Assembly (NCBI GenBank): GCA_947488195.1 | Contig: CANKYR010000008.1 | Coordinates: forward strand, 1 to 40,027 | Reading direction: 5' to 3' | Origin: Flavobacteriales bacterium | Lineage (GTDB): Bacteria; Bacteroidota; Bacteroidia; Flavobacteriales_D; Sanyastnellaceae | DNA length: 40,027 nt | Shown here: one piece after another, positions 1 through 40,027 of the stretch | Layout: every line of letters starts with the position of its first letter | How positions within the stretch are numbered: the stretch's first letter is position 1 | Program-made: the position numbers and the translations under genes | The notes under the pieces: model-generated | Told to the model about the DNA's origin: nothing | Database searches by the model: none | What the model saw: the letters and a program-made list of their open reading frames with translations, nothing else

Positions 1-607
1 TGTACGTTTTGCGCATTCCCCATTCCAAAGAAAATCCAAGCAACCCTTTAATGTTACATTTCAATCCTGCACCCATTGGCATTGTGAATCCCGTTGTTTT
101 ATACAACGCATCTTTACCTGCCATTCCCTGCCCCTCAGTTCCGGCGGGTTGAAGGGGGTGCCAATAACCGTTATACATTCCCTCTGGATTCATTCGAAAA
201 ACAGCAGCACCAAGAAATAAATATGGAGAAATGTTGTGCTTTGAATTGATTTGATAATTGAAGAAGTTCAACTCGGCAATGACACTTCCTTCAAAAAAGC
301 GATTTCTAAAATTTAAATTTCTATTCTGTTGCCAAACATCTTTACTGTCTGAATCGAAAGCCTCAACATTCCCGTAAGTTAGGCCTGTGCGAATGGCCCA
401 ACGCTTATTCAAATTATTTCGAATAGCGATTCCAAGGGCTAATTTTTCTTTGGTTCCAAAATGCTTCGAAGGATTTATCTCACCAATGTAATAGGCCGTT
501 CCCACCGAAATAGAAAGTTCCTTGCTTCGTTCTTTGCTCAGTCCCTGCGCGATTGCCGCGGCATTTCCAACTAAAAATAACACCAAAAGAAGTAAACGGT
601 TATTCAT
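1..607 (-). CDS. DUF6089-type outer-membrane/envelope protein (3' end cut by window edge)
   Basis: The minus-strand reading frame opens with ATG at 607 and stays open to base 1, giving about 202 residues; the stop lies outside the window. Residues 1-21 look like a signal peptide (hydrophobic LLLLVLFLVG, then AAAIAQ). The rest alternates short aromatic and polar stretches as in a small outer-membrane beta barrel, for example SISVGTAYYIGEINPSKHFG and SPYLFLGAAVFRMNP. The family resemblance is to the Bacteroidota DUF6089 proteins, which I know to sit between nadK and uppS/bamA. It starts 32 bp after the nadK stop, so the two are probably co-transcribed. The molecular function of the family is unknown to me; a role in envelope assembly is inferred only from neighbours. 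An ordinary OmpA-like porin barrel is the main alternative. Confidence 0.8.
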   Translation of the reverse strand, partial: MNNRLLLLVLFLVGNAAAIAQGLSKERSKELSISVGTAYYIGEINPSKHFGTKEKLALGIAIRNNLNKRWAIRTGLTYGNVEAFDSDSKDVWQQNRNLNFRNRFFEGSVIAELNFFNYQINSKHNISPYLFLGAAVFRMNPEGMYNGYWHPLQPAGTEGQGMAGKDALYKTTGFTMPMGAGLKCNIKGLLGFSLEWGMRKTY

Positions 608-639
608 ACCTGCACAATGCTTTTTTCAATTAATTATTG

Positions 640-1515
640 TCAATCCATTCGAATGTCAAGTCCCCAACCCATTTTCTTACGAATGGTTCTGAAGAAATTT
701 CTTCCTTCCAAAAGTATCATTTGCAGTTCAAAGGGTGCGCGACACAATGTAATTTCTACACCGCTGTCCACCACGTACTGAAAACTGTCTAATGTTATTT
801 GTATCTGTCCAGACCTACAATCCGCTTTCAACTTCACTGTTGAGGTGTCTCCAATTACAAGCGGACGAGCTGTTAAGTTGTGAGCTGAAATAGGCGTGAT
901 AATAAAATTATTCGAATTCGGTGTTACTATGGGGCCGCCGCAAGAAAGCGAATAGGCCGTAGACCCTGTTGGGGTGGCAACAATTAATCCATCTGCCCAG
1001 TAACTGCTCAAAAAGGCTTTATTCACCGACGCGTTAATTTTGATCATTTCATTCCGCGTGGCGTTGTTGATTGTAATTTCATTCAACGCATAGGGGAAAT
1101 CACCGAAATCGAATTGTTCCGATTTAATTTGAATGAAGGAGCGCGGGTCAATGGTGTATTCGGAATTTACAAACTGTTCAAGAGCTTCGTCAACTTCTGA
1201 TACGCTCACGTGAGAGAGAAACCCGAGTCTTCCTGTGTTGATTCCTAACAGCGGAATACGTTTAGAACCTACCAGTCGCGCTGCATCTAGAAATGTTCCA
1301 TCGCCACCAAAGCTGAACAACGCTGTTGCATTTTCAAATTCTGAATTTTCTTCGAAGGTGGTGTGTGCCGGAATTTGAATGTGTGACTGAAGAAAACGTT
1401 CAAACCCTTTGTAGACACAAATGGAAATTCCGCGTCGCACCATTTTCTCAAGAAATTGTTGCACTGCTGGAGCCAAGTCGGCCTCGAATTTTTTTCCAAA
1501 AACGTATACTAACAT
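640..1515 (-). CDS. nadK: NAD kinase
   Basis: This is a 291-residue protein of normal length for NAD kinase, the cytoplasmic enzyme that makes NADP from NAD and ATP (or polyphosphate). The family signature FGGDGT is at residues 69-74, followed by GINTGRLGFLSHV. The NEITINN segment and the later WADGLIVATPTGSTAYSLSCGGP block, both part of the NAD/catalytic site, are intact. The ATG at 1515 directly precedes a plausible N-terminus (MLVYVFGKKF). It lies 38 bp after the CBS-domain gene and 32 bp before the DUF6089 gene, all on the minus strand, so the three probably form one transcript read from a promoter near 2240. Nothing looks damaged or foreign. Confidence 0.97.
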   Translation of the reverse strand: MLVYVFGKKFEADLAPAVQQFLEKMVRRGISICVYKGFERFLQSHIQIPAHTTFEENSEFENATALFSFGGDGTFLDAARLVGSKRIPLLGINTGRLGFLSHVSVSEVDEALEQFVNSEYTIDPRSFIQIKSEQFDFGDFPYALNEITINNATRNEMIKINASVNKAFLSSYWADGLIVATPTGSTAYSLSCGGPIVTPNSNNFIITPISAHNLTARPLVIGDTSTVKLKADCRSGQIQITLDSFQYVVDSGVEITLCRAPFELQMILLEGRNFFRTIRKKMGWGLDIRMD

Positions 1516-1553
1516 ATCGTGTAAAAAACAAAGGTAGCGCTTTTCAGCAAACG

Positions 1554-2213
1554 CTACATATTCAAGTAACGCATGAGTTCGTTGTAACGATCTTTTAACT
1601 CATCGTCGTACTGAGAAGCCTGAAACTTACTAAGGACATTGTAATTGAAACGCTCTAAACTTTGAAGAATAGGATTCAAATCGGGTAGATCAATTTTAAT
1701 GTGCATCTCCAAATTCCCCTCTGAAACTGCAACCACGGAAAGGCTTAAGATCTTTGCGTTGTTTTCTTCAATGATGCGTGCAATTTGCTGAATGCTGTGA
1801 TCGCGCTCGAATACTTGCAATACAATGATTCCTCCTTCGCGCATGGCACCTAACATTTCTGCTAAATGATCGAGCAAATCGGCAGAAGTGATACTACCGA
1901 GGTAGTTATTTCCTTCGTCAACAACGGGAATTACTGTTACATCATTTTCACTGACCACCTTCAATACGTCTAAAACATGTGAATCTGGTAAAACAGAAAC
2001 ATTTAGCAAATCGAGTTCAGCCTGAACTTCACCCTGATAAACCTCCGCGTTTAGGAAATCACTTTCATTGGCTAAGCCTATAAACAATCCGTTTTCAACC
2101 ACAGGTAAATCGTTCACACGCAATTCATCCATTAAATTTAATACGTACATAGCCGAATCGCCGCGACTCAGTGCGGGCAGGCTTTTCGATATTAAATTTA
2201 GAGCTTTATTCAT
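1554..2213 (-). CDS. Tandem CBS-domain protein
   Basis: This is a 219-residue cytoplasmic protein made of a CBS-domain pair (Bateman module). The first CBS repeat covers roughly residues 1-60 (DELRVNDLPVVENGLFIGLA). The second covers about 70-130 (SENDVTVIPVVDEGNNYLGSITSADLL). A C-terminal part of about 80 residues resembles an ACT-like fold (GGIIVLQVFERDHSIQQIARIIEENNAKI). CBS pairs commonly bind adenine nucleotides and sense energy status; the ligand here is unknown. I chose the ATG at 2213; an upstream in-frame extension to 2300 would run into the pdxJ promoter region and encodes unconserved-looking residues. It is first in an operon with nadK, so a regulatory link to NAD(P) supply is possible but is inference from position. 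Confidence 0.9.
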   Translation of the reverse strand: MNKALNLISKSLPALSRGDSAMYVLNLMDELRVNDLPVVENGLFIGLANESDFLNAEVYQGEVQAELDLLNVSVLPDSHVLDVLKVVSENDVTVIPVVDEGNNYLGSITSADLLDHLAEMLGAMREGGIIVLQVFERDHSIQQIARIIEENNAKILSLSVVAVSEGNLEMHIKIDLPDLNPILQSLERFNYNVLSKFQASQYDDELKDRYNELMRYLNM

Positions 2214-2233
2214 AGCATGTTTTGACGAGCGAT

Positions 2234-2262
2234 TAAACGTACATTCATTTTTCGTTCCACAA
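2234..2262 (-). promoter_or_regulatory. Candidate promoter of the CBS-nadK-DUF6089 operon
   Basis: Read on the minus strand, TTG at 2262-2260 is followed by 18 bases and then TACGTTTA at 2241-2234. That matches seven of eight positions of the Bacteroidota -7 element TAnnTTTG with near-ideal spacing from the -33 TTG. The CBS gene ATG lies about 20 bases downstream. No experimental start site is known. Confidence 0.45.
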
Positions 2263-2268
2263 CGTGAA

Positions 2269-2295
2269 TTTGAATTCGAATATTGCCGAGTTTTG
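2269..2295 (+). promoter_or_regulatory. Weak candidate promoter of pdxJ
   Basis: TTTG at 2269-2272 and GAGTTTTG at 2288-2295 resemble the -33 and -7 elements, but the spacer is only 15 bases and the first base of the -7 box is wrong. It lies 19 bases before the pdxJ ATG and is divergent from the CBS-operon promoter. The call rests on weak matches. Confidence 0.25.
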
Positions 2296-2314
2296 CACAA
2301 CCAATTTTAAATAC

Positions 2315-3028
2315 ATGATCGCACTTAGCGTAAACATTAATAAAATAGCCACCATTCGGAATGCACGAGGTGGCATTACACCAGATGTCATTGTGGCAGC
2401 GCAGAACATCGAACGCTTCGGTGCCGATGGCATTACGGTGCACCCGAGACCCGACGAGCGTCACATTCGTTACGCAGATGTCCCCGCTTTGAAAAAAGTT
2501 GTAAAAACTGAATTCAATGTGGAAGGGTATCCTACTTCTGACTTTATGGAATTGGTTATTCAATCGAAACCGCATCAGGTTACATTGGTGCCAGATGCGC
2601 CAGATGCTGTAACATCCAACGCAGGTTGGGATGTGGAAACACATTTTGATTTTTTATCGGGAATCGTTAAAGAATTAAAATCACACGGCATGCGTGTAAG
2701 TATTTTCATGGAAGCCAATCCCGCCCTCATGAAAAGAGCCGCTGAAACCGGCACAGATCGCATTGAATTGTATACCGAAAGCTACGCTGTTGGCTATTCC
2801 CTTGACAAAGAAAAAGCTGTAGCGCCATTTATTGAAACTGCGAAAGCTGCACACGAAGCGGGACTTGGCATTAATGCCGGTCACGATTTGAACATGGAGA
2901 ATTTAAAATACTTTGCGCAACAAGTGCCGCATCTCGACGAGGTTTCTGTAGGCCATGCGCTTATCTCAGATGCCTTGTATTTCGGATTGGAAAATACCGT
3001 GCAGATGTACAAAAACGAATTGATGTAA
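2315..3028 (+). CDS. pdxJ: Pyridoxine 5'-phosphate synthase
   Basis: This is a 237-residue protein matching PdxJ along its length. PdxJ is the TIM-barrel enzyme that condenses 1-deoxyxylulose 5-phosphate with 3-amino-2-oxopropyl phosphate to make pyridoxine 5'-phosphate. Recognisable blocks are SVNINKIATIRNARGG near the N-terminus, GITVHPRPDERHIRYADV, VTLVPDAPDAVTSNAGWDV, the catalytic-region TGTDRIELYTESYA, and GLGINAGHDLNMENL near the C-terminus. I set the start at ATG 2315 because the conserved family N-terminus begins there; a 17-residue upstream extension from 2264 has no similarity to the family. One base separates its stop from the next gene, so it is probably co-transcribed with the hydrolase. 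The product supports vitamin B6 for the many PLP enzymes in the window. Confidence 0.97.
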   Translation: MIALSVNINKIATIRNARGGITPDVIVAAQNIERFGADGITVHPRPDERHIRYADVPALKKVVKTEFNVEGYPTSDFMELVIQSKPHQVTLVPDAPDAVTSNAGWDVETHFDFLSGIVKELKSHGMRVSIFMEANPALMKRAAETGTDRIELYTESYAVGYSLDKEKAVAPFIETAKAAHEAGLGINAGHDLNMENLKYFAQQVPHLDEVSVGHALISDALYFGLENTVQMYKNELM

Positions 3029-3029
3029 A

Positions 3030-3800
3030 ATGAAATTGCATTTCAGTAAATACGGGGAAGGAAAACCAATGCTCATCTTTCATGGGCTTTTTGGGACAGG
3101 AGATAATTGGACCACGCATGCTAAAAAATGGGCAGAACATGGGTTCTGCGTATACACCATTGACCAACGAAATCATGGAAGATCATTTCATTCCGATGAA
3201 ATGAATTACAAACTCATGTGTGAAGACGCCATTGATTTCATAGCCTCTGAAAACCTTCGCGATGTGATACTCTTGGGTCACAGCATGGGAGGAAAGACAG
3301 TGATGCATGTTGCGCAAGAAATTGAATTTCTAATTGAAAAACTGATTATTGTTGACATGGGGGCGAAACGCTATCCTCGACATCACGACACTGTTTTTGA
3401 AGCGTTGCGATCAGTTCCCTTGAATCAAATACAATCAAGAGCGGAAGCGGAAGATATTTTTTCTAAGACCTCTGTTGACAAGGCCACGCAGCTTTTTCTG
3501 CTTAAAAATCTCTATTGGAAAGAACCGGGAAAACTCGCATGGCGATTCAATATTGATGCACTTGAATTCCATATCAATGAAATTCTTGCTGAAGTACCGC
3601 TGAACACCGCCATTAGCCTACCAACATTGTTTATTAAAGGAGAACTTTCCAATTATATTTTGAAGGAAGACGAGCGTTCTCTGCAAGAGTACTTTTCCCA
3701 AGCTAAAATTATTGAAATGAAAAACACGGGACATTGGCCTCACGCCGAATCTCCGGAACTATTTTTCCAACAGGTACTTGATTTTAGTCTTAACGGATAG
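3030..3800 (+). CDS. Alpha/beta-fold hydrolase (YbfF-like esterase)
   Basis: This is a 256-residue alpha/beta hydrolase. Visible family elements are the oxyanion-region HGLFGTGDNW (residues 18-27), the TIDQRNHGRS segment, the nucleophile elbow GHSMGG with Ser85, and the catalytic His235 in NTGHWPHAESP. The order and the DQRNHGRS motif are typical of the YbfF/ABHD11-like esterases that act on short-chain acyl thioesters or esters, but the true substrate cannot be read from sequence. No signal peptide is present, so it is cytoplasmic. The start ATG follows the pdxJ stop by one base, pointing to translational coupling; the pdxJ-hydrolase pairing recurs in Bacteroidota as far as I know. Confidence 0.9.
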   Translation: MKLHFSKYGEGKPMLIFHGLFGTGDNWTTHAKKWAEHGFCVYTIDQRNHGRSFHSDEMNYKLMCEDAIDFIASENLRDVILLGHSMGGKTVMHVAQEIEFLIEKLIIVDMGAKRYPRHHDTVFEALRSVPLNQIQSRAEAEDIFSKTSVDKATQLFLLKNLYWKEPGKLAWRFNIDALEFHINEILAEVPLNTAISLPTLFIKGELSNYILKEDERSLQEYFSQAKIIEMKNTGHWPHAESPELFFQQVLDFSLNG

Positions 3801-3813
3801 CACTCAATTCATT

Positions 3814-3821
3814 TATATTTG
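3814..3821 (+). promoter_or_regulatory. -7 promoter element of the universal stress protein gene
   Basis: TATATTTG is a perfect match to the Bacteroidota -7 consensus TAnnTTTG and ends 14 bases before the ATG at 3836. No clear -33 TTG is visible about 19 bases upstream. The short leader fits a monocistronic stress gene. Confidence 0.5.
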
Positions 3822-3835
3822 CAAAAAATATTATT

Positions 3836-4675
3836 ATGGGATTTTCTAAGAAAATTTTAGTTCCAGTCGATTTCACTAAGGTGAGCGATATTGCCATTGA
3901 ACATGCGCTTTTGATGGGCAAAACAATTCTTGCCGATATTCATCTGATTCACATTGTAGAAAATAAGAAACAAGTTTCTGAAGCGCGCTTGAAGTTAGAC
4001 GCGCTTAAAGATCGTATTCGTGTTGAAAACAGCGTTGAGATTCACGCTCATGTTCGCATCGGGAACATCTTTGAAGACATAGATAAGGCTGCAACGGAAA
4101 TGGATGCAGCACTTATTATTATGGGGACACATGGGGCTCGCGGTATGCAATTCATGTCTGGAAGCCGCGCATTGAAAATTGTTACTGAAAGTTCTATTCC
4201 TTTCATCGTTGTTCAAGAGAGAACCATTCGTGAGCAAGGATATCACCGTTTGGTTGTGCCATTAGACTTGCACAAAGAAACCAAGCAAAAACTAAGTGCA
4301 GTTCGCGATATCGCGAAGTACTTTAACTCGAAAGTGTATTTGATTTCACCGAATGAAACCGATGAGTTCCTAAAAAATCAACTGGACCGTAATTTAAATT
4401 ACGCCGTAGAATATTTGAGTTCAAAGAACATTCCTGTTGAAGTTGAAATTACTGAAACGAAGTCCGAAGGTTCATTCGTGAAATCGTTGTTGAAATATTC
4501 TGCAGCGGTTGAAGCTGATTTGATTTGTATTATGAATTTCTACGAGAGTTCACTGTTAAATGTATTCAACTCGAGCTACGAACAGCACTTAATCACCAAC
4601 GATGCGCAGATACCTGTGTTATGTGTGAACCCGGTTGACACTTATATAGCAGACCGCTCAAGCCTGGCTTCGTAA
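3836..4675 (+). CDS. Tandem-domain universal stress protein (UspA family)
   Basis: This is a 279-residue cytoplasmic protein with two UspA-like alpha/beta domains in tandem. The first domain (about residues 1-127) starts with KKILVPVDFTKVSDIAIEHA and carries the nucleotide-binding glycine motif GTHGARGMQFMSGS at 97-110. The second domain (about 133-275) begins YHRLVVPLDLHKET and lacks an obvious glycine loop, so only the first half is likely to bind ATP. Proteins of this kind are induced under stress; the biochemical role is not settled. It has its own -7 element and ends only three bases from the converging phosphatase stop, so transcripts from both sides probably overlap. Confidence 0.92.
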   Translation: MGFSKKILVPVDFTKVSDIAIEHALLMGKTILADIHLIHIVENKKQVSEARLKLDALKDRIRVENSVEIHAHVRIGNIFEDIDKAATEMDAALIIMGTHGARGMQFMSGSRALKIVTESSIPFIVVQERTIREQGYHRLVVPLDLHKETKQKLSAVRDIAKYFNSKVYLISPNETDEFLKNQLDRNLNYAVEYLSSKNIPVEVEITETKSEGSFVKSLLKYSAAVEADLICIMNFYESSLLNVFNSSYEQHLITNDAQIPVLCVNPVDTYIADRSSLAS

Positions 4676-4678
4676 TAA

Positions 4679-6145
4679 TTAGATTCGAATTCCGATAACT
4701 AAAAGGTCATCGGTTTGTTCCACTGAACCCTTCCAAGCGTCAAACGTTTCGTGAAGGGTTTTTTCTTGTGCATCTATTTCTAGACTTGATATAGATGTAA
4801 GAATTTCTTTGAATCGCTTTCGCATGAACTTTTTATTGTTCGCTTCGCCAAACTGGTCTGCATATCCGTCGCTGCAGGCGTATACCATATCCTCTTTTTC
4901 CAATTGGAATTTCTTTGTCTCAAAAGACTGACCGCGTTCACCGAAGGTTCCAATGCTTCGCTTGGTTGGAGCCAATTCAATAAGTTCATTCTTTCTAACA
5001 ACGTAAAGTGGAATGTTCGCGCCGCAATATTCCAACATCATTTCCTTTTCATCGATCGCACAAAGTGCAATGTCCATACCGTCTCGAACACCGGTGTTAT
5101 TGTTACGCAGCACCTCTGTACCTAAACGATTAACGCTATTTAGAATCTGTGAAGGATCGAGAAAAACTTTAGTCACGTGATTCAAAAAGTTGTGACCTAC
5201 CAAACTCATGAATGCACCGGGAACACCGTGTCCCGTGCAGTCTGCAGCGGCGAACAATTTCTTTCCACCTACATTCTTAAACCAATAAAAATCGCCACTT
5301 ACAACAGCCTTCGGAACATAAAAAACAAAACTCTTGTTGAAGATTTGTCTTACCGCACCAATGTTCGGTAAGATTGTATTTTGAAGTCTTTGGGCGTAAT
5401 TGATGCTGTCAGTCAAATCGTGATACAACAAATTCAATTGTTCCTTTTGAACATCTGATTCTTCTTTTTGCTTTCTCAGTTTTGTGGTGAAATAGGCAAT
5501 GGCAATTCCCGCGCATAAAACGAACAAAGAAACCACTACAAGAACACCTGTCAAACGAGAGAACTGAACATTCATTTCTTCAATTTCCCTATTCATTCGT
5601 TCTGTTTGCTTTGTGCGCAATTCATTCAGAATAGCCTCTGCTTCTTCAACCACCAGGGGGATTCCACTTCCTTCAATAAAATATGATTCAGCTTCCATTA
5701 ACGCAATTGGATTGCTATAACTATCGAAGGTTGGTAACAGCTCTTGAACCGCCTTGAATTGAATGAGCATGTCTCCAACTTTTCGCTCCAAAGAATCCAT
5801 ACTCTTCTGTTCCTCTGAACTAAAGTTATTCTTGACTTCCTTCAGGCGCAACCATGAATTCATGAGTGAGCTATCACTAATTGCTTTCATTTCCTTACGA
5901 TGCAGATCTTCCTCTACACGTTGCACAAAAGCCCACTCTTTGATTAAATCTTTTGAGCGAAGGGTGTATCCTTCGAGGTCTTGCAAGCGTCCAATTGAAG
6001 GAACATACTTGTCGTTAATTTTCCGATTGATATCATAACTCCGCTGAAGGGTAAGCATAGTCATGACTAAGGTTCCGGCAACTATGAATATAATGGCACC
6101 GAAACCAAATCCAAGACGATGCTTCTTATTGAAGAACCAATTCAT
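4679..6145 (-). CDS. Membrane sensor SpoIIE/PP2C-type serine phosphatase
   Basis: This is a 488-residue inner-membrane protein. A first transmembrane helix lies at about residues 12-33 and a second at about 199-221. Between them is a largely helical periplasmic sensor of about 165 residues, like the four-helix-bundle sensors of chemoreceptors. After the second helix comes a short coiled-coil stretch and a SpoIIE-type PP2C domain (about 245-488). Its metal-binding aspartates sit in SGDFYWF and AAADCTGHGVPGAFMSLVG. Such enzymes dephosphorylate serine/threonine on anti-sigma antagonists or related switch proteins; no partner is encoded nearby. I take ATG 6145 as the start because the in-frame codon at 6154 is TTG. 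It is the last gene of a unit with the TPR and YfiR-like genes, which suggests they feed its sensor. Confidence 0.92.
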   Translation of the reverse strand: MNWFFNKKHRLGFGFGAIIFIVAGTLVMTMLTLQRSYDINRKINDKYVPSIGRLQDLEGYTLRSKDLIKEWAFVQRVEEDLHRKEMKAISDSSLMNSWLRLKEVKNNFSSEEQKSMDSLERKVGDMLIQFKAVQELLPTFDSYSNPIALMEAESYFIEGSGIPLVVEEAEAILNELRTKQTERMNREIEEMNVQFSRLTGVLVVVSLFVLCAGIAIAYFTTKLRKQKEESDVQKEQLNLLYHDLTDSINYAQRLQNTILPNIGAVRQIFNKSFVFYVPKAVVSGDFYWFKNVGGKKLFAAADCTGHGVPGAFMSLVGHNFLNHVTKVFLDPSQILNSVNRLGTEVLRNNNTGVRDGMDIALCAIDEKEMMLEYCGANIPLYVVRKNELIELAPTKRSIGTFGERGQSFETKKFQLEKEDMVYACSDGYADQFGEANNKKFMRKRFKEILTSISSLEIDAQEKTLHETFDAWKGSVEQTDDLLVIGIRI

Positions 6146-6154
6146 GGATTTCAA

Positions 6155-7042
6155 TTAATTTGATTTGAATTTTTTCTCAGACTCTTTTTTCAAACGAAGA
6201 AATTCTTCTTCTCTACCCAAGGCCCTATTCACGAACATAAGCACTTTGTAATTCGTATATGAAGGGGTGCAGGTAGCAAAGGCTTGCTGCGCATAGGGAA
6301 TGGCCGCTTTAAATTTCTTTACGCTTTCGTCTTGAATGGAAATTAAATCCATCATGTCTGTCTGAGCGCCAATTTTCCGAATCATGTAAACACCTTGATT
6401 GTAGTTGACAATAGCCAAGTTCAAATTCGCGGTGCAATTTCTATTATCCAAGGCTAACACTTTAGAGTAGTATTCCAAACACAAAAAATAATGATGGTTG
6501 TCTTCTGTGTTTTTGATCCAATTGCGGTAATGTCCTTCGGCCATTTTACTGTTGAATTCTAAATTCAAATCTTTGAGTTCGACATCTGAACCTTTATAAA
6601 GCTCTTCAAACTTTTTGAATAGGTCAATCGGTTCATTCTCGGATTCGTTATCCATTTCAGCAGAACGTAACAACGCGTCATTGAAATAGGTGAAAGCTAT
6701 GTACTGAAAAGCAGCATCTATGTTTGATGCGAATTCCAAATTTGAATCGAATTCGCGTGCTTTCTTCAAAGCAGCTGCACTTCGGTTTCTGTAGTTACTC
6801 TGGCGTTGATTGGCTTCCTTTTGTTTGTACAGCTCTTTTAAAATAAATCCTTTTACAAACCATGCATTCGGATCTGAGTTCAAACTGGCCAATTTAAAAC
6901 CTTCGTCAATTTGAGCAAGCGCTTCATCATATTTCTTTTCATCGCACAATTCAGCGGCTTTCGCTACAATTGGATTCACTTGACTGTAGCCCATTTGAGC
7001 CACACCAAGTAAAATCAAAAAAAGTAAGAATGTGTGCTTCAT
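6155..7042 (-). CDS. Secreted TPR-like protein
   Basis: This is a 295-residue protein with a clear signal peptide (MKHTFLLFLILLGVAQMGYSQ), so it is probably periplasmic. The mature part is helical. It has degenerate tetratricopeptide-like pairs, for example AAELCDEKKYDEALAQIDEG near the N-terminus and CLEYYSKVLALDNRNCTANL in the second half. ATG 7042 is chosen because it opens the signal peptide; an in-frame extension to 7111 would overlap the YfiR-like gene and bury the peptide. It starts one base after the upstream stop and ends nine bases before the phosphatase ATG, so the three are very likely one operon. TPR folds bind proteins; here it could bridge the YfiR-like protein and the phosphatase sensor, which is inference. 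I do not recognise a named family. Confidence 0.82.
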   Translation of the reverse strand: MKHTFLLFLILLGVAQMGYSQVNPIVAKAAELCDEKKYDEALAQIDEGFKLASLNSDPNAWFVKGFILKELYKQKEANQRQSNYRNRSAAALKKAREFDSNLEFASNIDAAFQYIAFTYFNDALLRSAEMDNESENEPIDLFKKFEELYKGSDVELKDLNLEFNSKMAEGHYRNWIKNTEDNHHYFLCLEYYSKVLALDNRNCTANLNLAIVNYNQGVYMIRKIGAQTDMMDLISIQDESVKKFKAAIPYAQQAFATCTPSYTNYKVLMFVNRALGREEEFLRLKKESEKKFKSN

Positions 7043-7043
7043 A

Positions 7044-7562
7044 CTATTGAACTTTCCATTGTAAAATTTTATTCCCAGGTGTAATTTTCTTCTCAGATAA
7101 AGCGACCTCACTTAATTCGTAGCGAATAGAATTATCTACTGTTTTGAAATTAATGGCCGCCCCACTGCCGAGCGCTCCCTCCCAGTTTGTGACAACCAAG
7201 GTGCTCTTCCCTTTCACCTCTTTCATTATTTTCTGCAGATCAGATTTTTTCGACTTGTCTATAAAAACAATATGACTACTTACCCCTGCCTTGTATTCAG
7301 ACCATGCAACAACTTCAATCGTCTGTGCACCTACTGGCTTCATTCCATATTTCTCCACAACATGCTTATAGACGGCGTCATTTCCATACACAACAATGAG
7401 AAATTTTCCTTTCTTCATTTCAACAGGCCAATTGCTATTCACCGCAAACTGATAAATAAAATTTGCTTGAATCATCGCACGCGAATCTCCCTCGTCTAAC
7501 TGCTGCGCAGAAAGCCACTGGCTTGAGGCCAAAACAATGAGGAGTAAAACGATTCTTTTCAT
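7044..7562 (-). CDS. YfiR-like (DUF4154) periplasmic protein
   Basis: This is a 172-residue protein with a signal peptide (residues 1-19, ending LSAQ). The mature part matches the YfiR/DUF4154 pattern: a MIQANFIYQFAVNSNWP opening block, then FLIVVYGNDAVYKHV, a mid-domain SSHIVFIDKSKKSDLQKI, and TLVVTNWEGALGSGAAINF near the end. In Pseudomonas, YfiR is a periplasmic repressor of the diguanylate cyclase YfiN and responds to redox and envelope state. No cyclase is present here; the neighbour is a SpoIIE-type phosphatase instead. It is the first gene of the unit, behind a perfect -7 box. The two cysteines that form disulfides in Pseudomonas YfiR are absent: this protein has no cysteine at all. 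Confidence 0.85.
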   Translation of the reverse strand: MKRIVLLLIVLASSQWLSAQQLDEGDSRAMIQANFIYQFAVNSNWPVEMKKGKFLIVVYGNDAVYKHVVEKYGMKPVGAQTIEVVAWSEYKAGVSSHIVFIDKSKKSDLQKIMKEVKGKSTLVVTNWEGALGSGAAINFKTVDNSIRYELSEVALSEKKITPGNKILQWKVQ

Positions 7563-7587
7563 TTAATAGCGCTATACAGGCGCATAA

Positions 7588-7595
7588 CAAATCTA
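7588..7595 (-). promoter_or_regulatory. -7 promoter element of the YfiR-TPR-phosphatase operon
   Basis: On the minus strand this reads TAGATTTG, a perfect TAnnTTTG match, about 25 bases before the YfiR-like ATG at 7562. The nearest upstream TTG, at 7613-7611, leaves a 15-base spacer, shorter than the usual 17-20. Confidence 0.5.
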
Positions 7596-7601
7596 TTTGA
7601 A

Positions 7602-7619
7602 CAATTGGTACAATTGGTA
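7602..7619. repeat. Perfect 9-bp tandem repeat upstream of the YfiR operon promoter
   Basis: CAATTGGTA occurs twice head to tail (7602-7610 and 7611-7619), each copy containing the palindrome CAATTG. It lies immediately upstream of the -7 box of the YfiR operon, in the position where an operator or activator site would act. No binding protein can be named; chance is not excluded in AT-rich DNA. Confidence 0.6.
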
Positions 7620-7650
7620 TTCAAATGATAAGGTTCTTCACCTTGAATTG

Positions 7651-8688
7651 TTAGAATCGCGCTGTGCTCACCTCCTTCGGAATAGGAGCGTTTTCGGTTA
7701 AAACAGCCGAAAATAATTTTGAAAAATACGGTGCAAGCAGGACTCCTTTTGAACCCAAGCCGCCGAACACCCCCAATAGTTCGTTCTGCTTGGCGAAACC
7801 TACAATAGGCCTTCTGTCGCGGGTTGTAGGACGAAATCCAGTTTTGTGACTTTCAACAACTACGTCCTTGTCCAATCGCAGTTTCAATTCCGATATTAGC
7901 AACTCCTTCGCATCATAAGTTGGTTCATCAGGCACTTCGTTCCAATTGTAGGTTGCTCCCAAGCGAAACTTTTTGTTTCCAAAAGGAAGTAAAAACTGAC
8001 CAAAGTTTACAATTGCATCAAGCTCCAAATTTTCAATCTTCAAATCCAACACCTGACCATGATTAGGAATTAGATCTAGGTGTTCCAAACCCTTCCATTG
8101 ATTCACGCCAATTCCATTGCAAAGAATAAGTTTATCGAACATTCTTTCCTTCCATAAAACTTTACTTCCGTTGAACTCAACTTCATTTTCGTTCACAGCC
8201 TCCTCAATGAAATTTTCATGTCGAATGAAATAATTCAATGCAACTTCTCGAAACAACGGAACGTTTAGCCAACCGCATTCATTCACTTCGCTGTTTCCAA
8301 ACGGAGCATTGAAATTTTCTTGAACACTTTTGTTGGTGCGTGCAGAAAGATATTTCCCCACTTCAGGGTGATCTGATTTTTCATCCCAAAAATTAGCATC
8401 TTGAATGGAGTTGAAAATTCTTGCGACGGGAAGGGAATGAAAAAAACTCGTTTGAAGTTTTTCTTCCAACTTGCGAAAAGTCACATTCATTTCTTCCAAC
8501 ATTTCTTTCGCTAACCAAGACGCAGCAAGCCTTTTGAAGGTAACCGGATTCCACATTCCGGCTGCTACTTGAGAAGCAGAAGCGTGCTTATAATCGTCGG
8601 CAATTAGAACTTCTTCTCCTTTTTCAAGAAGAGAAAAGGCTAGCAGTGTTCCTGCTAGCCCTTGTCCTACGATTAAATATTTCGACAT
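7651..8688 (-). CDS. FAD-dependent oxidoreductase of the DAO family
   Basis: This 345-residue protein opens with a dinucleotide-binding motif (KYLIVGQGLAGTLLAFSLLE, then an acidic end, LIADD). It continues in the D-amino-acid/glycine oxidase (DAO) pattern. AAGMWNPVTFKRL corresponds to the flavin-contact region, GFRPTTRDRRPIVGF lies in the substrate-domain C-terminus, and FGGLGSKGVLLAP is the second flavin motif. The last two resemble the oxidase half of MnmC, but the methyltransferase half is missing and the substrate is unknown. There is no signal peptide. It lies two bases downstream of kbl on the minus strand, so it may act on an amine or amino acid linked to threonine/glycine metabolism; this is a guess from context. 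Confidence 0.82.
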   Translation of the reverse strand: MSKYLIVGQGLAGTLLAFSLLEKGEEVLIADDYKHASASQVAAGMWNPVTFKRLAASWLAKEMLEEMNVTFRKLEEKLQTSFFHSLPVARIFNSIQDANFWDEKSDHPEVGKYLSARTNKSVQENFNAPFGNSEVNECGWLNVPLFREVALNYFIRHENFIEEAVNENEVEFNGSKVLWKERMFDKLILCNGIGVNQWKGLEHLDLIPNHGQVLDLKIENLELDAIVNFGQFLLPFGNKKFRLGATYNWNEVPDEPTYDAKELLISELKLRLDKDVVVESHKTGFRPTTRDRRPIVGFAKQNELLGVFGGLGSKGVLLAPYFSKLFSAVLTENAPIPKEVSTARF

Positions 8689-8690
8689 AA

Positions 8691-9881
8691 TTATTGAATC
8701 ACGTTTAGCGCTTTACCCACTTTGGTAAATGCTTCAACTGCCTTATCAATGTGCTCGAACTCATGTCCCGCGCTCAATTGAACACGAATACGTGCTTGAC
8801 CTTTTGCAACAACTGGATAGAAAAATCCAATCACATAGATGCCTTCTTGCAACAATGCATCTGCGAAGTCTTGTGCCAATTTCGCGTCGTATAGCATAAC
8901 TGGAACAATGGCACTGTCGCCATCTTTGATATCGAATCCAGCGGCCTTAATACCCGTTTTAAAACGAATAATATTCGCCTCAAGTTTATCGCGCAAATCG
9001 GAAGATGCGCTAAGCATATCCATTACCGCAATAGATGCACCAACGATTGAAGGCGCAAGTGAATTCGAAAACAAATAAGGTCTAGAGCGTTGACGAAGCA
9101 ATTCAACAATCTCTTTTCTTCCGCTGGTGAATCCGCCCATTGCACCGCCCAATGCCTTACCTAAAGTTCCAGTAATGATATCTACGCGACCTAAAACGTT
9201 TTTCAATTCTATTGTTCCTCTACCTGTCTTTCCAATGAACCCGGTAGCATGACATTCGTCTACCATAACCATTGCACCGTATTGATCTGCTAGATCACAA
9301 ATCTTATCGAGCTGTGCTACGTATCCGTCCATAGAGAAAACCCCGTCGGTAACAATCAACTTGAAACGCGCTCCAGAAGCGGCTTTCAGCTGCTCTTCCA
9401 AATCTTCCATGTTGTTATTCTTATAGCGGTAACGCTGCGCTTTGCACAAACGAACACCGTCAATGATTGAAGCGTGATTCAATTCATCTGAAATGATTGC
9501 GTCTTGTTCGTTCAATAACGGCTCGAAAACTCCGCCGTTCGCATCGAATGCTGCGGCGTACAAAATGGTATCTTCCGTGTGAAGGAATTCAGAAAGTTTA
9601 TGTTCCAACGTCTTGTGAATGTCTTGAGTTCCACAAATAAATCGAACGCTCGACATACCGAATCCGTGTGAATCAATTGCAGCTTTCGCGGCTTCTAAAA
9701 CAACTGGGTGACTCGAAAGACCAAGGTAGTTGTTCGAGCAAAAATTCAAAACCTCTTTCCCTTCGGTGGTTTGAATGACTGCTCCTTGCGGGGTAGTAAT
9801 GATACGTTCTCTTTTGAATAAACCAGCTTCACGAATATCGTTCAATTCATTTTGCAAATGTTCCTGCATTTTACCGTACAT
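8691..9881 (-). CDS. kbl: Glycine C-acetyltransferase (2-amino-3-ketobutyrate CoA ligase)
   Basis: The protein is 396 residues, against 398 in E. coli Kbl, and aligns by eye almost end to end with it: [78 protein letters not shown] and [14 protein letters not shown]. The PLP lysine is K242 in the TLGKALGG motif. Kbl splits 2-amino-3-oxobutyrate with CoA into glycine and acetyl-CoA, the second step of threonine breakdown after threonine dehydrogenase. The tdh gene is not in the window. It lies 11 bp downstream of rnc and is followed after 2 bp by the FAD oxidoreductase, so it looks like a late member of the acpP operon. Confidence 0.96.
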
Positions 9882-9892
9882 ATGTTTCAGTT

Positions 9893-10603
9893 TTAATCTA
9901 TCAATATTACTTTAGCCGCAGCTTCTGCTGCCGATTGTTCTGCCGCTTTTTTTGAACCACCTGTTCCTCTTCCAACTTCTTTGCCGTCTAACTCTAACGC
10001 TATGGTGTATAGCATTTGAGCCCCTGTGCTGCGCTGTTCACGCACAATATACACCAAATGCCTACGGGTCTTTTGTCCCCACTCGTGCAATTTACTTTTG
10101 TAATCTACATCTAAATGAACACGCTCATCAAGGCCGTGTTCCTTCAATAATTTCAATGCTATTTCTCGAGTAATCTTATATCCCTTGTCTAGAAAAAGCG
10201 CGCCAAATAAGGCTTCCAATGCATTTCCAATTAGACTTTCATGAATTTCCTGTCTGCCGATGCTAACATTTAGAAACTCGTATAACTTCAGTTCGTAACC
10301 AATAGAATTAAGATTGTCTCTTCTAACAATCTTCGATTTCATTTTGGTTAGTTCACCTTCTGTGAGGGCCGGATATTTCGAAAACAAATAATGGGCAACA
10401 ATGCTATCTAGAATGGCGTCGCCTAAAAATTCTAATCGCTCGTTGCTATTTTTTATTCCTGGTTGAATTTCATCGGCAGCGCTAGCATGTCGCAGCGCAG
10501 TCTCATAAAGCGCAAGGTTATTCGGCTTTACATGAAAGGTGTTTTTGATATAGGTGAAAAGTTCCCTATTGGGATGTGCTTTGGAAAAGAATTTCCAAAT
10601 CAT
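9893..10603 (-). CDS. rnc: Ribonuclease III
   Basis: This is a 236-residue protein with the RNase III signature [13 protein letters not shown] at residues 54-66, which holds the catalytic acidic residues. The second acidic patch follows in [17 protein letters not shown]-terminal double-stranded RNA binding domain (about 165-234) includes [26 protein letters not shown]. The enzyme cuts double-stranded RNA in rRNA precursors and in some mRNAs. Its ATG overlaps the fabF stop as ATGA, which indicates translational coupling. The acpP-fabF-rnc order is a conserved arrangement in many bacteria. Confidence 0.97.
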
Positions 10604-11850
10604 TCGTATTTCTTAAAAATGGCTGAAGTGTTATGACCTCCGAAACCGAAGGTGTTCGTCATCGCAATATTAACTTCCCTATGCTGCGCCGTATTGAAAG
10701 TAAAGTTCAATTTTGGATCTAAAGCTTCATCGGTATTTACGAAGTTAATCGTTGGTGGAATGATTCCGTTTTTAATAGCCAAGATAGATGCGATAGCTTC
10801 AACGGCTCCAGCAGCACCTAGCAAGTGACCCGTCATTGACTTGGTACTTGAAATATTTACGTTGTACGCGTGCTCTCCAAATATATTTTGAATGGCCTTC
10901 GCTTCTTGAACATCTCCTAAAGGAGTAGACGTTCCATGTACGTTGATGTAGTCAATTTCATTTGAAGAAATTCCTGCATCGGAAAGCGCGTTCTTCATTA
11001 CGTTCGTTGCACCAATTCCTTCTGGATGTGGAGCAGTAATGTGATAAGCATCTGCAGACATTCCTCCACCGATAAGCTCGGCGTATATTTTAGCACCACG
11101 CGCTTTGGCGTGTTCTAAATCTTCTAAAATAAGACAGCCACCTCCTTCACCTAAGACAAAACCATCACGGGTTGAATCGAAAGGTCGAGAAGCTGTTTTG
11201 AAATTCTCATTGTTTTCAGACAGCGCTCTGCACGCGTTAAATCCTCCTACACCTGCCTCACAAATTGCAGCTTCTGAACCACCACTTACAATAATATCTG
11301 CCTTACCTAAACGAATGTAGTTAAAGGCATCTATTAAAGCGTTTGTTGAAGAAGCACAAGCTGAAACGGTTGTGTAGTTGGGACCTCTGAATCCGTATTG
11401 AATGCTGATGTGACCAGAGGCAATATCAGCAATCATTTTCGGAATAAAGAAAGGGTTGAAACGAGGTGTTCCGTCTCCTTTCGCGAAATTAATACACTCT
11501 TCTTGGAAAGTAGTTAAACCTCCTATCCCTGAACCCCAAATGACGCCAACACGATCTTTGTCTACTTTCTCTACATCGAGTCCAGAATCCACTATAGCTT
11601 CCTTAACAACTACTAGAGCGTAGTGTGTGTAAGGATCCATTTTGCGCATTTCTTTTCGCTCAATGTGATCTTCAATGTTAAACCCCTTGACTTCACAAGC
11701 AAACTTCGTTTTGAACTTGCTCGCGTCAAAGCGCGTTATGAGATCAGAACCACTCACACCATTGATAAGACCGTTCCAGTATTCTGGTACAGTATTACCA
11801 ATGGGTGTTAATGCTCCTAGTCCGGTAACAACGACCCTTCTTAACTCCAT
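10600..11850 (-). CDS. fabF: Beta-ketoacyl-ACP synthase II
   Basis: This is a 416-residue condensing enzyme of standard FabF length. The nucleophile Cys165 is in TTVSACASSTNA. The two catalytic histidines are in NVHGTSTPLGD and in KSMTGHLLGAAGA, and the C-terminal NTFGFGGHN loop is present. It extends acyl-ACP chains with malonyl-ACP in fatty-acid synthesis. It follows acpP by 33 bp and overlaps rnc by 4 bp. All active-site motifs are intact and the ATG at 11850 opens the conserved RRVVVTGLGALTPIG. Confidence 0.97.
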   Translation of the reverse strand: MELRRVVVTGLGALTPIGNTVPEYWNGLINGVSGSDLITRFDASKFKTKFACEVKGFNIEDHIERKEMRKMDPYTHYALVVVKEAIVDSGLDVEKVDKDRVGVIWGSGIGGLTTFQEECINFAKGDGTPRFNPFFIPKMIADIASGHISIQYGFRGPNYTTVSACASSTNALIDAFNYIRLGKADIIVSGGSEAAICEAGVGGFNACRALSENNENFKTASRPFDSTRDGFVLGEGGGCLILEDLEHAKARGAKIYAELIGGGMSADAYHITAPHPEGIGATNVMKNALSDAGISSNEIDYINVHGTSTPLGDVQEAKAIQNIFGEHAYNVNISSTKSMTGHLLGAAGAVEAIASILAIKNGIIPPTINFVNTDEALDPKLNFTFNTAQHREVNIAMTNTFGFGGHNTSAIFKKYE

Positions 11851-11883
11851 AGTTTTCGGGAAAGTTGAATAATTTCCGAGTGA

Positions 11884-12117
11884 TTATTTATTCGCAGTGA
11901 TGTAATCAATTGCTTGACCTACAGTCACAATTTTCTCTGCTTGATCGTCAGGAATAGCGATGTTGAATTCCTTTTCAAATTCCATGATAAGCTCTACAGT
12001 ATCCAAAGAATCTGCTCCCAAATCATTGGTGAAACTAGCTTCAGGGGTTACAACTGATGCTTCTACACCGAGTTTATCTACGATGATTTCGGTAACTTTT
12101 TGTGCAATTTCAGACAT
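11884..12117 (-). CDS. acpP: Acyl carrier protein
   Basis: This is a 77-residue acidic protein with the phosphopantetheine attachment site at Ser37 in [19 protein letters not shown], the hallmark of ACP. It carries the growing acyl chains for FabF, whose gene lies directly downstream. It is the first gene of the acpP-fabF-rnc-kbl-oxidoreductase unit and is preceded by a perfect -7 box. Length and sequence are ordinary for the family. Confidence 0.97.
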
Positions 12118-12151
12118 TGTCTTGATGTTTTTTAAAGGTTAAATACGACCG

Positions 12152-12159
12152 CAAAAGTA
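12152..12159 (-). promoter_or_regulatory. -7 promoter element of the acpP operon
   Basis: The minus strand reads TACTTTTG, an exact TAnnTTTG match, followed by GCGG and then about 35 bases to the acpP ATG. A clear -33 TTG is not visible; the upstream stretch is A-rich on the coding strand. The rest of the 12118-12320 gap has no gene; its plus-strand side presumably holds the start of the glycan operon (a weak TATCTTGC at 12285). Confidence 0.55.
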
Positions 12160-12320
12160 CAACTTTTCATGACGAACACACTTTTTTTTACTTTCGATAC
12201 TCATTTTCTTTACTTATCATTTGATTTTCAATACTTTAACAAACAAAATTGTTCGTAAAATATTCCTGAAGCCCCACTCTAAACTATCTTGCAATTCGAA
12301 ATTCACTCCTTTTTGAAAGC

Positions 12321-13274
12321 ATGACCTGGGACCAAGATTATTTAAAAGATAAGCATCTCTTAATTATCGGATGCGGCGGATTAGCGCATGCTGCTCTCTC
12401 TTATTTACTTTCTTCAGGAATTGGAAACGTGACCATTTTCGATGGTGACCTTGTAGAATCTTCCAACCTAAACAGGCAACATCTTTTCACTCCTGATGAC
12501 ATTGGAAAGAATAAAGCCGCTGTCTTAAAGAATTATTGCTCGTTCCACTTTCCAAAAGCTACAATAATCTCGGAGGAACGAATGTTTAAACCGCAAGCGG
12601 AAATACTTGCCTCAACCTTTGATTTAGTTTTTGATTTCACCGATCGCCTTGCTACGAAATTGGAATTAACCCGGCACTTCGAAAAACTAAAAATTCCTTT
12701 TTTCTATGCGGCAGCGCAGATGAATGCAGGGTCTAGTGCCTTCATTCATTTAAATAGCATAACCAGCGCCATGCTTTTCGGACATGTTCAAGACGCGAGC
12801 AAAGTGGAACGGGATTGCGACGTTGATGGTGTTTGGCCAACGGTGGTGGCCTCGGTAGGCATTCATGTTGCCCATCAAGCACTTCAATTTCTGACACTCA
12901 ATCCTTGTCCGTTTGTTGGCGCGATTGATTATTTCGATGGAACCACAGGGCTTTGGTCACGGTTCAGTTTCAACCCGAAAGAAAAAAACACGAAGGTGTC
13001 TATCACTGTTCAAGAATTGCTTCAAGACACAAGCACTCCCATCTATTTTCTGGGTGAAAGTGATTCGCTTCCTTCGGAAATTATTACTCTAACAGCTTCC
13101 GAACTGAAAGAAGAAATCGAAAAAATAAATCGTTCTTGCATTATTCTCTGTGAAACGGGCATGCGAGCGAAGGCAGCTTCCGAGCAGCTTTCAAAACATT
13201 TCAACTTTCCGATAGTCAGTTGGAATAAAAACCTTGAATCTTTCCTACACTTGTTCCATGAATCACATGTCTAG
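12321..13274 (+). CDS. ThiF/MoeB/HesA-family E1-like protein with degenerate rhodanese-like tail
   Basis: This is a 317-residue protein. Residues 10-215 form an E1-like adenylating domain: nucleotide loop IIGCGGLAHAALSYLLSSGI (15-34), the FDGDLVESSNLNRQH block with the catalytic Arg (40-54), FDFTDRLATKL (105-114) for Mg-ATP, and DGVWPTVVASVG (169-180). The zinc-binding CxxC pairs of MoeB/ThiF are missing; only Cys166 remains in that region. Residues about 240-317 resemble the second half of a rhodanese domain, with a CETGMR active-site-like loop at 277-282. MoeB- and ThiF-type enzymes activate the C-terminus of a small sulfur carrier, but no ThiS/MoaD gene is nearby. It overlaps the next gene and seems to head the glycan operon. 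A sulfur-transfer or carboxylate-adenylating role is possible; neither is shown. Confidence 0.82.
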   Translation: MTWDQDYLKDKHLLIIGCGGLAHAALSYLLSSGIGNVTIFDGDLVESSNLNRQHLFTPDDIGKNKAAVLKNYCSFHFPKATIISEERMFKPQAEILASTFDLVFDFTDRLATKLELTRHFEKLKIPFFYAAAQMNAGSSAFIHLNSITSAMLFGHVQDASKVERDCDVDGVWPTVVASVGIHVAHQALQFLTLNPCPFVGAIDYFDGTTGLWSRFSFNPKEKNTKVSITVQELLQDTSTPIYFLGESDSLPSEIITLTASELKEEIEKINRSCIILCETGMRAKAASEQLSKHFNFPIVSWNKNLESFLHLFHESHV

Positions 13275-14565
13275 TTTAAACAGCGCCCTTCGCTTTGCAA
13301 AGCAGCTTTTAAAAAGGCCTATGAAACCTTCAGAGGACATTCGTGTGCGTATGCTTCAGCATAGACTTCTTCATGATTTAACATATAGACTTCCCGACCG
13401 TGCGAAAAGAGATCTGCTCATCGGATTCAAAGAATGGAAACGCATTGTTTCAAGGAAAAAGAATGCATTTCAATCACAAAGAAATGTTCCTTGCGTTTTG
13501 GTTTCAACTTCCAATCAAATAGAAATTGCTGAAGAATATATTTCAGCGAATACCAACCACAAAACGCTAAATGTATTGGTTCGAGAAGAACTAACACTCT
13601 CCGATTTTCCATTGAAATTTCATTTATTCGCGTTGCGAATTTCTTTGCAATGCCTGTTCGATTCTCGCCGAGTAAATCTAGCTCTGATTGTGCGTGAAGT
13701 GACTGAATGGACGGCGGTTTCAGACTTTATTTCTTTAAATACTATTTCTGAATTTTTCGATTTCACACCGTTTGAAAAAGATAGCAACACCCTCGCTTAC
13801 CTCTTAATTGAAGAGGGGATTAAAGTGACGAAAATCCCTTCACCCGGGCCATTGGCTGGGCATCACACGTTTATGATAGCAGACGATGTTGTGCTTTCCA
13901 GCGCTTATCAAATGGAAGAACTTCCTCATTTCGAGCATTGGTATGTTCGCGAACTCTCGCATTGGCCGCCCGATCAATACATGTACTATTCTTCGAACTA
14001 CATTAATCCGCCCGTTCCACCCAGAAACACCATTGGTTTCTATTCGCACGGCGAATGGGTAAGGCGAAAGTCAGGAGATGCCGATTTCGGCATGGGCATT
14101 CAAGAGAATGAACTTTTCTTGCTGAATTCTTTGAAGACTTTTTTAGAAAAACATTCCGAATTTCAATTGATCATTTTCCCGCATCCGAAGGAAAGGAAAG
14201 ACAAAGACTTCGAGTCTTTTTACGCTTCCTTTTTCACTGGAGCCCAAACCACTATAGCGCCTGAAGAAATGAAATCGAGTAATACCTTTTTCAAAATAAA
14301 TATTGGTCTTATGGCTTATTCGACCATCCTCTTTGAAAGACTAGCGATGGGATATAAAACGTTCATTGGCAAAAATTCCCCAACATCTTTTCCTGTTGAA
14401 GGAAGTCCGCTTAAAAATCTTTGCCTCGCCAATTACGAGGATCTCGAATCAGCACTATTGCTTGCCCATATGGAAACTGAAAACGAATTCTTTATTCGTC
14501 AAGGATTAGAAAATTATCCCATGCAGCAATTCCTTGAGCAAAAGGTCGCGGAAATTCAAAAATGA
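13258..14565 (+). CDS. Unknown protein, GT-B-like (possible glycosyltransferase)
   Basis: This is a protein of about 435 residues that I do not recognise. It has no signal peptide and no obvious membrane helix. The C-terminal half looks like a GT-B fold of the capsule or CDP-glycerol transferase kind: NTIGFYSHGEW, then EFQLIIFPHPKERKDKD, then INIGLMAYSTILFERLAMGYKTFIG, the last resembling the nucleotide-sugar-binding end of such enzymes. The start is uncertain: ATG at 13234, 13258 and 13267 all overlap the E1-like gene, and I chose 13258. It lies between that gene and the WbpB-type dehydrogenase in an unbroken plus-strand run, so a role in surface glycan synthesis is likely by context only. 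Confidence 0.65.
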   Translation: MNHMSSLNSALRFAKQLLKRPMKPSEDIRVRMLQHRLLHDLTYRLPDRAKRDLLIGFKEWKRIVSRKKNAFQSQRNVPCVLVSTSNQIEIAEEYISANTNHKTLNVLVREELTLSDFPLKFHLFALRISLQCLFDSRRVNLALIVREVTEWTAVSDFISLNTISEFFDFTPFEKDSNTLAYLLIEEGIKVTKIPSPGPLAGHHTFMIADDVVLSSAYQMEELPHFEHWYVRELSHWPPDQYMYYSSNYINPPVPPRNTIGFYSHGEWVRRKSGDADFGMGIQENELFLLNSLKTFLEKHSEFQLIIFPHPKERKDKDFESFYASFFTGAQTTIAPEEMKSSNTFFKINIGLMAYSTILFERLAMGYKTFIGKNSPTSFPVEGSPLKNLCLANYEDLESALLLAHMETENEFFIRQGLENYPMQQFLEQKVAEIQK

Positions 14566-14583
14566 TTGATTACTTTGCAACCG

Positions 14584-15594
14584 ATGAAAATCAAGTTTGC
14601 CGTAGTCGGATGTGGAAGTATTGGGAAGCGACACGTTGCTGTCTTAGACGCTAATCCGGAAATAGAAATCGTTGCCTTGTGCGATAGCCAAATTGAAACG
14701 GTACGCGCACTTTCCGAGTTATACGGAAACATTCCTGTTTTCTCTTCTTTTGAAGATATGCTGCAGAACATTGAAGCCGATGTTATTAATGTTGTAACGC
14801 CGCATGCACTTCATGCCGAACAAAGCATTGCTGCATTGAAAGCTGGATTTAATGTCTTAGTTGAAAAACCTATGTCGCTTTCTGTTGAAGAGGCCAATCA
14901 GATGAATGATACTGCCGCTGCTTGCGGAAAAAAATTATGGGTGGTGAAACAGAACAGATTTAATGTCCCTGTTATTCTTGCTGAACAAGCCATTCGTGAA
15001 GGGTGGTTAGGAAAAATTTTTATGGTGAAATGTGATGTTTTGTGGAATCGCTACCAAGGTTACTACGACGATTCTCCGTGGAGAGGAAAGATTGAAAAAG
15101 AAGGTGGAGCGCTTTTCACGCAAGCCAGTCACTTCATTGACTTACTTATTTGGTGGTGTGGAAATGTGGTGAGTGTGAAGGCGAAAGCGGCTACACAAAA
15201 TCACAACATTGAAACCGAAGACAGTGGCGTTGCGGTGATGGAATTTGAAAACGGTGCACTAGGATCATTGGTTTGGACCACTTGTGTTTACGAAAAAAAC
15301 TACGAAGGAAGTATCACCATTATTGGTGAAAAAGGAAGTATAAAAATTGGTGGTGCCTACCTCAATAAAATTGAATTTTGGAATGTTGAAGGACATGAGT
15401 TAGACAGCAACATTGACTTCAACGACAAGCCAAATGCCTACGGCAAATACCAAGGCACAAGTAGCAATCACGATAAAGTAATTGCCGGTATTGTGAAGGA
15501 AATTCAAACAGGCATTGGCCAAAATGTAGAAGGAATAGAGGGTGTGAGAAGTGTAGATGCCATTGAAAAAATTTACGCGAACATATTGCAATGA
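14584..15594 (+). CDS. Gfo/Idh/MocA oxidoreductase, WbpB-type UDP-sugar 3-dehydrogenase
   Basis: This is a 336-residue protein with an N-terminal Rossmann fold (KFAVVGCGSIGKRHVAVLD), the family's VEKPMSL motif with its catalytic lysine, and a C-terminal alpha/beta domain holding GGALFTQASHFIDLLIWW with the catalytic histidine. It resembles WbpB/WlbA, which oxidise C3 of UDP-N-acetylglucosaminuronic acid. That assignment is supported by the WbpD- and WbpE-like genes that follow immediately. ATG 14584 is preferred over an in-frame TTG at 14566. It ends in a 4-bp ATGA overlap with the acetyltransferase gene. The UDP-GlcNAc 6-dehydrogenase (WbpA) that would supply its substrate is not in the window. 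Confidence 0.9.
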   Translation: MKIKFAVVGCGSIGKRHVAVLDANPEIEIVALCDSQIETVRALSELYGNIPVFSSFEDMLQNIEADVINVVTPHALHAEQSIAALKAGFNVLVEKPMSLSVEEANQMNDTAAACGKKLWVVKQNRFNVPVILAEQAIREGWLGKIFMVKCDVLWNRYQGYYDDSPWRGKIEKEGGALFTQASHFIDLLIWWCGNVVSVKAKAATQNHNIETEDSGVAVMEFENGALGSLVWTTCVYEKNYEGSITIIGEKGSIKIGGAYLNKIEFWNVEGHELDSNIDFNDKPNAYGKYQGTSSNHDKVIAGIVKEIQTGIGQNVEGIEGVRSVDAIEKIYANILQ

Positions 15595-16049
15595 ACGAAG
15601 TGAAAAAATACACTGCTCAAATTCGTGACGTTCAATTTGGAACAAATGTGACCGTTGTTGAACCTGTGAACTTGTACGAGTGTGAAATTGGCAGCGATGT
15701 GTTTGTAGGGCCGTTTGTTGAAGTCCAGAAAGGTGTAAAAATCGGAGACCGAACGCGCATTCAAAGTCATACTTTCATTTGTGAATTGGTCACTATCGGA
15801 TCGGACTGTTTCGTTGCACACGGCGTTATGTTTACGAACGATTTATTCAAAGACGGTGGACCTTCCGGAAACGATAAAACCAAATGGTCTTCCACAGAGA
15901 TCGGGAATCACGTTTCCATTGGATCGAATGTAACTTTACTACCTGTTACTGTTTGCGATAACGTTGTTATTGGTGCAGGAGCTGTTGTCACAAAAAATAT
16001 TACTGAACCGGGGGTTTATGTAGGAAATCCCGCAAAAAAAATACGCTAA
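15591..16049 (+). CDS. WbpD-type hexapeptide N-acetyltransferase
   Basis: This is a 152-residue left-handed beta-helix acetyltransferase. Repeated hexapeptides are visible throughout, for example CEIGSDVFVGPFVEVQKGVK, VTIGSDCFVAHGVMFTND, TEIGNHVSIGSNVTLLP and VVIGAGAVVTKNI, and it ends in the family's VYVGNPAKKIR. It matches WbpD/WlbB, which acetylate the 3-amino group of UDP-2-acetamido-3-amino-2,3-dideoxyglucuronic acid with acetyl-CoA. It overlaps the WbpB-like gene by 4 bp and the WbpE-like gene by 1 bp (TAATG), so the three are tightly coupled. Confidence 0.9.
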   Translation: MNEVKKYTAQIRDVQFGTNVTVVEPVNLYECEIGSDVFVGPFVEVQKGVKIGDRTRIQSHTFICELVTIGSDCFVAHGVMFTNDLFKDGGPSGNDKTKWSSTEIGNHVSIGSNVTLLPVTVCDNVVIGAGAVVTKNITEPGVYVGNPAKKIR

Positions 16050-17143
16050 TGCATATTCCATTTGTAGATCTTAAAGCGCAATATTTTTCCATTCAATCTG
16101 AAATGGATAAAGCTATATCTTCTATTATTTCGAACACTTCATTCATTGGCGGACCCGCTGCTGATGCTTTCGAAAAAAGCTACAGCGAATTCATGGGTAT
16201 GAAGCACACGATTGCATGCGCCAATGGAACCGACAGCTTAGAAATTCTTCTTGTGGCTATGGGCATTCAGCCTGGCGACGAAGTCATTGTTCCGGCAATA
16301 AGCTGGATTAGCACTGCAGAAGCTGTGACAACCGCAGGTGGAATACCTGTGTTTGTAGATGTAGACGAAGATTTTCTCATTGACATTTCGAAAATAGAAG
16401 TGCGCATTACAAACCGCACTAAAGCAATCATTCCCGTTCACCTCTATGGAAATCCGGTTGACATGAATGCGCTAATGGCGATTGCAAACAAACACGGTCT
16501 CCTTGTTCTAGAAGACTGCGCGCAATCGCATGCTGCGACCATAAACGGACAAAAAGCAGGAACCTTCGGACACGCCGCAAGTTTTAGTTTTTACCCCGGT
16601 AAAAACTTAGGTGCCTACGGCGATGCGGGCGGAATGGTGACCAACAACGACGAGATCGCGAAAATCGCCCGAGCCATCGCGAACCACGGACAAGAAGGAA
16701 AACACAACCACACCCGCGAAGGAAGAAACTCGCGCATGGACGGTATTCAAGCAGCTGTGCTCAATACAAAACTTCCCCACCTTGAAACGTGGACAGAGGG
16801 ACGTAGAAAGAATGCGCAGTTGTATCATTCACTCCTGAATGAAAAAGTTCAACGTCCTCACGAACGTGAAAATTTCCGTCACGTGTTTCACCTCTATGTT
16901 ATTCAACACGAAGACCGCGACGGACTAATGGCAAAACTGAAAGAAGCACAAATCGATACCGCTGTGCACTACCCCGTTCCATTGCCATTGATGCCGTGTT
17001 ACACTTCACGCTTTCATCACACCGAAGCCGATTATCCAGTTGCAGCAAGACTAGCAAAAAGAATTCTTTCGCTTCCGATGTATTCGGAACTGACACACGA
17101 TCAAATTGCCTACGTAGCCGAGCATGTAAATGCCAACTACTAA
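16049..17143 (+). CDS. DegT/DnrJ/EryC1/StrS aminotransferase, WbpE-type
   Basis: This is a 364-residue PLP enzyme of the sugar aminotransferase family. It has the IPFVDLKAQYFSIQSEMD opening, the cofactor-binding ACANGTDSLEI, VLEDCAQSHAA and SFSFYPGKNLGAYGDAGG with the PLP lysine at K185, and a C-terminal HYPVPLPLMP segment. It resembles WbpE/WlbC, which use glutamate to put an amino group on the 3-keto sugar made by WbpB. Together with the two preceding genes it would make UDP-2,3-diacetamido-2,3-dideoxyglucuronic acid. The P. gingivalis PorR protein belongs to the same family. The end overlaps the next glycosyltransferase gene by 14 bp. Confidence 0.92.
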   Translation: MHIPFVDLKAQYFSIQSEMDKAISSIISNTSFIGGPAADAFEKSYSEFMGMKHTIACANGTDSLEILLVAMGIQPGDEVIVPAISWISTAEAVTTAGGIPVFVDVDEDFLIDISKIEVRITNRTKAIIPVHLYGNPVDMNALMAIANKHGLLVLEDCAQSHAATINGQKAGTFGHAASFSFYPGKNLGAYGDAGGMVTNNDEIAKIARAIANHGQEGKHNHTREGRNSRMDGIQAAVLNTKLPHLETWTEGRRKNAQLYHSLLNEKVQRPHERENFRHVFHLYVIQHEDRDGLMAKLKEAQIDTAVHYPVPLPLMPCYTSRFHHTEADYPVAARLAKRILSLPMYSELTHDQIAYVAEHVNANY

Positions 17144-18383
17144 AAAACATATCATACTCGTTAATTACGACTTCCCTCCAAACAAAGGAATCGGAGGAAG
17201 ACGTTGGGGAAAATTAGCCAAAGAATTCGCAGAACAAAATTGCATTGTTCATGTCATTAAAGCCGAAGCTTTAAGCGACACAGAAAAATCTGTTTGGAGC
17301 GAAGAGGTGAACAGCAGAAGCATCTTCGTGCATGCACTGCCAGGCGTTTATCCTCGAATTCTACTCACACAACCGTCGAACTTTTTCGAAAAACTTCAAT
17401 ACAGAAAAGCGCTTAACGCAGTCAAAAAAAATTACAAAGGCACACCCTACGATATAAGCCTCGGTTGGGAAACACATCTTGTTCCCAAGTTGAACGAACT
17501 CGCAAAAAAACATCCGATTGAATGGGTGTTCGCAACTGGCGCCCCTTGGGACATGCTTCGCGTAGTTGCCGAATGGAAAAAGGAACATCCATTCATAAAG
17601 TACTGGGCCGACTTTCGCGACCCTTGGTTGAACGCGCGGAACTACGGAATGCCTTTTTTAAGTCCTGAAAAGAAAAAGGAAGAAGAAGAAAAAACACAAA
17701 GCGTAATTCAACACGCCGACGTTCTTTCTGCCCCCGCCATTCAAATTCTTGAACACTTTTCTTCCTTGAATTTTATTCCACCAGACAATAAAAAATTCTT
17801 TCACCTCAAACATTTTCACTCTGAACCAAAACTAACCGAACAATCATTCGGGTTTTCTTCTCGTGAGATTACCATTGAATACGGAGGGGAAATTTATTTA
17901 GATACAGAGCCCTTTTTGGAAGAAATGTCGAAAGACCTCACAAAACTACGTGAGTCCGACCCTGCCTTGTATGAGAGATTGCAGCTTAACTTTCATTCCA
18001 CCAGCTTCGAAAAAATAAAAGCTATTTTCAAACACCACCCCTGTGTTCGAATCTCTGATTCTATCGGAAAGAAAATCGAAGATCGAATTACGCAAGCACA
18101 TTGGTGCATCATTTTGTTAGCTGATCACAACAAAGATTTCTTCACTACAAAGTACTTTGAATACCAAACGCTTGGAACTCCATACTTATATCTAGGCGCA
18201 AAAGGAGAGGTACTCCAAACTATAGAGAACGAAAACAGAGGAACAACTTGGATTAATTTCTTTCAGTCGCTATTGAAAAACGAACCGTTAGATAGTCAAA
18301 CATTTATTCAAGAAGCCCACGAGAATAACTCACTTTCTTTCCGTGTTAATGAGATGTTAGAACACATGAAATCCTTCGATTAA
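17130..18383 (+). CDS. Glycosyltransferase, GT4-like
   Basis: This is a 417-residue cytoplasmic protein with a GT-B layout. The N-terminal domain opens with IILVNYDFPPNKGIGGRRWG, typical of GT4-like N-domains, and contains the acceptor-side WADFRDPWLNARNYG. The C-terminal domain has the donor-side TTKYFEYQTLGTPYLYLGAKG near residue 345, where the EX7E region of retaining GT4 enzymes would be, though only the first Glu is clear. Donor and acceptor sugars cannot be read from sequence. It lies directly behind the WbpE gene and before two more transferases, so it probably adds one residue of the lipid-linked repeat unit. Confidence 0.85.
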   Translation: MPTTKKHIILVNYDFPPNKGIGGRRWGKLAKEFAEQNCIVHVIKAEALSDTEKSVWSEEVNSRSIFVHALPGVYPRILLTQPSNFFEKLQYRKALNAVKKNYKGTPYDISLGWETHLVPKLNELAKKHPIEWVFATGAPWDMLRVVAEWKKEHPFIKYWADFRDPWLNARNYGMPFLSPEKKKEEEEKTQSVIQHADVLSAPAIQILEHFSSLNFIPPDNKKFFHLKHFHSEPKLTEQSFGFSSREITIEYGGEIYLDTEPFLEEMSKDLTKLRESDPALYERLQLNFHSTSFEKIKAIFKHHPCVRISDSIGKKIEDRITQAHWCIILLADHNKDFFTTKYFEYQTLGTPYLYLGAKGEVLQTIENENRGTTWINFFQSLLKNEPLDSQTFIQEAHENNSLSFRVNEMLEHMKSFD

Positions 18384-18386
18384 TTC

Positions 18387-19568
18387 ATGAAAATTCTATT
18401 CTACTCTCCGCACCCAACACTATACTTCGACGCGCCAACTGGCTACGGAAGTCACATGCGCGGAATGGTGAATGGATTTAGAGAAGAAGGACATACCGTT
18501 GAGATTTTAGTTTTAGGAAAAAAGCCGCAATCTGAATTTACACAAACGAATTCGCGAAGTATTAAATCAACTCTTAAAAAAATCACACCGAGAATTATCT
18601 GGAGAACGATCAAAGAAATTCAACAAATTCAATTCGATAAACACGCAGCCAAAGAACTTCAAGAAGCCGTTCAAACATTCAATCCGGATCTGGTTTACGA
18701 ACGTTCCGCATGGATGAGCAATGGGAGCATTGAAGTTCTGAAACCCTTCAAAATAAAACACATTGTAGAAATTAATGCTCCGTTCGAGGAAGAAGTAAAA
18801 GAATTTGAAAACGCATCTTCCTTCATTGCATTCGTTGGCAAAAAGAAATTGAAGCACTTGTTACAATCGGTCAATCTTGTTGCACCCATCACGAGTTCAC
18901 TTCAAAAACACATAGTTAAAAATTACGATATCAATCCAGGTCAATGTCTCGTAGTTCCCAATGCCATTGACAAAGCAGAAATTCAGATCACGGATTCACG
19001 CGTTGAAGAAATTAGAAAAGCATTAGACTTAACGAATAAGACAGTGATTGGTTTTGTCGGATCTATTTTCCCCTATCACGGCGTTGACAGGCTGATTCAA
19101 GCCGTTTCAAATTTGAACAATTCCAATGTCGCTCTGCTCATTGTTGGAGACGGCTACCTCATTCCTGAATTGAAAGAACTAACGCAAACACTTGGAATTT
19201 CTTCAAGGGTTCATTTTACCGGATCGGTTCCAAAAGAAGACGTCTACAATTACATAACAGCCATGGATGTGGTTACTCTTCCGAATACCGAGTGGTATTG
19301 TTCACCAGTGAAATTGTTTGAATACGGAGCGCTTGGAAAAATTGTTTTGGCAGTAAACGAAGCCGGCGTAAGTGATGTTATGGCTGAATCAGATGGGGTG
19401 CTTTTTGAAAATAACGAACGAGATTTTCAAAAAGCATTGGACCTAGCTGTTTCTAATTTGAATGAATTGAAAGAAAAGGCTAAAGCCTTTCAGCATAAAA
19501 TAACTGCGAATCACACCTGGAGCGCAAACGCAAGAAATATTTTGAATCAACTCCATTCGCTCAAATGA
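18387..19568 (+). CDS. Glycosyltransferase family 4
   Basis: This is a 393-residue GT-B protein. The N-domain starts MKILFYSPHPTLYFDAPTGY with the glycine-rich acceptor loop. The C-domain has CLVVPNAIDKAEI, VIGFVGSIFPYHGVDRLI and VALLIVGDGYLIPELKEL, then VTLPNTEWYCSPVKLFEYGALGKIVLA, which corresponds to the donor-binding EX7E region. It has no signal peptide or membrane helix. Three bases separate it from the preceding transferase and it overlaps the next by ATGA. It is presumed to act on the undecaprenyl-linked glycan; the specificity is unknown. Confidence 0.9.
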   Translation: MKILFYSPHPTLYFDAPTGYGSHMRGMVNGFREEGHTVEILVLGKKPQSEFTQTNSRSIKSTLKKITPRIIWRTIKEIQQIQFDKHAAKELQEAVQTFNPDLVYERSAWMSNGSIEVLKPFKIKHIVEINAPFEEEVKEFENASSFIAFVGKKKLKHLLQSVNLVAPITSSLQKHIVKNYDINPGQCLVVPNAIDKAEIQITDSRVEEIRKALDLTNKTVIGFVGSIFPYHGVDRLIQAVSNLNNSNVALLIVGDGYLIPELKELTQTLGISSRVHFTGSVPKEDVYNYITAMDVVTLPNTEWYCSPVKLFEYGALGKIVLAVNEAGVSDVMAESDGVLFENNERDFQKALDLAVSNLNELKEKAKAFQHKITANHTWSANARNILNQLHSLK

Positions 19569-20710
19569 AAATCTGTCTGCTTACCGACGGCATTGCACCC
19601 TACGTCACTGGCGGCATGCAGCGTCACAGTTTCAATTTGTGTAATGAATTGCTGAAGCTTGAGCACGAGGTAACGCTCGTTCATTGCGTCTACGGAAAAA
19701 GCTCACTTCCTAAAAAAGAAGAGGTGAACGAACTCTTCGAAAATTCAAAACACTTAATCCTGCATACGCTTAGATTTCCTGAATCTAACGGAATGCCAGG
19801 ACATTACATCAAAGAATCTTATCAATATTCTCTTGCAATAACATCTCTGCTAAAAGACAAATTTCCACAGTTCGATCTAATTTACGTGAAGGGATTTAGC
19901 GGATGGGATTTATTGCAACAGCGGAAAAAAGGCATCATCAAAACAGGTCCAATATTGGTGAATTTTCACGGATTGGAAATGTTCCAAGAACCTGCATCTT
20001 TCCGAGAAAGATTGAAAGCGTATTTATTGAAGTCACCTACGAAATGGAACTTAAATCAAGCAGATTACTGCATCTCTTATGGGGGGAAAATCACCTCACT
20101 TTTGAATGGTATTGGAATTCCTCAATCAAAAGTATTAGTTATTCCCGGTGCTGTTAGCGACAACACCTTGCTCGAGAAAAGAAACCTTCCAGTGAATTCA
20201 AAATTTCTTTTTGTTGGTCGGTATGAAAGAAGAAAGGGAATTGAAGAACTTATGCAGGTAGTTGCATCCATGCCCGAATTAGAAATTTCATTTGTCGGAG
20301 CTATTCCTTCTTCGAAAAAATTGAATCGTGCGAATGTTCGTTATTACGGTGAGGTGAAAGACGTAAATGCATTGAATGAAATTTTTGACGAGCATACTTT
20401 TCTCATTGCTCCTTCACATTCAGAAGGAATGCCCAATGTAATTTTAGAAGCCATGAGCCGAGGGCTTATTCCCTTAGCCACCAGGGTTGGTGCAGTGGAA
20501 GAACTTGTAGACAATAGCAATGGATTTCTCTTTGAACCGAAGAGTGTTGAAGCCATTCGTGTGAATATAGAGGCTGCTAAATTGCTCGGAATTGAAGCCG
20601 TTCTTGAACGTTCGTCCAAATCAATAAATAAAATTCGCGCAAACTCTACTTGGTCACAAATAATCTCGCAAACCATAGAAAATTTTCAGCGAGTGGTTGA
20701 AAAGCCTTAA
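19565..20710 (+). CDS. Glycosyltransferase family 4
   Basis: This is a 381-residue GT4 enzyme. It opens MKICLLTDGIAPYVTGGMQR, a canonical acceptor-side glycine loop. The C-terminal half carries LFVGRYERRKGIEELMQVV and the donor motif FLIAPSHSEGMPNVILEAMSRG, with both glutamates of EX7E (E in SEG and in LEA). These are retaining transferases using nucleotide sugars. The ATG overlaps the previous stop (ATGA), and the 3' end abuts or overlaps the acyltransferase gene. Sugar specificity is not predictable from the sequence. Confidence 0.92.
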   Translation: MKICLLTDGIAPYVTGGMQRHSFNLCNELLKLEHEVTLVHCVYGKSSLPKKEEVNELFENSKHLILHTLRFPESNGMPGHYIKESYQYSLAITSLLKDKFPQFDLIYVKGFSGWDLLQQRKKGIIKTGPILVNFHGLEMFQEPASFRERLKAYLLKSPTKWNLNQADYCISYGGKITSLLNGIGIPQSKVLVIPGAVSDNTLLEKRNLPVNSKFLFVGRYERRKGIEELMQVVASMPELEISFVGAIPSSKKLNRANVRYYGEVKDVNALNEIFDEHTFLIAPSHSEGMPNVILEAMSRGLIPLATRVGAVEELVDNSNGFLFEPKSVEAIRVNIEAAKLLGIEAVLERSSKSINKIRANSTWSQIISQTIENFQRVVEKP

Positions 20711-20732
20711 TTTCACTGCAAAGTTTAATTTA

Positions 20733-21962
20733 GTGAAGAAGGAGCATTTCAAAGGTCTTGATAGTTTGCGTTTTTTCGCTGCGTTGGCGGTCTTCTTCAC
20801 TCATGTTGAATTAATTAAAAAATTCACTGGTTTTGGAACTCATTGGATTGATCCTGAAGAAAGAATAACCAAGTTTACTGTTTTTCAATCGGTGATGTCG
20901 AAGGAAATTGATCCGATATCACCGCTAATTGCATATAGCAGCGCATTGGGTGTTGTCTTCTTTTTCGTTCTGAGTGGATTTCTCATCACGTATTTACTCT
21001 TAAAGGAAAAAGAATCGAACAACTCCATAGCTATTGGAAAATTTTATTTGCGGAGAGCCTTCCGCATTTGGCCGCTGTATTATTTAATTTTTATTCTCGG
21101 GTTTTTCGTACTTCCTTACCTCGATGTTTTTGCAGTTCCCGGTCAAGACATTTTCTTTCAGCAGAATTTTTGGGGAAATCTGTTGCTATACGCTTTCTTC
21201 ATGCCAAACCTAGCGTTTGCCATCTATACCACTGCTGTGCCAAACATTGGCCAATCCTGGTCAATTGGGGTGGAAGAACAGTTCTATCTCTTATGGCCTT
21301 TGCTCATAAGAAAAAGTAAAAATATACTCAAATCCATTCTTTGGATAGCAGGAACTATCATCGCCTTAAAAGGATTAATACTTCTTTCTGCGCCTTTTGT
21401 AAAACTTGATGCTCTCGTGGTTCTCAAGAAATTTCTTGCCATGTCCAAACTTGAATGCATGGCTTTAGGGGGCTTGGGTGCGTATTTGCTTTTCAATAAA
21501 AAAGAACAATTACTTCGCATTATCTATAAACCAGTATCACAGATTACGTCGGTAGTCATGATTCCCATTCTCATTTATTTCATCCCTAATGCCTTAGAAG
21601 ATATTCTTCACTTGCTTTTTTCCATATCTTTTTTGTTCATTATTCTGAACGTGGCTGGCAACCAGAACTCAATTCTCCGATTTGAAAATCCCGTTTTACA
21701 ATATCTGGGCAGAATATCCTACGGATTTTATATGTTTCATGTCATGTGCATCGTATTCACCATACACACGCTTGACAAGTATGTTGGCTTAAACAATGAC
21801 ATTACAACACCTCAACACTTGCTACTTTATGGTATTTCATTCTTACTTACCGTGGCCGTATCTTCGTTAAGTTATCATATTTTTGAAAAGGCGTTCATTC
21901 GTCTAAAAGACAAATACGCACAACCCAAACTAACGACCGAAAACGCACAAGAAGATGTTTAG
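20733..21962 (+). CDS. Acyltransferase family 3 (OafA/YrhL-like) membrane protein
   Basis: This is a membrane protein of about 409 residues with roughly ten hydrophobic helices. Family 3 acyltransferase landmarks are GLDSLRFFAALAVFFTHVE with the catalytic His, LRRAFRIWPLYY (the conserved R-x3-R-x2-P pattern), the signature WSIGVEEQFYLLWPLL, and SYGFYMFHV near the C-terminus. Such proteins O-acetylate or otherwise acylate surface glycans. No ATG lies before the conserved block. I chose GTG at 20733, 22 bp after the previous stop; a TTG at 20697 would add 12 residues and overlap the glycosyltransferase gene. The gene ends with an 8-bp overlap with the polymerase gene. Confidence 0.88.
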   Translation: MKKEHFKGLDSLRFFAALAVFFTHVELIKKFTGFGTHWIDPEERITKFTVFQSVMSKEIDPISPLIAYSSALGVVFFFVLSGFLITYLLLKEKESNNSIAIGKFYLRRAFRIWPLYYLIFILGFFVLPYLDVFAVPGQDIFFQQNFWGNLLLYAFFMPNLAFAIYTTAVPNIGQSWSIGVEEQFYLLWPLLIRKSKNILKSILWIAGTIIALKGLILLSAPFVKLDALVVLKKFLAMSKLECMALGGLGAYLLFNKKEQLLRIIYKPVSQITSVVMIPILIYFIPNALEDILHLLFSISFLFIILNVAGNQNSILRFENPVLQYLGRISYGFYMFHVMCIVFTIHTLDKYVGLNNDITTPQHLLLYGISFLLTVAVSSLSYHIFEKAFIRLKDKYAQPKLTTENAQEDV

Positions 21963-23226
21963 ATGGTTTACAGTTATTTCCATTTTCATTTCCATCTTCA
22001 TTTCGTCGTACGTTTTTTTTAAAGAACCTTTCGAAGCCTACGTAAGTTACTTGGCCTTCGTTATCTTTTTCCCCATCTTCTTCAAGAAATTCGGCCTCCC
22101 TCGTTGGCCCGTTCTTTTGTTTTTTCCGCTGCTCATTTCAGGAATTGTTTATGTTGCTACAGGACAAAACACGTCCACTATGTTTACTAAAATATTCATT
22201 GGATTTTTCGCATCGGTCCTCTTCTACCACTATGTTATTCAGGTTTTCGACTTCAAGCTGAAAGAGCTTTTCAAATACTACATGGCAGGCTCTCTGATAG
22301 TCTCGTTCATCGGGATTTTCCAATTGCTTTCGTATTTCATTGGTTTCACGCCTGGATACAACTACAACTGGATATTTAACAAATGGAGTTTAACTGAAGG
22401 AGGAATTGGGTTGCGTTTGAATTCTGTTTTCTCTGAGCCTTCTTATTTCGCAGCAGTAATTTCGCCAGCATTTTTCGTTTCGTTATACAATACCATCGCG
22501 CGTCGAACACTTTTTATTAAACGTTGGCAAAGTTTGGTAATTATTGGAGCCTTCTTGCTTACCTATTCAAGTCTGGGTATCATCGGTATTTTCGTGGCTA
22601 TTGTTCTTTTTCTTTTGAATCTGGGCGTTGTAAAATACTCGATCATTTTAGTTCCTCTATTTATTTTCTCTTTCGATTATGCCTACAAGAACGTACCGGA
22701 ATTTACAGATCGATGGGACGGAACATTCACGATGTTTGAAACGAAGAACTACAAGAGTTACGATATTCACGGTTCGAGTTTCGTATTGTACAACAACTAT
22801 CAAATCGCGCTTGAAAACTTCAAGCGCCATCCGCTTTTCGGAACGGGTCTCGGCTCTCACCCCATTGCATTCGATAAATACTCCCTGACCAATCTAACGG
22901 GAGCAGTAGACATTGAGTTCAATAAGATGGATGCAAATTCTATGGCTCTTCGTCTCATGTCTGAAACAGGTATCTACGGGTTGTTTGTCATGTTTTTCAT
23001 TCTATTCAAATGTTGGATTTTCAAACAGTGGGCAGCTTCAGAAGAACATTGGGTCATGTCGAATGGAATTGCACTAATTATCATACTCTACCTCGCAAGG
23101 CAAGGTCACTATTTCCTGAACGGATTCCCATTTTTCTTGTGGATTTATTTCTATTTAGCGAAGGACAATAAGATTGAACTCGCCGCACAGGAAGAAGCAA
23201 AAGCCAAGCTCGAAGCTGCCTCATGA
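21955..23226 (+). CDS. O-antigen polymerase/ligase-like (Wzy-type) membrane protein
   Basis: This is a 423-residue inner-membrane protein with about ten to eleven hydrophobic helices from residue 5 on. The segment FSEPSYFAAVISPAFFVSLY near residue 160 and the periplasmic-loop block RHPLFGTGLGSHPIAFDKY near residue 290 are typical of Wzy/WaaL-like O-antigen polymerases. It would join repeat units at the periplasmic face, or ligate the chain to a lipid; Wzy and WaaL cannot be separated by sequence of this kind alone. It sits between the acyltransferase and a glycosyltransferase, overlapping both by a few bases. No Wzx flippase is encoded in the window. Confidence 0.85.
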   Translation: MFRWFTVISIFISIFISSYVFFKEPFEAYVSYLAFVIFFPIFFKKFGLPRWPVLLFFPLLISGIVYVATGQNTSTMFTKIFIGFFASVLFYHYVIQVFDFKLKELFKYYMAGSLIVSFIGIFQLLSYFIGFTPGYNYNWIFNKWSLTEGGIGLRLNSVFSEPSYFAAVISPAFFVSLYNTIARRTLFIKRWQSLVIIGAFLLTYSSLGIIGIFVAIVLFLLNLGVVKYSIILVPLFIFSFDYAYKNVPEFTDRWDGTFTMFETKNYKSYDIHGSSFVLYNNYQIALENFKRHPLFGTGLGSHPIAFDKYSLTNLTGAVDIEFNKMDANSMALRLMSETGIYGLFVMFFILFKCWIFKQWAASEEHWVMSNGIALIIILYLARQGHYFLNGFPFFLWIYFYLAKDNKIELAAQEEAKAKLEAAS

Positions 23227-24242
23227 AAATTTTAATTCTATATAGAGAATTAGCCGGATATACCGTGGAGTGTTTGAATAAGCTCGCCATTCAGCATGAG
23301 TTGCTAGTGGTTCATTATCCCATTAATCCCGAGGCGCCTTTCCATTTTCAAATCAATTCTTCCATTCAACTTGCGTCTAAATCGGAGATTGATCTGAACA
23401 CAATTTCTCTATTCAACCCAACATTCGTTTTATGTAGCGGTTGGAGTGACAGCAAATACATTGAATGGATAAAGACTTTGAACAAGCCCGCAGCATTGGC
23501 TTTCGATACCATTTGGCAAAACAATTTGAAGTTTGTATTCGGCAGTTTTTATTTCAAATTGAAATATAAAAAATTGTTTCATTTCGCATTCATTCCAGGA
23601 AATGCACAAATGAAAACAGCGCGAAAATTAGGCTTTTCCTTCAAAAACATTTTGGCCGGTTTTTACACATGCGAAGATGTTTTCCGACTTCAACAAAAAG
23701 CACTGAGTGAAAGCAGAGAGCTCTGGTGCATCGCAAGATATATTCCAGTTAAAAACATCAACTTTCTTTGTGAAACTTTTCTGTCCATACCACCGAATGA
23801 ACGTTCGGGTTGGAAATTGAACATGGCTGGAACAGGAGAATTGTTTTCTTCACGAATTGAAAACGAAGCTATTGTTCATCACGGGTTCATTCAGCCGAAA
23901 GAACTTAGTGAAAAACTTGCCAATGCTTCGGCATTCGTGCTTCCGAGCCTATATGAGCCTTGGGGAGTGGTTGTGCATGAAATGGCTTCTATCGGTAAGC
24001 CCCTTTTACTTTCAACGCACGTTGGCGCGTCGCATGATTTATTAGAAGAAGGGAAAAATGGTTTTTCATTCGATCCAAATTCTTCTTCTGAATTGAAAAA
24101 GATTCTTTTAGAAATATTTCATTCCACACAGGATGAACTCCAAACTATGGGGAAAAAGAGTTCCGAAATAGCTTTGAAATTTTCTTCCGATTATTGGGTA
24201 AATCAGTTCACTAAAATGCTCGAGCAATCATGTGCGGAATAA
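23223..24242 (+). CDS. Glycosyltransferase, GT4-like
   Basis: This is a 339-residue protein. The N-terminal half is divergent (MKILILYRELAGYTVECLNK). The C-terminal half is clearly GT4-like, with LWCIARYIPVKNINFL, WKLNMAGTGELF and the donor region AFVLPSLYEPWGVVVHEMASIGKPLLLS, in which both glutamates of the EX7E motif are present (YEP and HEM). It is shorter than the other transferases of the operon. The ATG overlaps the polymerase stop (ATGA), and 13 bp of its 3' end overlap the AsnB-type gene. The specificity is unknown. Confidence 0.88.
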   Translation: MKILILYRELAGYTVECLNKLAIQHELLVVHYPINPEAPFHFQINSSIQLASKSEIDLNTISLFNPTFVLCSGWSDSKYIEWIKTLNKPAALAFDTIWQNNLKFVFGSFYFKLKYKKLFHFAFIPGNAQMKTARKLGFSFKNILAGFYTCEDVFRLQQKALSESRELWCIARYIPVKNINFLCETFLSIPPNERSGWKLNMAGTGELFSSRIENEAIVHHGFIQPKELSEKLANASAFVLPSLYEPWGVVVHEMASIGKPLLLSTHVGASHDLLEEGKNGFSFDPNSSSELKKILLEIFHSTQDELQTMGKKSSEIALKFSSDYWVNQFTKMLEQSCAE

Positions 24243-26083
24243 GTGCCATTATTCATCCGAAAGAAAAGCTTCACGTTCGGGAGGCACTTCTTCGCATGAA
24301 CAACGCTATGACCCATCGCGGACCCGATGCCGATGGCATTTATACGAATCAAAATATTGGTTTAGGTCATAGACGTTTGTCTATTATTGATACTGAAAAT
24401 TCTGCTAATCAGCCCATGCTTTCTTCCAACAAAAATTGGGTGATTGCATTCAACGGAGAGATTTACAATTATGTTGAATTAAAAGCGAATGAGCTTCAGG
24501 GGATCTCTTTTCAGACGGAAAGTGACACCGAAATTATACTCGAACTTTTTCAGAAATTTGGAACAGAGGCTCTTTCCAAGTTGAAGGGTATGTTCGCGTT
24601 TGTTCTTCATCACATTCCAACCAACGAAACGTTTGTTGTCCGTGATAGATACGGCATGAAACCGTTGTATTACTCCATTCAAAAAGAAGGTTTCTTTGTT
24701 GCCTCCGAGGTACGAGCTTTGCTTGCCTCAGATTCAATACCTCGAATACTCAATCGCAGTGGGCTTGAAGAATATATTGAAACGCAGACGGTATGCGCAC
24801 CGAATACACTCATTGAAAATGTTCAATTACTAGAAGCTGGACATTACTTGCATTTCAAGAAAACCCAAACAACCAAACATTGCTATTACCGACTTTTAGA
24901 TGACACTTCTTACGAGTTAACAGACAAAAAGAGTTCGCAAGAATTACTTCGTTCAACCATGCGTGAATCTGTGATGCAACACATGCGCGCTGATGTTCCG
25001 TTCGGTGCATTTCTGAGCGGTGGAATTGACTCCTCTCTGCTTGTTGGATTAATGAGTGAAGTTCGAAGTGAAAAAATAAATACGTTTCAGATTTCTTTTG
25101 AAGAAGAGGCCTTCGACGAACGAAAATATGCGCAACTCGTTGCAAAGAAATTCAACACAAATCATCACGAAATAAACCTCAGCGCGAATGACTTTCTGAA
25201 AGACATTCCCGCAGCAATAGCCGCTATAGACTTTCCAAGCGGCGACGGTCCTAATACTTATGCCGTCTCGAAAGCTGCAAAAGAAGCAGGGATTACGGTA
25301 GCTATTTCCGGATTAGGTGGAGATGAATTGTTCGCTGGATACCCCGTGTTTCAATACATGCAAAGCATTGAGCAATCATTTTTGTTGAAGTTGTCTTATC
25401 CTTTGAGAAAATCGGCTTCGTCGTTACTGAAAGCTACTACTTCCAGCAGATCGCTACGCAAAAAAGCAGAGCTCTTAGGTTTGCCAAAAGCTAATTTAGC
25501 TTCAGCTTTTCCATTGGTAAGAAATGTTTGGAAGGCCAATGAACTAATCACAAGAACTACCAAGCACTTCGAAATTGAAAATAATTTCAATTTCATTTTT
25601 GCAAAAAAAGCTCCTTTGTTAAATCGTATTTCAGCAGCTGAAATTGAATCTTATATGCAACATGTTTTGCTTCGCGACAGCGATCAAATGAGTATGGCGC
25701 ATTCATTAGAAATTCGTGTGCCATTCTTAGATCACAATGTCGTTGAATTAGCAACGCATCTTTCAAATAATCTGAAGAATCCTACTTCGCCCAAAAAATT
25801 TCTTACAGAGTCATTCGCCGACCTGCTTCCGCACGAAGTGGTGAACAGAAAGAAAATGGGATTCACATTGCCGTGGAGCGTCTGGATAAAAAATGAGCTC
25901 CGAGACTTCACTGAATCGGGGTTTCAGGTTTTATTTGACCAAGAAGTGGTGAATGAAAAAGTCCTTAAAACTGCTTGGAATAAATTTTTACTCGGTAACG
26001 AAGAAAAGTCTTTTATTTCTTTCTGGCACCTATCGGTTTTAGGACATTGGATGAAAAACAATCACATTAATTTCAAGTCATGA
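24230..26083 (+). CDS. Glutamine-dependent asparagine synthase-like amidotransferase (AsnB/WbpS type)
   Basis: This is a 617-residue protein with two complete domains. Cys2 (MCGISAII) starts the class II glutaminase domain, followed by THRGPDADG, LGHRRLSIID and AFNGEIYNY. The synthetase domain has the PP-loop FLSGGIDSSLLVGL and the SGLGGDELFAGYP motif. True asparagine synthetases and glycan amidases share this architecture. In polysaccharide loci, AsnB-like proteins such as WbpS are thought to amidate uronic acids, and the WbpB-D-E cassette upstream makes exactly such a sugar, so that role is favoured here. Biosynthetic asparagine synthesis is the alternative. It overlaps both neighbours by 4-13 bp. 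Confidence 0.93.
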   Translation: MCGISAIIHPKEKLHVREALLRMNNAMTHRGPDADGIYTNQNIGLGHRRLSIIDTENSANQPMLSSNKNWVIAFNGEIYNYVELKANELQGISFQTESDTEIILELFQKFGTEALSKLKGMFAFVLHHIPTNETFVVRDRYGMKPLYYSIQKEGFFVASEVRALLASDSIPRILNRSGLEEYIETQTVCAPNTLIENVQLLEAGHYLHFKKTQTTKHCYYRLLDDTSYELTDKKSSQELLRSTMRESVMQHMRADVPFGAFLSGGIDSSLLVGLMSEVRSEKINTFQISFEEEAFDERKYAQLVAKKFNTNHHEINLSANDFLKDIPAAIAAIDFPSGDGPNTYAVSKAAKEAGITVAISGLGGDELFAGYPVFQYMQSIEQSFLLKLSYPLRKSASSLLKATTSSRSLRKKAELLGLPKANLASAFPLVRNVWKANELITRTTKHFEIENNFNFIFAKKAPLLNRISAAEIESYMQHVLLRDSDQMSMAHSLEIRVPFLDHNVVELATHLSNNLKNPTSPKKFLTESFADLLPHEVVNRKKMGFTLPWSVWIKNELRDFTESGFQVLFDQEVVNEKVLKTAWNKFLLGNEEKSFISFWHLSVLGHWMKNNHINFKS

Positions 26084-27201
26084 AAATAATGGTATTCACC
26101 GATTGGTTTTATCCGGGATCACAAGCAGGTGGTCCTATACAATCGTTGATTTCCATGATGAAACTTAGCTCAGATAGTTTCTTCGTTGTTACAAGAAATA
26201 CCGATCTCAACAGTACAACGCCTTACCCTGGAATTCGTTCCAATACTTGGCAAGAAAGCTTTCAAAAAAATATTCAAGTCTATTATTTGAATGAAAATTC
26301 ACTGACCGAAAATTTTATTTTTAAAATACACAATGAAATAAAGCCCGATAGAATCTATTTGAATTCCATGTGGTCCCCAAAGTTCACACTTCTTCCGTTG
26401 AATGCAAGTCGAAAAAACGGATGGTCTCAACAAGTGGTTCTTGCACCAAGAGGCATGTTGAAACCAGCAGCTTTTGATCAAAAAGGGTTTAAGAAAAAAT
26501 TATTCTTGTTTGCAGCAAAATTAAACAAGCTCTACGCTAACATTATTTGGCATGCAACAAGTGAAATTGAAGAGGCGGAGATACGTAATCAATTTCCGAA
26601 AGCCAATATTCGAATTGCCCCGAATATTTCCAACGCTGCAATTTCCAATTTAAAGAAAGAACTTGCATCTCCCTTTCGCATCCTTACTGTTGGAAGAATA
26701 AGTCCTGAAAAAGGCTATTACGAAGCGCTTGATGCCATTCGTAAGTGCAATCCAAAAAAGCCTGTGCAATGGGATATCGTTGGGCTCAAAGAAAACGCTG
26801 AGCTTGTTCGTGTTATGCTCAACGCAGAACAGGAATTCTCTTCCATTAAGATTCAAATGCACGGACACAAGAATCTAGATGAATTGAAAACGTTTTACGA
26901 AAAAGCACATATCTTCTTCCTGCCTTCCCGCGGTGAAAACTACGGACACGCCATTGCAGAGGCGCTTTCTTATGGGACCCCAGTAGTTATATCTGACAGC
27001 ACACCTTGGGAAAATTTAGAAGAAGAATTCGCAGGAAAAGCGAACACCTTGAATAAATGGAACCTGGCTGAATCGCTAGACTTCTTCTTTAATTTACCGA
27101 ATGAAGATTATCAGTTATGGTCCAAAGGAGCATTAAGATACGCAGCAAAGCACGTAAACTCCCCAACTATCCTCGCTCAAAACAAATCTCTCTTCGTATA
27201 A
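26080..27201 (+). CDS. Glycosyltransferase family 4
   Basis: This is a 373-residue GT-B protein. It begins MKIMVFTDWFYPGSQAGGPI with the acceptor loop. The middle has QQVVLAPRGMLKPAAFDQKG, and the donor half has RILTVGRISPEKGYYEALDA and FFLPSRGENYGHAIAEALSYGTPVV, with both EX7E glutamates (GEN and AEA). The layout is that of transferases acting on the growing surface glycan. It is the last gene of the plus-strand run that began at 12321; a 65-bp gap follows before rimK, with no clear terminator hairpin. Confidence 0.92.
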   Translation: MKIMVFTDWFYPGSQAGGPIQSLISMMKLSSDSFFVVTRNTDLNSTTPYPGIRSNTWQESFQKNIQVYYLNENSLTENFIFKIHNEIKPDRIYLNSMWSPKFTLLPLNASRKNGWSQQVVLAPRGMLKPAAFDQKGFKKKLFLFAAKLNKLYANIIWHATSEIEEAEIRNQFPKANIRIAPNISNAAISNLKKELASPFRILTVGRISPEKGYYEALDAIRKCNPKKPVQWDIVGLKENAELVRVMLNAEQEFSSIKIQMHGHKNLDELKTFYEKAHIFFLPSRGENYGHAIAEALSYGTPVVISDSTPWENLEEEFAGKANTLNKWNLAESLDFFFNLPNEDYQLWSKGALRYAAKHVNSPTILAQNKSLFV

Positions 27202-27241
27202 GAAATTACATATACTTAACAATTTCAATAAAGATTAGTTG

Positions 27242-27249
27242 TTAATTTG
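27242..27249 (+). promoter_or_regulatory. Weak -7 promoter element before rimK
   Basis: TTAATTTG matches seven of eight positions of TAnnTTTG and ends 17 bases before the rimK ATG at 27267. The best -33 candidate, TTTC at 27223, has a 15-base spacer. Confidence 0.28.
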
Positions 27250-27266
27250 CCCTACACAATTCCATC

Positions 27267-28139
27267 ATGAACATAGTTGTACTTTCTAGAAACGTTAAGC
27301 TATATAGCACCAAACGTTTGGTTGAGGCCGCTCAGAAAAGAGGCCACGAAATTCGCGTTATAGACCATTCGAAATGCGACTTAGTTATTGAAAAGAAAAA
27401 GCCGAAAGTGCTTTATCGCGGCGAAGAAATAACTGGAGTCAATGCGGTCATCCCGCGTATTGGTGCTTCTGTAACTTTTTACGGAACCGCTGTGGTTCGT
27501 CAGTTTGAAATGATGAATGTTTTCACGGCAGTGGAATCTCAAGCATTGGTTCGTTCACGCGATAAACTGCGCAGCTTACAGATATTATCTCGTGCTGGAT
27601 TAGGTCTTCCAAAAACAGTTTTCACTAATTATTCAAAAGACGTGGAACGCACGTTGAGAGAAGTGGGCGGAGCACCGGTAATCATAAAGCTTTTAGAAGG
27701 AACACAAGGTTTGGGAGTTGTTCTTGCTGAAAACAAAAAAGCCGCGGTTTCAGTAATTGAAGCGTTCAACGGTTTGAAAGCCCGCGTCATCGTTCAAGAG
27801 TTCATTAAAGAATCTCGCGGAGAAGACATTCGTGCTTTTGTAGTAGATGGACATGTTGTTGGTGCTATGGTGCGAACAGCGAAGGAAGGAGAATTCAGAA
27901 GCAACCTTCATAGAGGCGGAACAGCAAAAGTTATTGAGCTTACCCTTGAAGAGGAAATTGCAGCCATTAAAGCAGCAAATGCTATGAAATTAGGAATCGC
28001 AGGTGTAGACATGCTTCGCAGCGAAAGAGGTCCACTAATTATTGAAGTAAACTCTTCACCAGGCCTAGAAGGAATTGAAATAGCAACGGGTGTTGATATA
28101 GCAGGACAGATCATCAAGTATATTGAAAAGAACGTGTAA
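27267..28139 (+). CDS. rimK: RimK-family alpha-L-glutamate ligase
   Basis: This is a 290-residue ATP-grasp protein, close in length to E. coli RimK (300). It opens [20 protein letters not shown], has [20 protein letters not shown], the ATP-grasp core [18 protein letters not shown] and [20 protein letters not shown], and the metal-ligand end [15 protein letters not shown]. RimK adds glutamates to the C-terminus of ribosomal protein S6 in E. coli; related ligases act on cofactors or other peptides. The target here is not shown. It stands alone between the glycan operon and the transsulfuration gene. Confidence 0.94.
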
Positions 28140-28149
28140 ATAGTTCTGC

Positions 28150-28178
28150 TTGTTTGTGAGCGCTTAGGTGTAAATTGC
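28150..28178 (+). promoter_or_regulatory. Weak candidate promoter before the transsulfuration gene
   Basis: TTG at 28150-28152, an 18-base spacer, then TAAATTGC at 28171-28178, which is one T short of the TAnnTTTG pattern. It ends 14 bases before the ATG at 28193. Confidence 0.25.
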
Positions 28179-28192
28179 GAAAAAATTTTACC

Positions 28193-29338
28193 ATGCGTTT
28201 CGGAACCAAAGCCATTCACGCGGGACAAGAGCCCGATCCAACTACAGGAGCCATCATGACTCCTATTTATCAGACTTCAACTTACGTTCAAGAATATCCA
28301 GGAGTTCACAAAGGATATGCTTATGCGCGCGGTAAAAACCCAACGCGTGTAGCTCTAGAGCGCTGTTTGGCTGAATTGGAAAACGCAAAACACGGTTTGT
28401 GTTTCTCAAGCGGAATGGGAGCTGCAGATGCTATCATTAAGTTACTCGTACCCGGAGATGAGGTCATTGCTACCGATGACTTATACGGCGGAAGCTACCG
28501 CATGTTCACTAAGGTTTTCGCGAAGTATGGAATTGTTTTTCACTTTGTAGACATGCACGATTTCGATTTACTTGAAAAAACAGTTAACGAAAAAACGAAA
28601 ATGCTTTGGGTGGAAACTCCAACCAACCCCATGATGAAAATCATAGACATTGAAAGATGCGTGGCGTTAGCAAAAAAGCACAATTTGATTTCTGTCATTG
28701 ACAACACTTTCGCTTCGCCATACCTTCAAAATCCGTTAGACATGAACGCGGATATTGTTATGCATAGCGCTACAAAATATTTGAACGGACACAGCGATGT
28801 TGTGATGGGCGCCTTGTGCACCAACGACGACAACTTATACGAGCAATTGGCATTCATTGCGAATTCATGCGGCGCAACACCGGGTCCACAAGACAGTTTC
28901 TTGGTACTACGCGGATTGAAAACATTGCATGTTCGCATGGAAAGACATTGTTCGAACGGTGTTGTAGTAGCGAACTTCTTGGCTAACCATCCAAAGGTTG
29001 AAAAGGTTTACTGGCCTGGTTTCCCTTCGCATCCAAATCATGAAGTGGCAAAAAAACAAATGCGTGATTTCGGTGGAATGATTTCCTTCAGTTTGAAAGG
29101 AGATCGTTTCGAAGACGCTTCAATACTTGCACAAAACGTGCGTGTCTTTTCTTTAGCAGAATCTCTTGGCGGAGTTGAATCATTGCTTGGTCATCCAGCC
29201 TCAATGACTCACGCTTCAATTCCAAAAGCAGAAAGAGAAAAAAGCGGAATCACCGATTCGTTGTTAAGGTTGAGTGTTGGAATTGAAGACGCGGAAGACT
29301 TGATTGAAGATTTAACAAATGCATTAAATGCTATCTAA
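28193..29338 (+). CDS. Cystathionine gamma-synthase/gamma-lyase family PLP enzyme
   Basis: This is a 381-residue cytoplasmic PLP enzyme of the Cys/Met metabolism family. It has FGTKAIHAGQEPDPTTGA at the start, the tyrosine- and arginine-bearing GYAYARGKNPTRVALE, GLCFSSGMGAADAI, the VETPTNPMMKIIDI segment, and PLP lysine K195 in HSATKYLNGHSD. The C-terminus has the family's SLGGVESLLGHPASMTHASI. Synthase and lyase cannot be reliably separated by eye; the enzyme either makes or splits cystathionine. The start is ATG 28193 rather than an in-frame TTG at 28175. The kynurenine monooxygenase gene follows after one base. Confidence 0.93.
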   Translation: MRFGTKAIHAGQEPDPTTGAIMTPIYQTSTYVQEYPGVHKGYAYARGKNPTRVALERCLAELENAKHGLCFSSGMGAADAIIKLLVPGDEVIATDDLYGGSYRMFTKVFAKYGIVFHFVDMHDFDLLEKTVNEKTKMLWVETPTNPMMKIIDIERCVALAKKHNLISVIDNTFASPYLQNPLDMNADIVMHSATKYLNGHSDVVMGALCTNDDNLYEQLAFIANSCGATPGPQDSFLVLRGLKTLHVRMERHCSNGVVVANFLANHPKVEKVYWPGFPSHPNHEVAKKQMRDFGGMISFSLKGDRFEDASILAQNVRVFSLAESLGGVESLLGHPASMTHASIPKAEREKSGITDSLLRLSVGIEDAEDLIEDLTNALNAI

Positions 29339-29339
29339 G

Positions 29340-30677
29340 ATGAACAAGAAAAACGTTGCCGTTGTTGGGGCAGGATTAGTTGGAAGTTTATGGGCGGTAT
29401 ACCTCGCGAAACGAGGATACACGGTGTCGGTTTTCGATCGTCGCTCAGACATTCGCAACGTGAAAGTTGTTCAAGGAAAAAGCATTAACCTCGCCTTAAG
29501 CGATCGCGGTTGGAAAGGGCTTGAAGGCGCTGGCATTCGCAAAGAAATTGAAGAAGTCGCCCTTCCTATGAGCGGTAGACTTATGCACGCAGTGACAGGA
29601 GAACTCACCTTCCAACCTTACGGAAAAGAAGGGCAAGCCATTTATAGTGTTTCAAGAGGAATTCTGAATCAAACACTGGTGCGTTGCGCAGCTGAATTCG
29701 AAAACGTTTCGCTGAACTTCGAACACAAATGTGTCGATGTTGAACTCGATACTAACACCATAGTTTTCGAAGGTAAAAATGGCGATCTTGTTCGTCAACA
29801 ATTCGATCAGATCTTCGGAACAGACGGTGCCTTCAGCGCCGTTCGAGCACGAATGACGAAACTCGATCGCAACGAATATTCACAAGCCTATTTAGACCAC
29901 GGCTACAAGGAATTAGAGATTCCAGCCAACGAAGATGGCACACATAAAATGCGTATCGATTGCTTGCACATTTGGCCTCGAGGAGAATTCATGATGATCG
30001 CGCTTCCCAATATCGACGGTAGTTTCACATGCACACTCTTCTTTCCTTTTGAAGGCGAAGTTTCTTTCGACAAATTGAAAACAGATCAAGACGTTCTTGA
30101 TTTCTTCGAGAAATATTTCCCAGATGCGAAAGCCATGATGCCGGAATTGTTGCTCGATTTCAATACAAATCCTACCGCAAGTTTAGTCATGACCAAATGC
30201 AATCCTTGGAATTACAAAAACCAAGTGGCGCTCATGGGAGATTCTGCACATGCGATTGTTCCGTTTTACGGACAAGGCATGAATAGCGGGTTTGAAGACT
30301 GCAGCGAACTTGACCGCCTCATGACTGAACTGGGTGAAGACCATCCAGAACTATTGAAAGAATACGGGGAAATGCGAAAGCCAAACGGCGATGCTATTTT
30401 GGAATTAGCCCTTCGCAATTACATTGAGATGCGCGATTTAACAGCCGATAAAGATTTCCTTCTTCAAAAGAAAATTGAAGGAAGATTCGCGAGCAAACAT
30501 CCCGAAAAATGGATCCCACTTTATTCGCAAGTAACCTTCAGTCACATTCCATATCACGAAGCACTGAGCAGTGGAATTCGTCAGAATGAAATCATGAAGG
30601 AAGTCATGAACAGACCTGATATTGAAGCCGTTTGGGACAGTGAAGAAATTGAAAACGAAATTCTAAAACGAATTTAA
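29340..30677 (+). CDS. kmo: Kynurenine 3-monooxygenase
   Basis: This is a 445-residue FAD enzyme that hydroxylates L-kynurenine to 3-hydroxykynurenine with NADPH and O2, in the kynurenine route from tryptophan to NAD. It matches human KMO block by block: GAGLVGSLWAVYLAKRGY, GKSINLALSDRGWKGL, YSVSRGILNQTLV, CLHIWPRGEFMMIALPN, SFTCTLFFPFEGE and ALMGDSAHAIVPFYGQGMNSGFEDC. The C-terminal membrane anchor of the mitochondrial enzyme is absent, as in bacterial forms. ATG 29340 is preferred; ATG 29328 would overlap the preceding gene and add four residues. Its stop overlaps the stop of the converging HHH gene. Other kynurenine-pathway genes are not in the window. Confidence 0.95.
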   Translation: MNKKNVAVVGAGLVGSLWAVYLAKRGYTVSVFDRRSDIRNVKVVQGKSINLALSDRGWKGLEGAGIRKEIEEVALPMSGRLMHAVTGELTFQPYGKEGQAIYSVSRGILNQTLVRCAAEFENVSLNFEHKCVDVELDTNTIVFEGKNGDLVRQQFDQIFGTDGAFSAVRARMTKLDRNEYSQAYLDHGYKELEIPANEDGTHKMRIDCLHIWPRGEFMMIALPNIDGSFTCTLFFPFEGEVSFDKLKTDQDVLDFFEKYFPDAKAMMPELLLDFNTNPTASLVMTKCNPWNYKNQVALMGDSAHAIVPFYGQGMNSGFEDCSELDRLMTELGEDHPELLKEYGEMRKPNGDAILELALRNYIEMRDLTADKDFLLQKKIEGRFASKHPEKWIPLYSQVTFSHIPYHEALSSGIRQNEIMKEVMNRPDIEAVWDSEEIENEILKRI

Positions 30678-32734
30678 AACTGCATGCGCATTTGCAGTGT
30701 GCAATCTGTTTTTCGAAATCCTACAATAGCCGAATCTCCTGAAGATATTTCGTCTCTGTCGGTGTAAGTCCATTGTGCAATTCTAACCCAAACATCTATG
30801 TTCCTTCGAACATCGAATTTGAAGATGCCGTAGATTCTTGCTCCCTTTCCGTAATACGCGGGAATGCTGTAACTGTATAGAACATCATTCTCGTAAGCAT
30901 AAAGTCTAGCGTTCCAAGCGTCTGTTTGAAACAAAGCGTAGCGGAAGGTTATCGTGCAAGGCACTCCCATTTTCTTCCAAATCACATCTTGAAAAACCAG
31001 ATATCCAGATTCATTTGGAAGTCCTTCCTCGTTGGTTCTCACAAATTCTATTCGACTGTGTAACTTCAAACTTTCAATCGGACTGAAAATAAAATTCAAT
31101 CGAATTTGTTGTGACAGACGATCGACAGGAAAGTCGATCCGATTCAAAACACTTCTATCAATCGAGGTTCTTCGAATGCGCATGCGTGCATAGAACTCGT
31201 GCTTTTTGTCTGGCTTGTAGTTGAATTGAATAAGATTATCACTAAAGCTAGAAGGCGCAGTAACTTGATAACGCAACCATGGAAATTGAACACCATCTGT
31301 GTATGCATTCAAGCTTATTTTCTTCGACAATTGCGCTTGAATACTCGCATATATTCCGCGTTCATTGGAAGGAAGTACACTGTTTCCTTCAGCAATTACA
31401 TTCGAGTAAACCGATTGAAAATCTTGATTGAAATTCCGTAATAGAACCGTTGCGGAAACGCGCGAATGCAAGGCAGCAGTAAGTCCCGTAACGTATGCCC
31501 ATGCCTTATTCGAACTGCGAGAAACTTCTCCAAAAAGCGAAACATTTTGCCATACGCCTTCAGCATACATTCCAACAGCGCTCTGTGTTTTCCCAGCGAA
31601 CTTACCGTTCGCATACCAATCTGTTCGTGCTGCTATAGAATCGCTCAAACTTCTCTGTACCGCGACAGTTCCGAGTTTCCACATTCCTTTTTGAACTTGG
31701 AAATTTCCTCCTGATACAATTTCAGTCAACATATTCTTCTTGGCTATTTCGCTTTCCGTTCGATGCAGACCGCCTAAAACAATTGAATTCACAGCTATTC
31801 CATCATCAGTTAGAACTGTATCCGTGTTAAAGGTGGCATCTAACTTTCTTCTAGAAGCGAACACTGTTGCGGTTAAGAATTTATTTCCAATCGTAACGCC
31901 CACTCCTCGAAAAAACGAACTTTCGTTCACCGAAGAATAGGGCTTCAAGCCTTGTGCATTTCGCTTCACCTGCACACTGAACGAAGACTTTCCAAATGCC
32001 ATGCTGTTCCAACAAGTAAGGCCTTGTCCAAACTGAACTTGGTAATCGCCAATTACAAATTGCTTCAACGCTTTCGCTTCACGAATAAACAACGATGCAC
32101 TTTTAAAATCGGGTCCATTTCTTAGCGGTTCTCCAATGTCATTTTCGAATGTCATTCCAACCAAAATATTTCTTCGGTATTGAAAACGATAACGCATGTA
32201 TGTTCCGTATTCACTTCCCAAAAAATTCTTTTTTCCAGTTGTTGGATCTGGGATAAATCCCGCTTGCTCTTGAAGGGTTCGTTTCGAACGAAGCATAATG
32301 TCGTGTGTTCCTTCCTCTCGTAATCTTCGAAATGAAAAATCAGAAAACCCATCGTCTTCATTCACATACACAAACGGCTGTATCCACCGAATGGTCGGCA
32401 CATCCATTCCAACCACACTTTGCAATTCAAAGATGCTTTTCAATTTTCCATAGTAATCTATGTGTTTGAAGAGTGCATTTATTTGTGTGTCGCTAAGAAC
32501 TAAAAGGGTTTGCAGTGAAAGCGCGTCGGCCGTGTTCAAATTAATCGGATGACGAGCGAAGTAGGCCAAGTCTTCCGTGAGAGAAGAATAATCCAACTCA
32601 CTGCCTTCTTCCATCAAACTTGAAATGGTTTCAATACGCTGTTCAACCAACGCGTTACTTCCTTCCTGAGCGAAAAGAGCAAATCCCTTCCAACCGAAAA
32701 GAAAAAAAAGAATAAACTTACTTTTCCATTCCAT
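30674..32734 (-). CDS. Helix-hairpin-helix protein with predicted outer-membrane beta barrel
   Basis: This is a 686-residue protein with a signal peptide (about 1-22, ending LFAQ). Residues about 63-122 hold two ComEA-like helix-hairpin-helix units: HPINLNTADALSLQTLLVL, then GKLKSIFELQSVVGMDVPTI. The rest, from about 140, is rich in alternating aromatic and polar strands and ends with F (TLQMRMQF), as for an outer-membrane barrel. HHH motifs usually bind DNA backbone without sequence preference; whether these do is unknown. It overlaps the upstream PorV/PorQ-like gene by 17 bp, so the two are co-transcribed, and its stop overlaps that of kmo. I know this as a family in Bacteroidota with no assigned function. 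Confidence 0.85.
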   Translation of the reverse strand: MEWKSKFILFFLFGWKGFALFAQEGSNALVEQRIETISSLMEEGSELDYSSLTEDLAYFARHPINLNTADALSLQTLLVLSDTQINALFKHIDYYGKLKSIFELQSVVGMDVPTIRWIQPFVYVNEDDGFSDFSFRRLREEGTHDIMLRSKRTLQEQAGFIPDPTTGKKNFLGSEYGTYMRYRFQYRRNILVGMTFENDIGEPLRNGPDFKSASLFIREAKALKQFVIGDYQVQFGQGLTCWNSMAFGKSSFSVQVKRNAQGLKPYSSVNESSFFRGVGVTIGNKFLTATVFASRRKLDATFNTDTVLTDDGIAVNSIVLGGLHRTESEIAKKNMLTEIVSGGNFQVQKGMWKLGTVAVQRSLSDSIAARTDWYANGKFAGKTQSAVGMYAEGVWQNVSLFGEVSRSSNKAWAYVTGLTAALHSRVSATVLLRNFNQDFQSVYSNVIAEGNSVLPSNERGIYASIQAQLSKKISLNAYTDGVQFPWLRYQVTAPSSFSDNLIQFNYKPDKKHEFYARMRIRRTSIDRSVLNRIDFPVDRLSQQIRLNFIFSPIESLKLHSRIEFVRTNEEGLPNESGYLVFQDVIWKKMGVPCTITFRYALFQTDAWNARLYAYENDVLYSYSIPAYYGKGARIYGIFKFDVRRNIDVWVRIAQWTYTDRDEISSGDSAIVGFRKTDCTLQMRMQF

Positions 32735-33527
32735 AGGTCAATGAAATTTGAGGAGTAATACCCAATTGCGGATGAACAACTGCCGCCGCATCGAACGAAT
32801 AGTTCTTCAATCGAGCTCCAACACCTAGCGACCATGTCTGCCAAAACGTGTTCATTCCAAACCGAATCGCAAAAACTTCTGCCGGAAAATATTCCAATCC
32901 GAAACTGTAACTCACTGAAGATTGAGCATTAGTCGTTGAAATCACTTGTGCCGAAAGTGTAACTTGTTCTCCGAATGAATAGGTCGTCCCGATTCGAAGT
33001 GTTGCGGGCAGCTCTTCCGAATTCTTCAAAGCACTCGCCGGAAGGTCAATCACCGCTGCCCATTTCCAATCTTTTCGAACGTCATATGTTGCGCCTATGT
33101 TCGTCCAAAGAGTATGCGCCTTTCCATATCCGTTACTTATTCGGGTGGAAGAATAGCCGAAACTACCCGATAAATTGAATTTTTTCGAAAGAGGCAACGC
33201 ATAACCGAAGTTCATGCGTTGACGATTAAATTCCGTATTCCCATAAGATTGGAATACCACCCCCATAACTCCTGTTCCGAAATGTTGTAAAATGGCCACT
33301 CCAGCGTCTTTAATCTCCGAAATTCCATAGGGAATTTGACCATAAAACGCGTAAGAACTCCCCTTGAATTGAGCAGAAGCCGACAAGTTATTGAATCCTG
33401 AAAAAGCATCAACCTGTGTAATGGCACTTCCGCTAAGTGCGGCCATTCGTGCACCACAGACATCTTGAGCAAAATTCTCAGCAGAGAATTGCAGCGTGAA
33501 GCACAGTAAAAAAGCGAAATATTTCAT
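32718..33527 (-). CDS. PorV/PorQ-like outer-membrane barrel protein
   Basis: This is a 269-residue protein with a signal peptide (about 1-20, ending NFAQ). The start of the mature part, GARMAALSGSAITQVDAFSGFNNLSA, follows the pattern seen in PorV/PorQ and related FadL-like barrels: an 'ARxAALG..' opening and then an 'FNNPA'-like turn. The remainder is regular amphipathic strands such as FNLSGSFGYSSTRISNGYG. PorV and PorQ serve the type IX secretion system; other members of this barrel group have no known role, so a T9SS function is not established. Upstream it is divergent from the tRNA-Leu gene; downstream it overlaps the HHH protein gene. Confidence 0.75.
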   Translation of the reverse strand: MKYFAFLLCFTLQFSAENFAQDVCGARMAALSGSAITQVDAFSGFNNLSASAQFKGSSYAFYGQIPYGISEIKDAGVAILQHFGTGVMGVVFQSYGNTEFNRQRMNFGYALPLSKKFNLSGSFGYSSTRISNGYGKAHTLWTNIGATYDVRKDWKWAAVIDLPASALKNSEELPATLRIGTTYSFGEQVTLSAQVISTTNAQSSVSYSFGLEYFPAEVFAIRFGMNTFWQTWSLGVGARLKNYSFDAAAVVHPQLGITPQISLTYGMEK

Positions 33528-33556
33528 CTATTTAAGTTAATCCAGAAGAGAAAAAC

Positions 33557-33586
33557 TTTCATAATCCAAGAAGCATTGTATATTTG
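33557..33586 (+). promoter_or_regulatory. Promoter of tRNA-Leu
   Basis: TATATTTG at 33579-33586 is an exact -7 match, and TTTC at 33557-33560 is a near -33 match with an 18-base spacer. The tRNA begins 12 bases downstream of the -7 box, as expected for a direct transcript. Confidence 0.6.
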
Positions 33587-33597
33587 CACCGCAACAT

Positions 33598-33679
33598 GCG
33601 CATGTGGCGTAATTGGTAGCCGCGCTAGACTTAGGATCTAGTGCCGTGAGGCGTGGGGGTTCGAGTCCCTCCATGCGCA
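33598..33679 (+). tRNA. tRNA-Leu (anticodon UAG)
   Basis: The 82-nt sequence folds as a class II tRNA. The acceptor GCGCATG (33598-33604) pairs with CATGCGC (33672-33678), with A33679 as discriminator. The anticodon stem CTAGA/TCTAG (33625-33629, 33637-33641) holds the loop CTTAGGA with anticodon TAG at 33632-33634. The variable arm lies between the anticodon and T arms, and the T arm GGGGG-TTCGAGT-CCCTC is intact. The anticodon reads CUA and possibly other CUN codons. The 3' CCA is not encoded. Confidence 0.95.
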
Positions 33680-33683
33680 CTTG

Positions 33684-33716
33684 AAAAGCGGAGGTCAACC
33701 CTCCGCTTTTGTTTTT
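33684..33716 (+). terminator. Rho-independent terminator after tRNA-Leu
   Basis: AAAAGCGGAGG (33684-33694) pairs perfectly with CCTCCGCTTTT (33700-33710) around the loop TCAAC, giving an 11-bp stem. It is followed by GTTTTT at 33711-33716. It lies four bases after the tRNA discriminator base. Confidence 0.9.
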
Positions 33717-33723
33717 ATCTTTG
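33716..33723 (+). promoter_or_regulatory. -7 promoter element of ileS
   Basis: TATCTTTG exactly matches TAnnTTTG and lies 21 bases before the ileS ATG at 33745. Its first T is the last base of the terminator's T-run, so the ileS promoter is embedded in the end of the tRNA terminator. No clear -33 TTG is seen. Confidence 0.5.
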
Positions 33724-33744
33724 CACTCTATTTTCAAACCTTCC

Positions 33745-36700
33745 ATGGGCAAATACAGGGAAATCAAAGGAATATCGCTTCCACAAATAGCGAACGACAT
33801 ACAAGCATACTGGCAAGCGGAAAACATTTTCCAGCGCAGTATCACTGAACGCGAAGGCGGACAGCCGTTCGTGTTTTTCGAAGGGCCACCTTCTGCGAAC
33901 GGAATGCCAGGCATTCACCACGTCATGGCGCGTTCCATTAAAGACATCTTCTGTCGTTACCAAACCCTACTTGGAAAACAAGTCCACCGCAAAGCGGGTT
34001 GGGACACGCACGGACTTCCCATTGAATTAAGCGTTGAGAAAACACTAGGCATTACGAAAGAAGACATAGGCAAAACCATTTCTGTGGAGGAATACAACAA
34101 CGCTTGCCGAAAGGAAGTGATGAAGTACACCGACCTCTGGGAAAAGTTAACCAAGGATATGGGCTACTGGGTCGATATGAATGACCCCTACGTTACCTAC
34201 GACAACAAATACATTGAAACTGTTTGGTGGTTGATTCAGCAACTGAACAAAAAGAATCTCTTATACAAGGGCTACACCATTCAACCGTATTCTCCAGCTG
34301 CCGGAACCGGATTGAGTTCTCACGAATTAAATCAGCCCGGTTGCTACAAAGAAGTGAAAGACACTTCGGCTGTTGCGCAATTCAAATTAATTGATGCGAA
34401 CGCAACGCTTAAAGTGAATGCAGATCTACCTATTTATGTTTTAGCTTGGACAACAACACCTTGGACATTGCCTTCAAACGTAGCCTTGGCCGTTGGCGAA
34501 AAAATTAATTATTCTCTTGTTGAATCGCTCACTCCATTTGGAAATGACCGTGCTTATTTCATTGTTGCTTCTGCCCTTCGTGAAAAATATTTTCCAGTTG
34601 CAAACGGAGAAAACTTTGAAGAATTCCACGCAGGAGACAAGAAAATTCCGAATAAAACAATTTCAGAAATTTCAGGAAAAGAACTTTTGGATCTTCGTTA
34701 CGAGCAATTGCTTCCTTTCGTACAACCGAACGATGGCGATGCTTTCAAGATTATTGGTGGAGATTTTGTTACTACGGAAGATGGAACGGGTATCGTACAC
34801 ATTGCACCAAGCTTCGGTGCAGATGACTTCCGCATAGCGAAACAAAACGGCATGGGCAATCTTACACTTGTCGATCGTAGAGGACGCTTCCTTCCAGAAA
34901 TACAAGACGGTAAATTTTTATTCGGGGAAGAATTCGTGAAAGAAGCGTATTACTCAGACGAAGAGAAAGTCGTTGAGTTAGCGAAACAAAAAGCAAGTCT
35001 TGGAGGAATCATCAAAGACACCGACAAGCTTCAATACTTAAGCGTTGACGATCGTATTGTTTTGAAACTTCAAACAGAAGGAAAATTATTCAAGAAGGAA
35101 AAATACGCGCACAACTATCCCCATTGCTGGAGAACAGATAAACCTATTCTCTATTATCCTTTGGATTCTTGGTTCATTAAGGTTCCAGAAAAACGCAATC
35201 AATTGGTGGAATTGAACAACACCATTCAATGGAAACCAGAATCTACGGGCACTGGAAGATTTGGCAATTGGTTGGAAAACGCGAACGACTGGAACCTTTC
35301 ACGCAGTCGCTTTTGGGGAATTCCTCTTCCAATTTGGCGCACCGAAGACGGAACAGAGTCGATCTGCATTGGCTCTGTTGAAGAACTTCAAACAGAAATA
35401 AAGAAAAGTGTTGCGGCCGGAATTTCAGAAACGAATCAGCTTGAAAACTTCCAACCGAACGACCATTCGGTTGAGAACTATAACCTCTTCGATTTACATA
35501 AACCCTACGTAGATAAAATAGTCTTGGTTAGCCCTAGCGGGAAACCGATGCACAGAGAAGCGGACTTGATAGACGTGTGGTTCGACAGCGGTGCAATGCC
35601 CTATGCACAGTGGCACTATCCTTTCGAGAACAAAGAGAAAATAGACAACAATCTTTCCTTCCCAGCTGATTTCATTGCTGAAGGAGTAGATCAAACGCGA
35701 GGATGGTTCTACACGTTGCATGCGATTGCAACGATGTGTTTCGATTCTGTTGCTTATAAAAATGTTATTTCAAACGGACTTGTTTTAGACAAGAACGGAA
35801 ACAAAATGTCAAAGCGATTGGGCAATGCGGTTGATCCGTTTGAAACTCTCGGTAAATACGGTCCCGATGCAACGCGTTGGTACATGATTACCAATTCAGA
35901 TCCGTGGGACAATTTGAAATTCGATACAGAAGGAATAGCTGAAGTTCAACGCACTTTCTTCGGAACGCTTTCGAATACGTATTCGTTCTTCGCCCTTTAC
36001 GCGAACATCGACGGGTACGAGGCTTCTGCGAATGATCCTAGCGTTGAAGATCGCTCTGAATTAGACAAATGGATTTTAAGTAAATTGAATGCGCTCACGC
36101 TCGATGTTCAAAAAAATCTAGATGGCTTTGATCCTACTCCGGCAGCACGTGCCATTGAATCGTTTGTGAACGATCACCTATCAAACTGGTTTGTTCGTTT
36201 AGCGCGCAAGAGATTCTGGCACGGAGAAATGACTGCTGACAAACGTTCAGCGTACGCTACACTTCACGCTTGCTTGAAACAAGTTGCACAACTCATGAGT
36301 CCGTTTGCTCCATTTTATTCGGATTGGTTGTACCAAAGTTTGAACAACAACAACGAATCGGTGCATTTATCTCGATTAGAAAACGGAAGTTTCAGAGATG
36401 AAAATTTGGAAGCACGCATGGATTTAGCTCAACGCATTTCGAGCATGGCGCTTTCTATTCGTAAGAAAGAAAACATAAAGGTTCGTCAGACCCTTGCTGA
36501 AATTCGCATTCCTGTTTTAGACGAAACCACACAGTCGCGCATCGAAAGCGTTGCAGATCTCATCTGCAGCGAAGTAAATGTGAAGGCGGTGAAGTGCGTC
36601 GATGAGCAAACCACAAAAATTGTAAAGGATCTTAAATTGAATTTCAAAACACTCGGAAAGAAGTGCGGGAAATTCATGAAAGAAATTCAACAATTCGCCT

Positions 36701-37143
36701 TGGACAATGCGCAAGAAATAATCTTATCCATTGAAAAAACAGGCGAATACTTGTGGACGAAAGAGAGTATTCTCCTTCAAACGGAAGACGTGGAAATTAT
36801 TCCAGTTGACATTCCCGGATGGAAAGTAGCGAACCAAGGCTCTCTAACGGTTGCTTTAGATGTTACCATTACCCCTGAACTGAAGGAGGAGGGCTATGCT
36901 CGTGAGTTAGTGAATCGTATACAGAACCTCAGAAAAGAAACCAATTTCGAGGTTACAGATAAAATAATTGTTAAAGTTTCAGGAGAAAACTACCTGAATG
37001 ATGTTTTGAAAAACAATTCTGAATATATTAGCAGTCAAGTACTTGCTTCTTCGCTTGAGTTTGTTCCAGAAATGGATGGGGGTGTCGCGGTTGAATGGGA
37101 AGGTGAAGAAGTGGTGCATTTACTATTAACCAAAAACCTTTAA
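33745..37143 (+). CDS. ileS: Isoleucyl-tRNA synthetase, type 2 (GIHH active-site variant)
   Basis: This is a 1132-residue class I synthetase that charges tRNA-Ile. The ATG at 33745 is chosen because the family's N-terminus starts there; an in-frame codon at 33709 lies in the terminator. Blocks such as AGWDTHGLPIELSVEKTLGI, WTTTPWTLPSNVALAVG (editing domain), CWRTDKPILYYPLDSWFIKV, WNLSRSRFWGIPLPIW and KMSKR (687-691) are those of the eukaryote-like IleRS2 group; I see no C-terminal zinc motif of type 1. The HIGH signature is instead GIHH (G56-I57-H58-H59), the first and third residues being swapped. IleRS2 enzymes are less sensitive to mupirocin than type 1. It is the first gene of a run with the DksA-like gene, lspA and murF. 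Confidence 0.97.
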   Translation: MGKYREIKGISLPQIANDIQAYWQAENIFQRSITEREGGQPFVFFEGPPSANGMPGIHHVMARSIKDIFCRYQTLLGKQVHRKAGWDTHGLPIELSVEKTLGITKEDIGKTISVEEYNNACRKEVMKYTDLWEKLTKDMGYWVDMNDPYVTYDNKYIETVWWLIQQLNKKNLLYKGYTIQPYSPAAGTGLSSHELNQPGCYKEVKDTSAVAQFKLIDANATLKVNADLPIYVLAWTTTPWTLPSNVALAVGEKINYSLVESLTPFGNDRAYFIVASALREKYFPVANGENFEEFHAGDKKIPNKTISEISGKELLDLRYEQLLPFVQPNDGDAFKIIGGDFVTTEDGTGIVHIAPSFGADDFRIAKQNGMGNLTLVDRRGRFLPEIQDGKFLFGEEFVKEAYYSDEEKVVELAKQKASLGGIIKDTDKLQYLSVDDRIVLKLQTEGKLFKKEKYAHNYPHCWRTDKPILYYPLDSWFIKVPEKRNQLVELNNTIQWKPESTGTGRFGNWLENANDWNLSRSRFWGIPLPIWRTEDGTESICIGSVEELQTEIKKSVAAGISETNQLENFQPNDHSVENYNLFDLHKPYVDKIVLVSPSGKPMHREADLIDVWFDSGAMPYAQWHYPFENKEKIDNNLSFPADFIAEGVDQTRGWFYTLHAIATMCFDSVAYKNVISNGLVLDKNGNKMSKRLGNAVDPFETLGKYGPDATRWYMITNSDPWDNLKFDTEGIAEVQRTFFGTLSNTYSFFALYANIDGYEASANDPSVEDRSELDKWILSKLNALTLDVQKNLDGFDPTPAARAIESFVNDHLSNWFVRLARKRFWHGEMTADKRSAYATLHACLKQVAQLMSPFAPFYSDWLYQSLNNNNESVHLSRLENGSFRDENLEARMDLAQRISSMALSIRKKENIKVRQTLAEIRIPVLDETTQSRIESVADLICSEVNVKAVKCVDEQTTKIVKDLKLNFKTLGKKCGKFMKEIQQFALDNAQEIILSIEKTGEYLWTKESILLQTEDVEIIPVDIPGWKVANQGSLTVALDVTITPELKEEGYARELVNRIQNLRKETNFEVTDKIIVKVSGENYLNDVLKNNSEYISSQVLASSLEFVPEMDGGVAVEWEGEEVVHLLLTKNL

Positions 37144-37148
37144 GACCC

Positions 37149-37655
37149 ATGGCAAAAAAATCTACCCCTGCCAAAAAAGTTGTTGCGAAAAAATCTGCCC
37201 CTGCAAAGAAGGCTGCTCCAGCGAAAAAGATAGTTGCTAAAAAAGCTACTCCTGCGAAAAAAGTAGCGCCTGTGAAAAAGGTGGTTGCGAAAAAGGCAGT
37301 GCCAGCAAAGAAAGCAGCTCCAGCGAAAAAAGTAGTTGCACCAGTAAAGAAAGCTGCTCCTGCTAAAAAAGTAGTTGCGAAAAAAGCAGCTCCAGCTAAG
37401 AAGCCAGCTCCTGCGAAAAAAGTAGTTGCGAAGAAAGTTGCTCCAATTAAAAAAGCTGCTCCTGCGAAAAAAGTAGTTGCGCCTGTTAAGAAGGCCGCTC
37501 CTGCTAAAAAAGTAGTTGCGAAAAAGGCAGTGCCTGCAAAGAAAGCAGCGCCTGCGAAGAAGGTCGCTCCTGCGAAGAAAGTAATTGCGCCAGTGAAGAA
37601 AGCAGCGCCTGCGAAGAAAGTAGTTGCGCCAGTAAAGAAAGTAGAAGTAAAGAAA
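37149..37655 (+). repeat. Degenerate tandem repeat encoding Lys/Ala/Pro pentads-heptads
   Basis: The first 169 codons consist of units of five to seven codons ending in a Lys-Lys pair, such as VVAKK, AAPAKK and VVAPVKK. I count 29 KK pairs. At DNA level the units are similar but not identical, with synonymous changes, so the array has diverged rather than expanded very recently. Confidence 0.85.
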
Positions 37656-38156
37656 GTTAAACCAGCTCCAGCAGTTATCGCTAAACCAGCGACCGTGAAG
37701 AAACCCGAAGCAAAGATTACTGCTCCCGTTTATAAACCTGCTCCAGAGATTAAAAAAGAACCAGTGAAGATGCCAGCAGAACCAGTTAAAGGATTACGTT
37801 ATTCCGACAGTGATTTGAAAGAATTCCAAATTTTAATCAAAGAGAAATTAGAACAATCGCGTTCAGATTTCGAAGAGTTGAAAGAGTCTCTTTCAAGAGA
37901 AGGAGACAACAGTACCGACGACACTTCGCCTACATTTAAAATGATGGAAGACGGAAGCGACACGAACAGCCGAGAAGAGGTAGCTCAACTAGCTTCACGT
38001 CAAGAAAAATTCATTAAGAACCTCGAAAACGCTCTTCTGCGTATCATGAACAAAACTTACGGTGTTTGTCGTGTTACAGGACAGCTTATTCCTAAAGAAC
38101 GCCTGCGTTTAGTGCCTCATGCTACTCTTAGCATTGAAGCGAAGAACATGCAGTAA
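37149..38156 (+). CDS. Histone H1-like tail fused to a TraR/DksA-family domain
   Basis: This is a 335-residue protein of two parts. Residues 1-169 are a lysine-rich repeat (29 KK pairs in Ala/Pro/Val context), like the tails of histone H1-like bacterial proteins, and probably bind DNA or RNA. Residues about 170-215 are a Pro-rich linker. Residues about 216-335 match the Bacteroidota TraR/DksA-type family: a coiled-coil segment with DLKEFQILIKEKLEQSR, then RIMNKTYGVCRVTGQLIPKERLRLVPHATLSIE. Only one of the four zinc cysteines remains (in CRVTG). DksA proteins bind RNA polymerase in the secondary channel with ppGpp; whether this one does is unknown. It starts five bases after the ileS stop and precedes lspA by 11 bases. 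Confidence 0.9.
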   Translation: MAKKSTPAKKVVAKKSAPAKKAAPAKKIVAKKATPAKKVAPVKKVVAKKAVPAKKAAPAKKVVAPVKKAAPAKKVVAKKAAPAKKPAPAKKVVAKKVAPIKKAAPAKKVVAPVKKAAPAKKVVAKKAVPAKKAAPAKKVAPAKKVIAPVKKAAPAKKVVAPVKKVEVKKVKPAPAVIAKPATVKKPEAKITAPVYKPAPEIKKEPVKMPAEPVKGLRYSDSDLKEFQILIKEKLEQSRSDFEELKESLSREGDNSTDDTSPTFKMMEDGSDTNSREEVAQLASRQEKFIKNLENALLRIMNKTYGVCRVTGQLIPKERLRLVPHATLSIEAKNMQ

Positions 38157-38167
38157 GATCTTGTATA

Positions 38168-38839
38168 GTGAGAAAAGTACTCTTAACTATTTTAAGCGTT
38201 GTTGCGCTTGATCAAATTTTAAAAATATGGATAAAGCTCAATTTTCTCTACGGAGAAAATGTAGAGCTTATTTCCGGTTGGCTCGATTTGCAATTCGTTG
38301 AAAACCCGGGTATGGCCTTCGGTTGGATGTTCCCTGGAACTTCCGGAAAATTAGCACTTAGCATTTTCCGAATCATTGTTGTTACAGCCATTATCATTTA
38401 TATCTACAAGCTTACAAAAAAGAAAACCCACCAAGGATATCTTTTTTGCTTAGCACTCATTGTAGCTGGAGCATTGGGGAACATCATTGACAGCGCTGTC
38501 TACGGCATGTGCTTCGACAAAGGCTCAACCTTCGACCCGCACTTCCAAGATTATATCGCATATTCAGATACCGCGGCATTTTCTTCCGAAGGTTACGCTC
38601 CATTTCTAATGGGAAATGTAGTTGACATGATACACCTTACCAAGGAATTCGACTTCCCTTCGTGGTCGCCTATTCATGCAGGAAAAAGAGCTGAAATCTT
38701 CCCTCCTATTTTCAACATTGCCGATGCTTCTATATCGGTCGGAATCATTCTCATATTACTCTTTCAAAGACGTTTCTTCAAGGAAGAAGAAGAAGTTTTA
38801 ATTGAAGAATCAGTCACGGAAGTCAACACTTCGTCATGA
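38168..38839 (+). CDS. lspA: Lipoprotein signal peptidase (signal peptidase II)
   Basis: This is a 223-residue membrane aspartyl protease with four hydrophobic segments that cleaves the signal peptide of lipoproteins after lipidation. The start is GTG. Family blocks are ALDQILKIWIK, LQFVENPGMAFGW, VAGALGNIIDSA, GNVVDMI with the first catalytic aspartate (D153), and FNIADASISVG with the second (D186). It is longer than E. coli LspA (164 residues). The extra residues lie mostly between GNIIDS and GNVVDM (about 36) and between the two catalytic blocks, on the periplasmic side. The stop overlaps the murF ATG as ATGA. Confidence 0.95.
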   Translation: MRKVLLTILSVVALDQILKIWIKLNFLYGENVELISGWLDLQFVENPGMAFGWMFPGTSGKLALSIFRIIVVTAIIIYIYKLTKKKTHQGYLFCLALIVAGALGNIIDSAVYGMCFDKGSTFDPHFQDYIAYSDTAAFSSEGYAPFLMGNVVDMIHLTKEFDFPSWSPIHAGKRAEIFPPIFNIADASISVGIILILLFQRRFFKEEEEVLIEESVTEVNTSS

Positions 38840-40027
38840 AATTAAATCTGACCGTTTCAGATCTGTCTCTGCTACTTGAGAGTAAAATCTCTGATGGGGA
38901 TAGTTCGAAGTACATACACACGATATGCACAGATACGCGGCACACTATTGACGCAGAGCATAGTTTGTTTATTCCTCTTATTGGAGAACACTTCAACGGA
39001 CATGCGTTTGTTGAACGTGCCTATCAAAAAGGAATTCGAACTTTTATTGTTTCGGAACATGTGAGTCTCTCAGATGATTGCATTGTGATTCATGTTGAAA
39101 ATACAACCAATGCATTTCAAAAAATCGCTGCCCATCACCGCGCGCAATTCAACATTCCGGTAATCGGAATTACCGGAAGCAATGGAAAAACCATTGTGAA
39201 AGAATGGATCAATCAATTGCTTGCCGACGATTACTGCATTGTAAGAAGTCCAAAAAGTTTCAATTCACAAATTGGCGTTTCCCTGGCTGTACTGCAGATT
39301 GAATCCATGCACAATCTTGGTTTATTCGAGGCGGGAATTTCTCTTCCCGGAGAAATGAATGCGCTTCAGCGTATCATTCAACCCACAACAGGTGTCTTCA
39401 CATTTTTAGGAAGCGCCCATGCTGAAAACTTCGCTTCACAAAGCGAATTGCTTCATGAAAAAATGAAGCTGTTCGGTTCCTGCGATACACTCATTATTCC
39501 TTCAAACCTTGAATTAAATTTTAGTGGGAATATCATTCGAGTTGGAAATCAAGCACAAGACGATTTTTCCATTCGAGAAATAAAATCCTCTTCAACACAT
39601 TCCATTATTTCTTTTCGCTGGAAAGGAGAAATGTCTTCGGTTGAAATTCCTTTTATTGATACAATTTCCATTGACAACTTTGCGCTTGCAGCCGCTACCG
39701 CTCTACACCACGGACTTTCATTGACTCAGTTGTCAGAGAAAGCGCCACAGCTGATTGCCGTTGAAATGCGCATGCAACAATTGAAAGGAATTGGAGGAAT
39801 GCAATTGCTGAACGACAGTTACAGCAACGATCTGACTTCGTTGAAACTTGCGCTTCAACATTTCAACTTGAACATTCAAGCGAAAAAACGAAGCGTCATC
39901 ATTTCCGATATTTTACAAAGCGGAATGAACGATGAAATCTGGATCTCACGTGTTGTAGAACTCATGAATGAATTTCATGTCGATAACATTTTTGCCGTTG
40001 GTGAAATTTTCCTTCAACATAAAAATA
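38836..40027 (+). CDS. murF: UDP-MurNAc-tripeptide:D-Ala-D-Ala ligase (5' part; probably MurF-Alr fusion)
   Basis: ATG at 38836 opens a frame that continues to the window end (397 codons, no stop). It shows the Mur ligase plan: an N-domain with ICTDTRHTIDAEHSLFIPL, the ATP loop GITGSNGKTIVKEW (residues 111-124), FNSQIGVSLAVLQ, and the later LLNDSYSNDLTSLKLAL. It adds D-Ala-D-Ala to the UDP-MurNAc-tripeptide in peptidoglycan synthesis. The segment LFEAGISLPGEM replaces the usual EMGxxxPGEI of stand-alone MurF and is what I know from the Bacteroidota bifunctional MurF/alanine racemase. The racemase half would lie outside the window, so the fusion is inferred. It overlaps lspA by 4 bp. Confidence 0.92.
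   Translation, partial: MKLNLTVSDLSLLLESKISDGDSSKYIHTICTDTRHTIDAEHSLFIPLIGEHFNGHAFVERAYQKGIRTFIVSEHVSLSDDCIVIHVENTTNAFQKIAAHHRAQFNIPVIGITGSNGKTIVKEWINQLLADDYCIVRSPKSFNSQIGVSLAVLQIESMHNLGLFEAGISLPGEMNALQRIIQPTTGVFTFLGSAHAENFASQSELLHEKMKLFGSCDTLIIPSNLELNFSGNIIRVGNQAQDDFSIREIKSSSTHSIISFRWKGEMSSVEIPFIDTISIDNFALAAATALHHGLSLTQLSEKAPQLIAVEMRMQQLKGIGGMQLLNDSYSNDLTSLKLALQHFNLNIQAKKRSVIISDILQSGMNDEIWISRVVELMNEFHVDNIFAVGEIFLQHKN

What the first reader, a model, noticed from the sequence alone, without database searches (positions are those of the whole stretch)
4679..7562. YfiR-like protein, secreted TPR protein and SpoIIE-type phosphatase in one unit
In Pseudomonas, YfiR represses the cyclase YfiN from the periplasm. 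Here the only membrane output protein in the unit is a phosphatase with a helical periplasmic sensor, and a TPR protein lies between. This suggests a three-part envelope sensor that controls a serine-phosphate switch instead of c-di-GMP. The YfiR-like protein also has no cysteine, so redox sensing by disulfides is ruled out.
Basis: inference. Interest (0 to 1): 0.5.

Follow-up and report, generated by a model that had tools for sequence, protein, structure and literature searches.

The report
YfiR–TPR–phosphatase envelope signalling unit
Three neighbouring genes in a Bacteroidota bacterium probably encode one cell-envelope sensor that switches a protein phosphatase, where the best-known relative of its first part controls a c-di-GMP-making enzyme; the same trio recurs in most of the related genomes searched, and the paper searches made here found no description of it.

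Summary
In detail: YfiR-like (7562-7044), secreted TPR (7042-6155) and membrane SpoIIE/PP2C phosphatase (6145-4679) genes lie head to tail, 1 and 9 bp apart. The unit is strongly conserved: 81 of 87 YfiR-like loci fetched from 86 relatives have all three genes in this order; three more are cut by contig ends. Starting from the TPR gene, 32 of 32 loci have YfiR and 27 the phosphatase. In 120 related genomes the phosphatase's helical sensor occurs almost only with YfiR/TPR, and one relative fuses YfiR to the phosphatase. Outside the order, 21 of 34 YfiR loci have a histidine kinase instead.

The phosphatase domain is SiaA-like (Z 32.7; next 24.0). The genome has SiaC with the NTSS phospho-site and a SiaB-like kinase, so a phospho-threonine switch on SiaC is likelier than a classical STAS phospho-serine switch; STAS and RsbW-like genes also exist. 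In eight relatives, and a ninth across a contig break, an adenylate-type cyclase gene follows the trio, a possible output. The window's genus lacks the HAMP region. The no-cysteine point covers YfiR only; the TPR protein has four. Substrate, ligand and sign are untested.

The parts
7044..7562 (-). YfiR/HmsC-like (DUF4154) secreted protein, 172 aa, signal-peptide-like start, no cysteine; first gene of the unit
   Evidence: PF13689 7e-22; TOL_0243 YfiR-like model 7.5e-23 but under its cut-off; 0 Cys
6155..7042 (-). Secreted TPR-like helical protein, 295 aa (ATG 7042; ORF open to GTG 7111), signal-peptide-like start ending at invariant Q21, four Cys
4679..6145 (-). Membrane PP2C (SpoIIE-type, SiaA-like) phosphatase, 488 aa from ATG 6145 (TTG 6154 also possible); lacks the HAMP region found in the relatives outside its genus
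   Evidence: PF07228 8.8e-21; SiaA model over the catalytic part 3.2e-49; SiaA-PP2C 6k4e Z 32.7; A3 alignment
6053..6115 (-). TM1 of the phosphatase, about residues 11-31 (boundaries judged by eye from sequence and model)
5555..6052 (-). Periplasmic helical-bundle sensor, about residues 32-197; holds W71 (codon from 5935; invariant in A7) and S142-Y143 (codons from 5722; in 90% or more of rows)
5489..5554 (-). TM2, about residues 198-219 (by eye), followed by a helix without HAMP
5360..5455 (-). Helix before the PP2C core, residues about 231-262, with the SIxYAxRxQxxILP motif; SiaA has a similar stretch in the printed alignment
4682..5344 (-). PP2C catalytic core, residues 268-488; SGDF (5299), DxTGHG (5242), DG (in SDGYADQF, 4873) and DD (in TDDLLV, 4714) motifs intact
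7588..7595 (-). TAGATTTG, a match to the Bacteroidetes -7 motif TAnnTTTG (consensus recalled), 33 bases before the YfiR ATG; present before yfiR in all seven genus loci printed
3836..4675 (+). Universal stress protein gene, convergent, 3 bp from the phosphatase stop; conserved neighbour, not shown to be part of the mechanism
   Evidence: convergent Usp next to the phosphatase in 45 of 76 trio loci with at least 500 bp beyond it

Best explanation
The three genes make one envelope signalling unit. Secreted YfiR-like and TPR proteins form the signal-sensing part in the periplasm and act on the helical-bundle sensor of the membrane phosphatase. The signal passes through TM2 and the helix before the PP2C core to set phosphatase activity. 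The phosphatase most likely works like SiaA: it removes the phosphate that a SiaB-type kinase puts on the SiaC threonine (NTSS motif), and dephosphorylated SiaC then binds and activates a target. In some relatives the target may be an adenylate-type cyclase encoded behind the trio; in the window's genome it is unknown. Shown here: gene order, conservation, signal-peptide-like starts, SiaA-like catalytic domain, presence of SiaC and a SiaB-like protein. Inferred: the complex, the substrate, the direction of control, the ligand.
For: Trio in 81 of 87 YfiR-like loci fetched from relatives, 3 more cut by contig ends. Reciprocal search from the TPR: 32 of 32 with YfiR, 27 with the phosphatase downstream, 2 of the other 5 at contig ends. 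Sensor profile: E below 1e-20 in 83 of 87 YfiR-positive genomes; the four misses are two contig ends, one kinase type and the fusion. Of 33 YfiR-negative genomes 4 are that strong, and 3 of these carry the TPR beside the phosphatase with the contig ending before YfiR (negatives partly by subtraction because the lists are cut). YfiR domain fused to the phosphatase in G117 (L128), and YfiR divergent to a sensor-phosphatase in G082 (L127). SiaA-like catalysis: 6k4e is the only PDB sequence hit at 0.01 (5.3e-27); Z 32.7 against 24.0 for the next entry; SiaA model 3.2e-49, against 2.9e-4 and 1.6e-20 for the two other SpoIIE proteins found in the genome. SiaC in the genome (3.1e-36) with YFNTSSSK; compare LLYLNTSSIK around T68 of P. 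aeruginosa SiaC (passages of PMC7647112). SiaB-like protein over its cut-off. SiaC in 85 of 88 trio genomes against 18 of 32 others; SiaB family in 87 of 88 against 20 of 32 (E 0.001; counted by hand; one of the 18 and several SiaB matches are under the families' cut-offs).
Against: No SiaB or SiaC hit in the flanks of the 87 loci (about 2.5 kb up, 4.5 kb down at most), so the substrate link rests on catalytic similarity and on co-occurrence, which follows kinship. In this genome siaC has lost the neighbouring siaB that relatives have; the remaining SiaB-like protein is a lone gene with a modest score (92.8 bits). The full-length SiaA cut-off (700 bits) is missed widely (165.9). Some SiaBC clusters have a SiaA-like TPR-phosphatase of their own (L214 by family scans, L215 partly by resemblance), so other phosphatases may serve SiaC, and SiaA-type catalysis alone does not single out the trio. 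G091 has the trio followed by a DUF4175-like and an RsbW-like gene (L231; both named by resemblance). L173, L178 and L179 have YfiR and TPR without an adjacent phosphatase. G077 has a weaker sensor-phosphatase with no YfiR or TPR nearby. No complex was predicted.
Confidence: 0.6

Rival explanations
1. Same three-part sensor, but the phosphatase acts on the classical STAS protein and so frees or binds the RsbW-like kinase, a phospho-serine partner switch.
For: One STAS protein with a DSSG motif (C15) and one RsbW-like kinase over the cut-off (C1) exist in the genome; in G091 (L231) the trio is followed by a DUF4175-like and an RsbW-like gene, and the window's genome has what looks like the same gene pair elsewhere.
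Against: The catalytic domain is closer to SiaA than to RsbU or SpoIIE by sequence and structure. The genome's other SpoIIE protein L132 is much less SiaA-like (2.9e-4) and is the better candidate for STAS. The DUF4175-like gene was hit in 1 of the 87 loci scanned.
Confidence: 0.2
2. YfiR and the TPR protein are a periplasmic pair with a job of their own (for example assembly or binding of an envelope component), and the phosphatase is kept beside them by synteny only.
For: Three loci, from Fulvivirga and two records titled Cytophagales, keep YfiR and TPR without an adjacent phosphatase (L173, L178, L179). The wider neighbourhood (ferritin-like gene, Usp, oxidoreductase) is also syntenic in many relatives.
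Against: Fusion of YfiR to the phosphatase (L128), a divergent YfiR-phosphatase pair with other neighbours (L127), overlapping or touching genes, and the sensor being almost never found without YfiR/TPR. The flanking genes vary while the trio stays: ferritin-like on the same strand in 54 of 78, Usp in 45 of 76.
Confidence: 0.12
3. YfiR directly represses a diguanylate cyclase elsewhere in the genome, as in YfiBNR, and the phosphatase is secondary.
For: YfiR family membership; in Pseudomonas YfiR acts on YfiN (passages of PMC4655355).
Against: No GGDEF motif showed among the ORFs of 100 aa or more in the 34 loci fetched from the phylum sample; histidine kinases are the commonest neighbour. A GGDEF search of the window's genome was not made.
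Confidence: 0.04

Closest known systems
YfiBNR (YfiR-YfiN-YfiB) of Pseudomonas aeruginosa
   Same: Periplasmic YfiR-family protein with an inner-membrane signalling enzyme and a third envelope protein
   Different: Output is a PP2C phosphatase, not a GGDEF cyclase; the sensor is a helical bundle with no CHASE8 match in the Pfam scan; the third protein is a secreted TPR-like protein, not an OmpA-like lipoprotein; no cysteine pairs
SiaABCD threonine partner switch of P. aeruginosa (SiaA phosphatase, SiaB kinase, SiaC, SiaD cyclase)
   Same: SiaA-like PP2C catalytic domain; SiaC with the NTSS site and a SiaB-like protein in the genome
   Different: Phosphatase encoded with YfiR and TPR, not with siaBCD; different N-terminal part; no SiaD-type gene next to it; eight relatives (nine with one inferred) have an adenylate-type cyclase behind the trio
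YfiR-like/histidine kinase pairs (NCBIfam NF053591 TOL_0243 and NF053592 HK_near_YfiR_like)
   Same: YfiR-like gene next to, or fused with, a membrane transducer
   Different: Kinase output; CHASE8 in 3 of the 4 neighbours scanned by Pfam (one of the four truncated); no TPR gene seen
RsbU/SpoIIE-RsbV/SpoIIAA-RsbW/SpoIIAB partner switches of Bacillus
   Same: PP2C phosphatase opposing an anti-sigma-type kinase
   Different: Other sensors; phospho-serine on STAS (recalled); no YfiR

Membership tests
YfiR/HmsC-like (Pfam DUF4154) | Score over the family's gathering cut-off | tested here: met
   78.5 bits against 24.9
YfiR equivalog (NCBIfam NF053586) and YfiBNR system | Score over the equivalog cut-off | tested here: not met
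   15.2 bits against 85
YfiR equivalog (NCBIfam NF053586) and YfiBNR system | Conserved Cys71-Cys110 and Cys145-Cys152 pairs | tested here: not met
   0 Cys in the window's YfiR; 32 of 73 relatives have none and 24 have one after residue 22
YfiR equivalog (NCBIfam NF053586) and YfiBNR system | Membrane diguanylate cyclase (GGDEF) partner in the unit | tested here: not met
   The partner is a SpoIIE-type phosphatase
YfiR equivalog (NCBIfam NF053586) and YfiBNR system | OmpA-like YfiB in the unit | tested here: not met
   The third gene is a secreted helical TPR-like protein; no OmpA match in the Pfam scan
SpoIIE-type PP2C phosphatases (PF07228) | Score over cut-off and conserved Asp motifs | tested here: met
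   75.2 bits against 25; SGDF, DxTGHG, DG and DD invariant in both alignments
SiaA (NCBIfam NF038263, equivalog) | Full-length score over cut-off | tested here: not met
   165.9 bits against 700; only the C-terminal part matches
SiaA (NCBIfam NF038263, equivalog) | SiaA-type catalytic domain | tested here: met
   3.2e-49 over the domain; 6k4e Z 32.7, rmsd 2.1, 242 aligned
SiaABCD partner switch | SiaC with the phosphorylated threonine motif in the genome | tested here: met
   C29:15175, 124.5 bits; YFNTSSSK
SiaABCD partner switch | SiaB-family kinase in the genome | tested here: met
   C46:12877, 92.8 bits against 85; lone gene, not next to siaC
SiaABCD partner switch | Phosphatase gene linked to siaB/siaC | tested here: not met
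   0 SiaB/SiaC hits in the flanks of the 87 loci; in G103 and G092 a siaB-phosphatase-siaC cluster lies 5-6 kb away, beyond a cyclase gene
SiaABCD partner switch | Phosphatase removes phosphate from SiaC | not testable with these tools
   Needs biochemistry
SiaABCD partner switch | GGDEF cyclase SiaD in the genome | not tested

The most novel reading that the evidence does not exclude
A periplasmic YfiR-TPR receptor controls a SiaA-type phosphatase and, through the SiaB-SiaC partner switch, a class III adenylate cyclase: an envelope-to-cAMP pathway in Bacteroidota built like SiaABCD but with both the cyclase type and the sensor swapped. In eight relatives (families f3, f9, f10), and in a ninth (f11) across a contig break, the cyclase gene follows the trio on the same strand; in the four linked cyclases printed the catalytic domain is preceded by a transmembrane segment and a long coiled-coil-like stalk, the kind of part that SiaC grips in SiaD. 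The window's own genus would be a reduced form, without the linked cyclase gene and without the phosphatase's HAMP region.
Probability: 0.25. Interest if true: 0.75.

Novelty: new variant of a known kind. Interest (0 to 1): 0.55.

Why it matters
YfiR is known as the periplasmic brake of a c-di-GMP cyclase. Here YfiR-family proteins appear as general periplasmic sensor parts that can be coupled to a phosphatase, a kinase or (in one locus) a GAF-PAS protein. If the phosphatase acts on SiaC, this gives Bacteroidota a membrane input for their common SiaB-SiaC genes, about whose input and output in this phylum the paper searches made here found nothing. It also offers a simple test system: three adjacent genes, a catalytic domain with a solved relative, and a likely substrate with a known phospho-site.

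Tried and rejected
Pfam and NCBIfam name the TPR protein poorly; the PDB sequence and fold searches return generic TPR superhelices and, lower down, BamD, so no function was read from its fold.

A first YfiR profile picked up phosphatases because the L128 fusion had been aligned whole; it was rebuilt without ORFs over 300 aa, and the counts come from the rebuilt one.

A missing sensor match there says nothing.

The scan of the 87 loci for SiaB, SiaC and RsbW gave no hit, for the DUF4175-like gene one. Two of the nine hits with the G103 cyclase protein, L079 and L080, proved not to hold a cyclase domain (HD only in L079, nothing over threshold in L080) and are not counted as linked cyclases.

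Distance correlations between the three proteins (r 0.74-0.89) are expected from shared descent and not used as evidence of contact. That call used 73 of the 81 trio loci; the other eight were dropped by the filter for complete phosphatase ORFs without X.

A second sensor match in G052 (C32) was checked at the end: TPR and phosphatase, contig ending before YfiR, 89% identical to the first G052 copy over 3.6 kb. A weak second match in G074 (1.1e-14, with a stop) and four weak ones in genus g11 (1.2e-8 to 6.6e-6) were not followed. In G081 the trio contig ends after the sensor and a cyclase opens contig C72 (L230); this fits but is not counted.

Names given by eye, without a family scan: ferritin-like, methyltransferase, ABC transporter, KBL, DUF4175-like, TonB-like receptor, and RsbW-like in L231.

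Literature searches with no hit: YfiR+SpoIIE+tetratricopeptide, YfiR+SpoIIE, YfiR+histidine kinase+Bacteroidetes, YfiR+tetratricopeptide. DUF4154 and DUF1987/DUF6272 gave one paper each, both on Pseudomonas. SiaC/SiaB/Bacteroidetes/SpoIIE, partner switch/Bacteroidetes/PP2C/adenylate cyclase and SpoIIE/Usp/ferritin/Flavobacter listed no title about this unit; of the papers in those three listings I opened only PMC9239204 (passages). The library holds open-licence papers only.
Full report
What is there. The window is contig C8 of a 2.19-Mb, 159-contig draft genome (85% complete). The named loci that carry the same genes are Bacteroidota by title but for one, 15 of 32 titled Flavobacteriales. On the minus strand lie a YfiR-like gene (7562-7044), a secreted TPR-like gene (7042-6155) and a membrane phosphatase gene (6145-4679). 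YfiR's stop is followed after one base by the TPR ATG; the TPR stop is 9 bp from the phosphatase ATG, or next to a TTG at 6154. The upstream oxidoreductase gene (PF01266) ends 88 bp before yfiR. A TAGATTTG site, matching the Bacteroidetes -7 motif (recalled consensus), sits 33 bases before the yfiR ATG and is present in all seven genus loci printed; in L048 it is visible in the printed sequence but was missed by the position scan because the called ORF start lies further upstream. The inner junctions were not scanned for such sites.

Is it more than chance? YfiR-like genes occur in 87 of 120 genomes, the window's own included. I fetched 87 loci, every place but the window's own, from 86 genomes. 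With a clean YfiR profile, 81 have YfiR, TPR and phosphatase in the same order and strand; L046 and L057 end before the TPR gene and L090 inside it; L126 is a different type (TonB-like receptor and hybrid-kinase neighbours, read from the sequences); L127 is a second YfiR of G082, divergent to a phosphatase; L128 is a fusion. Gaps to the first possible start are short: median -16 bp for YfiR-TPR and +6 bp (range -44 to 135) for TPR-phosphatase, n = 81. The scan from the TPR protein in named genomes gave 32 loci: all 32 have a YfiR gene beside it and 27 the phosphatase downstream; L154 and L169 stop at the contig end; L173 (Fulvivirga), L178 and L179 (titled Cytophagales) have YfiR and TPR alone, in the order TPR-YfiR in the last two. 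The 13 new ones all have YfiR and 9 of them the phosphatase (L169 a contig end; L173, L178, L179 without).

The sensor goes with YfiR and TPR. A profile of only the phosphatase's N-terminal sensor (A7) matched 91 of 120 genomes at 1e-5, 87 of them below 1e-20. Of these 87, 83 are among the 87 YfiR-positive genomes. The four YfiR-positive misses are G008 and G072 (contig ends), G078 (kinase type) and G117 (fusion). Four YfiR-negative genomes have a match this strong: G043, G051 and G066 show TPR next to the phosphatase with the contig ending before YfiR; only G077 has a weaker sensor-phosphatase (3.9e-28) without them. A second copy in G052 is again TPR-phosphatase cut before YfiR. The negatives are partly by subtraction, as searches list only part of the genomes without a match.

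Fusion and swapped outputs. In G117 a 617-aa protein joins a signal-peptide-like start, a YfiR domain (PF13689 9.2e-16), a coiled-coil-like stretch, a TM segment and a SpoIIE domain. In a sample of 247 genomes of the phylum, 29 have a YfiR-family match, at 37 places. I fetched all 35 places other than the window and G013, as 34 loci. None has the TPR gene, and 21 have a histidine-kinase-like ORF fused to or within two genes of YfiR (20 by motif, L202 by Pfam). Four such neighbours were scanned by Pfam: HAMP in all four, CHASE8 in three (L180, L202 and the truncated L208; not L184). In L191 (G263) the gene after YfiR aligns with positions 2-353 of the trio phosphatase profile (3.9e-64), that is sensor and HAMP region, but ends in GAF and PAS domains. 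So YfiR seems to travel with the sensor, and the output varies; this rests on one locus for that sensor type.

What the phosphatase is. Its catalytic part is SiaA-like: the only PDB sequence hit at 0.01 is 6k4e (5.3e-27), the SiaA PP2C domain. On the predicted model VIA-align gives 6k4e Z 32.7 (rmsd 2.1, 242 aligned), then the RsbU domain of Rv1364c 24.0 and RssB 23.1. The NCBIfam SiaA model scores 3.2e-49 over this part; the two other SpoIIE proteins found in the genome score 2.9e-4 (L132) and 1.6e-20 (L133, response-regulator type). The full-length SiaA cut-off is not reached. As controls against over-reading, other Bacteroidota SpoIIE proteins also match this model well, among them the phosphatase between siaB and siaC in G103 (7.6e-57) and second phosphatases near the trios of L174 and L176, on the other strand (3.2e-48, 1.2e-49). 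The catalytic motifs are intact. In Bacillus PP2C phosphatases a switch element in the catalytic domain couples regulation to activity, and similar dimer contacts are reported for SiaA (passages of PMC8080068), which makes the helix between TM2 and the core a plausible signal path (inference).

HAMP loss. The seven complete phosphatases of the window's genus among the fetched loci are 488-491 aa; the other 69 complete ones are 585-645 aa. The alignment of 26 shows that the difference is the HAMP region and the following linker; Pfam finds HAMP in L050 and L086 and not in the window's protein. L127 lacks it too. The sensor and core are kept, so here the signal must pass without HAMP.

Likely partners. 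The genome has one SiaC (C29, 124.5 bits) with YFNTSSSK, as in 10 of the 11 other SiaC proteins printed (L214 has YFNSSSAK). In P. aeruginosa SiaB phosphorylates and SiaA dephosphorylates SiaC T68 within LLYLNTSSIK (passages of PMC7647112). Unphosphorylated SiaC binds the helical stalk of the cyclase SiaD and activates it; the authors suggest that DUF1987 proteins commonly modulate adjacent proteins (abstract and passages of PMC8457831). In several relatives siaB and siaC are neighbours beside a methyltransferase-like gene; in the window's genome siaC is there but siaB is not, and a lone SiaB-like protein is on C46 (92.8 bits). Counting by hand, with G043, G051 and G066 placed among 88 trio genomes: SiaC in 85 of 88 against 18 of 32 others (one of the 18 under the family cut-off); SiaB family in 87 of 88 against 20 of 32 (E 0.001; 94 of all 107 positive genomes are over the cut-off). 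The Fisher test used the earlier split (82 of 85 against 21 of 35, p 1.3e-6) and ignores kinship, so this is weak evidence. Classical partners exist too: one STAS protein (DSSG motif read) and one RsbW-like kinase over the cut-off.

A cyclase behind the trio. In eight genomes a class III cyclase gene follows the phosphatase on the same strand: G092, G097, G098, G102, G103, G115 and G118 with 2-197 bp between (first possible starts), and G074 with two genes between (coordinates; gene maps). In G082 the phosphatase is split between two contigs (sensor positions 2-90 on C96, 89-230 on C9), and on C9 two genes and then a cyclase follow (L238), so the link is inferred. In G118 the cyclase is in two ORFs. 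Propeller, cyclase and HD parts were each matched in G074, G097, G102, G115 and G118 and by Pfam in G103; G092 and G082 match the G103 protein as a whole; G098 has cyclase and HD only. PF00211 is found in all nine genomes at these places. The motif EKIKTIGD in the three linked cyclases and the window genome's own cyclase that were printed fits adenylate cyclases (residue rule recalled). The four linked cyclases printed have a TM segment and a long coiled-coil-like stretch before the catalytic domain (by eye). In G103 and G092 a siaB, TPR-phosphatase, siaC cluster lies just beyond. Against a firm link: PF00211 occurs in 81 of 120 genomes, with and without the trio, and in G117, where YfiR is fused to a phosphatase elsewhere, ferritin-like, cyclase and Usp genes lie together with no trio between (L232), so the cyclase may belong to the place rather than to the trio. 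The window's own genome has one cyclase match, a 420-aa protein on C18, away from the trio. None of the nine is in the window's family f1.

Verdict. The refinement is a SiaA-like phosphatase with SiaC as the likeliest substrate, a sensor that keeps company with YfiR/TPR, and a possible cyclase output in relatives. The redox argument covers only YfiR. Nothing about ligand, sign or contacts has been measured. I found no paper describing the combination in the searches named under Tried and rejected, which cover open-licence papers only.

Noticed in passing
window 3836-4675: A universal stress protein gene is convergent with and 3 bp from the phosphatase gene; the same arrangement is kept in 45 of 76 trio loci with enough flank.
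   Followed up: partly
upstream of yfiR in relatives, e.g. L051, L055, L225: A ferritin-like gene (named by eye) lies upstream of yfiR on the same strand within 900 bp in 54 of 78 trio loci; it was not found in the six window-genus loci with enough flank.
   Followed up: partly
L128:3127-4977: YfiR domain fused to a SpoIIE phosphatase in one protein (G117).
   Followed up: yes
L035, L129 (window genome C29): SiaC gene keeps its ABC-transporter-like and methyltransferase-like neighbours but has no siaB gene beside it, unlike relatives.
   Followed up: partly
several relatives, e.g. G014:C12, G024:C95, G039:C23: Two SiaB-type matches in one ORF of about 370-400 aa, sometimes next to siaC.
   Followed up: no
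L055, L060, L063: The TPR gene is doubled in tandem between yfiR and the phosphatase gene.
   Followed up: no
L172: A record titled Candidatus Saccharibacteria carries the trio; probably a misassigned Bacteroidota contig (inference).
   Followed up: no
L231 (G091): Trio followed by a DUF4175-like gene and an RsbW-like gene, apparently the same pair as on C1 of the window's genome.
   Followed up: partly
L187, L188, L212: YfiR-like genes, doubled in L187, with no recognised transducer next to them.
   Followed up: no
L232 (G117): Ferritin-like, cyclase and Usp genes together with the trio missing from between them.
   Followed up: partly
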